Both the position numbers and the translations under genes were made by a program. A DNA stretch of 64,000 nt from positions 426,707 to 490,706 of the forward strand of contig NZ_KI912094.1 in the NCBI RefSeq assembly GCF_000517025.1. Direction: 5' to 3'. Shown in pieces: positions 1 through 64,000 of the stretch. The stretch is from Halonatronum saccharophilum DSM 13868. Its GTDB lineage: Bacteria; Bacillota; Halanaerobiia; Halobacteroidales; Halobacteroidaceae. Within the stretch, counting starts at the first letter, position 1; the number at the start of each line of letters is the position of its first letter. The notes beneath the pieces were generated by a model, which saw nothing but the letters and a program-made list of their open reading frames with translations, had not been told where the DNA came from and did not search any database.

Positions 1-320
1 GCTAAGGTAATTAATCCTGCATCCTTAAATAGAGTTGCTACCTCTGCAATCCTTCTGATATTCTCATTCCTATCTTCAGCGCTAAAACCTAAATCTGAGT
101 TCAACCCATGTCTCATATTATCACCATCAAGCCTATAAGAAACCTTACCCAGTTTTAAAAGTTCCTTCTCTAACTCAACAGCAATTGTAGACTTTCCGGC
201 ACCAGATAAACCAGTAAACCAAATTACAATGCCTTTTTGGTCTAATTGTTGGCATCTATCAGTATAACCCACCTTTCCACTATGCCAGGTAATATTCTTC
301 TCATCATTAGAATTACTCAT
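1..320 (-). CDS. cysC: Adenylyl-sulfate kinase, C-terminus cut by window edge
   Basis: APS kinase phosphorylates adenylyl sulfate to PAPS in the cytoplasm during sulfate activation. About 106 N-terminal residues are present. The protein starts [20 protein letters not shown], typical of CysC, and has the P-loop GLSGAGKST near residue 37. The motif [17 protein letters not shown] (APS-binding region) and RNENIRR follow. The ATG at 318-320 is preceded by a strong AGGAGG ribosome site. The 3' part lies beyond base 1. It is the first sign of the sulfur block that continues to 9 kb, but a 369-base gap holding a dispersed repeat separates it from metY, so it may be a separate transcript. Family assignment is firm. 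Confidence 0.93.
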
Positions 321-440
321 ATAAGCTTCCTCCTAAATTAAATTCTTCACTTATTTTTTGGACAACCATCAAACCAATATCAAACCAGGTGTTATTTTTT
401 TAACAATATAGCTTAGAAATGTATATTTTGTAGGATTAAA

Positions 441-610
441 GTGACACTTTCGTGCCGCTAGTAATGGGTAATTAGTGATGAGTAATGAGTAAGATTAAAA
501 TCTCAAGAACTCTTATAATCATAGGGAACGAAGGGGCTTCTGGTTTTTAAGGTTTTACCCATTACTGATTACTCATCACTAGTAATAAAGCATAGCTTTA
601 TTACTATTAA
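441..610. repeat. Dispersed hairpin repeat, arm class A (full copy)
   Basis: This fills most of the gap between cysC and metY. It begins GTGACACTTTCGTGCC, has one arm built of TAATGGGTAAT/GTGATGAGTAATGAGT units, a core (AAAATCTCAA ... AAGGGG ... TTTTTAAGG) and an opposite arm (TTACCCATTACTGATTACTC). It ends in a short hairpin AATAAAGCATAGCTTTATT. A close relative with the same core is at 16866-17045, and a truncated one lies near 36.45 kb. I see no ORF in it. Confidence 0.75.
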
Positions 611-689
611 CCCACACCCTAATTCTCAATATATTCTTCAACTTATCTTTATGTGAATCCATATCTTTTCAACTCTTAATTTTTAATTC

Positions 690-1913
690 TCAACTCTCAA
701 TTCCTTCAAGCCCTTGCTCAAAGTCCTCTTTAAGATCCTCTACATCCTCTATCCCTACACTTACTCTAATCAAATCATCATAAACTCCCAAACTCTCCTG
801 CTCTTCTTTGCTATTTCTACTATAAATTGTAGAAGCAGGATGGATAATTAGAGATTTAACATCGCCGATGTTGGCTAAGTTGTAGAAGTACTTTAACTCA
901 TTAATTAGCTTAAAAGCTCTCTCTTTACTACCAACTCGTAGAGTTAACATCCCACCAAAACCACCTTTAAATAGGCCCTTAGCTCTTTGGTGATAAGGAT
1001 TACCCTCTAGACCTGGATAGCTTACCTCTTTAACCTCAGGATGGTCTGCTAAGAATTTTGCCAACTCTAAAGCATTATCACAATGAACCTTCATCCTTAA
1101 CTTTAATGTTGGAACCCCTAACTCATTCAAGAAAGCATTCATCGGTGAAGAAGCTACTCCTAAATTTCTAAATACTTCACTTCTAGCCTTAACTGAAAAG
1201 GCGAATTTACCATATTTCTTATAGTCTGCAAAGGAATCTAAACTGCCCCAATCAAAGTTAGCACCATCAATTATCACTCCACCAATAGAATTTGATGTAC
1301 CATTTATATATTTAGAGGTAGAGTGGATTACAACATTGGCCCCTAGCTCTAAAGGGTTAATCAAAGCTGGAGTTGTCATTGTACTATCTACAATTAGAGG
1401 GACTCCTTTATCCTTGCATAATCTAACTATCCCCTTTATATCAGGAATATCTAGCTTGGGATTTCCTAAAGTCTCTAAAAAAACCAACTTAGTCTTTGAA
1501 TTTATTAACTTTTTAATATCCTCCACCTCAACACCCTCTGCAAATTTAGGTGTGATCCCATAATTGCTATAACTCTTAAATAAGTTATAAGTACCACCAA
1601 AGAGTGAACTAGTAGCTATAAACTCATCACCATTCTCTAGAACATTCAAGGTAGCCGTAGCTATAGCAGCCATTCCTGAAGAGGTCAAAATTCCTTCTTT
1701 TCCCTCTTCTAAAACCATTAACTTCTCCTCTATTGCTCTAACCGAAGGATTACTTACCCTACTATATGCATAGCCAGGTGCCCTTTTATTAAAGATCTTC
1801 TCCAAATCTTCAGCACTCTGGTGAGCAAAGGAGTTGCTTAAATATACCGGTGTATTTGTCGCTCCATACTTATCCTTTAATTCTAAATTGACTAGTTTCG
1901 TACTAAATCTCAT
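690..1913 (-). CDS. metY: O-acetylhomoserine sulfhydrylase (homocysteine synthase), PLP-dependent
   Basis: A cystathionine-gamma-synthase-superfamily PLP enzyme of 407 residues. It replaces the acetyl group of O-acetylhomoserine with sulfide, or with sulfur from a carrier thiocarboxylate, to give homocysteine for methionine. Visible motifs are YAYSRVSNP (about 48-56), the cofactor-binding D176 in IVDSTMTTP, the Schiff-base lysine K201 in HSTSKYING, and FYNLANIGD plus IHPAST near the C-terminus. The last two favour the MetY type over MetB/MetC. It lies 390 bases downstream of the hcyS-hcyF-hcyD-sir operon. In Wolinella the same set (hcyS, hcyF, hcyD, metY) makes homocysteine from a protein thiocarboxylate, so this is the likely acceptor enzyme here. 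The ATG lies behind a GGAG-type site. Confidence 0.9.
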   Translation of the reverse strand: MRFSTKLVNLELKDKYGATNTPVYLSNSFAHQSAEDLEKIFNKRAPGYAYSRVSNPSVRAIEEKLMVLEEGKEGILTSSGMAAIATATLNVLENGDEFIATSSLFGGTYNLFKSYSNYGITPKFAEGVEVEDIKKLINSKTKLVFLETLGNPKLDIPDIKGIVRLCKDKGVPLIVDSTMTTPALINPLELGANVVIHSTSKYINGTSNSIGGVIIDGANFDWGSLDSFADYKKYGKFAFSVKARSEVFRNLGVASSPMNAFLNELGVPTLKLRMKVHCDNALELAKFLADHPEVKEVSYPGLEGNPYHQRAKGLFKGGFGGMLTLRVGSKERAFKLINELKYFYNLANIGDVKSLIIHPASTIYSRNSKEEQESLGVYDDLIRVSVGIEDVEDLKEDFEQGLEGIES

Positions 1914-1930
1914 CTACTCACTCCTCTCCT

Positions 1931-2305
1931 TGTGAGCTGTGAGTCATGTGCTATGAGCGAATGGTTTTTATTACGGAAGGTCTTGTTTTTTAAACCTGTA
2001 GAGTGAGCTAGTTCAAAATCTTAAGATCATTTTTTACCACTAATGAACACGAATAGTCACGAATAAAAGATCAAAGAACACAAATCACATACTATAAAAT
2101 AAAGATTATCAAAAATTTATTTTACTCACTAAATGTTCCATAATAACTACTAAAACCCTATATTAATTTTAATTATATTAGTGTTAATTCGTGTCCATTA
2201 GTGGTTCCAAAAAAGATTTTGAATTTTTTATTTTTTAAAAGCTTCACTAATATTCCTATTAAATAGCACTTCACTACTAGCTCACAGCTTATGACACATA
2301 GCTCA
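1931..2305. repeat. Nested long inverted repeat between metY and sir
   Basis: The 392-base gap is almost entirely a nested hairpin. The outer arms are TGAGCTGTGAGTCATGTGCT near 1935 and its imperfect complement (GCTCACAGCTTATGACACAT) near 2280. The inner arms are ACCACTAATGAACACGAAT near 2037 and ATTCGTGTCCATTAGTGGT near 2187. The loop is A+T-rich and I see no reading frame. A related inner pair (TAATGAACACAAAT / TGTCAATTCGTGG) occurs at 62.5-62.8 kb, so this belongs to the dispersed hairpin family. It could act as an mRNA end or stabiliser for sir; that is inference. Confidence 0.65.
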
Positions 2306-4645
2306 TTACCCTTTCTTAACTTTCAAAAGATAATAACCTTCTCCAATCTTCTCTTTAGCCAATATCTTATGTCCTTCAGAAGCTAAACTTCTAGGAACAT
2401 TTGCAATTGGAGCACCCTCATCTAAGTATATTTCTAGGATATCTCCTTTATTCAAAGGAGCAATAGCTACTTTTGCTTTAACAAAGTTCATTGGACACTT
2501 TACTCCTCTTAAATCAGATAGGTTTTTTCCTTCTTCTTTCTCTTCTCCATTAGAACTATTATCATCTTGCTCCTTGGTATCTAAATCTTCTAGCTGGAAC
2601 TCTAATTTAGCATTTAATGAATTAAATAGTTTCTCAACTCTACCAATTAGATTCTTAATGTCATCTTTTGTATCTAATAAATCATCTATATCTCCTAACC
2701 TATAATCTATGGCTTTGTCTAGAAGATCTTCATAATTTTTATCTACTAAATCCCCATCCAAAAACTCGGATTTAAATGATTTAATTATAACTCTATCTTT
2801 ATCAGTATCAATACCTTTAACGATAAGTAAAGCTCTAGCTGCATTGATTATTGCTTTATATAATCCACTGCTATCTTCTTCATTGATACCTTTATTATAG
2901 CCCTCTTTAGCCATATTTATATCTAATTGGATTATATCCATAACTCCTGCACCACATTCGCCAGGTCCTCTACCAGCCAAAGAGAAATCTTCTTCTTTAC
3001 CCCAATCTTTATAGATATCACTATCCTCTTTATAGGAAGGAACTTGAATAAACTCTTTAGCTAAGTCAATTATTTTCTCTTTTCCACCCTTTTCTAGGTA
3101 AGCATTAAAATTAGCTCGACTAACTCCTTCTTCCTTTAGCTTTTTGACCAACGAAACTAAAAATTGAGGAATTCTCTTAGTAGGAATATCTATAACCTCT
3201 TCACCATACCTACTCTGACCTTCTCCTATATTTCCACCCAGAAGTAATGAATAATGAGGAACTAACTTATCATTATACCTTTTAGCCTTACCTGCAAAAC
3301 CTATATTACCAATAAAGTGTTGACCACAAGCATTAGGACATCCACTAATATAAATTTGTGGTAATAGCCCCTGTAACTTAGCATCCAACTCTTCTAAAAC
3401 CTCTTTAATTTCCTGGGCCAAATTAGGAGATAAGCACAACCCTAACCTACAAGTTGAAGCACCCTTACAAGCAATAGGGGTGGTACCTACGTTAGCCACT
3501 AACAATTCAGAGTTAATCTCCTTAATAGCCGAAACTAAAGCTTCTAGTTGTTGGCCCTTAACTCCTCTAATTAACAAACCTTGCTTGTTAGTAGTTCTAA
3601 GAGAGATTTCATCAGAAGTTAATAACTTTAACAACTCCTTAACCTCTGAATAATAAACATCACCATTTTCAGGTCTTAACTCTAATGAATAATAACCCTT
3701 CTCTTTTTCTGGATGGATATAATCTACATCAAAGCCCTTAACCTCACCCTTACTTCTAAGCTCTTGATAAGAAATAATATCTTCTACAAGCAAATCTTCT
3801 TCCAAAACCTCAGCCAAATATTCCTTATACTTAGCTATAAAACCTTCATCACCTAGCCTCTTTTTTACAAAACGTAATCTAGCTTGATGTTTATTACTTC
3901 TATCACCATAATCGTCAAAGAGTCTTTTAATAGCTTCAGCTACATAAAATATCTTATCCTCTTCAATAAACTCTTCAAGGACTATAGAAAGTTCTGGAGA
4001 ACCACCCATTCCTCCTCCACCATATACCTTAAATCCTCTCTTACCTTCTGATTTTTTAGCAATAAAACCCAAATCATTTATTGTTGCCAAAGCATCATCC
4101 TTTGCACTAGAAGAAAAAGATATCTTATACTTCCTAGGAAGATTAAAAGAAGATCTAGTCTTAATTAAGTACTGAGTCAAAGCCAAATTATGAGGTGTAG
4201 TATCAAAAACTTCTTCTGGATCTACACCAGCTAAGGAAGAGTTCATAATATTTCTAACTGTATTTCCTCCTCCACCTCTAGGGCTCAATCCATAAGCTAA
4301 CAACTCTTCTAATATATCTGGAGTATCTTCAATATTAACTTGGTGGATCTGAATGTCTTGCCTAGTAGTAAAGTGTAAATAAGCACTTCCATACTCTTTA
4401 CTTAATTGGTTAAGCTTAGCAAACTGTTCTCTACTCATTACTCCACCAGGTATCCTAACACGAACCATATACTTATCTGATTCATCTTTTGAACTTCTTT
4501 GGCCATAGATTCCCATAGGTACTCTACGCCCTTTAAATCTAGCCTCATCTAACCTTCCTTCTACAAAGTCTCTAACTAAACTACGATAGTTCTTAGTATC
4601 TTCTTTAACCTCTTTAGGTATAATAAATTGAGGCTCATTACTCAT
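2306..4645 (-). CDS. Siroheme nitrite/sulfite reductase fused to a C-terminal TusA-like sulfur-carrier domain
   Basis: A 779-residue, three-part protein. Residues about 1-540 are a ferredoxin-type nitrite/sulfite reductase: two half-domains (YMVRVRIPGG, GGGNTVRNI) and the siroheme/[4Fe-4S] ligands C393, C399, C436 and C440 (CKGASTC ... CPNAC). Residues about 550-690 are an acidic helical linker that I cannot assign firmly. Residues about 709-779 are a TusA fold with the persulfide-type cysteine C717 in RGVKCPMNFVKAK. It probably reduces sulfite to sulfide; the fused TusA may relay sulfur to HcyS. The chosen ATG overlaps the hcyD end and follows GGTGGTGA; a GTG four codons upstream (4657) is possible. 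It is the last gene of the hcyS-hcyF-hcyD-sir operon. Confidence 0.87.
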   Translation of the reverse strand: MSNEPQFIIPKEVKEDTKNYRSLVRDFVEGRLDEARFKGRRVPMGIYGQRSSKDESDKYMVRVRIPGGVMSREQFAKLNQLSKEYGSAYLHFTTRQDIQIHQVNIEDTPDILEELLAYGLSPRGGGGNTVRNIMNSSLAGVDPEEVFDTTPHNLALTQYLIKTRSSFNLPRKYKISFSSSAKDDALATINDLGFIAKKSEGKRGFKVYGGGGMGGSPELSIVLEEFIEEDKIFYVAEAIKRLFDDYGDRSNKHQARLRFVKKRLGDEGFIAKYKEYLAEVLEEDLLVEDIISYQELRSKGEVKGFDVDYIHPEKEKGYYSLELRPENGDVYYSEVKELLKLLTSDEISLRTTNKQGLLIRGVKGQQLEALVSAIKEINSELLVANVGTTPIACKGASTCRLGLCLSPNLAQEIKEVLEELDAKLQGLLPQIYISGCPNACGQHFIGNIGFAGKAKRYNDKLVPHYSLLLGGNIGEGQSRYGEEVIDIPTKRIPQFLVSLVKKLKEEGVSRANFNAYLEKGGKEKIIDLAKEFIQVPSYKEDSDIYKDWGKEEDFSLAGRGPGECGAGVMDIIQLDINMAKEGYNKGINEEDSSGLYKAIINAARALLIVKGIDTDKDRVIIKSFKSEFLDGDLVDKNYEDLLDKAIDYRLGDIDDLLDTKDDIKNLIGRVEKLFNSLNAKLEFQLEDLDTKEQDDNSSNGEEKEEGKNLSDLRGVKCPMNFVKAKVAIAPLNKGDILEIYLDEGAPIANVPRSLASEGHKILAKEKIGEGYYLLKVKKG

Positions 4646-5075
4646 TAAATTCACCACCTTCTACTATTTTAACTTCTAATTTAGTGACCTCACTCCTACC
4701 CTTTATCTTAAAAGCATTTAAGACCGGTTCATCCCTCTTCTTTAAAGAAAGTATAAAGTATATAGCACCTTCATCATAAGCCAGCCTCTTATCCTCATAA
4801 GAAGGTCTAGATGGAGTAAAAGGGTGGGAATGATAATTACCCAAAAGGTCATATCCCAAACATCTGATCTCTTTAACTACAGCAAACTGCTCCTTAGGGT
4901 CCATACTAAAGTGTTCCGCCGAAGCATCTAGATTTGTCATTGGAAATACTTCTTTTACCTCAATGATATCTTCACCAGATTCACCTGCTACCAATCCACA
5001 GCACTCATTAGGAAACTCCTCTTTAGCCTGGGCCAACATCTTCTCGTATAATCTCTGATCTAACTTAACTATCAT
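4638..5075 (-). CDS. hcyD: JAMM/M67 metalloprotease that trims the sulfur-carrier protein
   Basis: A 145-residue Mov34/JAB1 zinc peptidase of the Mec+/HcyD type. The JAMM signature is complete: E24, then H82-S-H84-P with S92 and D95 (HSHPFTPSRPSYED). In related clusters this enzyme removes extra residues from the carrier's C-terminus, exposing Gly-Gly, or cleaves a carrier-amino-acid adduct. Here the encoded carrier ends Gly-Gly-Gly-Cys, so a trimming role is directly suggested. The gene overlaps sir by 8 bases and its start overlaps the hcyF end by 4 (ATGA type), showing translational coupling. The symbol follows Wolinella usage; mec would be the mycobacterial name. Confidence 0.88.
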   Translation of the reverse strand: MIVKLDQRLYEKMLAQAKEEFPNECCGLVAGESGEDIIEVKEVFPMTNLDASAEHFSMDPKEQFAVVKEIRCLGYDLLGNYHSHPFTPSRPSYEDKRLAYDEGAIYFILSLKKRDEPVLNAFKIKGRSEVTKLEVKIVEGGEFNE

Positions 5076-5878
5076 AATTCACAAGCTCCTTGCTCATAAT
5101 CGATTAACTCCTTAATCTCTGGGTCATCACTACAGATACCACAATTATCTCTCTTCTTTAAATTAATTTTTCTAAATTCCATCTTCAAAGCATCATAGGT
5201 CAATAATTTACCAGTTAGAAGCTCACCCTTATCTAAGATATACTTAATAGCCTCTGTAGCTTGAATAGTTCCAACTACTCCACCCATTACACCAATAACT
5301 CCCGCTTCCTTACAAGAAGGGACAGAACCTGGCTTTGGTGGTTGAGGGAACATACATCTATAACAAGGAGTATCTCCACCTGGAACTATAGTAGTAACCT
5401 GCCCACCAAACTTAATAATTCCCGCATGGGATAAAGGCTTTCCTTCTATCACACATGCATCATTGATCAAGAACTTTGCTGGGAAATTATCTGTTCCATC
5501 AATTACAAAGTCATACTCTCTAATAACCTCTTTAATATTTTGAGAGGTCAAATAATAAGGATAAGTCTTAACCTCTACATCTGGATTCATCGAATTTATC
5601 TTCTCTTTAGCAGATTCAACCTTTAACTTACCTACGTCAGTTGTATGGTGTAAGACCTGTCTTTGCAAATTAGAAAGTTCAACTTTATCAGCATCTACTA
5701 GACCAACCTTACCTACCCCTGCCGCAGCCAAGAATTGAGCTGCTGGAGTTCCAAGACCACCAGTTCCAATAATAAGTACAGAGGACTTTAAAAGCTTTTC
5801 TTGGCCCTCAACCCCTACATCTTGTAATATAATATGTCTTGAATATCTTTGTAACTGTTCATTGCTAAAATCCATCAT
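5072..5878 (-). CDS. hcyF: E1-like ThiF/MoeB-family adenylyltransferase for the sulfur carrier
   Basis: An ubiquitin-activating-type enzyme that adenylates the C-terminal glycine of a small carrier protein before thiocarboxylation. It shows the nucleotide-binding loop GTGGLG, the adenylation motif DADKVELSNLQRQ, DGTDNFPAKFLIND, and four zinc cysteines (CYRC and CGIC). A further cysteine in SCKEAGV sits where MoeB/ThiF active-site cysteines lie. There is no rhodanese domain, so sulfur must come from elsewhere, plausibly the sir-TusA protein. I chose the ATG of the TAATG overlap with the hcyS stop; an ATG 6 bases upstream (5884) is possible but sits directly on the GGTGG ribosome site. MoeB or ThiF remain alternative names, but no other molybdopterin or thiamine gene is in the window. 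Confidence 0.87.
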   Translation of the reverse strand: MMDFSNEQLQRYSRHIILQDVGVEGQEKLLKSSVLIIGTGGLGTPAAQFLAAAGVGKVGLVDADKVELSNLQRQVLHHTTDVGKLKVESAKEKINSMNPDVEVKTYPYYLTSQNIKEVIREYDFVIDGTDNFPAKFLINDACVIEGKPLSHAGIIKFGGQVTTIVPGGDTPCYRCMFPQPPKPGSVPSCKEAGVIGVMGGVVGTIQATEAIKYILDKGELLTGKLLTYDALKMEFRKINLKKRDNCGICSDDPEIKELIDYEQGACEL

Positions 5879-6084
5879 TAGCATCCACCACCCATAAAGT
5901 AAAGAAATTCAACTGTATCTCCATCCTTAACCAGTTGATCCCCAAAAGAATCTCTATCTAAAATCTCTCCATTTAGCTCTACTGATACCATATCTGGCAT
6001 ATCAACATCCTCTTTCTTCAAAAGTTCTGCTACCGTTAATCCCCCTTCAAATTCTACTACATTACCATTTAAAGTTATCTTCAT
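5878..6084 (-). CDS. hcyS: Ubiquitin-like sulfur-carrier protein (ThiS/MoaD/HcyS type) with a Gly-Gly-Gly-Cys end
   Basis: A 68-residue beta-grasp protein. It begins MKITLNGNVVEFEGGLTVAE, matching ThiS/HcyS, and ends FMGGGC. Mature carriers end in Gly-Gly, so at least the final cysteine should be removed before E1 activation. The JAMM protease two genes downstream is the obvious candidate. First gene of a four-gene operon with a clear promoter (-35 TTGACA, 17-base spacer, -10 TATCTT) and a leader motif shared with yeiH and cysK. The role in homocysteine synthesis is inferred from the metY neighbour; thiamine or molybdopterin use is less likely because those pathways are absent from the window. 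Confidence 0.88.
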   Translation of the reverse strand: MKITLNGNVVEFEGGLTVAELLKKEDVDMPDMVSVELNGEILDRDSFGDQLVKDGDTVEFLYFMGGGC

Positions 6085-6098
6085 AATTCACCACTCCT

Positions 6099-6120
6099 AT
6101 TCCTAAGTATTCAGCTATGT
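6099..6120 (-). promoter_or_regulatory. Shared leader motif of the sulfur regulon (hcyS copy)
   Basis: Read on the minus strand the site is ACATAGCTGAATACTTAGGA. The yeiH leader has ACATAGTGGAATACTCAGGA at 7924-7945 and the cysK leader has AAGAATACTCGG at 9091-9108. In each case it lies downstream of the promoter and upstream of the ribosome site. This looks like a repressor site, perhaps for an Rrf2/CymR-type sulfur regulator, but no regulator gene is visible. Confidence 0.6.
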
Positions 6121-6147
6121 TTTTATAGCTTTTTAGTTATTGTTTTT

Positions 6148-6176
6148 AAGATACCATAACAACACTGTTATGTCAA
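6148..6176 (-). promoter_or_regulatory. hcyS operon promoter with a palindromic spacer
   Basis: The -35 TTGACA (6171-6176) and -10 TATCTT (6148-6153) are separated by exactly 17 bases. The spacer contains CATAACA-GTGT-TGTTATG, an inverted repeat with 7-base arms sitting between the two boxes. That is an operator position for a dimeric repressor or a spacer-distorting MerR-type activator. Confidence 0.7.
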
Positions 6177-6189
6177 TGTTATTAATGAA

Positions 6190-6358
6190 GTGACACTTTT
6201 GTGCCACTAGCTATATGCTATGAGTCATAAGCAAGTTCAAGGTCTTTAAAAACCTACAACTAAAACAAATCTAAATTTAAAGACTAAAATAGTTTTAAGA
6301 CCTACAAAGTTTTTTATATTTTTAGCTCATAGCTAGTAATAAATATATGCTTTATTAC
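6190..6358. repeat. Dispersed hairpin repeat, arm class C
   Basis: It opens with the family end GTGACACTTTTGTGCCACTA, has arms of the CTATGAGTCATAAGC / TAGCTCATAGCTAG type, and ends in AATAAATATATGCTTTATTACT. The ends match the copies at 441-610 and 16866-17045, but the arms are different. Confidence 0.6.
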
Positions 6359-6529
6359 TTATTCTCTACTACCAATATTCTCAAAACTCTCCTCTATCTC
6401 TTCAACCTCTGTCCACCATATTTCTCCTGCTCCGCTGGGTTGATTATTAGAATTTCCCAAATCACTACTTATTATATAAAAGACTACCACTAACAGAAAA
6501 ACTAACGAAATAATCTTAAGATACTTCAT
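6359..6529 (-). CDS. Small membrane-anchored or secreted protein, unknown
   Basis: A 56-residue frame with a perfect GGAGG ribosome site 6-7 bases before its ATG. The N-terminus is one hydrophobic segment (about residues 4-20, ISLVFLLVVVFYII). A polar region with a Trp-Trp pair (EIWWTEVEEIEE) follows. It has no cysteine, so it is not a lipoprotein. It lies immediately downstream of the yeiH gene, so it could be co-transcribed with it. I do not recognise the family. The ribosome site and signal-anchor pattern support a real gene. Confidence 0.55.
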   Translation of the reverse strand: MKYLKIISLVFLLVVVFYIISSDLGNSNNQPSGAGEIWWTEVEEIEESFENIGSRE

Positions 6530-6540
6530 AAATTTCCTCC

Positions 6541-7878
6541 TTAAAAAGGTAAGGTGAAGAATCTACCACTGAAGAATATATAAGCTGCAATTAAAGTCAA
6601 TACTATATTCAATATCTGCCCAAAGAGATAAAGAGTAATTATATTTCCTCCCTTGACCATCTTAGCCATATCTTTGAAGTTGGACTCTAAGCCAATACTA
6701 ACAAAAGCCAAAGTAAAGAATAGACCTCTAAAGCCATTAATAGCTGGAAGACTACTCTCAACTACTTCTGGTGATAAAGCAAAAGAAAACACTAAAGAAG
6801 CTATCACAAAGCCAAAGATAAACTTAGGCACTCTAGTTAATATCTCCTTTGGGCCAACAGAAGCTTCAGATAGCTCCTTCTTCTCATAGATACTTACCCA
6901 AAATACTGCAATACCAAAAGATATAATTCCAATCAATACATTTTGAATCATCTTGATTACTGAAGCAACTTCCATAGCTTCATCACCCAATAAAGAAGAT
7001 GCAGCTACAACAGCACCTGTTGCATCAATGGTCCCTCCAAGCCATGCTCCCCCAACAATAGGATCAATTCCAACAAAACTAACCACAGCTGGCATAACAA
7101 CCATCATAATTACTGTAAAGATAAGTGTTACTGAAATAGCCAAGGATATCTCTTCTTTCTTTGCCTTAGCTGCTGTACCTGAAGCGATAGCTGCTGATAC
7201 ACCACAGACTGAAGTAGCAGCTGATATAGCAATCGCTAAACCTCTCTCATTCTCCATTTTTAAAACTTTTTGAGAGAAGAAATACATTACTATAAGAACA
7301 AAAGGAGTAACCAACCATGCAACTCCTAAGCCCATCCCTCCTAAGGTTAAAACCCTATTAAATAAGATTGAAGCTCCTAAAAGAACCAACCCCGTCTTTA
7401 TATATAAGCCAGTTTTAATTGCACTTCTTAAAAACTCAGGGACTTTAAAAAAGTTACTTATTATAAGCCCTATAACCAAAGCCCAAATCACATCATTAAA
7501 GCCATAATGCCTCCAAGGTCCATAATTTCCAATCAGATAAGCCACTACCGTAATTAAATATACAACTGGAAAACCAAGAAGAAAACTTTTAACTTCTTCT
7601 TTCTTCACAAAATATATCGATAATGCAAATATAATAAAAGTAACTATACCAGTCAGGATAATCCCAGGTATAAGCTCTAGGGGTATGGAGTGTAATATTC
7701 CTCCATCATCTCCTCCCCACCTTTTTGGTACTACTGGACTGTTTAAAATTCCAAAAATAGATCCTATTATAAGTATAAATCCTAACCATACATTCCACCA
7801 ACCTTCCTTCTTCCAAAGAGTTGACAGATCAAAACCTTGTATCTTTGAAACTTTCTTCTCCACTTCTAAATTGCTCAT
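6541..7878 (-). CDS. yeiH: YeiH/PSE family membrane transporter (putative sulfate exporter type)
   Basis: A 445-residue polytopic protein of the UPF0324/YeiH family. Several hydrophobic spans are visible. The family core ATSVCGVSAAIASGTAAKAKKEEISLAIS is recognisable in part (CGVSAAIASG). The conserved GGTIDATGAVVAASSLLG region and the C-terminal FRGLFFTLAFVSIGLES are also present. The annotated role in this family (sulfate or sulfite efflux) is not biochemically settled. Location between the homocysteine operon and cysK, and the shared leader motif at 7924-7945, support a sulfur-related substrate. Start: the ATG of MSNLEVEKK follows GGGAGG; the 38 codons upstream of it lie in the leader and contain the motif. 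Confidence 0.85.
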   Translation of the reverse strand: MSNLEVEKKVSKIQGFDLSTLWKKEGWWNVWLGFILIIGSIFGILNSPVVPKRWGGDDGGILHSIPLELIPGIILTGIVTFIIFALSIYFVKKEEVKSFLLGFPVVYLITVVAYLIGNYGPWRHYGFNDVIWALVIGLIISNFFKVPEFLRSAIKTGLYIKTGLVLLGASILFNRVLTLGGMGLGVAWLVTPFVLIVMYFFSQKVLKMENERGLAIAISAATSVCGVSAAIASGTAAKAKKEEISLAISVTLIFTVIMMVVMPAVVSFVGIDPIVGGAWLGGTIDATGAVVAASSLLGDEAMEVASVIKMIQNVLIGIISFGIAVFWVSIYEKKELSEASVGPKEILTRVPKFIFGFVIASLVFSFALSPEVVESSLPAINGFRGLFFTLAFVSIGLESNFKDMAKMVKGGNIITLYLFGQILNIVLTLIAAYIFFSGRFFTLPF

Positions 7879-7923
7879 TATTACGCCTCCCTTTAATATA
7901 CCTAGATAATAGAACAAATCATT

Positions 7924-7945
7924 AATCCTGAGTATTCCACTATGT
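7924..7945 (-). promoter_or_regulatory. Shared leader motif of the sulfur regulon (yeiH copy)
   Basis: Minus-strand ACATAGTGGAATACTCAGGA, nearly identical to the hcyS copy. A candidate -35 TTGACA lies at 7997-8002, with only a weak -10 (TAATGT) at 17-base spacing. The site would lie in the transcribed leader. Confidence 0.55.
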
Positions 7946-8050
7946 TTTTGTGTGTTTGACTTTATTAATATAAACATTATCATATTATTCATCTATTGTC
8001 AATAAAATATCTAGTAATTAATAGCAAATAAATAAAACCTTCAAAATCAA

Positions 8051-8096
8051 AAGAAGCTGATATCATATCAATTCCTTGATATGATATCAGCTTCTT
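8051..8096 (-). terminator. Terminator after cysK
   Basis: A perfect 21-base inverted repeat (arm AAGAAGCTGATATCATATCA plus A) with a 4-base loop. On the minus strand it is followed by TTTTGATTTTG. Confidence 0.8.
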
Positions 8097-8140
8097 AAAA
8101 TCAATTATAATTATCAATACTTTAAATAATTAATATTAAA

Positions 8141-9064
8141 TTAATCTATCTTAAACAAAGTAGTACTTAAGTACCTTTCACCAGTATCTGGGGCTACTGT
8201 AACAACTCTCTTACCAGCACCTAACTCCTTAGCTACTTTTAAAGCCGCAGCGACAGCAGCTCCTGCAGAGATACCTGATAAAATGCCTTCTTTAGCAGCT
8301 AATTCTCTAGCCATCTCCATAGCCTCTTGATTTTCTATCTTAATAACCTTATCTAAAATATCAACATCTAAGGTGTCAGGAATAAATCCAGCACCAATAC
8401 CTTGGATCATATGTGGACCTGGTTTACCTCCACTAATTACTGGAGAACCTGTAGGTTCAACTGCTATAATTTCAATTCCATCTATTTTCTCCTTTAGTAT
8501 TTCACCTGTCCCTGTCACCGTACCACCAGTACCTACACCAGCAACAAAGGCATCAATCTTTCCATCTAAGTCACTAATAATCTCTTGGGCTGTGGTCTTT
8601 CGATGAACTGCAGGATTGGCAGGATTCATAAACTGTTGAGGCATAAAGTAACCCTCATTCTCCTCAGCCAACTCCTTAGCCTTCTCTATCGACCCAGGCA
8701 TACCATCTTCACCAGGAGTTAGGATAATATCAGCACCATAAGCCTTTAATATCTTCCTTCTTTCAATACTCATAGTATCAGGCATTACTAAAATAACCTT
8801 ATATCCTTTAGCTGCACCAATCATCGCTAAACCAATTCCTGTATTACCACTGGTAGGCTCTATAATAGTTCCACCAGCCTTCAAATCACCTGATTTCTCA
8901 GCACTTTCAATCATATTAAAGGCAATTCTATCCTTAACACTACCACCTGGATTGAAAGATTCGAGCTTTAGATAAACCTCTGCATCCTTTTCACTTACTA
9001 ATTTATTCAATTTTACCATAGGTGTCTTACCAACCAGCTCTGTAATATCATTGTATATAGTCAT
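8141..9064 (-). CDS. cysK: Cysteine synthase (O-acetylserine sulfhydrylase)
   Basis: A PLP fold-type II enzyme of 307 residues, the usual length for CysK. It makes cysteine from O-acetylserine and sulfide in the cytoplasm. The Schiff-base lysine is K44 in NPGGSVKDR and the phosphate/substrate loop is TSGNTG at about 71-76. GTGGTVTG and [10 protein letters not shown] are also present. It is a single-gene transcript: promoter at 9125-9153, leader motif at 9091-9108 and a strong terminator downstream. RBS is GGGAGG. Together with the sulfite reductase it closes the sulfite-sulfide-cysteine route. CysM is the alternative, but the sequence reads as CysK. Confidence 0.94.
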
Positions 9065-9090
9065 TTTTTAGCCTCCCTAAGAATATCAAA

Positions 9091-9108
9091 ACCGAGTATT
9101 CTTATCAG
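9091..9108 (-). promoter_or_regulatory. Shared leader motif of the sulfur regulon (cysK copy)
   Basis: Minus-strand CTGATAAGAATACTCGGT. It shares GAATACTCGG-like sequence with the hcyS and yeiH leaders and lies 17 bases downstream of the -10 box, consistent with a repressor roadblock site. Confidence 0.55.
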
Positions 9109-9124
9109 TTATTATTTTGTTAAT

Positions 9125-9153
9125 ATTATACCAAAGTCTACCGCCAAAATCAA
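9125..9153 (-). promoter_or_regulatory. cysK promoter
   Basis: -35 TTGATT (9148-9153), 17-base spacer, -10 TATAAT (9125-9130) on the minus strand. Confidence 0.75.
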
Positions 9154-9167
9154 GGTGTATTGAATCT

Positions 9168-9201
9168 GGAATCGAAAGTCAGCTAGCTGACTTTCGATTC
9201 C
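9168..9201. terminator. 34-base perfect palindrome after the DUF389 gene
   Basis: The arm GGAATCGAAAGTCAGCT is followed directly by its exact complement. It lies between the end of the DUF389 gene and the cysK promoter, so it can terminate the upstream transcript, though there is no T-tract. Its core GAAAGTCAGC-nn-GCTGACTTTC recurs at 21273-21302. Confidence 0.6.
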
Positions 9202-9212
9202 ACTATCCTCTA

Positions 9213-10433
9213 CTATATCTCTATTCTCTTTGTTGGTATTACTTCAAGATTCACTTTATATTCATCACCGATCTCTTCTTTAACCCGCTTACTAAAATCT
9301 TTAAAATACTGAGACTCTATATCCATAGATGTATATAAGATTATATCCACCTCACCCATCTCAACCTGAACTGATAATAGCCTTCCCTCAAAAGGATCAC
9401 CTATCTCCTCCCAGTATATATCTCTAATTATATCTTCGGGTTCACCTTGGACCATTTCCCTATATGTAATAACTGATAAAGGTAAAGATAAGATTATAAA
9501 GGATATTGTTAAAATTATTAGACTCTTCTTAATCATCTCTTTGGCTGTATCCTCATACCACCATTGAGGCTTTAAACCTTTGAAATAGAAAACTACTATA
9601 ATAGCTAATAACAAAGAGAATAAATTTCCAAATAAAAGTAAAGCTGCTCCTACAACAAGGTCTGCTTCACCTATTGATACTCCTATTCCCATAGTTGCCA
9701 TCACAGGGATTAAAGCAGCAGCTATTACTACTCCTACTAACTGCTGTGATTTTACGTTGGTAAGCAACGAATAGGCTCCTGCCCCACCTGCTGCTAAAGC
9801 TACTAATAAATCTGGTAAAGTAGGTAGCATCCTAACCTCTAATGCCCGATTAATAGTTACATTAGGAATTATAAAACCAAAGAAAGCTCCTACACCAATC
9901 CCAATTCCTATAATAGCTAATTCAACCACCATTCCTTTAGCAAATAACTTTAAATCACCCAAAACAATACCAATTGCCATAGTAGCAATCGGGCCAAAGA
10001 CTGGTGCAATAATCATCGAACCTACTATTACAGCTGTATTATCGAGTATTAAACCTAATGTTGCAACTATAGCTGCAACTATAGCCATAAAAATTATCTC
10101 ACTACTTAATTCACTATTATCCTTAGCATAGGTGACTATAGTCTCCCTACTTGCCCTATAATCCTCTACCTTAGCCTTCTCTTCATCCTTAGGGATGACC
10201 GTATCAGGAGTAAAGATAACCAAACTTCTTTCAGCATTATTGACAAAATCAAACTCCTTTTTCATCTTATCAATTAATAAATCAGCATTCCCATACAAAA
10301 GATTTACAATAAGTAGATCACCTGTATTTGATTGAATTAACTTATAGTCCTCTTCTTCAAAACCTAAATTCATTAATAAAGAGATTGCCCTATCACCTTC
10401 ACCAGCAGCAAAATTAGCATGTATAACTTGCAT
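9213..10433 (-). CDS. DUF389 / TIGR00341-family membrane protein
   Basis: A 406-residue protein. The soluble N-terminus (about 1-110) begins MQVIHANFAAGEGDRAISLL. A multi-span membrane core (about 125-310) has the family signature NTAVIVGSMIIAPVFGPI and AAALIPVMATMGIG. A further helix and a soluble C-terminal tail end RVKEEIGDEYKVNLEV. The function of the family is unknown. The ATG chosen follows GAGGTGA; a GTG three codons earlier is part of that ribosome site. A palindrome downstream separates it from cysK. Confidence 0.82.
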   Translation of the reverse strand: MQVIHANFAAGEGDRAISLLMNLGFEEEDYKLIQSNTGDLLIVNLLYGNADLLIDKMKKEFDFVNNAERSLVIFTPDTVIPKDEEKAKVEDYRASRETIVTYAKDNSELSSEIIFMAIVAAIVATLGLILDNTAVIVGSMIIAPVFGPIATMAIGIVLGDLKLFAKGMVVELAIIGIGIGVGAFFGFIIPNVTINRALEVRMLPTLPDLLVALAAGGAGAYSLLTNVKSQQLVGVVIAAALIPVMATMGIGVSIGEADLVVGAALLLFGNLFSLLLAIIVVFYFKGLKPQWWYEDTAKEMIKKSLIILTISFIILSLPLSVITYREMVQGEPEDIIRDIYWEEIGDPFEGRLLSVQVEMGEVDIILYTSMDIESQYFKDFSKRVKEEIGDEYKVNLEVIPTKRIEI

Positions 10434-10517
10434 ATTAGTCACCTCTTTAATATATTACCACCAAATAATAAGTTATAAACCAATTACCTCTAATAAAGAA
10501 AACTAGTCTGCCAAAAA

Positions 10518-10814
10518 CTACCTATCAACCTTTTTAACCCGTTCTAAAATTAATTTATACCCATCAGCTCCATAGTTCAACGAGCGTTTAACTCTACTTA
10601 TGGTTGCAGTGCTAGCACCTGTATCTTGAGCAATCTCATCATAGGTATAACCTTCACTTAGCATCTTAGCTACCTCTAACCTTTGGGCCAAAGACTTAAT
10701 CTCATTGACTGTACAGATATCCTCAAAAAATTTATAACATTCTCCTACATCTTCTAATAATAAAATCGCCTCTGCCAATCGATCAGTAAATTCATCTCTT
10801 ATCTTAGAACTCAT
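10518..10814 (-). CDS. yerC: YerC/YecD family TrpR-like DNA-binding protein
   Basis: A 98-residue protein of the TrpR superfamily found in Firmicutes. The helix-turn-helix is YTYDEIAQDTGASTATISRV at about residues 56-75. It is preceded by the helix CTVNEIKSLAQRLEVAKML. Its regulon is not defined from this sequence. It has GGGGGG in front of the ATG. It stands alone, 85 bases upstream of DUF389's start, and might be co-transcribed with it. Confidence 0.88.
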   Translation of the reverse strand: MSSKIRDEFTDRLAEAILLLEDVGECYKFFEDICTVNEIKSLAQRLEVAKMLSEGYTYDEIAQDTGASTATISRVKRSLNYGADGYKLILERVKKVDR

Positions 10815-10956
10815 TATTAACCCCCCTTAATAATTTCTTATACTTATTATAATAGATTTTCCAACTATTTACCAGCAATTTAACACTTTAAAGTAAGAAA
10901 GTAAGGAGGAATAATCTCAAAAATAATCTATAAAAATAATGTTTCCAAAGCTCATC

Positions 10957-11580
10957 CTAATTTATTCTTTCTGAAAGTTTATAATTTTCTTTAATCCTAA
11001 TAACATCAATAAAATCAAAGGAATATTTCAATATTGGACCAGTCCCTAAAGCTAAAATAATTGTCCCTATTCCTACTGGGCCTCCCATAAAATAACCACT
11101 AAGAAGAGCTGTTAACTCGATACCACTTCTAACTATTCCTATATTAACCTTAAAAATATTATCTAAAGCTACCATTAAGGTATCCCTTGGCCCTGTTCCA
11201 CACTTGCCTGAGATATAAAGGGCTGCTCCTATGCTAAAGACTACTAAACCGATCAACATATAAGTGTAACTCAAAGCTATACCCCTTGGTTTAGGTATAT
11301 AGACCATTAAAAGATCAATTATTATTCCACATAATATTACATTAAGCAAGGTGCCGAAGCTAGGCTTAACCCTAGCTATCAAAAAAGCAATTAATAATAC
11401 TAAAACTCCAGCCAGTTGGCCAGCTTGTCCAATTGTCAAATTTATATAATTGGTCATTCCAATATGAAATACGTCCCAAGGTGCTACTCCTAAATTAGCC
11501 TTTATAGTTAGAACATTACCAAAGGCCATAACAAATAAACCAGAAAAAAACATTAAATAATTCTTCTTATTAGTATCCAT
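10957..11580 (-). CDS. YczE/YyaS/YitT-type integral membrane protein
   Basis: A 207-residue protein with about five membrane spans. The N-terminal region has FVMAFGNVLTIKANLGVAPW and a central CGTGPRDTLMVAL motif. Both are characteristic of the YczE family (duplicated GxxPWD / GPRD loops). Family members are proposed transporters or regulators of secondary metabolism; no substrate can be inferred here. The ATG is preceded by GAAGGG. No clear partner gene. Confidence 0.75.
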   Translation of the reverse strand: MDTNKKNYLMFFSGLFVMAFGNVLTIKANLGVAPWDVFHIGMTNYINLTIGQAGQLAGVLVLLIAFLIARVKPSFGTLLNVILCGIIIDLLMVYIPKPRGIALSYTYMLIGLVVFSIGAALYISGKCGTGPRDTLMVALDNIFKVNIGIVRSGIELTALLSGYFMGGPVGIGTIILALGTGPILKYSFDFIDVIRIKENYKLSERIN

Positions 11581-11740
11581 TCTTACCCTTCTTTCTGTTA
11601 AATAATATCAATTAACCTTATCTAAGTCGATGATACGACTGAACAACATAAGTAACCTCTTCTTATTATATCTCTTTTTAAACTTAAATCACCTTTAATT
11701 TTTTAAACCCAAACCCTAGTAAAAGAGCTAGCCTTTATTG

Positions 11741-12433
11741 CTATTTTACATCAACAAAAGCTAGAGAGTCTTTAATTTTAAAGAGAAGCCTCGCCGGACA
11801 ATCTTCAATAGAAACCCCTTCACTAATAAAACTATTATAAGCTTGAGCTTTACTCTCACCAAAAAAGAGAATAATAGCTTTTTTAGCCCCTAAAATCTGC
11901 TTTCTAGAAGCACTGATTCTCTTAGGAGGTAGCTTTGGTGAATCCTCCACCAATATATACAAATTAGATTGATCTTTAATTGACTGATGATTAGAAAACA
12001 AAGAAGCTATATGACCATCCTCACCAGAGCTTAAAAGGAAAATGTCAAACTTTGCACCCAAGCTTTCAAACTCTCCATTATAACCTTCTAATCCATAATC
12101 ATCCTTATCCGAATCATACCTAAAGGGATGTAGATTATCTTCTGATAGTTGGCCCTCTTCTAATAACTGATTTAAAAAGGTTTTCTTAGCCAACTTAAAG
12201 TTACTCTCATCACTATCTAAAGGTACTAAACGTTCATCTGCCATGAAGAAATGTACGTTGGCCCACTCTACTTCAATATCTAGTAGATTAGAAAATACTC
12301 CAGCAACAGAACTACCCCCAACAATACCTACTACAACCTCACTCTTTACTCTAAGTAACTCTTCAATGGTATTGGCAATTTCTTTAGCAGCATCTCTCTC
12401 TAAATTATTCCTTTCCCCTATCAACATCTCCAT
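11741..12433 (-). CDS. pgl: 6-phosphogluconolactonase
   Basis: A 230-residue enzyme of the NagB/DevB fold that hydrolyses 6-phosphogluconolactone in the pentose phosphate pathway. Visible motifs are VGIVGGSSVAGVF (phosphate loop), VHFFMADERLVPLDSDESNF and the catalytic-region SSGEDGHIASLFSNH. Length fits the family. GAGGAG lies before the ATG. No zwf or gnd is adjacent, so context adds little. Confidence 0.9.
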   Translation of the reverse strand: MEMLIGERNNLERDAAKEIANTIEELLRVKSEVVVGIVGGSSVAGVFSNLLDIEVEWANVHFFMADERLVPLDSDESNFKLAKKTFLNQLLEEGQLSEDNLHPFRYDSDKDDYGLEGYNGEFESLGAKFDIFLLSSGEDGHIASLFSNHQSIKDQSNLYILVEDSPKLPPKRISASRKQILGAKKAIILFFGESKAQAYNSFISEGVSIEDCPARLLFKIKDSLAFVDVK

Positions 12434-12521
12434 AAATTCTCCTCCTCATATAGAGCTTCTTTACTTAGAGTATATAAATAAATACACTATTATTCAACAA
12501 TCGCAAAGATTTAACCTAAAA

Positions 12522-12543
12522 AAGGTGAGATAAATCTCACCTT
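12522..12543 (-). terminator. Terminator-like hairpin
   Basis: AAGGTGAGAT-AA-ATCTCACCTT, followed on the minus strand by TTTTAGGTT. It would end transcription coming from the truncated permease remnant before pgl. Confidence 0.6.
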
Positions 12544-12587
12544 CTTCCTCTACATATTTTATATAATTGAAATTAAATAAGTAATAG

Positions 12588-12732
12588 AGTGTCAGTTCAA
12601 TTGATAGTTTAAAATTGATAATTGACAGTTAAAAACCTTAAACCATAAAGTACTTATAAGGTTTTGACCTTAACTATCAATTATCCACTATCAATTATCA
12701 ATTTAATAAAGCTACGCTTTATTACTACTACC
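12588..12732. repeat. Dispersed hairpin repeat, arm class B
   Basis: The arms are AATTGATAGTTTAAAATTGA and its partner AACTATCAATTATCCACTAT. The core TAAAAACCTTAAACCATAAA looks like the class A core in inverted orientation. It closes with the family end AATAAAGCTACGCTTTATTA. Confidence 0.65.
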
Positions 12733-12779
12733 CTACATATAGCAATATTGAATTATAAATAAGAAACAAAAAAGATATA

Positions 12780-13051
12780 CTATCCAATGAACCTCATCGC
12801 CTTCTCCATAAAGAAGCTTAATAATAAGGATAATTGGCCAACAAAGCCATACACAAAGTGGCAAAAGCGGCTGACATAGCAGTACCAATCATTACTGCTT
12901 CGAAGGGCATCCCAGTTTGAGAGATAATACTTGGGTTAACAAAAATAATATAAGCCATAGTCATAAAGGTAGTTAGACCAGCTAAAACCTCTGTTCTAAT
13001 GTCAGTGCTGTGTTTAGATAATTTAAATAATTTCTCCATTAAATTACTCAT
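12780..13051 (-). pseudogene. Truncated NCS2-family purine permease (N-terminal remnant)
   Basis: Residues 1-77 are clearly paralogous to the intact permease at 13289-14602: MEKLFKLSKHSTDIRTEVLA aligns with FENFFKLKEHGTDVKTEMMA. Both continue with TTFMTMAYIIFVNP. The frame stops after LLANYPYY, where the intact protein has FYANYPFALAPG. Some 360 residues are missing, although a short tail after the stop could be a remnant of the C-terminus. It has no riboswitch. Probably an internal deletion of a tandem duplicate; it is unlikely to transport. Confidence 0.75.
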
Positions 13052-13209
13052 ACAGTCATCCCCTTTGTTAATGTTCGTTTTATATTGTCTTTTCCTTCAA
13101 ACCTTATTAAGAATAACACAATTAATAGATGTAGTCAAAAAAAGACTTACATTGTAATTATTTATCGTTTGATTATTCGTTTTAGTCAGGATTTCTCTTC
13201 CAAAATAAA

Positions 13210-13253
13210 AAAGTCCCTTCTGAAGGTTTAATTAAACCTTCAGAAGGGACTTT
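13210..13253 (-). terminator. Terminator after the NCS2 permease
   Basis: A perfect 22-base arm inverted repeat (AAAGTCCCTTCTGAAGGTTT plus AA, then its complement). On the minus strand it is followed by TTTTTATTTTG. Confidence 0.85.
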
Positions 13254-13288
13254 AATCAGTCTATTATATTTAAAAGTGTAAATTCAAT

Positions 13289-14602
13289 CTACATAAACAA
13301 ATACTTGATTACAAATAAAACAGCCAAAATATTAATAATTGTATTTGTCTCTTTTCCTCTTCCAGAAACAAGTTTCATTACTGGATAGATAATAATACCT
13401 GCTGCAATACCCTCAGCAATACTGAAAGTAAATGGCATCATAGCAATAGTCATAAAAGCTGGGAACGCTTCAGTGAAATCTTCAAAATCAATATCCTTAA
13501 TAGCTCCCATCATCAGAACACCAACAATAACCAATGCAGGTGCTGTTGCTTCAGAAGGTACCAATAATACTAATGGAGATATTAATAAAGAAGCCAAGAA
13601 TAAAACCCCAACAGTTACTGCAGTCAAACCAGTCTTACCACCTTCAACAATTCCTGCAGTACTCTCTACATAAGTAGTTACAGTACTTGTTCCTAAAACT
13701 GCTCCTACAGTTGTTCCAACAGAATCAGCCATCAGAGCTTTATCTGCTCTAGGTAAATTCCCATCTTCATCTAACATACCTGCCCTAGCTCCAGTTCCAA
13801 CCAAAGTACCAATAGTATCAAATAAATCTACAAAAGTTAAAGCCAAAATAACATTTAACATACCAAAGTTAAATAACTCTGGGAATCCATCTATAAAAGC
13901 ACCAAAAGATTCAAAACTAACTGCCAATGAGAAAGGACTAAATCCTTCTCCAATCTCTACAACACCCATTGGAATACCAATAATAGTTGTAATAACTATC
14001 CCAATTAAAATAGAACCTTTAAACCCTCTAGCCATCAAAATACCAGTTATAGCCAAACCAATCAAAGCTAAAAGCACACCTGGTTCAGTTAAATTATCAG
14101 TCAACGCTACTAAAGTAGCCTGATCTGATATAACTATTCCAGCATTCTTAAGACCGATTAAAGCAATAAATAAACCAATACCAGCACTTACTGCACTCTT
14201 TAAAGAAGTTGGAATTGCATTTACCAAAGCGGTTCTTAATCCTGTTATCGTAATAAAGATAAAGAAGATACCAGAAACAAATACTGCTGCTAAAGCTGCT
14301 TGCCAACTTAATCCCATTCCTAAAACCACAGTATAAGCAAAGAAAGCATTAAGCCCCATACCTGGTGCTAGTGCAAAAGGATAATTTGCATAAAAGCCCA
14401 TAATCAAAGTAGCTAAAGCTGCTGAAATAACTGTTGCAGCCATTACAGCCTCAAAAGGCATCCCTGCATCGCTAAGAATTAATGGATTAACTATAATAAT
14501 GTAAGCCATTGTCATAAAAGTAGTTACCCCTGCCATCATCTCCGTCTTAACATCAGTTCCATGTTCCTTCAACTTAAAGAAATTTTCAAAAAAATCAGAC
14601 AT
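13289..14602 (-). CDS. NCS2/AzgA-type guanine-hypoxanthine permease
   Basis: A 437-residue permease of the AzgA/PbuG branch with about 12 membrane spans. Family landmarks are TTFMTMAYIIIVNP, ALAPGMGLNAFFAYTVV, LIALIGLKNAGIV, the substrate-domain LTFVDLFDTIGTLVGTGARA and STVTTYVESTAGIVEGGKTG. It brings purine bases into the cell. A guanine riboswitch with a terminator precedes it, which supports guanine/hypoxanthine over adenine as ligand. It is monocistronic. Its ATG follows AAGGGGG. Confidence 0.92.
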   Translation of the reverse strand: MSDFFENFFKLKEHGTDVKTEMMAGVTTFMTMAYIIIVNPLILSDAGMPFEAVMAATVISAALATLIMGFYANYPFALAPGMGLNAFFAYTVVLGMGLSWQAALAAVFVSGIFFIFITITGLRTALVNAIPTSLKSAVSAGIGLFIALIGLKNAGIVISDQATLVALTDNLTEPGVLLALIGLAITGILMARGFKGSILIGIVITTIIGIPMGVVEIGEGFSPFSLAVSFESFGAFIDGFPELFNFGMLNVILALTFVDLFDTIGTLVGTGARAGMLDEDGNLPRADKALMADSVGTTVGAVLGTSTVTTYVESTAGIVEGGKTGLTAVTVGVLFLASLLISPLVLLVPSEATAPALVIVGVLMMGAIKDIDFEDFTEAFPAFMTIAMMPFTFSIAEGIAAGIIIYPVMKLVSGRGKETNTIINILAVLFVIKYLFM

Positions 14603-14651
14603 TAAAAGTCCCCCTTATTAGATGTTTTATTCAATCGATATTGAAAATAAA

Positions 14652-14692
14652 AATCCCAAGTATAATTCCATAGGGAATTAGTGACTTGGGAT
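14652..14692 (-). terminator. Expression-platform terminator of the permease riboswitch
   Basis: The outer stem ATCCCAAGT / ACTTGGGAT encloses an inner AATTCC / GGAATT stem. On the minus strand it is followed by TTTTTATTTT. This is the off-state hairpin of a transcriptional riboswitch. Confidence 0.8.
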
Positions 14693-14717
14693 AAGGATGT
14701 AGTATATAACTACAATA

Positions 14718-14792
14718 ATCACCCCGTAGTCGGCTAATTTACGGTTAACCGGTAGAAACTTTCAGGCCCTATTCCTGATATTATACGGATAG
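14718..14792 (-). ncRNA. Purine (guanine-class) riboswitch aptamer
   Basis: The minus strand reads CCGTATAATATCAGGAATAG, then GTTTCTACCGGTTAACCGTA, then AGCCGACTACGG. P1 pairs CCGTA with TACGG. The specificity position in GACTAC is C, which marks guanine/hypoxanthine rather than adenine. Control is by the terminator just downstream. Confidence 0.93.
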
Positions 14793-14869
14793 AATAATTT
14801 ACTTTTATTTTTTATCTCACACAGTTCTCAAAACCAGCAAATATAATTATATTTGCCTTTTATGCTCTA

Positions 14870-14898
14870 ATTATATAACAGAATGAAACAATGTTCAA
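14870..14898 (-). promoter_or_regulatory. Promoter of the riboswitch-permease unit
   Basis: -35 TTGAAC (14893-14898), 17-base spacer, -10 TATAAT (14870-14875), about 75 bases before the aptamer. Confidence 0.65.
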
Positions 14899-14938
14899 GT
14901 TAAAACTAATATTTTTATCTTTTTTTAAAATAAGGTTC

Positions 14939-14958
14939 GTGTTTTTTCTAAAAAACAC
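14939..14958 (-). terminator. Weak hairpin after guaA
   Basis: GTGTTTTTT and AAAAAACAC can pair just downstream of the guaA stop. It is a plausible but weak terminator. Confidence 0.4.
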
Positions 14959-14986
14959 CATTGAAATAGAGAATATTAAACTTCAT

Positions 14987-16534
14987 TTACTCCCACTCTA
15001 TTGTTGCTGGAGGTTTAGAAGTTATATCATAAACAACCCTATTAACTTCTTCAACTTCATTTGTTATTCTTGTAGATATTTTCTCTAAAACTTCATAAGG
15101 TATCCTAGACCAATCAGCAGTCATAGCATCCTTACTCTTAATGGCCCTCAATCCTATTGTATAAGAATAAGTTCTTCCATCTCCCATAACTCCTACACTC
15201 CTTATAGGAGGTAAAACAGCAAAGTATTGCCAAATTTCTCTATCTAAACCTGCTTCTTTAATCTCTTCTCTAAAAATAGCATCTGCCTCTTGTAGTATTT
15301 CAACCTTCTCTGGTGTTACCTCTGCTAAGACTCTTATACCCAATCCTGGTCCTGGAAAAGGTTGTCTCCAAACAACCTCAGCAGGTAAGCCAAGAGCTTC
15401 TCCTACTTCACGTACCTCATCTTTAAACAATTCTCTTAATGGTTCAATCAACTTAAACTCTATATCTTCTGGAAGCCCACCTACATTATGATGACTCTTG
15501 ATAGTAGAAGCGCCTTCACTTGCTCCACTTTCAATCACATCAGAATAGATAGTTCCTTGAACTAGAAATTTAGCATCTCCTAACTTGCCTGATTCTTCTT
15601 CAAAGACCCTAATAAACTCATTTCCAATTATCTTTCTCTTCTCTTCAGGATCTCCTACTCCATCTAAAGCATTTAAAAACCTTTCTTGAGCATTTACATA
15701 AACTAAGTTCATAGAAAATTCTTTGGCAAAAGTCTCTTCTACTTGTGCACCTTCACCCTTTCTCAACAAACCATGGTCAACAAAGATACAAGTCAAATTA
15801 TCACCAATTGCTTTATGTACTAAAGCAGCAGCTACAGAGGAGTCTACACCCCCAGAAAGTCCACATACAACCTTGTGATCTCCAGCCTTCTCCTTTATCT
15901 CTTCAATAAGCTCATCTACTAAGATAGATGTTTTCCAGTCCCCTTTACACTTGCATACCTTCTTTAAGAAATTATCTAAAATTTCTCTACCTTGAGGTGT
16001 ATGCTCAACTTCAGGATGGAACTGCACACCATAAAAACCTTTCTCTTTATTACCAATTGCTGCAACAGGCGAGTTATCAGTATAGCCTATGATTTCAAAG
16101 CCTTCTGGTATCTCTTCAACTCTATCACCATGACTCATCCAACACTCTAACTCATTACCTAAACCTGCAAAAAATTCTCCATTTTCCTTAACCTTCATAG
16201 TAGCTCGTCCATACTCTCTATGCTCTGCTTTTTCAACTTTGCCACCAACTAAAGAATGAGTCATCAACTGCATACCATAACAAATTCCCAAAATAGGTAT
16301 TCCTAACTCAAATATCTCCTCATCAACATATGGAGCCCCCTCTTCGTATACACTAGCAGGTCCTCCAGAAAAGATTATCCCTTTAGGATTCAACTCCTTA
16401 ATCCTATCTACTGATATATTATAAGGAAAAACCTGTGAATAAACATCTGTTTCTCTTACCCTACGAGCAATTAACTTACTGTATTGCCCACCAAAATCCA
16501 ATACAACTACTAATTCATGATCTTTTCTTCCCAT
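14987..16534 (-). CDS. guaA: GMP synthase (glutamine-hydrolysing)
   Basis: A 515-residue two-domain enzyme converting XMP to GMP. The class I amidotransferase domain (1-195) has the nucleophile C85 in GICYGMQLM and the His/Glu pair in [11 protein letters not shown]. The ATP pyrophosphatase domain has the P-loop GLSGGVDSS. The C-terminal dimerisation domain ends [12 protein letters not shown], the standard GuaA terminus. The ATG at [10 protein letters not shown] follows GGGAGGG; an in-frame upstream extension of 11 codons lies on the leader and is rejected. A guanine riboswitch controls it, giving end-product feedback. Confidence 0.97.
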
Positions 16535-16565
16535 TATAAAATCCCTCCCAATTCTTATTATAAAC

Positions 16566-16611
16566 AAAAATCCTAAACCTTAATCTCATCACGGGATTAA
16601 TAGTCTAGGAA
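16566..16611 (-). terminator. Expression-platform terminator of the guaA riboswitch
   Basis: The stem TCCTAGAC / GTTTAGGA with inner TTAATC / GATTAA is followed on the minus strand by TTTTTGTTTA, then the guaA ribosome site. Confidence 0.75.
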
Positions 16612-16663
16612 ATAGAGATATAATAATTATAGTTGTCCTATAATAAATTATGTAAACTATATC

Positions 16664-16742
16664 ACTATCTCGTAGTCAGCTAAATTTACGGTTAGCTGGT
16701 AGAAACCATCGAGCCTTATCCCCGAAGTTATACGAAATGGCG
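16664..16742 (-). ncRNA. Purine (guanine-class) riboswitch aptamer of guaA
   Basis: The minus strand reads TTTCGTATAACTTCGGGGAT, then GGTTTCTACCAGCTAACCGT, then AGCTGACTACGAGA. P1, P2 and P3 boxes match the purine class. The discriminator in GACTAC is C, so guanine. It is the second such element within 2 kb. Confidence 0.93.
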
Positions 16743-16775
16743 TCAAAATGCCTGATTTTTTTACTTATATAAGGT

Positions 16776-16804
16776 AGTATAAATGAGATTGTCTCTATTG
16801 TCAA
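16776..16804 (-). promoter_or_regulatory. Promoter of the guaA riboswitch unit
   Basis: -35 TTGACA (16799-16804), 17-base spacer, -10 TATACT (16776-16781). Confidence 0.7.
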
Positions 16805-16865
16805 GGGAAGTTAAGGCTTAGTTTCTTATAGCAAGCTCTCATCTGTTAAATTGTGACATTCTATA

Positions 16866-17045
16866 GTAATAAAGTGTCACTTTCGTGCCACTAGTAATGG
16901 GTAATGAGTGAAGAGTAATGAGTAAAGTCAAAATCTCAAAACCTCTTATAAGTCTTAGGTAACAAAGGGGTTTCTGTTTTTTTAAGGTTTTACTCATCAC
17001 TGATTACTCATCACCAGTAATAAAGCTCCGCTTTATTACTATTAA
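16866..17045. repeat. Dispersed hairpin repeat, arm class A (second full copy)
   Basis: It runs from AGTGTCACTTTCGTGCCACT, through TAATGGGTAATGAGTGAAGA, a core (AAAATCTCAAAACCTCTTAT ... AACAAAGGGG), and the opposite arm TTACTCATCACTGATTACTC, to AATAAAGCTCCGCTTTATTA. It is homologous over its length to 441-610. Confidence 0.75.
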
Positions 17046-17054
17046 CCTTCAAAT

Positions 17055-17092
17055 AAAAAAATCTCTAAGAGAATTCTCTCTCAGAGATTTTT
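17055..17092 (-). terminator. Terminator after groEL
   Basis: AAAAAATCTCT and AGAGATTTTTT arms with an AAGAGAATTCTCTC centre. It begins six bases after the stop codon and has a built-in T-tract on the minus strand. Confidence 0.8.
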
Positions 17093-17097
17093 TAACC

Positions 17098-18756
<1,659 letters not shown>

Positions 18757-18870
18757 TTAATTTATTTCGCTTTAAATTTATCAAATCTTAAAATTAAATA
18801 ATCAAAGGCTCTCAGATCTAAGCTGTACATAAAGATTAATATTGAGCAATTAAGAACCTACTCTCTTAAA

Positions 18871-19161
18871 TTACTTCACAATAGCTAAAACATCTTTTTC
18901 ACTGATAATTAAGTATTCCTCACCATTATGTTTAATATCAGATCCAGCAAACTTACTGTAAATAACTATATCACCAGCATTTACTTCTGGAGCAATAGTC
19001 TCTCCACTGTCTAACTTTCTTCCAGAACCTACAGCAACTACTTCACCTTGCTGCGGCTTTTCTTTAGCGCTATCTGGCAAAACTATACCACTTTTAGTCT
19101 TCTCCTCTTTTGCTTCAACACTCTTGATAACAACTCTGTCACCTAAAGGCTTAATACTCAT
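18871..19161 (-). CDS. groS: Co-chaperonin GroES (10 kDa)
   Basis: A 96-residue lid protein for GroEL. It has the family start [20 protein letters not shown], the mobile loop [17 protein letters not shown] and the end [14 protein letters not shown]. It is the first gene of the operon, with a sigma-A promoter and CIRCE element ahead of it. Confidence 0.97.
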
Positions 19162-19199
19162 AAAAAGAACCCTCCTTATTTATGTAGTCTTATTTTTTA

Positions 19200-19226
19200 T
19201 TATCACTCACTAGTAGCGAGTGCTAA
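19200..19226 (-). promoter_or_regulatory. CIRCE element (HrcA operator)
   Basis: Minus strand TTAGCACTC-N9-GAGTGATAA. The consensus is TTAGCACTC-N9-GAGTGCTAA, so there is one mismatch in the second arm. It lies between the promoter and groES. Confidence 0.93.
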
Positions 19227-19240
19227 TCATTACATAATTA

Positions 19241-19269
19241 ATAATAACTAACTCTTCCAATAAAAGCAA
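19241..19269 (-). promoter_or_regulatory. groES-groEL promoter
   Basis: -35 TTGCTT (19264-19269), 17-base spacer, -10 TATTAT (19241-19246), about 15 bases upstream of CIRCE. Confidence 0.65.
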
Positions 19270-19504
19270 GTCTAGATTTATTTTTTTATCCTCCTTAAAG
19301 AACAATTATCGCTCTTTAGAGCGGATTATCTCTATCATTCTCAACTAAATTATTTTTTTCTTCCCCATACTCTTTTTCCACATTAACATATTATATCCAC
19401 TTTGTTTTCCTTTATACATATAATTTAAATTAATAGGAATCTGGAACCTGGAATCAGTAAAATCAAAATCTTTTCCTGAGAGCTCAAAGCTGATAGCTAT
19501 TATA

Positions 19505-19533
19505 TTGACATTACTGGGTAAATACTATAAGAT
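19505..19533 (+). promoter_or_regulatory. Promoter of the ACT/UPF0210 operon
   Basis: -35 TTGACA (19505-19510), 17-base spacer, -10 TAAGAT (19528-19533), followed by the AAAGGAGGG ribosome site before the gene at 19577. The rest of the 19227-19576 gap shows only a small hairpin (CGCTCTTTAGAGCG near 19313). Confidence 0.7.
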
Positions 19534-19576
19534 ATAGATTAATTAAACTGATAATTATATAAAGGAGGGAATTAAA

Positions 19577-19867
19577 GTGGTAAAAGAAACTGGACAAAAA
19601 AGAGCAGTCTTAACTGTGTTAGGTAGTGATAAAGTTGGCATCGTAGCCAAAGTTACCGCACTACTTGCTAAACATAATGCTAATATACTAGATATTAGCC
19701 AAACCTTATTAGAAGATCTATTTTCTATGATTATGCTAATTGATATTGAAGACCTAAGCCTAGACTTTGAAACTCTAAATAAAGAATTAGAAGAGTTAAG
19801 TAAAGAATTAGAGGTTCAAATAAAATTACAAAATGAAGAAGTATTCCGTTATATGCACCGCATCTAA
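19577..19867 (+). CDS. ACT domain protein, UPF0237 family
   Basis: A 96-residue single ACT domain whose start reads VKETGQKRAVLTVLGSDKVG after a GTG. It contains DKVGIVAKVTALLAKHNANILDIS and ends with the conserved EVFRYMHRI. ACT domains bind small ligands such as amino acids. It is always found next to the UPF0210 gene, which follows after 20 bases in the same operon. The ribosome site GGAGGG is strong. The function of the pair is unknown. Confidence 0.9.
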   Translation: MVKETGQKRAVLTVLGSDKVGIVAKVTALLAKHNANILDISQTLLEDLFSMIMLIDIEDLSLDFETLNKELEELSKELEVQIKLQNEEVFRYMHRI

Positions 19868-19887
19868 GTATTAGGAGGTGAAATAAA

Positions 19888-21249
19888 ATGTTATTTAATA
19901 CTGGAGAAATTCTAGAAACTGTTAAGATGATCGAGACAGAAAATTTTGATATCAGAACCATTACTATGGGGATTAATTTAAGAGATTGTTCCCACCCAGA
20001 TATCGATATCTTAAACAAACAGATATATAATAAGATAACTACTCAAGCTAAGGATTTAGTAAAAGTAGCCAATAAAATTGAAGGAGAATTTGGTGTTCCA
20101 ATAATCAATAAAAGAATCTCTGTAACACCAATATCTATTGTTGCTAATGCTTGTAAAGAAGAAAACTATACAAGTATTGCCCAAACCTTAGATAAAGCTG
20201 CTAAGGAAGTTGGTGTCGACTTTATAGGTGGTTTTTCTGCGTTAGTACATAAAGGATACACCAAAGGGGAAAAAAACCTTATACAATCTATTCCTGAAGC
20301 ATTGGCAAAGACTGATCGGGTCTGTTCTTCTGTTAATGTAGCTTCTACTAAATCAGGTATCAATATGGATGCTGTCTTAGAGATGGGCCAAACAATTAAA
20401 AAAGCTGCTGATTTAACTGCAGATAAGGATGGTCTAGGAGCAGCTAAACTTGTAGTCTTCTGTAATGTTCCTGAGGACAACCCCTTTATGGCTGGTGCAT
20501 TTCATGGTACAGGTGAGCCTGAAGCAGTAATTAATATTGGTGTTAGTGGACCAGGAGTTGTTAATAATGTTGTTAACAAGATTCCTGAAGCAAACTTTAA
20601 CCAATTGGCAGATACCATCAAAAGGACTGCTTTTAAAATAACTCGTATGGGTGAACTGGTAGGACAAAGAGCTTCTGAAATGTTAGGAATTCCTTTTGGA
20701 ATCGTTGACCTATCCTTGGCCCCAACCCCTGCTATCGGTGATAGTGTTGCTAATATCTTAGAAGGTATGGGTCTAGAATACTGTGGAACCCATGGTACAA
20801 CTGCAGCTTTAGCTTTACTAAATGATGCTGTTAAAAAAGGAGGTTCTATGGCCTCTTCTTCAGTTGGTGGATTAAGTGGAGCCTTCATCCCTGTTAGTGA
20901 AGACCAAGGAATGATTGAAGCAACTAAAGTTGGAGCACTAAGCTTAGAAAGATTAGAAGCTATGACTGCCGTCTGCTCAGTTGGATTAGATATGATTGCA
21001 GTCCCTGGTAGCACATCAGCCCAAACCATTGCTGCTATAATTGCCGATGAAATGGCTATTGGTATGATTAACAAGAAAACAACTGCAGTTAGAATGATCC
21101 CTGCACCAAACAAGGATGTAGGTGATGAGGTTAAATTTGGTGGTCTTCTAGGTGAAGCACCAATTATGAAAGTAAGCAAATTCAGTTCAGATAAATTTGT
21201 TAATCGTGGTGGTAGAATACCCGCCCCAATCCAAGCATTAACAAATTAA
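19888..21249 (+). CDS. UPF0210 / PFL-family protein (DUF711)
   Basis: A 453-residue protein of the UPF0210 family, with a fold distantly related to pyruvate formate-lyase-like alpha/beta barrels but no glycyl-radical motif that I can see. Landmarks are [49 protein letters not shown] and the Gly-rich [20 protein letters not shown]. No reaction has been established from sequence. It is the second gene of the operon with the ACT protein, which probably regulates it. One of only two convincing plus-strand genes in the window. Confidence 0.9.
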
Positions 21250-21272
21250 GAATATTTTAACCCTAAACCCAC

Positions 21273-21302
21273 GATAGAAAGTCAGCTTGCTGACTTTCTA
21301 TC
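21273..21302 (+). terminator. Palindrome after UPF0210 gene, related to that at 9168
   Basis: GATAGAAAGTCAGC-TT-GCTGACTTTCTATC, with no T-tract. The core matches the palindrome at 9168-9201. It lies 23 bases after the UPF0210 stop. The remaining 220 bases before the next gene show no feature I can name. Confidence 0.55.
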
Positions 21303-21522
21303 CCTTATACCTTGACTTTAAATTCTCAATCCTTAATTTTTAATTACTTTCTAACTCTCCATTCTCAATTCTAAACTGTTCTTTACTATCGCTTATCTCT
21401 TACCCCTTCTTTATTATAACCCCTTCTTTTTCACAAATATAAAGATCTTCAATATCCTCAACTATATTATCCTTATAATAAGAATAAAAGAACAAACTCC
21501 AGAAACAAAATAGCATAACAGT

Positions 21523-22458
21523 CTATTCTTTTATATCCGAAATAATTCCTTTTAATGAACGAGCTGAGTATTTTATTTTATCCATCTCCTCCTCTAAAAG
21601 AGGTAATTCTATTATATCTTCTACCCCTTCTCTACCAACTACACAAGGAACACTTAAGGCAACATCCTCTAAACCATACTCTCCTTCTAAAAGGGTTGAG
21701 ACTGGCAATATAGACCTTTCATTAAGTAATATTGCTTTTACCATCCTACCTACACCTGCGGCTATCCCATGGTTTGTATATCCTTTCTTGCTCCATATTT
21801 CAAAACCTATCTTCCTTACCCTCTCTTCTACTCCAGCTTTATCTAGGTGGATATTAAAACCTCTCAACTTAGCGAATTCCTCCAAACTATAACCACAAAT
21901 ATTAGCTATACTCCAAGGAGCAAAGGAGGTAGCTCCATGTTCACCTAAGATATAAGCAAATATATTCTTAGGATCTAAATTATATTTATTTCCGATAAAT
22001 CTCATAAGTCGAGCACTATCAACCAAAGTACCCGTTCCAACTATCTTCTTTCTATCATATCCAAACTCCTTAGCAGCAATATAGGTTACTACATCTACTG
22101 GATTAGAGACTGGGATTATAATAGCATCTTTAGTATATTTAACTATCTCTTTCATTACACTTCTAGTAATATTAGCATTCTTTCTGGCCAAGTCCCTTCT
22201 GGTTTCCCCCTCTTTAATACTAGGACCAGCAGTCATAACGATTAGATCAGCACCTTTACAACTATTATATTCTCCTATTTTAAGGCTGGCACTTGGATTA
22301 TAATTATAAGATGTTGTATGAGAATAGTCTAAGACTTCGCCCTCAGCTTTCTCCTTATTTATATCTAATAAAGCTATCTCAGAAATTCCTCCCTGCCCTA
22401 AAAGTTCGCCAACGACTGCACTTCCAACCATCCCTGCACCAATAACTACCACCTTCAT
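21523..22458 (-). CDS. L-lactate dehydrogenase-family 2-hydroxyacid dehydrogenase
   Basis: A 311-residue NAD-dependent enzyme of the LDH/MDH family. It has the Rossmann start VVVIGAGMVGSAVV, NAD-specific D32 in LLDIN, the active-site pair D147/R150 in GTLVDSARLM and the proton-relay H174 in GEHG. The specificity loop reads AGPSIKEGETRRDL. LDHs have Gln and MDHs Arg at the position here held by Ile81, so the substrate may be a branched or larger 2-oxoacid. It starts 18 bases downstream of the radical SAM gene and may be co-transcribed with it. Called LDH-like, not ldh. Confidence 0.8.
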   Translation of the reverse strand: MKVVVIGAGMVGSAVVGELLGQGGISEIALLDINKEKAEGEVLDYSHTTSYNYNPSASLKIGEYNSCKGADLIVMTAGPSIKEGETRRDLARKNANITRSVMKEIVKYTKDAIIIPVSNPVDVVTYIAAKEFGYDRKKIVGTGTLVDSARLMRFIGNKYNLDPKNIFAYILGEHGATSFAPWSIANICGYSLEEFAKLRGFNIHLDKAGVEERVRKIGFEIWSKKGYTNHGIAAGVGRMVKAILLNERSILPVSTLLEGEYGLEDVALSVPCVVGREGVEDIIELPLLEEEMDKIKYSARSLKGIISDIKE

Positions 22459-22475
22459 CTTATCATCCCCCTTAA

Positions 22476-23825
22476 TTATATTACCTCTACCTCTACCCCA
22501 AATTCTTTGACCAACTTGTAGTAATTATCACCTTTAAGGTCATTACCCCAATTATCAAAAGAAACTGCTGGTAGAATTATAAGATCAATATTCTCTAAAT
22601 CACCCCTATAATCCTTTAAAGTTTTCCTAAAATCATCTAAAACTAATAAACCTGCTGATAGTATTGTCCCTCCAAAGAAATAATTCTTTGCTACTAATAT
22701 ATCTAAAAATTCTACCTCTTCTCTTACTTCCTTTAAAACAAGCTCTATCCTCTTTTCGGCTAGTTGAGAAGTTAATATCAAAACCCTTTTAGCTCGACAA
22801 CTTCTGATTATTCTATCAATATCATCTATTAAGTAAGTATCTATATCATAATCAAAGACCAGACCAGAACTCTCCTTAGCCTCCTTCTTTATTATTAACT
22901 CTTTAATTTCTCCTTTACGAGAAACCTTAATAACAGGATCTTTAGCCTTTAAAACCTTATGGAAGGCATCTACTCTAGACTGAACACTCTCTCTTTGAAC
23001 CTCTAAGATTATATCATCTATCAACAGTTTAGAGTTATAAGAGGGACTATCTTTGATTATACCGATAACGTTGGCCCTTAAATCTTCAATCCTACTTGGT
23101 TCTAAAGTTATAGGTGTCTGATATTTATTTCTCATCTTTTGAATAAAATCCTCTAGTTGCCCCCATAACTTAAGATCAAACTTAATCTCTTGGGGACTAA
23201 ATTTAGTATATCCAGGCAAGAAGACTCTAATGGTTTGAGCATTATTATCTGCCAAGTAATCAATAGTCCCCTCTAAATCATCCCACCCTGTAATATGGGG
23301 CATAGCAACAATACTACCATGATAGTCTATCTCTAATTTATATAAAATCTTAATTGCCTCTAGTGCCACACTACCTTTAATATCTTTCATTAAAGCCTTA
23401 CGGCCCTTTAAGGTGGCACTATTTAAAGAGAGGTTGATCTCAATTGGCTCTAACTCTTTTAGCTTCTCTAAATTCTCTCTGGTAAAGGCTTTACCATTTG
23501 TTGTTAGCTGAATCTTAGTCTTTGGAAGCTTTGTTCTTAAAAGTTCCAAGACCTCCCAAACTTGAGGGTGGGTAAATGGCTCCCCCTCACAGATGCGAGT
23601 AATTGACTCACCAATTACCACCTTTTTATCCTCATCTAAAAACTCTATTAAATCCTTTATCTCTTCTAAAGGGCGATGACCTAGAGAATAGGTTTCAATA
23701 CCCTTAGGATTTCCTCTATGACTACAGAATAAACATCTCACATTACAAATTGATGTAATGGGTAGAATATTTCTATCTTGAGCCGATAATAAAGCTAATG
23801 CCCCCTCTGAGTAGTTCACTCTCAT
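22476..23825 (-). CDS. Radical SAM protein with DUF512-like C-terminus
   Basis: A 449-residue protein. The radical SAM cluster motif is CNVRCLFC at about residues 26-33. The SAM-binding region includes GEPFTHPQVWEVLELL and IQLTTNGKAFT. The C-terminal third (about 330-449) resembles the DUF512 domain of FeS oxidoreductases (KNYFFGGTILSAGLLVLDDF, ILPAVSFDNWGND). The reaction is unknown. The ATG at 23825 follows GAAGG; an upstream TTG (23858) has no ribosome site. It precedes the LDH-like gene by 17 bases. Confidence 0.8.
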   Translation of the reverse strand: MRVNYSEGALALLSAQDRNILPITSICNVRCLFCSHRGNPKGIETYSLGHRPLEEIKDLIEFLDEDKKVVIGESITRICEGEPFTHPQVWEVLELLRTKLPKTKIQLTTNGKAFTRENLEKLKELEPIEINLSLNSATLKGRKALMKDIKGSVALEAIKILYKLEIDYHGSIVAMPHITGWDDLEGTIDYLADNNAQTIRVFLPGYTKFSPQEIKFDLKLWGQLEDFIQKMRNKYQTPITLEPSRIEDLRANVIGIIKDSPSYNSKLLIDDIILEVQRESVQSRVDAFHKVLKAKDPVIKVSRKGEIKELIIKKEAKESSGLVFDYDIDTYLIDDIDRIIRSCRAKRVLILTSQLAEKRIELVLKEVREEVEFLDILVAKNYFFGGTILSAGLLVLDDFRKTLKDYRGDLENIDLIILPAVSFDNWGNDLKGDNYYKLVKEFGVEVEVI

Positions 23826-23912
23826 TACCTTCTTTCTAATGTTTGTTAATATGATCAAAATAAAAAACTCACTTCAATAAAATATATACTTTTCTATTCT
23901 TTAAATTTAAAA

Positions 23913-25817
23913 TTATATCTTAAACTCTTGTGTTAAGTCTTGTAAATTTTGAGCCATTTTCGATAAATCTTGTGCTGAATAAGCTATTTCTGATGACATA
24001 TTTTCTATATCCTCAGTTGCATTATTTACTTCATCAGTATCTTGGGCCAAGATATTTGCAGCTTTAGAAGTTTGCTCTATCTGCATAGATGTCTCTCTTA
24101 CCGACCTCTTTATTTCTTCAAATATTTCACCAGCATTTCCTGCAATTTCTCGACCTACTTTAGCTTTACTTTCTAGCTCTTTAACCATTGTAATCCCAAC
24201 TTTTGATTGCTTTTGAGTTTTATTAATTAAATTAGAAATTTCATCTGTTGCTTTAGCAGTTTCAAGTGCTAAATTTCTTATTTCATCTGCAACAACAGCA
24301 AACCCTTTTCCATGCTCCCCTGCTCTAGCTGCTTCTATTGCTGCATTTAAAGCTAATAAATTAGTTTGCTCTGCTATACTAGTGATTAATTCAACAATTG
24401 TTCCTATCTCTTCAGAATAATTATCTAAGTTTTCGATTACCTCTACCGTCTTAATAATTGCTGTATTAATCTCTTCAATACTAGTTACCGTTGCATTAAT
24501 ATTTTCACTACCCTTATTTGTCTGCAAATCTGATCTTTCAGAAAAACTTGCTACCTCTTCTGTACTAGCTGAAATTTCTTCAATTCCTGCAGATATATTC
24601 TGAATCAATTCATTAGTAAATTGTATACTTGAATCACCTTCCTGTGCTGATGCTGATAACTCTTCACTAGAACCAGCTAATTGCTCAGCAATGGATATTA
24701 TTTTTTCAATCATACTCTTTAAATTATTTGTCATTTTATTAAAGTCATTAGCTAAAAATCCAATCTCATCTTCTCTATTTAAATAACGTGTAGAAAGCGC
24801 TTTAGTAAAATCACCTTTGGCTATAACCATAGTATACTTACTAATATTATTTAACGGAATAATAATTATTTTTCTTAGTATATAATAAAGTAATAAAATA
24901 AAAATAATCAAACTAATAATTGATACTATTACTGATTCAAATAGCCTTTCACCAATACCAATTTCAGATAGTGGTAAAGTTAAAATTAATATTAAGCCTG
25001 TATCTCCTATTTCTGAATACGTTAAAAGATAATCTTCTCCACTTATATCAATAATCATTAATTGATTATTAGTATTACCTAAGATGTCGCTAGCTACATC
25101 TTTAAATTTACTACTCTCTTCTTTAATATTAAAATTATTTGCAGTTGTATCGGAGTTTACTACAAAGTTTCCAGTGTCACTTATCAAATAAGCTTCACCT
25201 TGTTCACCTATACTAATATCTTCTATATATGTTGTCATATCATTTAAATTAATATCAATAGTTGTAACTCCTATAACAGCTCTATCCTTATATATAGGAG
25301 TAGTATAAGTCATCATAGTTATTTCAGAAACTTCATCATAGTAAGGCTCACTCCACTTAGAACCATCCCCTTTAAAACCATTTTTATACCATTGATAAGT
25401 AAAATAATCGTAATCACTATTGCTATAATCCCAAGTAGTTTCTAACTTTCCCCCATCTAAATATATATACGGCCCATAATATTCTTTCTCTTGATCATAT
25501 TCATACGGTTCCATCCAAAATCCAGAACCCATCACTAATTCTAACCCACTTATTAAATTTTCTATATACCTTAAATTAAACTCGGTATCCCTACTTTCTG
25601 ATATAATTTGACTTAAACCTCTTGCTGCTTCATCAATTATTAAAAACTCAGAATTAACTTTGCTTACTTCTTCATTAGTTCTAGCTGTTAAATGTAATTT
25701 AGTTTCTTCTAATAAATTTTCTTCATATGTCGAAGTATTTAAATAGATTTGTATTGCAAATATTATAATTGCCAATACTAACATTGCAAATACAATCTTT
25801 CTACCTATAGAATTCAT
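23913..25817 (-). CDS. Methyl-accepting chemotaxis protein with double-Cache sensor
   Basis: A 634-residue receptor. It has TM1 (about 8-27), an extracellular dCache sensor (about 35-280, with [20 protein letters not shown]), TM2 (about 292-315) and HAMP (about 316-370). A signalling domain follows, with the conserved hairpin tip [20 protein letters not shown]. It senses an extracellular ligand and controls CheA; the ligand cannot be predicted. It is preceded by a GGGGGG ribosome site. A decayed paralogue sits directly upstream at 26036-26515. Confidence 0.93.
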
Positions 25818-26035
25818 TTTATTCCCCCCTTTTTTAAACTTCTATCAGCATTAATATAAAGTAAATTACTTCATATTAATGTGATTCTACCTTTTTAGAC
25901 AAATTCCTGCAAGAAAATATTTTACCTTTATCATCTGTATTTAATTGAAAAAAATCACTTTTAATTCCACTTAAATAATACTAAATGTATATATTGGGTT
26001 TGGGGTTAATATTATGTAACGCTAAACTATTAGTA

Positions 26036-26515
26036 GTCTTAGCAGTCTATTCTGCAACATTAGTGATTAACTCGATTATTTCCCCAATCTCTTTTGAAGT
26101 ATTGTCTAAATTATTAATTACATTTACAGTTTCATTAACTACTTGATTTATTTCTTCCATACTTTTTACTGTAGATTCAATATTTTGACTCCCCTTATTA
26201 GTTTGTAGATTAAATTCTTATGATAAACTAGCCACTTCTTGTGCATTAGCTAAAATCTCTTGAATAACTGCTTATAATATTCTCAATTAAATCATTTGTC
26301 ATTTCTATAGTAGCATTACCTTCTTCTGCTGATGCAGATACCTTCTCACTATAAGCCGATATATTTTCTATATTGCCTGTTAGATTGCCTAGAATATTTT
26401 TTAAGCTCTCTTGCATATGATTAAGCGATTGAGATAATTCTCCTATTTCATCTTCTGTCATAACTTCTAAGCGACCTACTCTTAAATTTCCATTGGCAAC
26501 TTCTTTAGCAAAAAT
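26036..26515 (-). pseudogene. Decayed chemoreceptor fragment
   Basis: The minus strand encodes pieces of a second receptor: a HAMP region (VANGNLRVGRLEVMTEDEIG) and adaptation-helix sequence up to NDLIENI. After a frame change and a stop, NLQTNKGSQNIEST and EEIGEIIELITNVAE-like pieces follow. It has no sensor domain, no signalling tip and several frame breaks. It matches the intact receptor next door, so it is probably the relic of a tandem duplicate. The stretch 25818-26035 before the intact gene shows no other gene. Confidence 0.75.
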
Positions 26516-26544
26516 AAAAAATAATCCTCTTTAAAGAGGATTAT
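26508..26544 (-). terminator. Terminator of the tsa operon
   Basis: The palindrome ATAATCCTCTTT / AAAGAGGATTAT (26521-26544) overlaps the tsaD stop. On the minus strand it is followed by TTTTTATTTTTG. Confidence 0.8.
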
Positions 26545-27560
26545 CTCAATCTTAAAGCAGGGTAGGCATTTAATGAATAAGGGTTCACTTCCTTATTCTC
26601 CTGCCACCTAAAGTAACCTGCACTAGCAATCATTGCTGCATTATCAGTACAAAGCTTAGGCTCTGGATAATATAGTTTTATATTCAATTCTTCCAAAGCT
26701 TCCTTTAACTCTCTTCTTAATTGAGAATTAGAAGCTACTCCTCCAGATAAGAGAACTTGTTTAACACCCTTATTCTGGACTGCTTTAATAACCTTTGCCT
26801 TTAAAACATCGACTACAGCCTGTTGGAAACTAGCTGCTAAATCAGCTTTATCTATTTCTTGACCCTTCTGCTTCTGGTTGTTAATATAATTTAGTACAGC
26901 AGTCTTTAAACCACTAAAACTAAAATCATAATTATCTTCATTGATAAAAGACCTTGGCAAATCTATTGCCTTGGGATCCCCCTCTTTTGCCAACTTATCA
27001 ATAGCTGGTCCACCAGGATAACCTATATCCATTACCCTAGCCACCTTATCAAAGGCCTCACCTGCTGCATCATCAAGAGTTCTACCCAATATCTGATACT
27101 GCCCTAAACTTTCAAAGTAAAGAAGATCAGTATGACCTCCAGATACAGTCAAACAAACTAGAGGTGGTTTTATATCAGGACTAGAGATGAAATTAGCATA
27201 GATATGACCTTCAATATGATTTACACCAATTAATGGAATAGAATGAGCATAAGAGATTGCCTTAGCAGCAGATATACCTACCAGTAATCCACCTACAAGA
27301 CCTGGGCCAAAGGTTACAGCAACCAAAGACAGATCATCATAACTCACCCTAGCCTCCTTTAAGGCTTCATCAATAACTGGATTTATAAGTTCAACATGCT
27401 TTCTTGAAGCAATCTCTGGCACTACTCCCCCAAACTTTCTATGCCAATCAACCTGTGAAGCAATTACATTAGATAAAACCTCTTTTCCATCCTTAACTAC
27501 TGCTACCGATGTTTCATCACAAGAACTTTCAATTCCCAAAGTTAAAAACGATTTCGACAT
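26541..27560 (-). CDS. tsaD: tRNA N6-adenosine threonylcarbamoyltransferase
   Basis: A 339-residue Kae1/Gcp/TsaD enzyme that transfers threonylcarbamoyl to A37 of ANN-decoding tRNAs (t6A) with TsaB and TsaE. It begins SFLTLGIESSCDETSVAV. The metal-binding histidines are in NHIEGH, and the ASKH-fold motifs TVSGGHTDL and LSGGVASNSQLR are present. The ATG is preceded by AGGAG nine bases away; a TTG three codons upstream is too close to it. Last gene of tsaE-tsaB-rimI-tsaD. Confidence 0.96.
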   Translation of the reverse strand: MSKSFLTLGIESSCDETSVAVVKDGKEVLSNVIASQVDWHRKFGGVVPEIASRKHVELINPVIDEALKEARVSYDDLSLVAVTFGPGLVGGLLVGISAAKAISYAHSIPLIGVNHIEGHIYANFISSPDIKPPLVCLTVSGGHTDLLYFESLGQYQILGRTLDDAAGEAFDKVARVMDIGYPGGPAIDKLAKEGDPKAIDLPRSFINEDNYDFSFSGLKTAVLNYINNQKQKGQEIDKADLAASFQQAVVDVLKAKVIKAVQNKGVKQVLLSGGVASNSQLRRELKEALEELNIKLYYPEPKLCTDNAAMIASAGYFRWQENKEVNPYSLNAYPALRLR

Positions 27561-27638
27561 ACCCTTCAACTCCTAGTTTAGCTATCAGCCGTCAGCTATC
27601 AGCAAATAATTTTCAACTGTACTCTTTTCTTTACACTT

Positions 27639-28085
27639 TCAAAATAATTCTTTCCACATAATAACTGCATCCTCTTTATTATCACTATAATAGTTTTTTC
27701 TGATACCAAACTCTCTAAAATTCTCCTTTAAATATAAAGCTTGAGCTTTCTCATTAGAAACTCTGACCTCTAAGGTTGCTCTTTTAATTCCAAAACCCTT
27801 CATATCTAAGCAGAAAACTCTTAAAAGTTTAGTGGCTATACCATTTTTTCTATATCCTTTATCAATTGCTAAATTAGTTATATGGCACTCATCTAAAACT
27901 AACCACCCTCCCATATAACCGACTACCTTATCTTCTAACTGAACAACAAGGTAATAGGCATATTCATTATTTAGCTCTCTTTTAAAGGATCTTTTACTCC
28001 ATGGGTTAGAAAAGGAATCTCTCTCAATCTTAAGAACATCTTCAAGATCAGCCTTTCTTAGCCCTCTAATCTCTAAAGAATCCAA
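27639..28085 (-). CDS. rimI: Ribosomal protein S18-alanine N-acetyltransferase
   Basis: A 148-residue GNAT-fold acetyltransferase. The acetyl-CoA loop is YRKNGIATKLL and the C-terminal RVSNEKAQALYLKENFREFG is typical of RimI. Its place between tsaB and tsaD is the standard Firmicute order and is the main support for RimI over a generic GNAT. Starts 15 bases after tsaB. Confidence 0.88.
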   Translation of the reverse strand: MDSLEIRGLRKADLEDVLKIERDSFSNPWSKRSFKRELNNEYAYYLVVQLEDKVVGYMGGWLVLDECHITNLAIDKGYRKNGIATKLLRVFCLDMKGFGIKRATLEVRVSNEKAQALYLKENFREFGIRKNYYSDNKEDAVIMWKELF

Positions 28086-28100
28086 TCAAATTACCACCTC

Positions 28101-28799
28101 TCAATTACTCTGCTTCTTCCTCCACTGAATTTCAGCTTGAGAAGCCTTTAAATAATTAGGTGTTAAACTTAGATAATCATCATCTTCTCCGGCTAAAAGC
28201 TTAGCACGGGCCAACTCACCTACTATAGCAGGCCGAGGGTTATTAAAGGTAGAGCTAACAAAGTTAGCTTCATTGATCTTTGAAGATATCTTCTCTTGAT
28301 ATAGGTTAGCTCCTTCACCAATAAAGTAAATCTTAGACTTTATCTCCTTTAAAACCTCCAAAAGATCATCTAGCTCCATTATAGCTTCCTCTCTTTGGAG
28401 TTCAAGGTTTTCTCCACCTTTATACAAAGCAGTAAAAACCCTCTCCCGCCTAGCATCTATCATTGGACATAAATAAGCAGAACTATACCTTAGAGAGTAA
28501 GCAATAGCTTCCAAATTAGATACTCCAACAATAGGGATCTCTAAGCTTTGTGCTAAAGTCTTTGCAGTAGTCAGCCCAATTCTAATTCCAGTAAATGATC
28601 CTGGCCCTAAAGTAGCCCCTATTCCATCTAAATCTTTAACTTTATAACCACAACTCTCAATTAAAGTTATTAACTGAGGCATTAACCTTTGGGAATGTGT
28701 TCGCTTTAGATTTAATAGCATCTCTCCTACAATACCCTCTTTAGAAACCAAAGATACACTTCCTGAACTGGTAGAACTATCAATTGATAGGATCAGCAT
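28101..28799 (-). CDS. tsaB: t6A biosynthesis partner protein TsaB
   Basis: A 232-residue paralogue of TsaD that scaffolds the threonylcarbamoyl complex. It begins LILSIDSSTSSGSVSLVS and has GATLGPGSFTGIRIGL near residue 60. The C-terminus LTPNYLKASQAE is characteristic. Its start overlaps tsaE by 20 bases, indicating translational coupling. Confidence 0.94.
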   Translation of the reverse strand: MLILSIDSSTSSGSVSLVSKEGIVGEMLLNLKRTHSQRLMPQLITLIESCGYKVKDLDGIGATLGPGSFTGIRIGLTTAKTLAQSLEIPIVGVSNLEAIAYSLRYSSAYLCPMIDARRERVFTALYKGGENLELQREEAIMELDDLLEVLKEIKSKIYFIGEGANLYQEKISSKINEANFVSSTFNNPRPAIVGELARAKLLAGEDDDYLSLTPNYLKASQAEIQWRKKQSN

Positions 28800-29250
28800 C
28801 TTTTTTCAGCTCCGTAATTAATCCAATAAATTTATTTGCCTGAGGTATGATTCTAATCTCTCTATCATTACCTTGGCCCTTCATATTAATATCTAAATAA
28901 TTATCAGGCATTAAAGTTCCAGACTTATCTGGCCATTCAATAATACTTACTCCATCACCATATATATAATCCTCAAATCCTATATCAGTTAGCTGCTGCT
29001 CTTTACTGATACGATATAAATCCATATGATTAACTCTCATTCTCCCACGATATTCATTTACAATAGTATATGTTGGACTAGTAATATCAACCGTAACTCC
29101 CAAACCTGCACATATACCTTTAGCTAAACTGGTCTTACCAGCCCCTAAATCACCTTGTAAACATACAATATCTCCTGGGTTTAATTTATTTCCTAACTTT
29201 TTGCCAAACTCAAAGGTCTCCTCTGGGTTGCTTGTCTTAATCTTTAACAT
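28780..29250 (-). CDS. tsaE: t6A biosynthesis ATPase TsaE
   Basis: A 156-residue small P-loop ATPase that drives turnover of the TsaBD complex. The Walker A is GDLGAGKTSLAKG, followed by the family motif SPTYTIVNEY. MDLYRI and IIEWPDK lie further along. First of the four t6A genes, just downstream of the TPR gene. Confidence 0.95.
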   Translation of the reverse strand: MLKIKTSNPEETFEFGKKLGNKLNPGDIVCLQGDLGAGKTSLAKGICAGLGVTVDITSPTYTIVNEYRGRMRVNHMDLYRISKEQQLTDIGFEDYIYGDGVSIIEWPDKSGTLMPDNYLDINMKGQGNDREIRIIPQANKFIGLITELKKDADPIN

Positions 29251-29272
29251 TACTTTCCCACCCCCAACAATT

Positions 29273-31597
29273 TTAATTGTTCAATTTTAAACTATTTACC
29301 CATCTTTCTAATGTGTTAACCTCTTCATCTTCTAATCCACCTTTAGCTAACTCTAACTGTAGATTGTTCCCTTTAACTGCACTTATTATTCCTAAGTAGA
29401 AATAAGGAAGGTTATAATCATAATTTTCATAGATTGAATCCTGATATTTAATTAATGATCTATTTAAATCTCCCATCTTACGATACTTATCACCCTTAAT
29501 TCTTCTTACCCTTCCTGGTACATAAATTTCTTCATAATCTGCCTTTATTCCTTCAATTTCATCAATTAATTTAATTAATTTTTCACCTTCATCCTTAGCA
29601 CCTAATTCAATTAGTAATTGAGCCTTATCTTGAGCTAATTCAAACTCATCAATTAACAAATAAGCTAAGGATAAATTATGAAGATTAATAGGAGTTATCT
29701 TTCTATCTAAAGCTAAAACAAAGTAAGAGATTGCTTTATCCAAATAGCCATCTTTTAAATTATATTCTCCTAATACACGATAAATATTACTTTGAGAATC
29801 TATTCTTAAAAGCTCCCCTAATTTATTGATCTTTTTTTGACTTCTCTCTTCAAAATAAATATTACCTAAACGACTATAAACCCTCTCTTTTTGATTATTG
29901 TCTAGAAGCCCTTCTTTTCTTAACGCTCTATGATATATATCGATAGAACTTCTAAGGTTATGCCTTCTAATAATTTCTCCAATTCTTAGATATAAATCAC
30001 CATCATAGCTACCCTCTAATATCTGATCAAACAATTCCAAACCTTCATCTAATTTATCTAAGATTAAATAAATCTCCCCTAATCTCATCTTTACATCTAT
30101 ATCTCCACTACTTCTTCTATTTATAGCCTTATACTCATCTAAGGCCAAAGTATATTTATTTTGCTTGAAATAAAATTCAGCTAATCTCTTATGATTCTCT
30201 AAAGAGTTATCTAAATAAAATACATAACGATACACCTCTTCAGCCTTATCCCTTCTACCTATACCTTCATAGAAACGGGCCAACTTAATATGTCCCCAAG
30301 TATCTGTAGGATCTAAATTAACGCCTTTATTATAAGCTTGAAGAGCCTTTAAATTCTCACCTTGTTCAAAGTAGGTATCTCCAAGATAAATAAAGTAATT
30401 ACTATTTTTAGGATCCAATTCAATTAACCTATTCATTGTTCTTCTAGCTCTATCTAACATATAATCATCTTGACCATCACTACCTAGGTTACTATAAACA
30501 AAGAATAACTTCTCTAAATATTTAGTGTTCCGCGGGTCTCTCTCCACTGCTCTTTCATAAGAACGACGGGCCTCACCTGTTCTTCTTAACTGCAAATTAA
30601 TCTCACCTTGTAAATAATATAAACTGGCCCTATTGTGATCTCTTTGTATAGCCATATTAACCTCTCTTAAAGCTTCTTCATAAAGACCTTGCATTCTATA
30701 AACTTCTGCCAATCTCTCTTGATATTGAGATCTATTATTTAAACTTATAGCTTCTCTTAAAACATCTACAGCCTTCTCTAGAGCACCTTCTTGTATATAA
30801 AGGTCACTTATCAACCAATAAAGTCTATGATTTTGTGGATCTTCTTCTATCTTGTTCTTTAGATCATCAATCTGATCTTGATAAGCTGCTTCAAAGCCTC
30901 TAGCAAAATCAAAATCTGTTAAGCCAATATTAATCTCCCAATTCTGATAAAAGACCTCCATAATCTTATTATCACGACCATCCCTTAAAACAATACGCCC
31001 AGGCAACCATATATTACTATCTTCATCATAATCTTTATAACCAATGCTAGCTATTTTCAAATTAGCTCCATTAAATATATCAATCTTAGAGATAGACATC
31101 CATTCCTTATCTACATATACTCTTTGAGTAGAGAACAAATTAGATAACTGTATTAAGTAGACCTCTCTACCCTCAAATAAAACTTCACCTAATAGCTCTA
31201 TATCATATAAGTTATATAAATTATACAATGGTTGACTATAATCTAACTGCCCCTCTAATGGTAATGTACTCTTTAAAAATCCATAATCAGGTGGCAAGTA
31301 TATCCATGGTATTGAATTTAATAATCTAGCTTCCTTTCCTATTAAATCTTTACTCTCGCCAACATTTCTACTCATTGATTGTCTTCTACTATTCATAACT
31401 TGGGTACGATAATCTATTGTCTCATCCTCTAAATAAACTCTAGCCCTTATATCACCTCTAAAATCCTCAACCCTATTAAGTTCACTCACAACCTGATTTA
31501 ATATAATCTCTGCTGAAATATCCTCTGCCTCAACACGAGTTGGTAATAACAATAATGTTAATAAAAATAAAGTCAATATATGATATCTAAACTTCAA
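29273..31597 (-). CDS. Secreted TPR protein with a LolA/LolB-like N-terminal domain
   Basis: A 774-residue exported protein. The signal peptide is about residues 1-24 (LTLFLLTLLLLPTRVEA, cleaved after VEA). Residues about 25-240 resemble outer-membrane lipoprotein-sorting proteins of the LolA/MucB type (VVSELNRVEDFRGDIRARV; DKEWMSISKID). From about 255 to the end there are many TPR units (for example NHRLYWLISDLYIQEGALEK and NTKYLEKLFFVYSNLG). It probably acts in the cell envelope, fitting a diderm cell. Start is TTG behind GGAGG. It lies upstream of the tsa operon, 22 bases away, so it may be its first gene. Confidence 0.8.
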   Translation of the reverse strand: MKFRYHILTLFLLTLLLLPTRVEAEDISAEIILNQVVSELNRVEDFRGDIRARVYLEDETIDYRTQVMNSRRQSMSRNVGESKDLIGKEARLLNSIPWIYLPPDYGFLKSTLPLEGQLDYSQPLYNLYNLYDIELLGEVLFEGREVYLIQLSNLFSTQRVYVDKEWMSISKIDIFNGANLKIASIGYKDYDEDSNIWLPGRIVLRDGRDNKIMEVFYQNWEINIGLTDFDFARGFEAAYQDQIDDLKNKIEEDPQNHRLYWLISDLYIQEGALEKAVDVLREAISLNNRSQYQERLAEVYRMQGLYEEALREVNMAIQRDHNRASLYYLQGEINLQLRRTGEARRSYERAVERDPRNTKYLEKLFFVYSNLGSDGQDDYMLDRARRTMNRLIELDPKNSNYFIYLGDTYFEQGENLKALQAYNKGVNLDPTDTWGHIKLARFYEGIGRRDKAEEVYRYVFYLDNSLENHKRLAEFYFKQNKYTLALDEYKAINRRSSGDIDVKMRLGEIYLILDKLDEGLELFDQILEGSYDGDLYLRIGEIIRRHNLRSSIDIYHRALRKEGLLDNNQKERVYSRLGNIYFEERSQKKINKLGELLRIDSQSNIYRVLGEYNLKDGYLDKAISYFVLALDRKITPINLHNLSLAYLLIDEFELAQDKAQLLIELGAKDEGEKLIKLIDEIEGIKADYEEIYVPGRVRRIKGDKYRKMGDLNRSLIKYQDSIYENYDYNLPYFYLGIISAVKGNNLQLELAKGGLEDEEVNTLERWVNSLKLNN

Positions 31598-31749
31598 TCT
31601 CTCCGCCTCCTATCTTAGCTAATAAATTTTTAGACTCAATTTTAAGTTTAATTTTTCTAATTGTCAATTACTAACTTACCCCTTATACTATACTGAGTAT
31701 ATTCTATAGAAAGGTCTCTAATCCTCTATTATATTAAAGATAATCAATT

Positions 31750-32916
31750 TTAATCTAATTGCCCTAAAACCAATGAGACAAAGAGACCTACACCAATCTT
31801 TAAAGCTCTTTCATCAAAGGTAAATTTAGGATGATGTCCAGGATAATAATCTCTTGAAGACTCACCTGCTCCTAACCTAAAAAAAACCCCCGGAACTTTC
31901 TTTAGATAATAAGCAAAATCCTCTGCTCCCATCGATGGCAAAGATAAGTACTTTAACCTATTAATTAATGGATTACTAACTATATCATCCTCAACCTCTT
32001 TTAATAAAGTGGTACTATTTAAAAGAACTGGATAACCAAAATTATAGTCTAGGCTATAATCAGCCCTTTGAGATAAAGTTACTCCCCTGACCAACTCTTC
32101 AATCCTTTTAGGAAGAGTTCTTCTGACCTCTGGATTAGTGGTCCTAACTGTTCCAGATATCTCAACCTTATCAGCAATTACATTTCTCTTATACCCCCCT
32201 TTAATCTTCCCTAAACTAATTACTACTCTACTATGAGGGTTAATCTGTCTACTGACTATCGTTTGCAATGAAGTTATTACTTGGCCTGCTACTACTATGG
32301 CATCAACCCCTTGATGAGAAGCTGAAGCATGACCACCCTTTCCTTTGATAAGGATATCTAACTCATCTGCTGCTGCCGATGCTTCCTTTGGTTGAACACC
32401 AATTACTCCTGTCTCTATACCTTCCTCAATATGTAAGCCAAATATTTTATCTACTCTTGGTTGTTCTAAAACGCCAGCATCAATTAAAGGCTTAGCTCCA
32501 CCTGGACCTTCTTCAGCAGGTTGAAAGATAAATTTAACCTTTCCTTTTAACAAATTTTTAAACTTTACTAATAACTTTGCAGTTATCAATAATATTGCTG
32601 TATGACCATCATGTCCACAGGCATGCATAACCCCTTCTATTTTCGATTTATATTCAAAATCTGTCTCCTCTACAATAGGTAAGGCATCTATGTCTGCCCT
32701 GAGAGCAATTGTTGGCCCTTCTCCACAATCTAAAAGCCCAATTACACCTGTATCACAAACCATATCAACCTCTAAACCTAAACCCTTTAAATAGTTAAAT
32801 ATCTTTTTTGAAGTCTTATATTCTGTAAAACCTAACTCAGGATATTGATGAATATCCCTTCTTAAAGATATAAGCTCTTCTTCTAAACAATCTAGATAAT
32901 CAAATATTTTTTTCAA
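31750..32916 (-). CDS. M20-family amidohydrolase (N-acyl amino acid or IAA-amidohydrolase type)
   Basis: A 388-residue metallohydrolase of peptidase family M20D. Metal and catalytic motifs are visible: ALRADIDALPI, HACGHDGHTA (double-His metal site), QPAEEGPGGAKPLI and the C-terminal SMGAEDFAYYL. It is expected to hydrolyse an amide bond in an N-acyl amino acid or small peptide. The substrate is not resolvable. Start is a TTG behind GGAAGTGA. It is not clearly in an operon. Confidence 0.87.
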   Translation of the reverse strand: MKKIFDYLDCLEEELISLRRDIHQYPELGFTEYKTSKKIFNYLKGLGLEVDMVCDTGVIGLLDCGEGPTIALRADIDALPIVEETDFEYKSKIEGVMHACGHDGHTAILLITAKLLVKFKNLLKGKVKFIFQPAEEGPGGAKPLIDAGVLEQPRVDKIFGLHIEEGIETGVIGVQPKEASAAADELDILIKGKGGHASASHQGVDAIVVAGQVITSLQTIVSRQINPHSRVVISLGKIKGGYKRNVIADKVEISGTVRTTNPEVRRTLPKRIEELVRGVTLSQRADYSLDYNFGYPVLLNSTTLLKEVEDDIVSNPLINRLKYLSLPSMGAEDFAYYLKKVPGVFFRLGAGESSRDYYPGHHPKFTFDERALKIGVGLFVSLVLGQLD

Positions 32917-32981
32917 ATTATCACTTCCTTAATCTCTATTTACTTATTATATATTAATTAAAAAAGTTAATGATAACAAAA

Positions 32982-33026
32982 AAATACTTTTAAGTTAGAG
33001 AAACTCCTCTCCAACCAAAAGTATTT
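32982..33026 (-). terminator. Terminator of the toxin-antitoxin operon
   Basis: AAATACTTTT and AAAAGTATTT flank a second GTT-GAG / CTC-AAC pair. On the minus strand it is followed by TTTTTGTTA. Confidence 0.75.
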
Positions 33027-33033
33027 AAAAAAA

Positions 33034-33393
33034 TTATAATTCAACCAGTCCTATACTGATCTCTAATGCCTTATTAACTTCTTGTACTACCTTATCACCG
33101 AGATGAGTTATATGACGCTTTAATCTTTTTTTATCTATAGTTCTAATCTGCTCTAAAAGTATCACTGAATCTCTATCTAGATTAGAGCCCTCTGCTTTAA
33201 TCTCTACGTGGGTAGGAAGCTTAGCTTTATCTATTTTAGAAGTAATAGCAGCTATAATAACGGTAGGACTGTACTTATTTCCAATATCATTTTGGATTAC
33301 AAGTACCGGTCTTATACCGCCTTGCTCCGAACCTACTACAGGATTCAGATCCGCATAGTATACATCACCTCGTTTAATCGTCAATTTAATCAC
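33034..33393 (-). CDS. mazF: MazF/PemK-type mRNA interferase toxin
   Basis: A 119-residue type II toxin close to Bacillus EndoA (NdoA). It starts [20 protein letters not shown] and has [20 protein letters not shown]. Conserved features are [20 protein letters not shown], the catalytic-region [13 protein letters not shown] and the GLVEL end. It cleaves mRNA at specific short sequences. The start overlaps the antitoxin stop by 8 bases. This pair is usually a core chromosomal module in Firmicutes. Confidence 0.94.
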
Positions 33394-33661
33394 ACTCCGC
33401 TAACTGGGCCTCATAATTAAAAAAGGTCTTATTATCCATAATAAAACTCTCTGCAGCTAAACATAAATTAAGTCTAGCCATATCTAAATATCCTTCTCTC
33501 ATCTGATCCCTAAATTTGCTTGTTCTTAACTCCCTAACATAAACCTCCATAGCCTCACTAATGAACTTACTTCTGTCTTGATTATCATCTTTAATAAAGC
33601 CATCAATTTCTTGCAAAAGATTATTTGGCAAACTAATCATAACTTTCTTTAGATTAGCCAA
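33386..33661 (-). CDS. Ribbon-helix-helix antitoxin (EndoAI/MazE type)
   Basis: A 91-residue antitoxin. The RHH DNA-binding domain is [17 protein letters not shown] plus [13 protein letters not shown]. The toxin-binding C-terminus is [16 protein letters not shown], ending YEAQLAECD as in EndoAI. It binds MazF and represses its own operon. Start is TTG after GGGGGTG; an upstream TTG five codons earlier overlaps this ribosome site. Compare the solitary tail-like ORF at 33848. Confidence 0.9.
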
Positions 33662-33810
33662 GAAAAACACCCCCAAGTTGTAGCTATAACTTACATTAAT
33701 ATATGTTATATAATTTATTGTGTGTATTATTATTAAATAGCAAATTATAACTTATAAAAAATAATCTATGCATTAGTCTTTACAATCTACTTTAGAATAT
33801 ACATCCTAAA

Positions 33811-33840
33811 TAGAATAAAAAGAGACGTATGTACGCCTCT
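33811..33840 (-). terminator. Terminator after the small tail-like ORF
   Basis: AGAGGCGT-ACAT-ACGTCTCT on the minus strand, with TTTTTATTC following. Confidence 0.7.
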
Positions 33841-33847
33841 GTGTATT

Positions 33848-34012
33848 CTAAAAATACTGATAAGCTTCTTTATCAGCCGGCAATCCTTCTTGGGCCAATT
33901 TTAAATTTAACGCTGCCATCTGTGAATAGCCTTCCTTTAACCTTCTTCTTAATTCCTTCTTATTCTCGACTTGGTTACTACTTTGTTTTTCGATCAATTG
34001 ACCTTGACCCAT
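33848..34012 (-). CDS. Small protein resembling the toxin-binding tail of the EndoAI antitoxin
   Basis: A 54-residue frame with a GGGGTGA ribosome site 7 bases before its ATG and its own terminator. The C-terminal half reads RLKEGYSQMAALNLKLAQEG, aligning with the antitoxin segment [19 protein letters not shown]. No RHH DNA-binding domain is present; the first 19 residues are polar and Gln/Lys-rich. It lies upstream of the antitoxin gene on the same strand as a separate transcript. It might bind MazF without DNA binding. Homology is my reading of a short match; function is inference. Confidence 0.65.
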   Translation of the reverse strand: MGQGQLIEKQSSNQVENKKELRRRLKEGYSQMAALNLKLAQEGLPADKEAYQYF

Positions 34013-34186
34013 AGTTTTTATCACCCCATATCAAGTTATAACTGGCTAAAGAACAGCTAAATTAATTATATATCATTTGAAGTAACTATGTCAATAGAGT
34101 TAGTCTTTTATTTAAGAATAATTCCTGGTAATTTACACCAACAATTAATGAACGTATTATACCTTAGCTGATTAGAAAAATTTCAC

Positions 34187-36427
34187 TTATAACTGATAAT
34201 AATAACCTCTATCTTTAACATAGTCGATTAACCTCTCATAAATCGGATGAGTAGAAACTGTTGATGAATCTCCAATTATAACTAGCTTTCTTTTAGCCCT
34301 ACTTAAAGATACATTCAATCTTCTTATATCTCTTAAAAACCCTATATTACCTTCTTTGTTACTTCTAACTAATGATAAGATAATAATTTCTTTCTCTCTA
34401 CCTTGGAAGGCATCTACAGTATTTACTTCAACCTTATCATATTTAAGTAATTTCTTAATCCTATCTACCTGATCCTTATAAGGTGTTATTATACCTAAAC
34501 TTTTTTGATCAATACCTGAGCTCAAAGAATGAACAGCTACCTCTAGAGTCAATTGGGCTTCTATTCTATTACTATAAGACTTAGAACCATCTTTTGATTC
34601 TTCTAAGGATCTCATTCCCACTGTATCAAAATATATTACACTCTCTTCTATTTTTATTGCTTCTTCTGCCGGAGATCTGCCTGATGAAAGGCTTAAATCA
34701 AAATCGTTTAAACTTATATCTTCTATTTCTTTGTTGACTAAGAGTTGGCCCTTATAAAACTCCTCACTTACAAAGTCCATAATATCCTTATTCATTCTAT
34801 ATTGGGTATTTAGTATAGCCTTAATCTTTACCCCATGAACCTTTAATAATCTTTCAAAGAGGGATAAAGATAAACCCTTCTCCTGAGCTTCTCTATTTAA
34901 TATTGTTGGCGGCAGTTGCTTATGGTCTCCTGCTAAGATAAACTTATTAGCTTTAACTAGTGGTATTAATACAGAAGGTTCAGTTGCTTGAGTCGCTTCA
35001 TCTACCAATAAAGTATCAAATTGTTTTTTAGCTAAAACTTCAGAACCTGCAGTTGAATTTGTAGTACAAACTACATCTGCCCTGTCAATTAGTGAATTAA
35101 CTGCTTCCTCTTCTAATCTATCAATATCTTTAAATAAGGAATCAATCTCATCTTGCAAGAAAAGCCATTGGCCCATCTCCTTGATTTTTTTAGGAGATAT
35201 GCCTCTACTACTTTTTCCTGCTTTAGCCAACTTCTTTATCTGTTCATTACTTAGACCCCTTCGCCAACGTCCACTAGGATGAACAAAAGACTTTTGTTCT
35301 TCAACCAACTTATAAGCTTTCTCTCTAAGTTTAATTGCTTCTTTATACTTTGGCTCTTTTTCAACCATATAATCTAATGTTTTACCCCTTAGCATTTCAC
35401 TTACTCGAATAGGATGTCCGATTCTAATTACCTTTATTCCCCTTTTTATCAACCTTTCTAAGAGATTATCAACAGCAGTGTTAGAGTCAGCTGTTGCCAA
35501 TACCTTCTCGCCCCTTTTTACTAATTGCTCTAAAACCTCAATAGATGTCATAGTCTTTCCTGTTCCTGGAGGGCCATGAATTAAGAAGAAATCCTTAGCA
35601 GCTAAAGAAGACCTTACTGCTTCTTTTTGAGATTTATTCAAATCCTTATTACTAAAATCTACTGAAGGAAGGGAGTTAAAACTAGCTTTATCAAACCCTA
35701 ACAACTTACTTCTTAACTCCTTTAACCTTCCTTTACCCCGCTTAAGGATAGAAAGTGCCTCTAGCATTCTTTGGAAGGTTATGTCATTTATATAAAGATC
35801 AAGCCTTAACCCCTTGCCTGATAAAAAATTAGGTGTTTTTTTATCAAAGGCTACTGTAATAGATCGTTTTGTCTTCTCTACTACAGTTCCCGTAGGATTA
35901 GACTTTCTTAATGGATCTCCTTTACTTAGTAAAACAAGATCTCCTATATCTATACTATGATCTGGTAATGCCTCCCCTCTACGTTGTCTAATAAATTTAA
36001 ATATAACTTTAGCTCCAAAGGCCTCCCCTTGATCTCTTCCACGCAAATGCAAGAGGGCTCTTCCCTTCTTTTCCCTTTGATAACCACTTAACCTCTTGAT
36101 TTCTAATTCATGTCGCTTGATTTCTTCTTCTCTCTCTAACTGAACCAAAGCTATATACTTGTCTATATACTTTTCTACTTCCCCTCTATCTTTTTTCTCT
36201 TCATCCTTCTTTCTAATCTCAACAGTAATTCCACTTATCTGATTGCCGTCCATAACATTAAGTACTTCATCTGCAACCTCTTCTTCTACCTCTACAATAG
36301 CAAAACTTCCTTTAAGATCTATCTTTCCAATCATTCTGCCATCAATCTTTGCTTCATTAGTAAAAGCTCCTACTATATCCCCTGGGCCAACCCTTTTAGA
36401 AAGACCCTCTACAATTAATTTAATCAT
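34187..36427 (-). CDS. UPF1/IGHMBP2-type SF1 helicase with an N-terminal DbpA-like RNA-binding domain
   Basis: A 746-residue superfamily 1B helicase. Residues about 1-75 look like the RRM-like DbpA/CsdA RNA-binding domain (GDIVGAFTNEAKIDGRMIGK ... FAIVEVEEEVADEVL). The helicase core has Walker A HGPPGTGKTMTS, Walker B LLVDEATQATEPS, motif III LAGDHKQLPPTI and motif VI SLSRAKRKLVIIGD. The DbpA domain binds 23S rRNA hairpins in DEAD-box proteins, so this helicase probably acts on rRNA or RNA-DNA hybrids; that is inference. The ATG follows AAGGAG. Monocistronic, it seems. Confidence 0.85.
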   Translation of the reverse strand: MIKLIVEGLSKRVGPGDIVGAFTNEAKIDGRMIGKIDLKGSFAIVEVEEEVADEVLNVMDGNQISGITVEIRKKDEEKKDRGEVEKYIDKYIALVQLEREEEIKRHELEIKRLSGYQREKKGRALLHLRGRDQGEAFGAKVIFKFIRQRRGEALPDHSIDIGDLVLLSKGDPLRKSNPTGTVVEKTKRSITVAFDKKTPNFLSGKGLRLDLYINDITFQRMLEALSILKRGKGRLKELRSKLLGFDKASFNSLPSVDFSNKDLNKSQKEAVRSSLAAKDFFLIHGPPGTGKTMTSIEVLEQLVKRGEKVLATADSNTAVDNLLERLIKRGIKVIRIGHPIRVSEMLRGKTLDYMVEKEPKYKEAIKLREKAYKLVEEQKSFVHPSGRWRRGLSNEQIKKLAKAGKSSRGISPKKIKEMGQWLFLQDEIDSLFKDIDRLEEEAVNSLIDRADVVCTTNSTAGSEVLAKKQFDTLLVDEATQATEPSVLIPLVKANKFILAGDHKQLPPTILNREAQEKGLSLSLFERLLKVHGVKIKAILNTQYRMNKDIMDFVSEEFYKGQLLVNKEIEDISLNDFDLSLSSGRSPAEEAIKIEESVIYFDTVGMRSLEESKDGSKSYSNRIEAQLTLEVAVHSLSSGIDQKSLGIITPYKDQVDRIKKLLKYDKVEVNTVDAFQGREKEIIILSLVRSNKEGNIGFLRDIRRLNVSLSRAKRKLVIIGDSSTVSTHPIYERLIDYVKDRGYYYQL

Positions 36428-36440
36428 ATTAACAACTCCT

Positions 36441-36512
36441 TATTTATAGCTTTCAGCTAGTAGCACGATCGTGCCACTAGTAATGGGTAATGAGTGAAGA
36501 GTAATCAGCTTG
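36441..36512. repeat. Truncated class A dispersed repeat
   Basis: TAGCACGATCGTGCCACTAG then TAATGGGTAATGAGTGAAGA, matching the left end of the copies at 441 and 16866, cut off before the core. The first part (AGCACGATCGTGC) is a perfect small palindrome. Confidence 0.6.
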
Positions 36513-36518
36513 AATATA

Positions 36519-36548
36519 AAAATCACACCCTAAATAGGGTGTGATTTT
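36519..36548 (-). terminator. Terminator after the CBS gene
   Basis: AAAATCACACCC-TAAATA-GGGTGTGATTTT; bidirectional symmetry. Confidence 0.7.
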
Positions 36549-36609
36549 GTATTGAAAATTATAACAAAAAGGATTATTTAAGTCAAAACACTCAGATGAA
36601 CTAATAACT

Positions 36610-37059
36610 TTACAACTTTTCACTCATGTATTTAACTATATCCCCTCTACTAACAATCCCTATTACCTTATCATCTTCTACAACAGGTACCCGGTTTACT
36701 CCCTCTTCAGTTAGGACTGTTGCAACATCCTCTACACTGGCCTTAGGGCCAACACTCAAGACATCTTCTGTCATTATATCTCCAACTTTAACGCCTATCA
36801 TCTTTTTAAAATCCTTCTCGAACTTTTCGTAGCTTTCTAGATAAAAGATACTATCTAAGAAGTAAACATAATTGGGAAAACGTAATTTCTTATCCCTTAC
36901 AATTAGATCACCCTCACTTACTATCCCAACCAACTTATCACCTTCAAGAACAGGTACACCACTGATTTTATTATCAGCTAATACCTTAGCCACCTCTTTA
37001 ACAGTCATATCAGGAGTTACTGTAATCACATCTTTGGTCATAATCTCTCTTACCATCAT
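36610..37059 (-). CDS. Tandem CBS-domain protein
   Basis: A 149-residue protein made of two CBS domains (about 1-60 and 85-149). The paired motifs are VREIMTKDVITVTPDMTVKE and VGDIMTEDVLSVGPKASVED, each ending GIVSEGDLI or GIVSRGDIV. Such pairs bind adenine nucleotides or c-di-AMP-like ligands as energy or signal sensors. No effector domain is attached. It lies in a single-gene unit with a terminator. Confidence 0.9.
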   Translation of the reverse strand: MMVREIMTKDVITVTPDMTVKEVAKVLADNKISGVPVLEGDKLVGIVSEGDLIVRDKKLRFPNYVYFLDSIFYLESYEKFEKDFKKMIGVKVGDIMTEDVLSVGPKASVEDVATVLTEEGVNRVPVVEDDKVIGIVSRGDIVKYMSEKL

Positions 37060-37153
37060 AATTGATCACTCCCCTTCTTTAGTAGTAAATAATATACAGT
37101 GTACACTTCTTTTATTAACTTCTTTCAAGATCTTAACTATCAATTGTCGACTA

Positions 37154-38701
37154 TCAATTGTCAATTGACTTTATCGCTTTTGGTAGATAACTTAGTAGAT
37201 CACTTGGAGTCAAGGAATACTCTGTCAACTCCTTAGATCCTAAATCTCCTGCTAAACCATGAAGGTAAGCAGCTACAATGCTAGCCTCTAGACTAGATAG
37301 TCCTTGCCCTATAAGTGAGGATATCATCCCAGTTAAAAGATCTCCACTTCCTCCAGTTGCCATCCCAGCATTACCAGTCGGATTTATATAAATATCTCCT
37401 TTTGGGGAAGCAATTATACTTCTAGCTCCCTTTAAAAGAAGTATTACTCCATATTCTTGAGCAAATTTCTTAGCTACATTTATTCGATCCTCTTCAACCT
37501 CTTGAATCGAAACCCCCAGCAATCTAGCTAACTCTCCAGGGTGAGGTGTAAGTACTGTATCCTGCTTTCTTTTCTTTAATAAATCTAAAGATAGGATTGC
37601 ATTCAATCCATCGGCATCTATTACTAAGGGTTTGTTAACCTTTTTAACTAAACCTTCAACTATATATCCTATCTCTTCTCCCTTGCCTATGCCCGGGCCA
37701 AAGGCCAAAAGATCCCTATCTAAGATCAAATCTTCTATCTCTTTTAGAGATTCACTAGTCAAGAAACCATCAGCACCTTCTGCTAAGGGATAGGTCATAA
37801 CCTCCGTTAACTTTACTTCTAAAATAGCATTTATTCCCCTTGGAACACCTAAGGTAATCAACCCACCACCCATCTTTAAAGCAGCCTGAGCCATCAAAGA
37901 TGCTGCTCCAGTCATTCCACTAGATCCTCCAACCATTAACAACCTTCCATAATCTCCTTTATGGGTGTTGGCCCTTCTTGGAGTTAAATACTTACTGACC
38001 ATAGCTTTATCAATTAAGTTAACCTTTAAATTCTTATTATTAATTGCCTCTTTTGGTATCCCTATATCTACTACTTTTAGCTCACCTACATAATCGGCAC
38101 CTGGATAAAGAATTAAGCCTATCTTAGCTAAGGCAAAAGTGATAGTTTTATGGGCTTTAACGGCACAACTTATAACTTTTCCTGTTGCTGCTTCCACTCC
38201 TGAAGGGATATCGATAGAGACTACCACAGCTCTACTCTCATTAACTAATTCTATCACCCTAGGGTAAAGTCCCCGCAAAGTACCTTCTATGCCTGTTCCT
38301 AAGAGCCCATCGACTATCAGATCAGCTTTAACTACCTCTTTTTTTAAGATAAATAGATCCTCTTTAGATTCAATATCTTTGACCAGGATTCCTAAATTAG
38401 TTAATATATCAAGGTTAACCTTAGCATCTCCAGAAACATCATCTTTACTTCCTATAAGAAAAGTCTTAACTTTAAAACCCCTCTCTTTTAAAATTCGACT
38501 TACTACAAATCCATCCCCACCATTATTACCTTTACCAGCTAAGACAACTACTTCTGAAGACTCTTTATCATCTAAATAGTCTATAACCTCTTTAGCTACC
38601 TCGATACCAGCTCTTTCCATCAAGACAGTTCCTCCTATACCAATTTCCTCTATAGTATAAGAATCTATCTCGCCCATCTGTTGGCCCGTTACCAACTTCA
38701 T
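37154..38701 (-). CDS. nnr: Bifunctional NAD(P)H-hydrate epimerase/dehydratase
   Basis: A 515-residue metabolite-repair enzyme. Residues about 1-215 are the YjeF_N epimerase (MERAGIEVAKEV, VVLAGKGNNGGDGFVVSRIL). Residues about 225-515 are the ADP-dependent ribokinase-like NAD(P)HX dehydratase, with LMVGGSSGMTGAASLMAQAA, DADGLNAI, LTPHPGELARLL and GNAGMATGGSGDLLTG. The chosen ATG follows GGGGGTGAT; an upstream GTG is part of that site. It lies downstream of acpS, the usual Firmicute neighbourhood. Confidence 0.95.
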   Translation of the reverse strand: MKLVTGQQMGEIDSYTIEEIGIGGTVLMERAGIEVAKEVIDYLDDKESSEVVVLAGKGNNGGDGFVVSRILKERGFKVKTFLIGSKDDVSGDAKVNLDILTNLGILVKDIESKEDLFILKKEVVKADLIVDGLLGTGIEGTLRGLYPRVIELVNESRAVVVSIDIPSGVEAATGKVISCAVKAHKTITFALAKIGLILYPGADYVGELKVVDIGIPKEAINNKNLKVNLIDKAMVSKYLTPRRANTHKGDYGRLLMVGGSSGMTGAASLMAQAALKMGGGLITLGVPRGINAILEVKLTEVMTYPLAEGADGFLTSESLKEIEDLILDRDLLAFGPGIGKGEEIGYIVEGLVKKVNKPLVIDADGLNAILSLDLLKKRKQDTVLTPHPGELARLLGVSIQEVEEDRINVAKKFAQEYGVILLLKGARSIIASPKGDIYINPTGNAGMATGGSGDLLTGMISSLIGQGLSSLEASIVAAYLHGLAGDLGSKELTEYSLTPSDLLSYLPKAIKSIDN

Positions 38702-38722
38702 CTCTATCACCCCCTTTACTAG

Positions 38723-38842
38723 TTAACAGTGGATAGTTGATAATTGATAGTTGAAGTTCTAATTCAAATTATAGTTGTTAATTAACAATTCTTAACTGCC
38801 CTTTATCTTTTAACTATCCACTATCAATTCTCAACTTTCAAT
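38723..38842. repeat. Class B hairpin repeat between acpS and nnr
   Basis: The arms are AGTGGATAGTTGATAATTGA and TAACTATCCACTATCAATTC. A smaller scrap of the same type (AACTATCAATTGTCGACTAT) lies at about 37135-37166, overlapping the nnr 3' end. Confidence 0.55.
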
Positions 38843-38846
38843 TGCT

Positions 38847-39212
38847 TTACAAAGCTACAGCCTGGGCTGCTGCATAATCTCTGCTATGAGATATAGATAT
38901 CATTATCTTATCAATTCCCATCTCTAGTGCTAAATCTTTGGCCCTGTTTTTTAGTTTAACCTCAGGCTTGCCTAATTCATCCTTTACTATCTCAATATCC
39001 TGCCATTTAAAACCTCTAAAGCCAGTCCCTAAAGCCTTAACTACTGCCTCCTTAGCAGCAAAACGACCTGCATAATAGGACCAAGGCACTTTATGTTTTT
39101 CACAATAGTCTATCTCCTCTTCTGTAAAGAACCTCTTCTTGAATCTACTGTGCCTCTCCATTCCTTCTCTTATTCTTTCAATCTCAATAATATCTATTCC
39201 AATACCTTTCAT
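38847..39212 (-). CDS. acpS: Holo-[acyl-carrier-protein] synthase
   Basis: A 121-residue phosphopantetheinyl transferase that activates acyl carrier protein. It has the Mg-binding start GIGIDIIEIERI, RFFTEEEIDYC, the FAAKEAVVKALGTGF motif and the end ISISHSRDYAAAQAVAL. Length fits AcpS. Located downstream of the glmM/ribozyme unit and upstream of nnr. Confidence 0.95.
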   Translation of the reverse strand: MKGIGIDIIEIERIREGMERHSRFKKRFFTEEEIDYCEKHKVPWSYYAGRFAAKEAVVKALGTGFRGFKWQDIEIVKDELGKPEVKLKNRAKDLALEMGIDKIMISISHSRDYAAAQAVAL

Positions 39213-39323
39213 AATAACACTTTCTCCTTCTTTTCTATATAATATTATTATTCTACAAATTATTATTTTCTCCTTTTTATTCCTACTTATTCATACTAAT
39301 AATATATAAATCTCCATAAATTA

Positions 39324-39359
39324 AAAAGTACTTTGGAGAGAAGTCTCCAAAGTACTTTT
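39324..39359. terminator. Terminator between the ribozyme and acpS
   Basis: AAAAGTACTTTGGAGA-GAAG-TCTCCAAAGTACTTTT, a 16-base perfect stem. It would end the transcript that carries the ribozyme before acpS. Confidence 0.7.
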
Positions 39360-39454
39360 ATCTATCAGTATAAAGAACAACTATATATTAATTCTATTTT
39401 TAATCTTTCCTTAACTGCTATGAATTATCATTTTAAACAAAAATGACAAAATTC

Positions 39455-39600
39455 TTCTAAATTACTTTGTCCTAGAAATCACTTTCCGGCTTTAATAATT
39501 TAGTTAAGGCTTAGAACTAAAGCCTGGAGGCATCCGCCGATAAATCGATACTCCCCCTCCTCGTCAACTCCCTAAGAGCCCTGGCGCTATATTTAGACTC
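39455..39600 (-). ncRNA. glmS-type self-cleaving ribozyme, no glmS downstream
   Basis: The minus strand contains the conserved glmS core in order: AGCGCCAGGGCTC (cleavage between A at 39588 and G at 39587), GTTGACGAGGAGGGGGAGTA then TCGA, TCGGCGGATGCCTCCAGG and the downstream AGCCGGAAAGTG ... AGGACAAAG. All catalytic-core blocks are present, so it should bind glucosamine-6-phosphate and cleave. No glmS follows: within 100 bases a terminator appears, then acpS. It lies just after glmM. See findings. Confidence 0.92.
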
Positions 39601-39648
39601 TAGCTACTGGCTGTTGGCCCTTAGCTAAAAGGTTAAAGCTGCCCTTAA

Positions 39649-39686
39649 TAAAATTAATTTACAATTTAAATTGTAAATTAATTTTA
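39649..39686. terminator. 38-base A/T palindrome at the glmM stop codon
   Basis: TAAAATTAATTTACAATTT followed by its exact complement; the glmM TAA is its outer end. With only A/T pairs and no T-tract it is a doubtful terminator, but it could shape the mRNA end above the ribozyme. Confidence 0.4.
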
Positions 39687-41021
39687 TCCAAGTTCCTTCT
39701 CAATAACTTGAGCAGCTTTATCAGCTAAATTATCCACTTCTTCTTTATCCTTACCCTCAACCATTACTCTAATTACAGGCTCAGTCCCTGAAGCGCGGAC
39801 AAAAATTCTTCCTTCATCAGCTAAAAGATCTTCAACTTCATTAATAGCTGATTTAATCTTCTCATTATCTTCCCAATCCTTACTTTCAACTTCTATATTT
39901 TTTAAAATCTGTGGATACTCCTTTAATTCTTTCCCCAGTTCAGATAAAGCTAGATCACGCTTCTGTACCACATCAATTAATTGAAGAGCACTTAAAACAC
40001 CATCTCCAGTTGTATTATAATCTAAGAAGATAATATGACCTGACTTCTCTCCACCAAAATTATAACCTTTTTCTAACATTCTAGCCAATACATAACGATC
40101 ACCATTAGCTGTAACTGAAACCTTACCTTCTACCTCCTTCATAGAATCATTTAAGCCAAGATTACTATATTTAGTAGCAACTACTGTATTACTGGCTAAT
40201 CTTCCTTCGCTTATTAATTGACGACCACAGATTGCTAAGATATAATCGCCATCTATAAGGTTACCTTTCTCATCTACTGCAATTAAACGATCTGCATCGC
40301 CGTCATGAGCAATACCAAGATCCGCTCCATAATCTAAAACTGCCTTTTTTATCACCTCAGGATGGGTAGATCCACAATCTACATTGATATTATAACCTGT
40401 CGGATCATCATTGATAGATATAACCTCTGCTCCTAGCTCTTTTAATACCTTAGGGGCCAACTTATAAGCAGCTCCATTAGCAGAATCTACTACAACCTTT
40501 AAACCTACAAAACTACTATCTACTGTATCTTTAAGATACTCAACATACTCGTCGATAGCATTATGAATAAACTCTACCTTCCCTACCTTATCACCATCTA
40601 CTAAAGGTAAATCATCTAAAGAGTTAAAGATAATATCTTCAATATAGTCTTCTTGCTCATCTGAGAGTTTAAACCCATCACCATTAAAGAACTTTATTCC
40701 ATTATCCTGTACTGGATTATGGGATGCAGAGATCATAATACCAGCCTTGACACCCTTAACCTTCGTTAAGTAAGCAACCACTGGTGTTGGCAGAACACCA
40801 ACCTTGACAACATCAATTCCCAAAGATGTAATACCAGCTACCAATGCAGCTTCTAACATATCACCAGATACCCTAGTATCCTTTCCTATTAATATCTTAG
40901 GTCTTTGCTCACCCTTACATAGATAATAAGCACCTGCTTTACCTATTTGAAAGGCAAGTTTAGCTGTCAAAAACTTGTTTACCTCGCCTCTTACACCATC
41001 AGTTCCAAATAATTCTCCCAT
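39684..41021 (-). CDS. glmM: Phosphoglucosamine mutase
   Basis: A 445-residue enzyme converting glucosamine-6-phosphate to glucosamine-1-phosphate for peptidoglycan and LPS. It begins MGELFGTDGVRGEVN. The catalytic phosphoserine loop is GIMISASHNPVQDNG, the metal loop DGDADR, the sugar loop GEKSGH, and the phosphate loop RASGTEPVIRVM. Start chosen at the ATG 7 bases after GGAGG. It is 88 bases downstream of cdaA, and a glmS-type ribozyme lies in its 3' region. Confidence 0.97.
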   Translation of the reverse strand: MGELFGTDGVRGEVNKFLTAKLAFQIGKAGAYYLCKGEQRPKILIGKDTRVSGDMLEAALVAGITSLGIDVVKVGVLPTPVVAYLTKVKGVKAGIMISASHNPVQDNGIKFFNGDGFKLSDEQEDYIEDIIFNSLDDLPLVDGDKVGKVEFIHNAIDEYVEYLKDTVDSSFVGLKVVVDSANGAAYKLAPKVLKELGAEVISINDDPTGYNINVDCGSTHPEVIKKAVLDYGADLGIAHDGDADRLIAVDEKGNLIDGDYILAICGRQLISEGRLASNTVVATKYSNLGLNDSMKEVEGKVSVTANGDRYVLARMLEKGYNFGGEKSGHIIFLDYNTTGDGVLSALQLIDVVQKRDLALSELGKELKEYPQILKNIEVESKDWEDNEKIKSAINEVEDLLADEGRIFVRASGTEPVIRVMVEGKDKEEVDNLADKAAQVIEKELG

Positions 41022-41109
41022 TATCACACCTCCTATTATTATATGTATAACCTTCTTAATCCTTAGATATATACTCTTTTATTATATGCTAATCTTACTG
41101 CCAGTTCAA

Positions 41110-41862
41110 CTATTTAACATCTATCTCCTCAAACTTAGCAAGAAGTTTTTCTTTTAAGCTAAATTCATCTAAATTATATTTTATCTTCCCATTTTCCATA
41201 GTTGAAACTACACCTGTCTCCTCTGATACAACTATAACCAGTGCATCACTCTCTTCACTCATACCCACAGCAGCTCGATGTCTTGTCCCTAAGCTCTGTT
41301 TCAACCTTTTATTCTTGGTTAATGGCAAGATACAGCTTGCAGCTAATATCCTTTCATTATGAATGATAACTGCTCCATCATGCAAAGGAGCTTTAGAATT
41401 GAATATATTCAATAATAGCTCTGGAGAAAATTTAGCATCTAACTCTACTCCAGTATCAATTATCTCCTTTAAACCGCTCTCTCTTTTTAATACTACTAAC
41501 CCCCCTATCTTTTCTTTGCCCATTCTAATTACTGTAGAAACTAACTTATCTATATATATCTCAGATTTATTTGCTTGTGTTAAATAACTTAACATCTTTC
41601 CGCGCCCAATCTGCTCTAAAGCCCTTCTTAGTTCAGGCTGAAAGACTACTGGCAAAGCAATTAAAACCATAGTTCTTATCTGGGCCAACAATAAATTAAA
41701 TATCCTTAGCCCCAATATTTGAGTAGCAAAACTAATGATAAAGAGAACCAAAACTCCATTTAATAGATGTATAGCCCGAGTCTCTCTAATCAAAGTTATT
41801 GCTTTATAAGAGATCAACAAAGTGACTATTATATCAATTACCATTATAAACTCAAACTCCAT
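41110..41862 (-). CDS. cdaA: Diadenylate cyclase CdaA
   Basis: A 250-residue membrane-bound c-di-AMP synthase. There are three N-terminal membrane helices (about 8-95). The DAC domain follows, with the catalytic DGAVIIHNERI and GTRHRAAVGMSEESDA motifs and VVSEETGVVS. In most Firmicutes the order is cdaA-cdaR-glmM; here glmM follows directly and cdaR (YbbR) is missing. Its product controls potassium and osmolyte transport, relevant to a halophile. ATG after GGGGAGAGGG. Confidence 0.96.
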   Translation of the reverse strand: MEFEFIMVIDIIVTLLISYKAITLIRETRAIHLLNGVLVLFIISFATQILGLRIFNLLLAQIRTMVLIALPVVFQPELRRALEQIGRGKMLSYLTQANKSEIYIDKLVSTVIRMGKEKIGGLVVLKRESGLKEIIDTGVELDAKFSPELLLNIFNSKAPLHDGAVIIHNERILAASCILPLTKNKRLKQSLGTRHRAAVGMSEESDALVIVVSEETGVVSTMENGKIKYNLDEFSLKEKLLAKFEEIDVK

Positions 41863-41879
41863 TATTATACCCTCTCCCC

Positions 41880-42638
41880 TTAATCCTCAACCACAGTATT
41901 TACCAAAGAACCTACCCTTTCAATCCTAACCTCTACCTTATCGCCTACCCTTAATTCGCCAACTCCAGGTGGTGTGCCAGTAGCTATTATATCACCTCTT
42001 CTTAAGGTCATAATACTCGAGATAAAGGCAACTATCTCATCTATACTAAAGATCATCTGCGAAGTATTAGAACTCTGTTTAACTATATCATTTTTTATAA
42101 GCTCTATCTTTAAGTTATCAGGGTCTATACCTGTTGAAATAATCGGGCCAACAGGAGCAAAAGTGTCAAAAGATTTGGCCCTACTCCATTGTCCATCTTT
42201 AGCTTGTAAATCCCTTGCGGTAATATCATTAAAACAAGTATATCCTAAGATATAATCTTTTACCTCTTCTTTACTTAAATTTTTAACATCATCTTTTATA
42301 ATCACAGCCAACTCTGCTTCATAATCAACTCTCTTGGAAGCAATAGGATATTTAATTGCCTCTCCTCCACTTATAATTGTTGTATTTGGCTTCAAAAAGA
42401 TAATCGGATCTTCAGGTAATTCCATCTCTAATTCTTTGGCATGATCCTTATAATTCAAACCAACACAAACTATCTTAGATGGATCAGACGGTGGTAATAC
42501 CTCCACTTCATCTAAGAAATACTCTCTATTTGTAAGACCATAATTACTATAAATATCTCCATCTAATCCCTTTATCCTCTGACCATTAATCATCCCATAA
42601 TATATATCTTCACCTTTTTGGAATCTAATAAACTTCAT
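41880..42638 (-). CDS. Fumarylacetoacetate hydrolase-family protein
   Basis: A 252-residue FAH-fold enzyme. It has the N-terminal cap (to about 60), then KIVCVGLNYKDHAKELEMEL, DYEAELAVIIKDD (the metal-binding acidic residues), GQWSRAKSFDTFAPVGP, and RRGDIIATGTPPGVGELRVG near the end. Family members are 2-keto-4-pentenoate hydratases, acylpyruvases or oxaloacetate decarboxylases. No neighbouring pathway narrows it. It starts 35 bases downstream of yihY. Confidence 0.88.
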   Translation of the reverse strand: MKFIRFQKGEDIYYGMINGQRIKGLDGDIYSNYGLTNREYFLDEVEVLPPSDPSKIVCVGLNYKDHAKELEMELPEDPIIFLKPNTTIISGGEAIKYPIASKRVDYEAELAVIIKDDVKNLSKEEVKDYILGYTCFNDITARDLQAKDGQWSRAKSFDTFAPVGPIISTGIDPDNLKIELIKNDIVKQSSNTSQMIFSIDEIVAFISSIMTLRRGDIIATGTPPGVGELRVGDKVEVRIERVGSLVNTVVED

Positions 42639-42673
42639 TATCTACTCACCCACTTCCCGTATTTAGCTATCCC

Positions 42674-43918
42674 TTAATTCAACAGATCCACTATAGTAGC
42701 ATCCTGTAAACCACTTTTAGTTTTTCTGACTAAAGCAAAATAAAGATCCTCTATCTCCTTATCAGCAAAAATATCCTTGATTTCTACCTCCTGATCAAAG
42801 ATAAATCTCTCTGCTATCTCCCAAAGACTAATCTTACTTAAAGTGGTAGCAGGAATAAAATTACCATCTTTGCTCACAGCTACAAAGCCCTCATCTATCA
42901 ATCCATTTAAATTTTCTTCTATAATCTCTACTGGTATATTTATTCTATAAGCCAAGCCCTCAAAATCAATCCCTTTTGATTTTTTATCAGAAAACTCCTT
43001 GCAGATAACTACCAGAAAAGCAATTGGTATAATACTTTGGGTACCTATACTTATATCATGAATATTCCTAAAGTGATGTAAGTTCTTTCTATGTTGAAAG
43101 ACATATGATATTACAGCACCACTTAAGGTAATCATCCAGACTACATAAAGCCAAATCAAAAACAAAGGTGCTACTGATAAAGAACCATAGATTCTATGAT
43201 AAGCCAAAGCATTTGTAGCATACATAACATAAATGTTTCTTGCTATTATAAATAAAGTTCCACCAGTTAAACCACCTACCAACGCAGCAAAAGGATCTAC
43301 ATCAGTATTGGGAATTAAATAATATCCAGTAATATAAAGAAGAAAATAGGATATAGTTGTTACTGAACGAAATAAGAAAGTATCTGTAGATGATAGATTA
43401 ACCAAATCAGAGCCTAAGTAATCACTAACCAATGTTATAGTTAAGCTTATAGAGATGGTTACTAAAAAAGTCCCTAAGGTGATAAAGGTCCAAAAAGCTA
43501 CAAACCTTCTAAGTAAATCCCGATGTTCTTCTACTCCCCAAATTAAATTGAAGGTCTTCTCAATCCTAGCTAGCATAAAAATTATTACTAGAACCAGAGA
43601 AAAGAAACTTACTGCTCCTAATTGACCTATATCTATATCAATTATAAAACCTTCTAAAAAATCAATTACAATTTGGCCTGTCCCTGTTGCCAAATGGCTT
43701 AAGATAACCTCTTTAAATGTCTCAATTATCCTCTCTGTACCACCAAAGATATCAAATAAAGTAATAGTATAAAAAGAAAATATTAACAGCGGTATAATAG
43801 AGAGAAGAGTTGTATAAACCAAGCTCATAGCATGAATGGATACATCTATCTCCATAATCTTTTGATACGTCCTCTTCATGAATAACTTCCAATCAAAATT
43901 TAAAAATTTCTCTAACAT
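42674..43918 (-). CDS. YihY/BrkB-family membrane protein with an extra C-terminal winged-helix-like region
   Basis: A 414-residue protein. Residues about 20-280 are the YihY/UPF0761 core (SLVYTTLLSIIPLLIFSFYT, LGAVSFFSLVLVIIFMLARI, YGSLSVAPLFLIWLYVVWMI) with six spans. Residues about 290-414 are soluble and look like a winged helix (GLAYRINIPVEIIEENLNGL). The old 'RNase BN' name is not supported for this family. Function unknown. ATG after AGGAGGT. Confidence 0.85.
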   Translation of the reverse strand: MLEKFLNFDWKLFMKRTYQKIMEIDVSIHAMSLVYTTLLSIIPLLIFSFYTITLFDIFGGTERIIETFKEVILSHLATGTGQIVIDFLEGFIIDIDIGQLGAVSFFSLVLVIIFMLARIEKTFNLIWGVEEHRDLLRRFVAFWTFITLGTFLVTISISLTITLVSDYLGSDLVNLSSTDTFLFRSVTTISYFLLYITGYYLIPNTDVDPFAALVGGLTGGTLFIIARNIYVMYATNALAYHRIYGSLSVAPLFLIWLYVVWMITLSGAVISYVFQHRKNLHHFRNIHDISIGTQSIIPIAFLVVICKEFSDKKSKGIDFEGLAYRINIPVEIIEENLNGLIDEGFVAVSKDGNFIPATTLSKISLWEIAERFIFDQEVEIKDIFADKEIEDLYFALVRKTKSGLQDATIVDLLN

Positions 43919-44025
43919 ATTAGACCTCCTATTATCACATCTATCATTAATTTTACTATAATTTACCTTTAATTTAAAGGGGAATTAATTTATTATTTAT
44001 TATTATACTCCTTATCTTTAATAAT

Positions 44026-44057
44026 AAAACCCAAATACCATTTGGTATTTGGGTTTT
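44026..44057. terminator. Terminator
   Basis: AAAACCCAAATACCA-TT-TGGTATTTGGGTTTT. It lies downstream of the broken ferritin-like gene; on the minus strand TTTTATTATT follows. Confidence 0.75.
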
Positions 44058-44123
44058 AAAAAATATATTTTCTCTTTTAATAAACTTCGTTATTTTACTG
44101 ACTTCCTATTCTACTACTTTTTC

Positions 44124-44328
44124 TTAATTTTCTCTCCTCTCTTCATCTATTCTATCCTCAAATTTCTCCAAGTGCTTATTATCATCCTCCATTAGCCCTC
44201 TTACAACCTCTTGGTTTATAGGATCTAAATCGTCTATACTCTTTTGATAAGCTTCTACACCTTTGGCCTCACCATTATAGATTTGATTAAGAAGATCCTT
44301 TGACCCACCTAGATTCTTTATTCTCCAT
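44124..44328 (-). pseudogene. Small ferritin-like gene with a single-base frameshift
   Basis: It starts with ATG after AAAGGGG and reads MENKESRW. It then shifts to a second frame that reads GGSKDLLNQIYNGEAKGVEA, then YQKSIDDLDPINQEVVRGLM and on to a stop at 44124. The span is 205 bases (3n+1), consistent with one inserted base. The pattern (short helices with EAKGVEAY and MEDDNKHLEKFED) looks ferritin/rubrerythrin-like, similar to spore-coat or DUF2383-type small proteins. It has its own terminator. A sequencing error cannot be excluded. Confidence 0.6.
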
Positions 44329-44388
44329 CTTTTTACCCCTTTCTAATTTTACTTTGTTCTTATTATACCCAAGAAGAAAACTCTAAAT

Positions 44389-46059
44389 TTACTCTTCCCT
44401 TTCTTTATCTACCCTTTTAATAACATCTTTAGTCGAAGAAAAGATATCTTTGGTAGCAAAGAAGATATTATCCTCAGATATCTTGTCGACTATTCCAAAG
44501 GACTCTAGTTTCTTAAATAATTTATCATCTACACCCGAAAAGTAAATTTGTCCATCATATCTATTTACTTTATCAATAAAACTATTTAAAACCTTTATTG
44601 CCGTTAAATCAATATACTCTACACTTCTCATCCTGATAATAAAGACCTTATCTTTAACAAAGCTTGTATTAAATTCAGACTTTAAGTTTTTAGCTGAGTT
44701 AAAGTATAAATTCCCTGCCAAGTTGATAATCACATAAGGATCTTCTATTTCATTAATATTTGATTTAGATTTAACAGAAAAGGTATCCTCTTTCTCTCCT
44801 TTATAGGTAATATAAGAAAAATCAACTCTATCAGTAGAACGAAGTAATAAGATTAAGGAGATTGTTACCCCAAAATATACAGCATAATCGATACGCGGAG
44901 ATAAAACAGTAGTTAAAAAGGTTATAATAAAGACAATTGTATCAAAACGAGTTGTTCTAAATACAAGCTTTATAGTATCTAAGTTAATCATTGAAATTGC
45001 TACTATTATTACCAGAGCTGCTAAAGATGCAATGGGAATATATTGAGCAAAAGGGTTTAAAAACAGTATAAATAAGATTATAATTGAGGCTGTAAAAAAT
45101 TCGGATATTCTACTTTTGGCTCCAAAATGATAGTTAGCAAAAGAGTTGGTAAAAGATCCTGAAGTTGCAAAACTACTAAAAAATGAGCAAATGGTATTAA
45201 TAATCCCTTGCCCAATAAACTCTTTAGTTAACTTTACCTCTTGAGTTGACATCTCTTCTAAAGCCTTTACAATTGATAAAGTCTGTATAAAACCTAAAAT
45301 AGCAATCGAAAGAGCAAAGCTAAACAAGGCTCTCATTCTTTGCAAATTAAAGTTTATCATATTAAAGGTAGGCAAAGATAATGAAAATTCATTAACAACC
45401 TCTACTTTATCCCCTAAGTTAAATACGTAAACTAAAAAAGTAGAGACTATAATTGCTATTAAGTAATTAGGAATCTTTTTAGATATCTTTTTACTAAAAA
45501 GTATAATTAAAATAGATAAGATTGTAATTGCTAAGGAGTAATAATTTATCCCTGGCAGATTAATAATCAATTCATAAATTTCTAAAAATATATTTCCAGT
45601 TTGCTCAACCTCTAAACCTAAAGCATCATCTATTTGCCCTATCCCAATAATCAAAGCAATACCTGTATTCAATCCTATAATAACAGAGTCTGGAACATAT
45701 TTAACCAGATCACTTAATCTGACTAACCCTAAGACTATTTGAATAACACCAACCATAAAAGTTAATAGAAAAAGCACCTCTACATAAGCCCCTTGGCCCA
45801 CATTAGCTAATGCATTGGCCAGCGCCATAGACATTAAATTAGTCGGGCCAACGACCATATAATCAGAAGACCCTACAAAGGTAGCAACTATCATTGAAAC
45901 TATAGAAGTATAAAGACCATAAATAGGGCTAACCCCTACAATTAAAGCATAGGCCATATTTTGTGGTAAAGCAATTGTAGCCACCGAAATCCCAGCCATC
46001 AAATCATTTTTTAAGTACTTTGATTTATAGATTTTCAATATTCTTATTAAATTATCCAT
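44389..46059 (-). CDS. SulP-family anion transporter with STAS domain
   Basis: A 556-residue SLC26/SulP permease. The membrane domain (about 1-420) starts LKNDLMAGISVATIALPQNM and AYALIVGVSPIYGLYTSIVS, the family signature, and has GSFTNSFANYHFGAKSR. A cytoplasmic STAS domain (about 440-540) includes KVFIIRMRSVEYIDLTAIKV. Substrate may be sulfate, bicarbonate or another anion. The ATG follows AAGGAGG; 25 codons of in-frame upstream sequence are rejected. It starts 100 bases downstream of the SLC13 permease. Confidence 0.9.
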   Translation of the reverse strand: MDNLIRILKIYKSKYLKNDLMAGISVATIALPQNMAYALIVGVSPIYGLYTSIVSMIVATFVGSSDYMVVGPTNLMSMALANALANVGQGAYVEVLFLLTFMVGVIQIVLGLVRLSDLVKYVPDSVIIGLNTGIALIIGIGQIDDALGLEVEQTGNIFLEIYELIINLPGINYYSLAITILSILIILFSKKISKKIPNYLIAIIVSTFLVYVFNLGDKVEVVNEFSLSLPTFNMINFNLQRMRALFSFALSIAILGFIQTLSIVKALEEMSTQEVKLTKEFIGQGIINTICSFFSSFATSGSFTNSFANYHFGAKSRISEFFTASIIILFILFLNPFAQYIPIASLAALVIIVAISMINLDTIKLVFRTTRFDTIVFIITFLTTVLSPRIDYAVYFGVTISLILLLRSTDRVDFSYITYKGEKEDTFSVKSKSNINEIEDPYVIINLAGNLYFNSAKNLKSEFNTSFVKDKVFIIRMRSVEYIDLTAIKVLNSFIDKVNRYDGQIYFSGVDDKLFKKLESFGIVDKISEDNIFFATKDIFSSTKDVIKRVDKEREE

Positions 46060-46158
46060 CTTAAGACCTCCTTCCCAAGAGCAATTTATAAATAATAATG
46101 AATATTGAATAAATAAAATCAAAATCCAGAACATTCTCTATTATTAATTCTTAACTAA

Positions 46159-48072
46159 TCAAACTCCCCAAAACACCTTAATCAAAATTGGGGTAATAAT
46201 CGTTAATATAATCTGCAAAGGTGCCCCAACTATAAAGAAATCTTTAAACTTATACCCTCCTGGACCATAGACCATTAAATTAGTTTGGTAGCCCAAAGGA
46301 GTCAAAAAAGCTGTACTGGCTGCAAAGGTTACTGCCATAATAAAGGAAAAGGGGTTGGCCCCTAAGGTGTTTGCAGCTTCAACTGCTACTGGTAACATTA
46401 AAACAGCGCTTGCATTATTACTCATAAAGTTGGTAAGTACTACAGTAACAAAATAAAATAAACCCAACACTATTACAGGCGGTAATTGCTCTGTACCAAT
46501 TAGAATCATATCAGCAATATATTGAGCAGTTCCTGTTTTCTCCATTGCTATACCTAAAGGAATTAATCCAGCCAAAAGAAAGATAACCTCCCAATCTATT
46601 GCATCATAAGCCTTTTTAGAATTAACACAATCAGTTAAAATCATAGCAATCATCCCACCAAGAGCAGAAACCACAATAGGAAGAATCTCTAAAATTGCTG
46701 GAATGACTACAGCTGCTAAAATCCCTAAAGAAATTGGTATCTTTTCGATATCATAGTCTTTGGTTTCAAACTCCTTCACAACTATAAAGTTTCTATTTTG
46801 TTGTAAACGATCTACTGTTGTCTTAGTAGCAAATAATAAAATTATATCTCCTGGCTTTAATTTTATATCCTCCATTTTTTTATGAGCCAAATCAGGACCT
46901 CGCTTAATAGCTAGTATTGTAGCATCATACCTTTCAATAAAATTTACATCGGCAAAGGTCTGATCTACTAAAAAGGAATCTGGTGTAACTACTACCTCTA
47001 ATAGCTTATTTCCTTTAATTGGCTCTTCTAACTGCTTATCCCCAATTCTTATTTCAGGTAATAACTTTAATCGTTCATCATCTAATATTTCAAGTAAAGT
47101 ATTCCTATCACTTCTAATAATTAAATGGTCACCCTCAAATAATTCTTTATCCTGTAAAGATTCCTTAAACTTCTCTCCACTTCGGACAACTTGTACTAAA
47201 TCTATGTCTAGGTTTATTCTTTCTAAGGTCTTATTAACAGGAACACCAATAAAAGGTGAACCTTCTTTTACTATAACCTCTGTCAAAAATAAATCCATCT
47301 CATACTTATCTGTTAACCCTTCTTCAGGATCAATCCTTGCCGGGATCAATTTTGCCCCTATAAAAAACAAATAAATAAAACCTACCAAAAATAGAATTAC
47401 TCCTAAATGGGTAAACTCAAACATAGAAAATGGTCTACCAATTAAACTATCAGAGATATTGCTAGCTAAAATATTGGTTGATGTCCCAATTAAGGTAAAC
47501 ATCCCACCTAACATAGATGCATAAGACATAGGAATTAATAATCTTGAAGGAGAATTTTTTGTCTTCTTAGCCAAGTTAGTTATCATTGGTATAAAAGCAG
47601 CAACTACAGGGGTATTGTTAATCATTGATGCCGTTGGCCCTGTTAATCCCATTATCAATCCTAGTTGCTTTCTTTTATTATCTCCAGTTATATCTATTAT
47701 TTTTTTTCCTAATACCTGTACAATCCCACTATTTTGTATACCTTGACTTATAATAAACATAGCCAAAACTGTTATTGTAGCACTATTAGAAAACCCTGAT
47801 AATGCCTCTTCTACAGAAACTTTAGTCCATGGCTTTAATAAAACCAAAACTACAGGAATCATTAAAGCTAATAAATCTAATCGGATTATCTCTATAAATG
47901 ATAGTGTAACAAATACTGGGATTAAAATTAAAATTATAACTATACCAGTATTTAAAGCATCAACTACAGAAACTAACTCTTGTGAATAGTGATTTAAACT
48001 CAAAATTAAAATAGCTACAACTATAACTAAAAGTAAAAAAAAGAATCTACTATCTTTAACTTTATTATACAC
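46159..48072 (-). CDS. SLC13-family sodium/anion symporter with TrkA-C domains
   Basis: A 637-residue ArsB/NhaD-superfamily permease. Two membrane halves flank two RCK/TrkA-C domains at about 230-400 (LTEVIVKEGSPFIGVPVNKT and LEVVVTPDSFLVDQTFADVN). Signature SNTPV-like loops are SMINNTPVVAAFIP and the second-half NFMSNNASAVLMLPVA. This domain layout is common in sulfate/dicarboxylate symporters; the substrate is open. Start is GTG after AAGGAGGG; an upstream ATG would place the ribosome site inside the gene. Confidence 0.88.
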   Translation of the reverse strand: MYNKVKDSRFFFLLLVIVVAILILSLNHYSQELVSVVDALNTGIVIILILIPVFVTLSFIEIIRLDLLALMIPVVLVLLKPWTKVSVEEALSGFSNSATITVLAMFIISQGIQNSGIVQVLGKKIIDITGDNKRKQLGLIMGLTGPTASMINNTPVVAAFIPMITNLAKKTKNSPSRLLIPMSYASMLGGMFTLIGTSTNILASNISDSLIGRPFSMFEFTHLGVILFLVGFIYLFFIGAKLIPARIDPEEGLTDKYEMDLFLTEVIVKEGSPFIGVPVNKTLERINLDIDLVQVVRSGEKFKESLQDKELFEGDHLIIRSDRNTLLEILDDERLKLLPEIRIGDKQLEEPIKGNKLLEVVVTPDSFLVDQTFADVNFIERYDATILAIKRGPDLAHKKMEDIKLKPGDIILLFATKTTVDRLQQNRNFIVVKEFETKDYDIEKIPISLGILAAVVIPAILEILPIVVSALGGMIAMILTDCVNSKKAYDAIDWEVIFLLAGLIPLGIAMEKTGTAQYIADMILIGTEQLPPVIVLGLFYFVTVVLTNFMSNNASAVLMLPVAVEAANTLGANPFSFIMAVTFAASTAFLTPLGYQTNLMVYGPGGYKFKDFFIVGAPLQIILTIITPILIKVFWGV

Positions 48073-48140
48073 AAAATATCCCTCCTTCTTTAATAAAATT
48101 ATAGAAAACATACTTATTTATTGCAAGCCTTAATACATAT

Positions 48141-48167
48141 ATAAAGAAAAAAACCAACATATGTTGG
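48141..48167 (-). terminator. Terminator after the PLP decarboxylase
   Basis: CCAAC-ATAT-GTTGG followed on the minus strand by TTTTTTTCTTTAT. The stem itself contains TTGGCC, part of the overrepresented word. Confidence 0.75.
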
Positions 48168-48255
48168 CCCTTTCGTTAGATATATTTTTTGGCAACTATA
48201 ATTAATTTCAGTCCTCTATTAAATATTAAATTTTATGCAAAAATTGCAATAAAAT

Positions 48256-49896
48256 TTAAATAGAACTTCTAAGCAAGCCTTGATCATTAAATAAAAACTT
48301 ATAACTATTCATTAAATAATCTATTATATAATCTAAATCCTCCACTTTAGTATGTGGTGAAGTCATAAAAGCTTTGGTTGCATTTAAATTAAATCTTTTT
48401 TTAGTATCAAAAGATCTAATATCTATAGACTGCTTAGTATCACCAAACATTATATTTTCTCTGTTATCCCTTAAAATTTTATAAAAATGTTCATTCAATT
48501 TATTTATTTCTAAGATTTTCTCTTCTGTTACTCTAGATTCTATTTCATTTTGATATTCTGCTTGATTATTATAAACCCTAAATAATGTTATTGGTCCAGG
48601 AACTTCCTTGTTTATAACTCTTATACTATCACTTCTCGCCTCTAATTTCTTTCTAAATTCTATTGATAAATTCAAATAATGGGCCAACAATTTCTGATAT
48701 CCTTCAACTCCAAAGCATAATAAATTACAATAAGTAGCAATCCCTGCAGCCATTCTAGAACATTCTAATGTATATCCAGTAAAATATTCTCCATATCCCT
48801 GTTCTCCTACATAAGGACAATCCTTTCTATCTAAGTTAACCAAATTAAAATCCTTATTATCCTTCACAATAAATAAAGAATTATTGTAAGGGGCATGTCC
48901 TAATTTATGAAAGTCTAAAGAGATACTATCAGCTTTATATATATTAACCATATTATTTTTTATTTTTCGTAAAGCTTCAACAGTTTCTAAATTAAATTCT
49001 AAAGGGTTTTCTTCTAAATCATATTGATTAAAGAGGCTGTATAATCCACCCATTGCACCATCTGCATGCAAATGAGGAATATAATCTAAACCATATTCAT
49101 ACCTTTTTTCATCAATTATATCCTTCATAGAACCCACATCGTCAATAGCAAAAGTATCAGTAGTACCAGTAGTAGCAATTATTACAGCTATCTTTGCTCC
49201 TTTAGCCAATAGCTGATCTAGCTTCTTCTCAAAATCTTCAATATTTATACTAGTATCCCTATTTGTCTTAACTAAAATTACTTTATTTTTCCCTATACCT
49301 GTCTCTACAGCCTTCTTTAAAGAAAAGTGAGCTCTATCAGAACAGATAGCATAAATATTGTCACTTACACCACTTGTATTTGTCTTTGGTGCAGCCTTTT
49401 CCATGCCTATCCTTAAAGCGTTAAATATCCCTCCTTGCCCTCCATAGGTAAAATATCCACCAGCCTTTTTAGGATTATAACCAAAGATTCTAGCCATCAT
49501 AGCAACTGACTTGATCTCAGCCTCTGCTGATGTTGGAGAAGCTACATCCCAAATAGCATTGCAGCTAAGTAATCCAGCAGTCATAAAACCTAAAAGACTT
49601 GGAATACTAGCTGGGGCCAACGCATTTAACATAAAATTCTTAGTATAATAAGGGTGACCAGCCACTAAGGAGTCCATCTCCTCTAATAGCCTTTCAACTT
49701 CCATTCCCTCCTGTGGAATTACAGCCTCTTTTATAGCTTTACTATAATCTCTGCTGCTATCTCCATTTAAAGAGGCTTTATTCTCATCCTTACGACTATC
49801 AATAATACGATTCAACTCTTCTAAGTAACCTAAAAATTTCTCTCTATCCTTTGTGTTACCATCATCACTTAAAAACATTTCTTTTATATTTTCCAT
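48256..49896 (-). CDS. PLP-dependent group II decarboxylase (glutamate/aromatic type)
   Basis: A 546-residue aspartate-aminotransferase-fold decarboxylase. It has the substrate-loop region NAIWDVASPTSAEAEI, GGQGGIFNALRIGMEKA, and the cofactor motif LHADGAMGGLY (Asp to pyridine N). The Schiff-base lysine is in SLDFHKLGHAPYN. The family includes glutamate, tyrosine, diaminobutyrate and aromatic amino acid decarboxylases; the substrate is unresolved. The ATG follows GGAGG; an ATG four codons upstream lies within that site. Flanked by its own terminator. Confidence 0.83.
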   Translation of the reverse strand: MENIKEMFLSDDGNTKDREKFLGYLEELNRIIDSRKDENKASLNGDSSRDYSKAIKEAVIPQEGMEVERLLEEMDSLVAGHPYYTKNFMLNALAPASIPSLLGFMTAGLLSCNAIWDVASPTSAEAEIKSVAMMARIFGYNPKKAGGYFTYGGQGGIFNALRIGMEKAAPKTNTSGVSDNIYAICSDRAHFSLKKAVETGIGKNKVILVKTNRDTSINIEDFEKKLDQLLAKGAKIAVIIATTGTTDTFAIDDVGSMKDIIDEKRYEYGLDYIPHLHADGAMGGLYSLFNQYDLEENPLEFNLETVEALRKIKNNMVNIYKADSISLDFHKLGHAPYNNSLFIVKDNKDFNLVNLDRKDCPYVGEQGYGEYFTGYTLECSRMAAGIATYCNLLCFGVEGYQKLLAHYLNLSIEFRKKLEARSDSIRVINKEVPGPITLFRVYNNQAEYQNEIESRVTEEKILEINKLNEHFYKILRDNRENIMFGDTKQSIDIRSFDTKKRFNLNATKAFMTSPHTKVEDLDYIIDYLMNSYKFLFNDQGLLRSSI

Positions 49897-50083
49897 TTTA
49901 GCCTCCATTTAACATTGTAATTTTTTCTATATATTATATTATATAACTAAATTGCTGCATTATCAAATCAAATGACTGATATTTATCGCTATCTAGTAAT
50001 AATTCTATTATGTATTAAGCAATTCATACTTTTAATATTTTTTATATAATAAACAGAACTAAAAAACTAACACCTAATCCAAT

Positions 50084-50131
50084 AAAAACTAAGATCTCAT
50101 TAGTTGTACAACTAATGAGATCTTAGTTTTT
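50084..50131 (-). terminator. Terminator: 48-base perfect palindrome
   Basis: The arm AAAAACTAAGATCTCATTAG plus TTGT is followed directly by its complement, ending in TTTTT. It ends one base from the stop codon of the PEP/pyruvate-binding fusion gene. Confidence 0.85.
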
Positions 50132-50132
50132 A

Positions 50133-53100
50133 TCATTCATATTCAACCTTTAATGGCTGAGCTGGATTTGTAATTGCCCCAATCTTTGAAGCAAAAACAG
50201 ATTTATTCTTTATATCTTCATCTGAAACCAAATGAACATCTAATAAACCATCACAACGATAACCAGTCTTCATATAATTAATTTCAGCCAAAGATAGACT
50301 CCAACCTTCTAATATATTCATTAATTCTTCTTTCTGATCTTTATTTCCAACAAAGTGAATCAATAAATCGATATCACTACCTGGACCAGCCGTCCCACTA
50401 TTAGTACTTCCAAAGATATAGATGCCTTTTATGGCTAAAGTAGAAAAGTCTAATGTATCAGCAATACGTTCCGCCATATAATATCTCCATCTCCAGAAAC
50501 TGTCATCTGATTTAGATCTTCTATCTCCCATTGACTTTTTCTGCTCAGTTATATTCTTTTCTTCCTCTAACCCCTTCTTTTTAGGCTTACTTAAATAACC
50601 TAATGCCTCTTCTAGGTCTGCATTCATCGATAAAGTAAGAACTTTACCATCAGTCTTTTTAGGTATATCTATAACTCTAATAACCTTTTGAAGATGACTA
50701 AATTTAGGAAGAAGCTTAGTCAAAATACTTGCAGATCTTTTCAAAAAGCTTTCATTAAATATAATTCCTTGACCATCAGGATAAAGGGGCAGGTAACGTA
50801 TATTAGCTTCTACTAAATCGAGAAAGAAGTGGGTTCCAAAAGAAAGTTCAGGAATATAACCAGATTTATTTTTAGCAATCTCAATTAAAGCAGCAGTATT
50901 ATTAATATCTGAATAGCTTACCTGCACTCCCATCTTAACCTCTCCACGACTCCCCCAACGCCCCGGCCCCATAAGAATAAATCTCTGTTTTGGCAGCAAG
51001 GAATTAAGTAATCCTACAGCTTTCCCAACATCTAATAGATCATCATACTGTTTTAGCTGATCATACTCTTTAGGGTCAACATATACTATATGAGATATGT
51101 TAGAGATAAATCCATTGGATATATATCGCTTCGCAGAAAAGATTGTATCCTCTTTGGGGAGTTCTTTAGGAATTGGAGGTGCAGATCTTTCCTCCGAAAA
51201 ACTCTGTGGTCTACACTGAAGCAAATAGATATCTTTACCATCAGATGCAAACTCAATATCTACTGGAGTTCCCAACTTCTCATTTAATACTTTTAATAGA
51301 CTATCCATTGTCTTAACAAATGAGGTATCATTAATTAAACCATTAAATGTAACTGGTAGGTCATCTTTCTCAAAATCAATATTAAAGGGATTTGCTTTTT
51401 GTAAATAATCATCCTTAAGTATAGATACTATCTTTTCTATATTTAATATTGATGAACCATACTCTTTAAGAAGAGAGTTTATATCAATAGTTTCAAAGCT
51501 ACTCTCATTAAGATTAATTACATCTAATTTTTTAGGGGAATATCTGCTTACTTCTTCAGGAGTAGAGTTAACCTCTATCCCTGCTTGACCAGGTGATAAA
51601 AGAAATGGAAAATCATCCCCAACTCTATCTACAGCACGAGTACCTAAGCCTACTACCATCCTTAGCAAACCATCTTCCCGCTTTAATCTTGGAGACCATC
51701 GAAACTCATTATTACTAAAAGCTACCCCTGCAAATAGTGGAAAGAAGTAATTCCCTACCCTATTTCCTACAACCTCTTGGATCATAATCCCCATCTCTTC
51801 AGGAAAGTCCAGCAAACCAGCTTTATCACGATACTGAATAGAGTCTGGACTATACATAGATGCATATACTTCTATTATAGCATCCATTAATTCCTCCAAA
51901 CGCTTTTCTTTACTACCCTGATTAGCTAAGAAGAGACTCTTATATTTACCAGAAAAAGAACTTCCCATTTGATCCTCTAATATGCTAGAGCTTCGTACAA
52001 TTAAAGGGGTCTCACCAAAGTCATCTAGAGCCATAGCAAGACTTTTAATAGTATCATCATTAAATTTGGAATTCTTCATTATTTGAATAACATTGGGATA
52101 ATCATTTCTAACTTCAAATAGTTCCTTATACTTCTGCATATTTAATTCTTCAAGTCCGTTATAATTTAAAAATCCTTTAACTTCATCAGTTGTTATATAC
52201 CATGTCTTAGGTACTTTTATTGAAGCTAACTCAGGAATCTCCTTACTAGCTTTCTGGATTATTTTTTGAGCAACAAATAACCCTGTTGCTTTTCCACCAA
52301 TTTTCCCATGGCTACCTTTAGGAAAGATAATTTTATCTATGATATTATAAAAATCATTAATTTCAATATGTTCTTTAGCTCTAGCCATAAACTTTAAATT
52401 TTCAGATAAGAAGATACGAATTAAAGCTACTACTAACCAATGTTCAGTTGGAGAATGAAGCATACTATTGCCACCACTAACATTGCTATAACGATTAATA
52501 GCATCAATAACATCTCTTACTGTTGTATCAATTTGATCGATGGTTCTTATTAATGAATATGCTTTTTCAGCCTGAATCCACTTTGTCAACTTAATAAATA
52601 TCTCATCATCACTTAAGTGTTTTCTTGCAATATTAAAGGTCTTAGAACTTATTTTTGAGATATCATCCAATAAAAACTTCTCAGTTGGGTAATTAACCTC
52701 ACTATGTGTAAAGGGCCCTTTTGAACTAAAATCCCATAATACCTTCTGGGCTTCTTTGACCCCTTTTGAAGATAAATGATTTAACATTTTTCTTGAGGTA
52801 TGAAGAAGCATAGACTGATCAGTTCTTTCAAGTAGATCTACAATAACCATCCATTCATGATTTCTCTCTTTGCTCTTATCTTTAATCTCTTTTTCTATGT
52901 TCCACCCACATAGAACCTCTTCCATATGCTTATGCAGAATTGTCTTGCTGATCCTATCTGCAATAGTCTCTATAAGCTTATATTCATTTTCAAGAAAATA
53001 TTCCTTATCTTCCTTATTAACATCTTTACTATAATAAACCTCTATTCTACCTACATTCTTCCCATCAACATTTAGATTGGAGCTTTGAGAGATTGTAGAG

Positions 53101-53333
53101 GCAGAAAAACCAGGCTCTTGATAACTAGAATCTTCATAGATAATCCTTACACTACAAGCTTTAGGGTACTGCCACCCTGATGGAATTATCTTTATTAATT
53201 TATTAAAGATTTCTGGTAGTGACAATGAATCATTGCTTAAAATATCATCTACCCTGTAAAGGCAATTTAGTTCCTTAGCTCTCTCTTTTAAATCTTCTAA
53301 TAAATACTGATCCTTAAATTCCTGATTTTTCAT
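50133..53333 (-). CDS. PEP/pyruvate-binding domain protein fused to a C-terminal nucleotidyltransferase
   Basis: A 1066-residue protein. Residues about 1-150 resemble a GAF-like sensory segment. Residues about 345-730 are a PPDK/PEP-synthase N-terminal ATP-grasp domain, with GSHGKIGGKATGLFVAQKII, LIVRSSSILEDQMGSSFSGK and LLQCRPQSF. Residues about 950-1066 hold a polymerase-beta-type nucleotidyltransferase motif (IYIFGSTNSGTAGPGSDIDL). The PEP-utilising swivel and C-terminal barrel of true PEP synthase are absent, so it is not a standard ppsA. It lies downstream of gdhA by 55 bases. It may be a nucleotide-linked regulator or an unusual phosphotransferase; that is inference. Confidence 0.8.
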   Translation of the reverse strand: MKNQEFKDQYLLEDLKERAKELNCLYRVDDILSNDSLSLPEIFNKLIKIIPSGWQYPKACSVRIIYEDSSYQEPGFSASTISQSSNLNVDGKNVGRIEVYYSKDVNKEDKEYFLENEYKLIETIADRISKTILHKHMEEVLCGWNIEKEIKDKSKERNHEWMVIVDLLERTDQSMLLHTSRKMLNHLSSKGVKEAQKVLWDFSSKGPFTHSEVNYPTEKFLLDDISKISSKTFNIARKHLSDDEIFIKLTKWIQAEKAYSLIRTIDQIDTTVRDVIDAINRYSNVSGGNSMLHSPTEHWLVVALIRIFLSENLKFMARAKEHIEINDFYNIIDKIIFPKGSHGKIGGKATGLFVAQKIIQKASKEIPELASIKVPKTWYITTDEVKGFLNYNGLEELNMQKYKELFEVRNDYPNVIQIMKNSKFNDDTIKSLAMALDDFGETPLIVRSSSILEDQMGSSFSGKYKSLFLANQGSKEKRLEELMDAIIEVYASMYSPDSIQYRDKAGLLDFPEEMGIMIQEVVGNRVGNYFFPLFAGVAFSNNEFRWSPRLKREDGLLRMVVGLGTRAVDRVGDDFPFLLSPGQAGIEVNSTPEEVSRYSPKKLDVINLNESSFETIDINSLLKEYGSSILNIEKIVSILKDDYLQKANPFNIDFEKDDLPVTFNGLINDTSFVKTMDSLLKVLNEKLGTPVDIEFASDGKDIYLLQCRPQSFSEERSAPPIPKELPKEDTIFSAKRYISNGFISNISHIVYVDPKEYDQLKQYDDLLDVGKAVGLLNSLLPKQRFILMGPGRWGSRGEVKMGVQVSYSDINNTAALIEIAKNKSGYIPELSFGTHFFLDLVEANIRYLPLYPDGQGIIFNESFLKRSASILTKLLPKFSHLQKVIRVIDIPKKTDGKVLTLSMNADLEEALGYLSKPKKKGLEEEKNITEQKKSMGDRRSKSDDSFWRWRYYMAERIADTLDFSTLAIKGIYIFGSTNSGTAGPGSDIDLLIHFVGNKDQKEELMNILEGWSLSLAEINYMKTGYRCDGLLDVHLVSDEDIKNKSVFASKIGAITNPAQPLKVEYE

Positions 53334-53388
53334 TTAAAAACCACCCTTAACGTTTAGTTTAATGATTTTTATTGCTGATTACTCCTAG

Positions 53389-54675
53389 CTAAATCCAGCC
53401 TCTCATCTTTACAGACTGAGCTACTCGATTAATAGATATTACATAAGCTGCATCTCTCATATATAAATCTTTTTTAGCAGCAAGTTCATAAACATCTTTA
53501 AATGCTGCTGTCATCTTTGCATCTAACTTCTCTAATACCTCTTCTTTCTCCCAATAATAATTTGTATTAGATTGAACCTGCTCAAAGTAACTACAGGTAA
53601 CTCCTCCTGCATTGGCTAAAAAATCTGGAATAACAAAAATATCACTTTCTCTAAGAATTTCATCTGCATCTTCAGTAGTAGGACCGTTGGCCCCTTCTGC
53701 AATTATTTTAACCTGTTTACTTATCTTATTAACATTATTAACAGTAATCTGATTTTCCAAAGCAGCAGGAATAAGGATATCCACCTCTTGCTCCAACCAT
53801 GCATCTCCATTTAAAGTTTCACATCCCATATCTTGAGCTTTCTTATTATCAATAGATCCATAAGAATCTGAAATCTCTATTAACGCTTCAATATCTAAGC
53901 CATCTTTTTTGAAGATAGTATATGCTTTTTCATCTTTAAAATTCCAGCAAGAAACTGCTACTACCTTACCACCCATTTCTTGATATAACTTAGCTGCATA
54001 TTGGGCAACATTACCAAAACCTTGGATAGAAGCACTGGTATTCTCTGCTTTGATATTCAACTCCCTTAATGCTTCACGAACCGTATAAATGACTCCAAAA
54101 CCTGTAGCTTCTGTTCTACCTAATGAACCTCCCATTTCAACAGGTTTACCAGTAATGAACCCTGGTGTTCTTTCTCCAACTATTGTCTCATATTCATCTA
54201 ACATCCAAAGCATATGCTTTGCATTGGTCATTACATCTGGCGCTGGAACATCAATATTAGGACCCATATCCTTGACTAGTTGCCTTACCCAGCCACGACA
54301 CAATCTCTCTTGTTCTCTTTCAGTCATACTTCTAGGATCGCATATCACTCCACCCTTACCACCACCTAATGGAATATCAACAACAGCACACTTCCATGTC
54401 ATCCACATAGCTAATGCCCTTACTGTATCTACAGTCTCTTGTGGGTGAAAACGAATCCCACCTTTTGCTGCTCCTCTAGCATTATTGTGTTGAATACGGT
54501 ATCCTTTAAAGACCTTGGTACTACCATCATCCATCTTAACTGGAATCAAACAATGATACTCATTCATAGGTTCACGCAATAAATCACATGTAGCTTTGTC
54601 TAAACCAATCCTTTCTGCTACACTATCAAATTGTGCTTGAGCATTTTTATATGGGTTATAAGAATTTACACTCAT
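53389..54675 (-). CDS. gdhA: Glutamate dehydrogenase (Glu/Leu/Phe/Val family)
   Basis: A 428-residue enzyme interconverting glutamate with 2-oxoglutarate and ammonia. The catalytic lysine lies in PLGGGKGGVICDP, with substrate-binding KCAVVDIP just before. AYGSAYG-like folds are replaced by FGNVAQYAAKLYQEMGGKVV for the cofactor domain. PDFLANAGGVTCSYFEQVQ is conserved near the end. Ribosome site AAGGAGG. Two inverted repeats upstream may be operators. Glutamate is a common osmolyte precursor, fitting a halophile. Confidence 0.93.
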   Translation of the reverse strand: MSVNSYNPYKNAQAQFDSVAERIGLDKATCDLLREPMNEYHCLIPVKMDDGSTKVFKGYRIQHNNARGAAKGGIRFHPQETVDTVRALAMWMTWKCAVVDIPLGGGKGGVICDPRSMTEREQERLCRGWVRQLVKDMGPNIDVPAPDVMTNAKHMLWMLDEYETIVGERTPGFITGKPVEMGGSLGRTEATGFGVIYTVREALRELNIKAENTSASIQGFGNVAQYAAKLYQEMGGKVVAVSCWNFKDEKAYTIFKKDGLDIEALIEISDSYGSIDNKKAQDMGCETLNGDAWLEQEVDILIPAALENQITVNNVNKISKQVKIIAEGANGPTTEDADEILRESDIFVIPDFLANAGGVTCSYFEQVQSNTNYYWEKEEVLEKLDAKMTAAFKDVYELAAKKDLYMRDAAYVISINRVAQSVKMRGWI

Positions 54676-54784
54676 TTTACTCCTCCTTATTATTTATGTA
54701 TTGCTTACGTTCGTAACAAACATTAATAAAAAGTCATACCTCCAGTCCTTATAATTTCTTATTTGGCTACTTTTAATATATTAG

Positions 54785-54810
54785 TTAGTGAATGTGAACA
54801 TATTCACTAA
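54785..54810. promoter_or_regulatory. Inverted repeat upstream of gdhA
   Basis: TTAGTGAAT-GTGAACAT-ATTCACTAA, 9-base arms. It lies about 110 bases upstream of the gdhA ATG. A second one, ATTACAA-TTTTC-TTGTAAT, lies at 54862-54880. They are candidate regulator sites. Nothing else is seen in the 265-base gap. Confidence 0.45.
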
Positions 54811-54940
54811 TCTTTTTAAAAAAACACTTCACTCTCCCTGCTATAATTTCTATGTATAATTATTACAATTTTCTTGTAATTATAACATATGTTACTTTGC
54901 TTGTAAACTATAATCAAAGAGATTAAGTGATTTTAAATTT

Positions 54941-55411
54941 CTAGTCTAATGTCATCGTCATCCAGATTATCTCATCCTTAATATCAGGTTGGATCTTATC
55001 CTCTATAAACCCCACATTTTTGTAAAAATCTAAGCCTGTTCTGCTGCTAGGAACATAAAATCTCTCCACTCCTTTTTTCTTAACAGATTCCAATAGCTTG
55101 TTAAAGATAAACCTTCCTATTCCCATTCTATGTAATTCTGGTTTAATGAAGAAGTTTGATATGGAATACTTAGGCGAGTCACCATCACCGAAGTTAGCAA
55201 TTGCCCCTGTTCCAACTACCTCTCCATCATTTTCGACTACATATACTTCCTTCCACCTCATCTGCTCTCTCAACTTTTCTGGCTTATTATGATTCTTAAA
55301 CTTCTCGCATATCTCTTTTGAATGATCATTAATCATCACTTCATCAAAATTACTCTTAATCAACTGCCAAATAGAATTAATATCCTTCTCCTCTGCTCTT
55401 CTGATCTTCAT
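54941..55411 (-). CDS. GNAT-family N-acetyltransferase
   Basis: A 156-residue GNAT protein. It starts MKIRRAEEKDINSIWQLIKS and has GTGAIANFGDGDSPKYSISN, the acetyl-CoA loop LHRMGIGRFIFNKLLE and C-terminal RFYVPSSRTGLDFYKNVGF. It acetylates an unknown small molecule or protein. It is the intact left-hand member of the accessory run 54.9-60.7 kb. Confidence 0.87.
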   Translation of the reverse strand: MKIRRAEEKDINSIWQLIKSNFDEVMINDHSKEICEKFKNHNKPEKLREQMRWKEVYVVENDGEVVGTGAIANFGDGDSPKYSISNFFIKPELHRMGIGRFIFNKLLESVKKKGVERFYVPSSRTGLDFYKNVGFIEDKIQPDIKDEIIWMTMTLD

Positions 55412-55439
55412 CCTATTTCTATCCTCCTAAATTATCTAA

Positions 55440-55901
55440 CTAGTTTACATCTCCTAAGTACACTTTATTATCAAAAGCAATTTCCTCTCTAATTACCTTC
55501 TTTAGTACTTTGGGATATAAGTTATAATTATTCAACTTATCTAAGTCAACCCATTCGATACCAATCTGCATATCATCTGGCGCTACTCCATCAGCCACTT
55601 CTACACCCTTTTTCAACTTACCTTCAAAGATGTACTCTACTTGGTGAACATCTGAATCCCATTAAGCAAATTGGTGATTTCTGCCTATATACTCTCTGAT
55701 GAATACTATATCTCCCACCTCTATATCTACCCCAATCTCCTCTCTACATTCTCTTCTTAGGGCATCCTCTAGTCTTTCAAACTTATTCTGACCTCCTCCA
55801 GGAAGTAAATAAAAGACCTCAAGCTGACTTTTATTCTTCGTTAGAAGAACCTTACCATTCTTAATGATTATAGCTTTTGCTGAATTTCTTATTGAATTCA
55901 A
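55440..55901 (-). pseudogene. NUDIX hydrolase with a premature stop
   Basis: The ribosome site GGAGG precedes a TTG start (55901) giving a NUDIX fold with the box PGGGQNKFERLEDALRRECREE. After REYIGRNHQFA there is an in-frame TAA (55662-55664). The frame then continues without shift as WDSDVHQVEYIFEGKL and on to a TAG at 55440. Related proteins normally have Glu there, so GAA became TAA. The broken form would lack the last beta strands. Confidence 0.75.
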
Positions 55902-55954
55902 TTTGAAACCTCCTTTCATTTTATTCAAATTAAAATAATTATTATCATTAACCT

Positions 55955-56855
55955 TTAAAGATTCTCATCATTTCTACTCACCTTATCCTCTATAAAGTCA
56001 TATACCCTAACAATCTCCTCTATTTGTTAAATAATCTCTAAATAAAGAGTAATTCTTTAAAGAAAGATGCATATGAAGATAGTGAGTTCGCCTTTGAGGA
56101 GAACCCTTTACAAGATAACATCTATCTGCTACCCCACATTCCCCTCTAAATTGATAGCCTATCCCCTCAAGCTTACTAATAATAACCTTGTTTCTCTCTT
56201 TTAAACCCCTTACTCCTATTCCTATATCAATAATCGGTTTAGCTGGTATCCTGGGTATTGATGTACTACCTATATGCTCAATGCTCTCAATCCATTCACC
56301 TATTACATCTTCAATTATTATTCTTTCATTTTCAAATATGCCTCTCCAAAGCTTAGTGTAAGGAACTAATGATACCTTTTTATTACTCAATCCAAGCATA
56401 ACTTCCTTTGGAAAGAGAGTTGGTATATACTTTGGCGTTAAGAACTTATGAAACTGATTATGTATTAGTAAGACTTCTTGAGGATGAAACCACCTATAAC
56501 TAAAGATTAATCCCTCATCCTCTCCTTCACCCTCTACTTTATGTTCCCAAGAATCTGGAGTCTCTGTGGAAACTCTAATCAGAAAGAAGTGCCTATTTAC
56601 CTCCTTGCCTAAATAGGGTTTAAAGTGGGTTGCCTCTCCTAATTTCTTGATTATTTGAAACTTCTTCAAACCTGTCTCTTCATAGACCTCCCTCTTAACT
56701 GCCTCTTCCAAATCCTCGCTTTTATCAACTGTCCCACCAGGTATTTGAAGGGACGCCTCAGGGTAATCCTTATGTGAGAATACAAGCAATTCATCATAAC
56801 CTCTCTTGGTCTCTCTTAGTATATAAGCTGAAACCTTCTTGATTGGTCCCGTCAT
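55955..56855 (-). pseudogene. NUDIX-GrpB fusion protein with a C-terminal frameshift
   Basis: The gene encodes a NUDIX domain (about 1-145; box GGTVDKSEDLEEAVKREVYE then ETG) fused to a GrpB/UPF0157 domain (about 150 onward; IEHIGSTSIPRIPAKPIIDI). Translation ends at a TAG (56007) after RDYLTNRGDC. One base out of frame, the expected GrpB tail reads EEIVRVYDFIEDKVSRNDEN to a stop at 55957. The 901-base span is 3n+1, so one base was gained. It may retain partial function, since only the tail is lost. Confidence 0.75.
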
Positions 56856-56909
56856 TATATCTAATCTCCTCTCAATAGTAGTGATTGTCTAAAATAATTT
56901 AATATAAAA

Positions 56910-57518
56910 CTATATATCTTCTAACAAGCTATACTTATACATCTCTAAGCAATCACTATTATTGCTCAATGTATCCATTGTAATCTTTACAGGTTCTACA
57001 TAGATAGTTGGATAATCCTTCTCATTGTAATGGGAACGAACAGGAAAGGCTAATATCTCTTTATCTATAGAAAATTGGGCATTGACACCCTCCTTATTTC
57101 CTCTAGCATCAAGCCTAATCCACCTCTTAAGCCCCGATAGATAGACACCATTTAGGGCATGAATGCAATATCCAGTATCTGGTGTATCACCCAAGGTCAA
57201 CCGCTGATAGCAGAAACCTGTTGGTATCCCTCCCCCTCTAAGTAGAGCTGCTAAGAGATTAGACTTTGCATAGCAGATTCCCTCTTTAAAGGCCAAGACC
57301 TCAGAGGCACTTCTGGTAATGCGTCTGCTTTGTATATCCTATGAATGAGCAATCTCGTCTCTCACAAATTCAAAGGCTCTTCTCACCTTATCAAGCTCAC
57401 TATCACAACCTTCATATAACTCTTCAACCTTCTCTCTAATTAAGAGATGGCTCCAATCAACACCACGACTTTCTCCTAAGTAGTCCTTCAAATTATTACT
57501 TTCCAAAGTTATCTTCAT
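56910..57518 (-). pseudogene. Transglutaminase-like protein interrupted by TAG
   Basis: The full frame starts at 57518 (ATGA overlap with the phzF stop): MKITLESNNLKDYLGESRGV. It reads to DEIAHS, then TAG (57339-57341), then continues in frame DIQSRRITRSASEVLAFKEG. Homologues normally have Trp there, so TGG became TAG. The transglutaminase-like catalytic triad survives (C in EGICYAKSNLL, H in YCIHALNG, D in LDARGN) in the downstream piece. Only the 128-residue downstream part could be made from an internal start. Confidence 0.8.
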
Positions 57519-58318
57519 AAGTTGACCCTAATCTCTTCTACTAACAACTCTCCCTTTAATGTGGTTATCGCTTTCCCTGATATTAAGATCCGCTCTTTAA
57601 GTATATCTAATTTAAGTAATCCTTCTCTCTTAGATAATTGCTTAGCTGTTAATTTATCTTTATTGAGATTTTTTTGCCAATAAGACCCTAAGCAACAATG
57701 AGCAGAACCTGTTACAGGGTCTTCATCTACTCCTAAAGATGGGTAAAAGCACCTAGATACAAAGTCAATCTCTGGGTTATTGGATTTACTTGTTACGATA
57801 ACTCCTCTAGATTCAACCCTCTTCCACAGATTTAAATCTGGCTCTAACTTTCTTAGCTCTTCTCCATCTTCTACCTCTACAAGATACTCAAGCCTGTTCT
57901 TGCCTATGTATTTAAAAGCTATTCCTAACCCTTTGATTAAATCCTCTGGAGGATCTACCTCCTCCTCCTTTTCCAATGGAAAATTCAATTGAATCCAATC
58001 TCCATCTTTTATTGCCGTTAATAAACCACTTTGGGTATTGAATTTAATCTCTTTCTCCTTTGCAACCCCTTCTTCCCATAATATATGAGCACTTGCCAAG
58101 GTAGCATGACCACATAGATCGACTTCAGTTTCTGGTGTAAACCACCTTAATGAAAATCCATCTCCTTCTTTAAGTAAAAAAGCTGTCTCAGATAGATTCA
58201 TCTCATTGGCGACATTTTGCATCCATTTATCAGACCTTTGCTCACCTATAATACATACCGCAGCTGGATTTCCTTTATAAGCTTTATCTGTAAAAGCATC
58301 AACTATATAAATATTCAT
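57515..58318 (-). CDS. PhzF-family isomerase/epimerase-like protein
   Basis: A 267-residue protein of the PhzF fold. It has the start MNIYIVDAFTDKAYKGNPAA, the active-site Glu in NLSETAFLL and WFTPETEVDLCGHATLASAH. The DPVTGSAHCCLGSYW motif is near the C-terminus. PhzF proteins catalyse isomerisations, but most members are uncharacterised. The chosen ATG follows a GGGAGGGGGAGGG site. It appears intact. Confidence 0.88.
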   Translation of the reverse strand: MNIYIVDAFTDKAYKGNPAAVCIIGEQRSDKWMQNVANEMNLSETAFLLKEGDGFSLRWFTPETEVDLCGHATLASAHILWEEGVAKEKEIKFNTQSGLLTAIKDGDWIQLNFPLEKEEEVDPPEDLIKGLGIAFKYIGKNRLEYLVEVEDGEELRKLEPDLNLWKRVESRGVIVTSKSNNPEIDFVSRCFYPSLGVDEDPVTGSAHCCLGSYWQKNLNKDKLTAKQLSKREGLLKLDILKERILISGKAITTLKGELLVEEIRVNL

Positions 58319-58341
58319 CTTTTGTACCCTCCCCCTCCCTC

Positions 58342-58563
58342 TTAGGATTCTTCCCTTAACCATCTTCTACATTGCTCTATTCTCTTACCATCATCCCCCT
58401 GCTCTTTATCATAAGCAAATTGCTCTAATAAATCACAAGGAAATGTATCACATTCTCCACAATGTAAAGAACCCTTTTCTTCACAACAGGATTTAACAGG
58501 ACATTCATCTCCTAGGTCGCAATAATCTATAAAACTCCTTGATATATCCTTCTTTATTTTCAA
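58342..58563 (-). pseudogene. DUF3795 protein, N-terminal part missing
   Basis: The frame carries the C-terminal cysteine clusters of DUF3795 (ECPVKSCCEEKGSLHCGECD and FPCDLLEQFAYDKEQG). The family's N-terminal Cys-rich part is absent. It begins within the methyltransferase frame upstream, sharing 59 bases out of phase, and its only upstream start is a TTG without a ribosome site. A deletion seems to have joined two genes. Confidence 0.6.
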
Positions 58564-58948
58564 CCTCTCCCAATACTGTCACCATATATACAACATCAAA
58601 ACTATCATCTTCAAAGGGAAAGTCAATCCCATTACATAGATGATATTCGACGTTAAAGACCTTCTTCTTAGTCAACCTCTTCTGGGCAATATCAAGCATC
58701 TCTTGTTGAATATCTGCCAATATCAATTTACCATTACTTAAAGACTTAGCTACTTTAACACTAAAATAACCAGGGCCAACACCTAATTCAAGAACATTAT
58801 AATCATCCTTTAAATCAAGACGCTCAATTAATTTTTTAGGTGAGAGAAATATATTTCTCAATGGGATTAGCAAGGTAAATGCAAATTGATATGGGAATAC
58901 CCCTTTCTTAGCAACTCTATTGATAACAGATGACTTCTTACCCTTCAT
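58505..58948 (-). pseudogene. Class I SAM methyltransferase, C-terminally truncated
   Basis: It starts with ATG after GGAGGGG: MKGKKSSVINRVAKKGVFPY. The SAM motif I is VLELGVGPGYFSVKVAKSL, and post-I ILADIQQEMLDIAQKR is present. It ends abruptly, YRLLRPRR-stop, where relatives continue (RLLRPGG...). The cut coincides with the truncated DUF3795 start, so the two were probably fused by a deletion. It would lack the C-terminal third. Confidence 0.7.
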
Positions 58949-59038
58949 CTCTTCCCCTCCTCCAACTAATGACAAAATCTACCTTGAGTATAAGAAGACT
59001 AAATGATCTTTCTGGTCTAATCTAATCAGCCATCTCTA

Positions 59039-59476
59039 TTACTCAATTATCTCTTCTAAAGTCTTCACTGTATAGTCAACATATCCATAGCATCTCTTAA
59101 TCATCTGCTTTGATTTAAAAACCTCTTGTCCTTCAGGGGTCAATAAACTGCATCCATCTAGAAGTTTCTTGCAATTTATTGTGCCATATTTATCTTCGAA
59201 CTTATCAATTAACTCTCTTACTTTTGAGTATGCCTCTTCTTGTTTCTCTTTATCTTCACTCTCACCTCTCCCATATAAGAGGCTTAAGACTAAAATCCCA
59301 CCAGAAACTGCACCACAGACCTCTTGCTTTCTACCCATCCCTCCACCAAAACCATTTGCTAATCTCAAAGCTAAATCCTTTGAGATATTCACCTTATCAG
59401 AATAAGAGAATATTAGTGACTGAGCACAGTTGTAACCTTCCCTGAATTTATTTACTCCAACCTCTGATCGACTCAT
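59039..59476 (-). CDS. C-GCAxxG-C-C family protein
   Basis: A 145-residue protein of the C_GCAxxG_C_C family. Its cysteines are in YNCAQSL, EVCGAVSGG, NCKKLL, DGCSLL and RCYGYVDY, with the Gly-rich NGFGGGMGRKQ. The family is often linked to redox or metal chemistry; the exact role is unknown. It appears intact. Confidence 0.85.
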   Translation of the reverse strand: MSRSEVGVNKFREGYNCAQSLIFSYSDKVNISKDLALRLANGFGGGMGRKQEVCGAVSGGILVLSLLYGRGESEDKEKQEEAYSKVRELIDKFEDKYGTINCKKLLDGCSLLTPEGQEVFKSKQMIKRCYGYVDYTVKTLEEIIE

Positions 59477-59501
59477 TTTTAATCCATCCTTATTATTTAA
59501 T

Positions 59502-60111
59502 CTATCTTGGCGTAGCCTTTAAACTATAAGAGAGAGGCACCTTGCCCTCAAAATGGGAGTAATAAGAGAGGTCTTCACCATCTAGCTTTGACCCTCCCAT
59601 ACCTTGGACACATTTATCATACTCCTCTGGCTCTTGGTCAAAATATGGATATTCAACTTCAAGGGTTCCCTCAGCCATCTGCTCTCTATTAAAGAGATCA
59701 GCAAAAGGGTGCCCTTCATGAATATAGAAGAAACCATCATCCTTTAAGAAGTGACTAACGGTTCTCCCCCACTTCATCAAATCGGATAACCAGCCAATAG
59801 CTCCATCAGATGTAAAGACTATATCATATTCACCTTGATGATTATCCATAAACTCCATAATATCTGATGCAATAAAATCAACATTTCCAACACCTAAGTC
59901 CTCAGCTAACTTCTTGGCATAATAGATATTCTCTGGAACCAAATCAACACCAGTAACATCTGCCCCCATCTTTGCTAACATAATGGTATCTGCACCTGTA
60001 TTACATTGTAAGTGAAGAACCTTCTTGCCTGATATACCTCCTAATTCTTTGGCTATAATAGGATTTAATTTATAGTCATTTTCTTCAAACTGCTTTTTAA
60101 AGTTATTTCCT
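59502..60111 (-). pseudogene. Class I SAM methyltransferase with no start codon
   Basis: The frame is open from just after the GNAT stop at 60112, reading NNFKKQFEENDYKLNPIIAK then ELGGISGKKVLHLQCNTGAD, which includes SAM motif I. No ATG, GTG or TTG lies in frame before that motif, despite an AGAGGA-like ribosome site at 60105. The first ATG (59981) is inside the fold and would omit motif I. The C-terminus (LSYSLKATPR) is normal. Start-codon loss is the simplest reading. Confidence 0.65.
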
Positions 60112-60726
60112 CTATTTTATTAACTCTTTTTTCAACATACCCCAATGTGAAATATCACTTCCAGGAACTCTATCTGCACAAACTACTTCAAAGCCATACC
60201 TTTGGTAGATTGGGAGATTATCAGAGTCATGTGTCTCTAAATATATAGGTTGGCCCTTCTCCTTGGCCAACTCCAACACTGGAAGCATTAGCTTACTTGC
60301 AATCCCTTGGCCCTGCTTTTTAGGGTCAACACCGAGCAGTATTATATATTGATGTGGACTTTTTATACTATTTTCATGCAGTTTCAAAGAAAAATCATCA
60401 AATTCACTAAATTTCCTCCCTACTTCTGCTCCCAATTTAAATAAAGATAACCCTCCAGATCTTAAAGATCTAAAGAAAGTGAAGTTATAATCTTTATAAT
60501 CAGAAAACAATATGATCCCTTCAAGTTCAGGAGAAGTTGCATAAGCCTCTCCATAGATAATAACATACTTGATAATAAACCTAAGGACAGCCTGCAAATT
60601 TTCTTGATTATGCTTTGCCCCTAAAACATACCTAAACATCGGATAATTATAAAAAGACTTTGCTAAAATCTTAGCCCCTTTATCAGCATCCTTCTTTTTT
60701 AACTTATATAATTCTTTAATATCCAT
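60112..60726 (-). CDS. GNAT-family N-acetyltransferase
   Basis: A 204-residue protein with the GNAT C-terminal part: IILLGVDPKKQGQGIASKLM (CoA loop) and PIYLETHDSDNLPIYQRYGF. The N-terminal part is IKELYKLKKKDADKGAKILA. Substrate unknown. It is the right-hand intact member of the accessory run. Confidence 0.87.
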   Translation of the reverse strand: MDIKELYKLKKKDADKGAKILAKSFYNYPMFRYVLGAKHNQENLQAVLRFIIKYVIIYGEAYATSPELEGIILFSDYKDYNFTFFRSLRSGGLSLFKLGAEVGRKFSEFDDFSLKLHENSIKSPHQYIILLGVDPKKQGQGIASKLMLPVLELAKEKGQPIYLETHDSDNLPIYQRYGFEVVCADRVPGSDISHWGMLKKELIK

Positions 60727-60903
60727 TTTAATTCACCTTATCTTCTTCTATAAGTAATATATAGATAATTAGTTATATATTTAAAAATAAATCATTATCT
60801 CAAAATGATTTTGATATTAATAAAAAAATATCATTACCTTGTAATTCTATATGATAAATTATATACCTCCTATTACTTGAAATATAATTAAATCTAAACA
60901 AAA

Positions 60904-60929
60904 ATAAGACCAACTACTGTTGGTCTTAT
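60904..60929 (-). terminator. Terminator after yqgF
   Basis: ATAAGACCAAC-TACT-GTTGGTCTTAT, followed on the minus strand by TTTTGTTTAG. The 60727-60903 stretch upstream of the GNAT gene shows nothing else. Confidence 0.8.
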
Positions 60930-60945
60930 AATAAATTCTTAACTA

Positions 60946-61329
60946 TTAATCTTTTAAGTGCCTCTCTACCAAAATCACTGCTACATAGTCATCTATGGGT
61001 TGGAGAGGTGTCTGTAAAGATAGAGGAATTAACCTCCTCCACCCTTTAGGAGGATTTTCCTTCCAATAATAGTCCCGAGCTTCTAAAGTTGATTTATATT
61101 CATCTACCAAGATAATTTCAGAAAAATACCTTGAGAGTTTCTTCTGAAAATCTTCACTCTTAGTTCCATCACCTAGTACCACCTTCTGGATATTAAATTG
61201 GCCCTTTAACTCTTTGACCTTCTTTTCCATCTTTGAAGTGGACACTACCTCCTTAAAGTAACGATTAAGCTTAGAATCTAAGACCGCAATTCCACACTTA
61301 TCCCGACCTGGATCAATTCCTAAGATCAT
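60946..61329 (-). CDS. YqgF/RuvX-like RNase H-fold nuclease
   Basis: A 127-residue protein of the YqgF superfamily (Holliday-junction resolvase/pre-16S rRNA-processing fold). Catalytic acidic residues are visible: D5 in LGIDPGRDKCGIAVLD, the second in VDEYKSTLEARDYY and the third in PIDDYVAVILVERHL. The divergent sequence could be a paralogue of canonical RuvX. It overlaps the DUF3084 gene by 4 bases (ATGA) and is the last gene of the lptB-lptF/G-DUF3084-yqgF group. Confidence 0.8.
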   Translation of the reverse strand: MILGIDPGRDKCGIAVLDSKLNRYFKEVVSTSKMEKKVKELKGQFNIQKVVLGDGTKSEDFQKKLSRYFSEIILVDEYKSTLEARDYYWKENPPKGWRRLIPLSLQTPLQPIDDYVAVILVERHLKD

Positions 61330-62483
61330 CTTGAATCACCTAAAACCTTAAAATCTATATTATCCTCTAACCTATCACTACGCCAAATATCCTCATTTGC
61401 CACTACCTTTACCCTCTTATCCCCTTCTATCAATAAATCATCGATAATAGAGTAGAGTCTAATAATTCCTAACTCTCCTACCTGACCTTTATTATCTGCA
61501 AGAATCCCTTTACGGATAGCCTTTAAATTAAGCTCTTGTAAAAGATCTTGTAAACCTTTATCTACTTGGGCCAACTCGCCATCGCTATCAAATTTAACCT
61601 CTATTATAGTATCTCCACTACTATAGACCTTATAATCCTGATAAAGATCAAATTCGAGCCCTAACTTCTCATCCTTAAAGGTATTTTGAGAAGCTAGCAA
61701 ACGAACAATCACCCTACCTTCACGTTCATCTAAAATCTCTACTACCTGATCAAAATCATTTTGGTTATATTCAATAGGTTTAATACCTTCCCCTAACTCT
61801 ATACCTTCTTCTCTTACAGTAGCTGCAACCTTTTCTAATAGTTTATTAATTTCAGAATTTAACTCACCATAACCCTGATCTACAGATATAGATCTCTCTA
61901 GTAGAATATCACCTTTCTGATAAAGTATATCTCCTGTCAGCGAGTTAAAGTATCTCCTACCAAACAAAGTTAGATTATGGGCCAAATTATCAATTTGATT
62001 ATCAAGCTCATCCTTTTGCAGATTTAGCCTCTCAACTGTTTCTCCAAGCTCTACTTTACTTTCTCTAGTTCTTGTATAATCCTCTTGTAAACTATCAAGC
62101 TCTCCTTCTAACCTACTACGATCTTGCTCCAAAAGGGCCAAATCTGCCACCTTCAGATTAATATCATCCCTTAATTCAAAAAGCTCACGGTTGTTATCTT
62201 CTAGTTCCACCTGCAAGCCATCCAACCTCTCTAACAAAGATCGCATATCAAACAAGGCCATCCTTACCTCTTCTGATGCAGCCATTAGAAGCATCAAAGA
62301 AGAGATTGCTATAAGCATACCTGTAACTACAGTAATCAATATTGAGGTATGCTTAGGGCGTAGACCAAAGATAGATAGCCTCTTCTTACCAATCTTCATT
62401 CCAATCTTATCTCCAACATAAGCTATTACACCTGCTGTTATCACCAAAGTTATTATCAGTTTAAGACCATACATTTGGCCCAC
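61326..62483 (-). CDS. DUF3084-domain envelope protein
   Basis: A 385-residue protein. It has two N-terminal membrane helices (LIITLVITAGVIAYVGDKIG and TSILITVVTGMLIAISSLML). A long coiled coil follows (about 80-185; LEDNNRELFELRDDINLKVA, then ELGETVERLNLQKDELDNQI). The C-terminal soluble domain is DUF3084. Commonly found beside LPS-transport genes in diderm Firmicutes and cyanobacteria; the function is unknown. Coupled to yqgF. Confidence 0.85.
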   Translation of the reverse strand: MGQMYGLKLIITLVITAGVIAYVGDKIGMKIGKKRLSIFGLRPKHTSILITVVTGMLIAISSLMLLMAASEEVRMALFDMRSLLERLDGLQVELEDNNRELFELRDDINLKVADLALLEQDRSRLEGELDSLQEDYTRTRESKVELGETVERLNLQKDELDNQIDNLAHNLTLFGRRYFNSLTGDILYQKGDILLERSISVDQGYGELNSEINKLLEKVAATVREEGIELGEGIKPIEYNQNDFDQVVEILDEREGRVIVRLLASQNTFKDEKLGLEFDLYQDYKVYSSGDTIIEVKFDSDGELAQVDKGLQDLLQELNLKAIRKGILADNKGQVGELGIIRLYSIIDDLLIEGDKRVKVVANEDIWRSDRLEDNIDFKVLGDSR

Positions 62484-62489
62484 CCTCTC

Positions 62490-62790
62490 TAGTATGAGCT
62501 ATCAGCTATCAGCCTTCAGCTTAAGATCAAATTCAAAGCCTAAAAAAGCAAAACCAGTTCAACTAGTAATGAACACAAATAAAAACACAAATAAAGCCCA
62601 AGATCTATTCAAAAAACAATAAACCTTTATTAAATAATAAAATTTTTACTCCAAAACATTTCCCTTAAATCATATATTAATATAACTTTTAATTCTGAAT
62701 TTAATTAGTGAAGATTAGTGTCAATTCGTGGTTCAAAAAGTCTTTTGTTTTGATTTTAACTATCAACTCTCAACTATCAACTACCAATTA
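62490..62790. repeat. Dispersed hairpin repeat (class D with class B scrap)
   Basis: This fills the 310-base gap before lptF/G's end. It has TGAGCTATCAGCTATCAGCC, then TAGTAATGAACACAAATAAA with partner AGTGTCAATTCGTGG near 62710, then the class B scrap AACTATCAACTCTCAACTAT. The pair resembles the inner arms at 2037/2187. No ORF seen. Confidence 0.55.
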
Positions 62791-62793
62791 AGC

Positions 62794-63891
62794 TTACCTG
62801 CTTACTTTAAATAAAAGTCCAATCCCTACCAGACCAAATACTATATTCTGTATCCAAGCCCCTATCCAAGCTGCTATATGTCCAGCTTCACCAAGGGAGG
62901 CTCCTACAGTCATCAAAGTATAATAAATAAAGATAACAATAATACTAAAGCCAAGTCCAATTGAAGATCCTGAACGATTAGGCTTAAGACCTAAGGGTGC
63001 TCCTAATAAAGCAAAAATAAAACTAGCAAAAGGTATAGCATACCTTTGATGATAAAGAACCTTTAGCTCATTAACATCTCTACCCTCTTCCTCGAGTAAT
63101 CTAATATGCCCCCTTAGTTCATTTAAGGTCATCTCATCTGGATCCTTTTGATTTCTAGAGATCTGACGTGGAGTTCTATTTAACTTATCCTCCATATTAT
63201 ACTCTTCAAAGCTTAGCCTGGGTACTCTTCCATCACTAGTAATATTATATATAATTCCATCGATAAAGACCCATTGATCTCCTACCCATTTAGCCTGCCT
63301 TGCTTCGATAATATTAACCACTCGACCATCCTCATACTCCTGCCAGATAACTCCTTCTAACTCTTGGGTATCACCATCAAACTTATTAGCAATTAATAAA
63401 GACTCAAAACTCCCTGTTCTCCTATCTACTGATGATATCTGTAGATTTCTTTGAGTCTGAGGCATCACTTCACCATGCCTTATCCTCCATACCATCTCCT
63501 CATAAACATTATTACTTATTGGTACCAATGTATCATTAAATAAGACTGTTAATCCACTTATAAGCAGACCAATAATCAATACGGGTACTATCAATTTAGT
63601 AAAACTAACTCCACTGGCCCTTAAGGCTACTATCTCACTATCACCAGATAAACGACCAAAGGCCAACAAAGTTGCTAATAACATTGCCATAGGAAAGGTA
63701 AAGACAATAATCTGTGGCAGACTCAAAAAGAATAATTTTACAGTTTCTAATAATGGGATATTATATCTTGTCATCATCTTAGCTAATCTAATCAATATAT
63801 CTGAACCTACAAATATACTGGTAAAAGCAAATACCCCAAAGAGGAAGGGCTGTAAAAGTTCTACCAGAATATATCGATTTACTATCTTCAT
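62794..63891 (-). CDS. LptF/LptG-family lipopolysaccharide export permease
   Basis: A 365-residue YjgP/YjgQ permease. There are three N-terminal spans (VNRYILVELLQPFLFGVFAF, then TVKLFFLSLPQIIVFTFPMA), a periplasmic beta-jellyroll (about 130-260) and three C-terminal spans (YHQRYAIPFASFIFALLGAP with the GLKPNRSGSS loop). It moves LPS out of the inner membrane with LptB. One permease of the LptF/G pair; its partner is not visible. The ATG chosen follows AAGGAG; it starts 14 bases after lptB. Confidence 0.9.
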   Translation of the reverse strand: MKIVNRYILVELLQPFLFGVFAFTSIFVGSDILIRLAKMMTRYNIPLLETVKLFFLSLPQIIVFTFPMAMLLATLLAFGRLSGDSEIVALRASGVSFTKLIVPVLIIGLLISGLTVLFNDTLVPISNNVYEEMVWRIRHGEVMPQTQRNLQISSVDRRTGSFESLLIANKFDGDTQELEGVIWQEYEDGRVVNIIEARQAKWVGDQWVFIDGIIYNITSDGRVPRLSFEEYNMEDKLNRTPRQISRNQKDPDEMTLNELRGHIRLLEEEGRDVNELKVLYHQRYAIPFASFIFALLGAPLGLKPNRSGSSIGLGFSIIVIFIYYTLMTVGASLGEAGHIAAWIGAWIQNIVFGLVGIGLLFKVSR

Positions 63892-63904
63892 CTGCTGCCA
63901 CTCC

Positions 63905-64000
63905 TTACATCTGAAATTTCTCACCTAAATAGAACTTCTTAGCTGTCTCACTATTGGCTATCTCCTCTGAAGTTCCTGAAATTAATATCTTACCTTGATG
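63905..64000 (-). CDS. lptB: LPS export ABC transporter ATP-binding protein, C-terminus only
   Basis: The window ends inside this gene. The visible tail reads GKILISGTSEEIANSETAKK then FYLGEKFQM. The GxxxxxGTPEEIAN-like segment and the final YLGEKF are the LptB signature. It powers LPS extraction with LptF/G. Stop at 63905. Confidence 0.88.
   Translation of the reverse strand, partial: HQGKILISGTSEEIANSETAKKFYLGEKFQM

Follow-up and report, generated by a model that had tools for sequence, protein, structure and literature searches.

On the minus strand of the window (the whole 64,000-nucleotide stretch analyzed here), a full-length glmS ribozyme lies behind glmM with no glmS after it, and we think that it is probably an element left at the ancestral site of glmS, with no dedicated role at present. 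Four things are established here: the positions of the elements, the order of the genes in relatives, the native ancestry of the glmS that the genome still has and the existence of a twin ribozyme in front of that gene. The orphan belongs to a known ribozyme family, though out of its usual place, and does not make a new class. How did it come to stand alone, and does it do anything where it stands?

The ribozyme behind glmM

The original prediction had assigned positions 39455-39686 to an orphan glmS ribozyme. That holds for the ribozyme itself, which occupies 39447..39599 (minus strand); the remainder, up to 39686, holds a second, A/T-rich hairpin at 39649-39686. Over its full length (model positions 1-167), the orphan matches Rfam family RF00234 in cmscan with 107.5 bits (the curated cut-off is 37) and an E value of 3.2e-24, which is far above chance. 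Alignment to the family consensus puts the predicted cleavage site at 39587..39588 (minus strand), between A(-1) at 39588 and G(+1) at 39587, in AUAUA/GCGCC. The A/GCGCC motif and all 36 positions that we treat as invariant are unchanged, and the core pseudoknot strands, the adenines of a purine-rich IL4 (AAA, ACAAA), the GNRA loop of L4 (GUGA) and its P1 partner strand are intact; two pairs of P4 are broken. Folded alone by thermodynamics, the ribozyme scores z -0.13, as expected of a core that is pseudoknotted. A mutation map of the Bacillus subtilis ribozyme found the IL4 adenines, the L4 tetraloop and its P1 receptor to be intolerant of change and the adjacent helices tolerant (PMC11602151). 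Because those intolerant elements are intact and the damage is confined to the P4 helix, the orphan RNA can probably still cleave, at 39588/39587, with glucosamine-6-phosphate (GlcN6P).

Read along the minus strand, the neighborhood runs cdaA, glmM, stop-codon hairpin, ribozyme, terminator-like hairpin, acpS and an nnr-like gene (the window genes were named by NCBIfam, except nnr, which was named from its own sequence). The diadenylate cyclase gene cdaA, an ancestral neighbor of glmM, lies at 41110..41862 (TIGR00159, 246 bits), and the phosphoglucosamine mutase gene glmM, directly upstream of the orphan, at 39684..41027 (TIGR01455, 588 bits). Over the glmM stop codon, and upstream of the cleavage site, sits the A/T-rich hairpin (39649..39686), a perfect stem of 19 pairs (-16.3 kcal/mol, z -7.9) that occurs once within the window; nothing like it was seen at the same place when we compared the intergenic sequences of seven relatives. 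A terminator followed by acpS had been predicted downstream and is there: an intrinsic terminator-like hairpin with a 16-pair stem at 39324..39359 (-21.3 kcal/mol, z -7.3), in the gap between the ribozyme and the holo-ACP synthase gene acpS at 38847..39212 (TIGR00516, 107 bits). All of these features are on the minus strand. The orphan is therefore not the leader of a glmS mRNA, having glmM upstream and a terminator and acpS downstream.

The claim of an intact core with no glmS after it was also correct. There is no open reading frame of at least 80 amino acids between the end of glmM (39684) and the start of acpS (39212), and tblastn found no convincing trace of a glmS coding remnant in that gap (best E 0.34). 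The interval from the glmM stop codon to the ribozyme shows no promoter-like site, so transcription of the orphan would depend on read-through from glmM. Elsewhere on its minus strand, the window carries two purine riboswitches 1.8 kb apart, one (14707-14808) preceding a purine-permease-like gene (13289-14602) and the other (16653-16755) preceding guaA (14987-16567), both genes being named by eye.

The place of glmS in relatives and in the source genome

All seven same-family relatives (G001-G007) have the order glmM-ribozyme-glmS, with one ribozyme each. The gene acpS is found downstream of glmS in G003, G004, G006 and G007 (in some, after a single intervening small gene or open frame), and cdaA precedes glmM in G003, G004 and G006; in G001, G002 and G005, other genes follow glmS in the stretch compared. 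Judged by this gene order, the window keeps the ancestral neighborhood minus glmS. A glmS directly behind the ribozyme in seven of seven relatives is also the very result that the original prediction had set against a special glmM element.

Where, then, is glmS? We find exactly two glmS ribozymes and one full glmS in the source genome (G000; 99% complete, in 8 contigs). The twin ribozyme (G000:C6:257359-257528) lies on a different contig from the window, scores 130.9 bits, which is above the orphan, and stands 136 nt upstream of that only full glmS, so that a glmS elsewhere with its own ribozyme, a possibility raised at the outset, does exist. (The spacer between the two, L003:8530-8661, is at the long end of the range for the class, which is 27-149 nt and mostly below 60.) This ribozyme-glmS cassette sits between ptsI and fxsA; ptsI and glmS at this site were named by NCBIfam, and fxsA is our own naming. 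In G005 and G007, ptsI and fxsA are directly adjacent with no glmS between them, and in G003, only an rpoN-like gene separates them, again with no glmS there. Taken together with the glmM-ribozyme-glmS order of the relatives, these sites point to a gain of ribozyme-glmS at ptsI/fxsA and a loss of glmS behind glmM. In maximum-likelihood trees, the GlmS of G000 groups with those of G003, G005 and G007 at 100/99, and its GlmM does likewise at 84/86. Since the two trees agree, the relocated glmS is native, with no sign of outside transfer. The suggestion that glmS had been lost or moved, leaving a relic, is supported, and a relocated glmS accounts well for the orphan.

A path that fits these arrangements would start from an ancestor with cdaA-glmM-ribozyme-glmS-acpS-nnr. 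In the source lineage, a ribozyme-glmS cassette would have been copied to the ptsI/fxsA site. A later deletion would have removed the leader and coding sequence of the old glmS, such that the ribozyme and the terminator stayed behind glmM. We infer this order of events, the copy first and the deletion second.

Constraint, timing and possible function

If the orphan is a relic, its sequence should have something to say about it, and what it says is mixed. From the twin and the g4 relatives (G003, G005 and G007), we reconstructed an ancestor by parsimony over 141 aligned positions (leaving out the P1 loop), and we counted 36 positions as invariant, namely those of A/GCGCC and any with conservation of 95% or more among other ribozymes. 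Since that ancestor, the orphan has taken 15 substitutions and the twin 5, about a threefold difference (relative-rate p 0.04). All 15 lie outside the 36 invariant positions, where 3.8 would be expected (P about 0.009); in the 5′ half, 11 of 40 variable positions have changed and none of 29 invariant ones (P 0.0013); and pairing is lost at just two places, both in P4, against the 4 to 6 or so losses expected from random mutation, giving a joint P for invariant positions and pairs of 0.0001-0.0012 that varies with the transition bias. These P values, and the relative-rate p with them, are guides rather than proofs, the ancestor and the pairs being of our own choosing and the orphan having been noticed for being intact. 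In P2, three substitutions (A-U to G-C and G-C to G-U) have left every pair in place. Such pair-preserving change, together with the untouched invariant positions, is unexpected in a ribozyme that has long been unconstrained and counts against a relic; the faster evolution relative to the twin and the broken P4 pairs look like signs of relaxation. The original argument that a conserved core implies selection or recent loss is a fair one insofar as no invariant position has changed; the constraint may predate the loss of glmS.

Timing is also where the strongest competitor lies. Over its 3′ half, the orphan shares 87% identity with the twin, and no other ribozyme exceeds 69%; over its 5′ half, it shares 81% with the twin and 85% with the ribozyme of G054, and is equidistant from many ribozymes. 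The substitutions are unevenly spread between the halves (p 0.004). The pair thus looks like a mosaic, and a history of a single duplication may be incomplete; gene conversion of the 3′ half or fast change of the 5′ half would produce such a mosaic alike. It is quite possible, though less likely than the reading that we prefer, that two cassettes long coexisted, as in some Bacilli, with gene conversion between the ribozymes, and that the old glmS was deleted only recently, so that the intact core reflects earlier duty. The mosaic and its uneven halves favor this history, as does the existence of genomes with two cassettes, and the lack of any remaining trace of a second glmS speaks against it; it overlaps with our preferred explanation and differs mainly in timing.

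A present function is another matter. Might the orphan be selected as an element of the glmM 3′-UTR, where a GlcN6P-dependent cut sets the 3′ end of glmM, its stability or the read-through into acpS-nnr? The constraint just described is what one would want to see: invariant positions unchanged against about 27% of variable positions changed in the 5′ half, P2 pairs all kept through three substitutions and every element that B. subtilis does not tolerate losing (the IL4 adenines, the L4 GNRA loop and its P1 partner; PMC11602151) in place. Yet the arrangement is found in one genome only, the orphan has evolved faster than its glmS-linked twin with two P4 pairs broken and a strong hairpin stands between the glmM stop codon and the cut, and so, we consider such selection unlikely. 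Slightly less likely still is the specific form in which the glmM 3′-UTR has co-opted a glmS ribozyme as a processing element, through which GlcN6P acts on the message of the enzyme that follows in its own pathway, altering the stability or the 3′ end of that message.

The hairpin also bears on the original proposal that cleavage with GlcN6P exposes glmM mRNA to 3′ exonucleases. If the hairpin terminates transcription, the ribozyme would hardly be made. On transcripts that read through, the cut would free a short 3′ piece (the ribozyme body plus the terminator), and the glmM fragment would keep the hairpin, which should impede 3′ exonucleases. Because it remains on the glmM side, the cut should have little effect on glmM, and because it would either terminate or protect, the proposal loses its force. 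Moreover, a cut 3′ of glmM is already ancestral in every relative, and switching off glmM when its own substrate, GlcN6P, is high would make poor sense for the pathway. In the usual setting, glmS is controlled because its message is degraded once cleaved (PMC11477304); the downstream fragment of the orphan, unlike a glmS message, has no gene before the terminator. The orphan as an element left behind would most likely be in slow decay.

There remain two accounts of little weight. Horizontal replacements are common in general, and one might imagine that the glmS at the ptsI site was acquired from outside and replaced the old copy; we rejected this as very improbable, the congruence of the GlmS tree with that of GlmM largely refuting it, and the twin has a 5′ half 94% identical to G007 and a 3′ half in common with the orphan. 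An assembly error that joined glmM to acpS without glmS is the least probable of all, with nothing found in its favor, given that the window and the twin are each embedded in a long contig (720 kb and 615 kb, respectively), that the two ribozymes differ at many positions and that the genome has only one full glmS.

Why does any of this matter? In operons of the form cdaA-glmM-ribozyme-glmS, the cut destroys the glmS message and also sets the 3′ end of glmM on read-through transcripts. An orphan behind glmM without glmS separates the two effects and so provides a natural experiment on what, if anything, the cut means for glmM.

Rarity of the arrangement and known systems

To our knowledge, glmS ribozymes almost never stand away from glmS, and in a 2011 collection by McCown, all but two of 463 were reportedly in glmS mRNAs. 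Our literature search turned up no paper that joins the glmS ribozyme, glmM and an orphan. Among 59 genomes of the class, 55 carry a ribozyme (56 ribozymes in total), and for 54 of these 56, a glmS begins on the same contig after 27-149 nt. For one more, in G043, the contig ends within glmS, whose start can be seen, and this ribozyme is counted as preceding glmS, which makes 55 of 56; the sole exception is the orphan in the window. Four genomes of the same class (G039, G040, G041 and G050) lack both a glmS ribozyme and a full glmS match. The P1 loop of the glmS ribozyme can carry insertions of ~80 to 230 nt (L046:3562-3927, L042:3344-3608), some of which resemble AATTGACAATT-type intergenic sequence of the same genomes.

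The orphan count rests on the class genomes; in the Clostridia and Bacilli, we inspected only genomes with two ribozymes for a following glmS, such that single-copy orphans there could be missed. In the Clostridia sample (343 genomes, 136 with a match), two genomes carry two. One (G332) has two ribozyme-glmS cassettes, and the other (G210, L148:414-5562 on G210:C39) has glmM-ribozyme-truncated glmS (370 aa)-ribozyme-glmS on a 12-kb contig that is possibly an assembly error. This tandem, with one glmS eroded, looks like a possible intermediate of the path that we propose. In the Bacilli sample (349 genomes, 309 with a match), 15 have two, the second match of G660 being below the cut-off. For G734, G587 and G555 we looked at both copies, and for G662, G512 and G431 at one; every one has glmS next, and in the three complete pairs, one copy is behind glmM. 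In 14 Bacilli genomes with two ribozymes (L153-L180), two glmS paralogues appear to be ribozyme controlled; several such two-cassette Bacilli, like G210, may show a state midway along the proposed path.

Set beside the glmS ribozyme of RF00234, the orphan has the full model match, the cleavage site, the core pseudoknot strands, the IL4 adenines and the GNRA L4; it differs in lying after glmM and before a terminator rather than in the 5′ UTR of glmS. Set beside the glmM-ribozyme-glmS order of Bacillota and of the Halanaerobiia-type relatives, the window shares cdaA-glmM before, acpS-nnr after and a ribozyme right behind glmM, but its glmS is absent from the middle and located elsewhere with its own ribozyme. 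And with the genomes that hold two cassettes (14 of the sampled Bacilli, G332 and G210), it shares two glmS ribozymes per genome; whereas each ribozyme inspected there has glmS next (truncated once, in G210), one of the two in the source genome has none.
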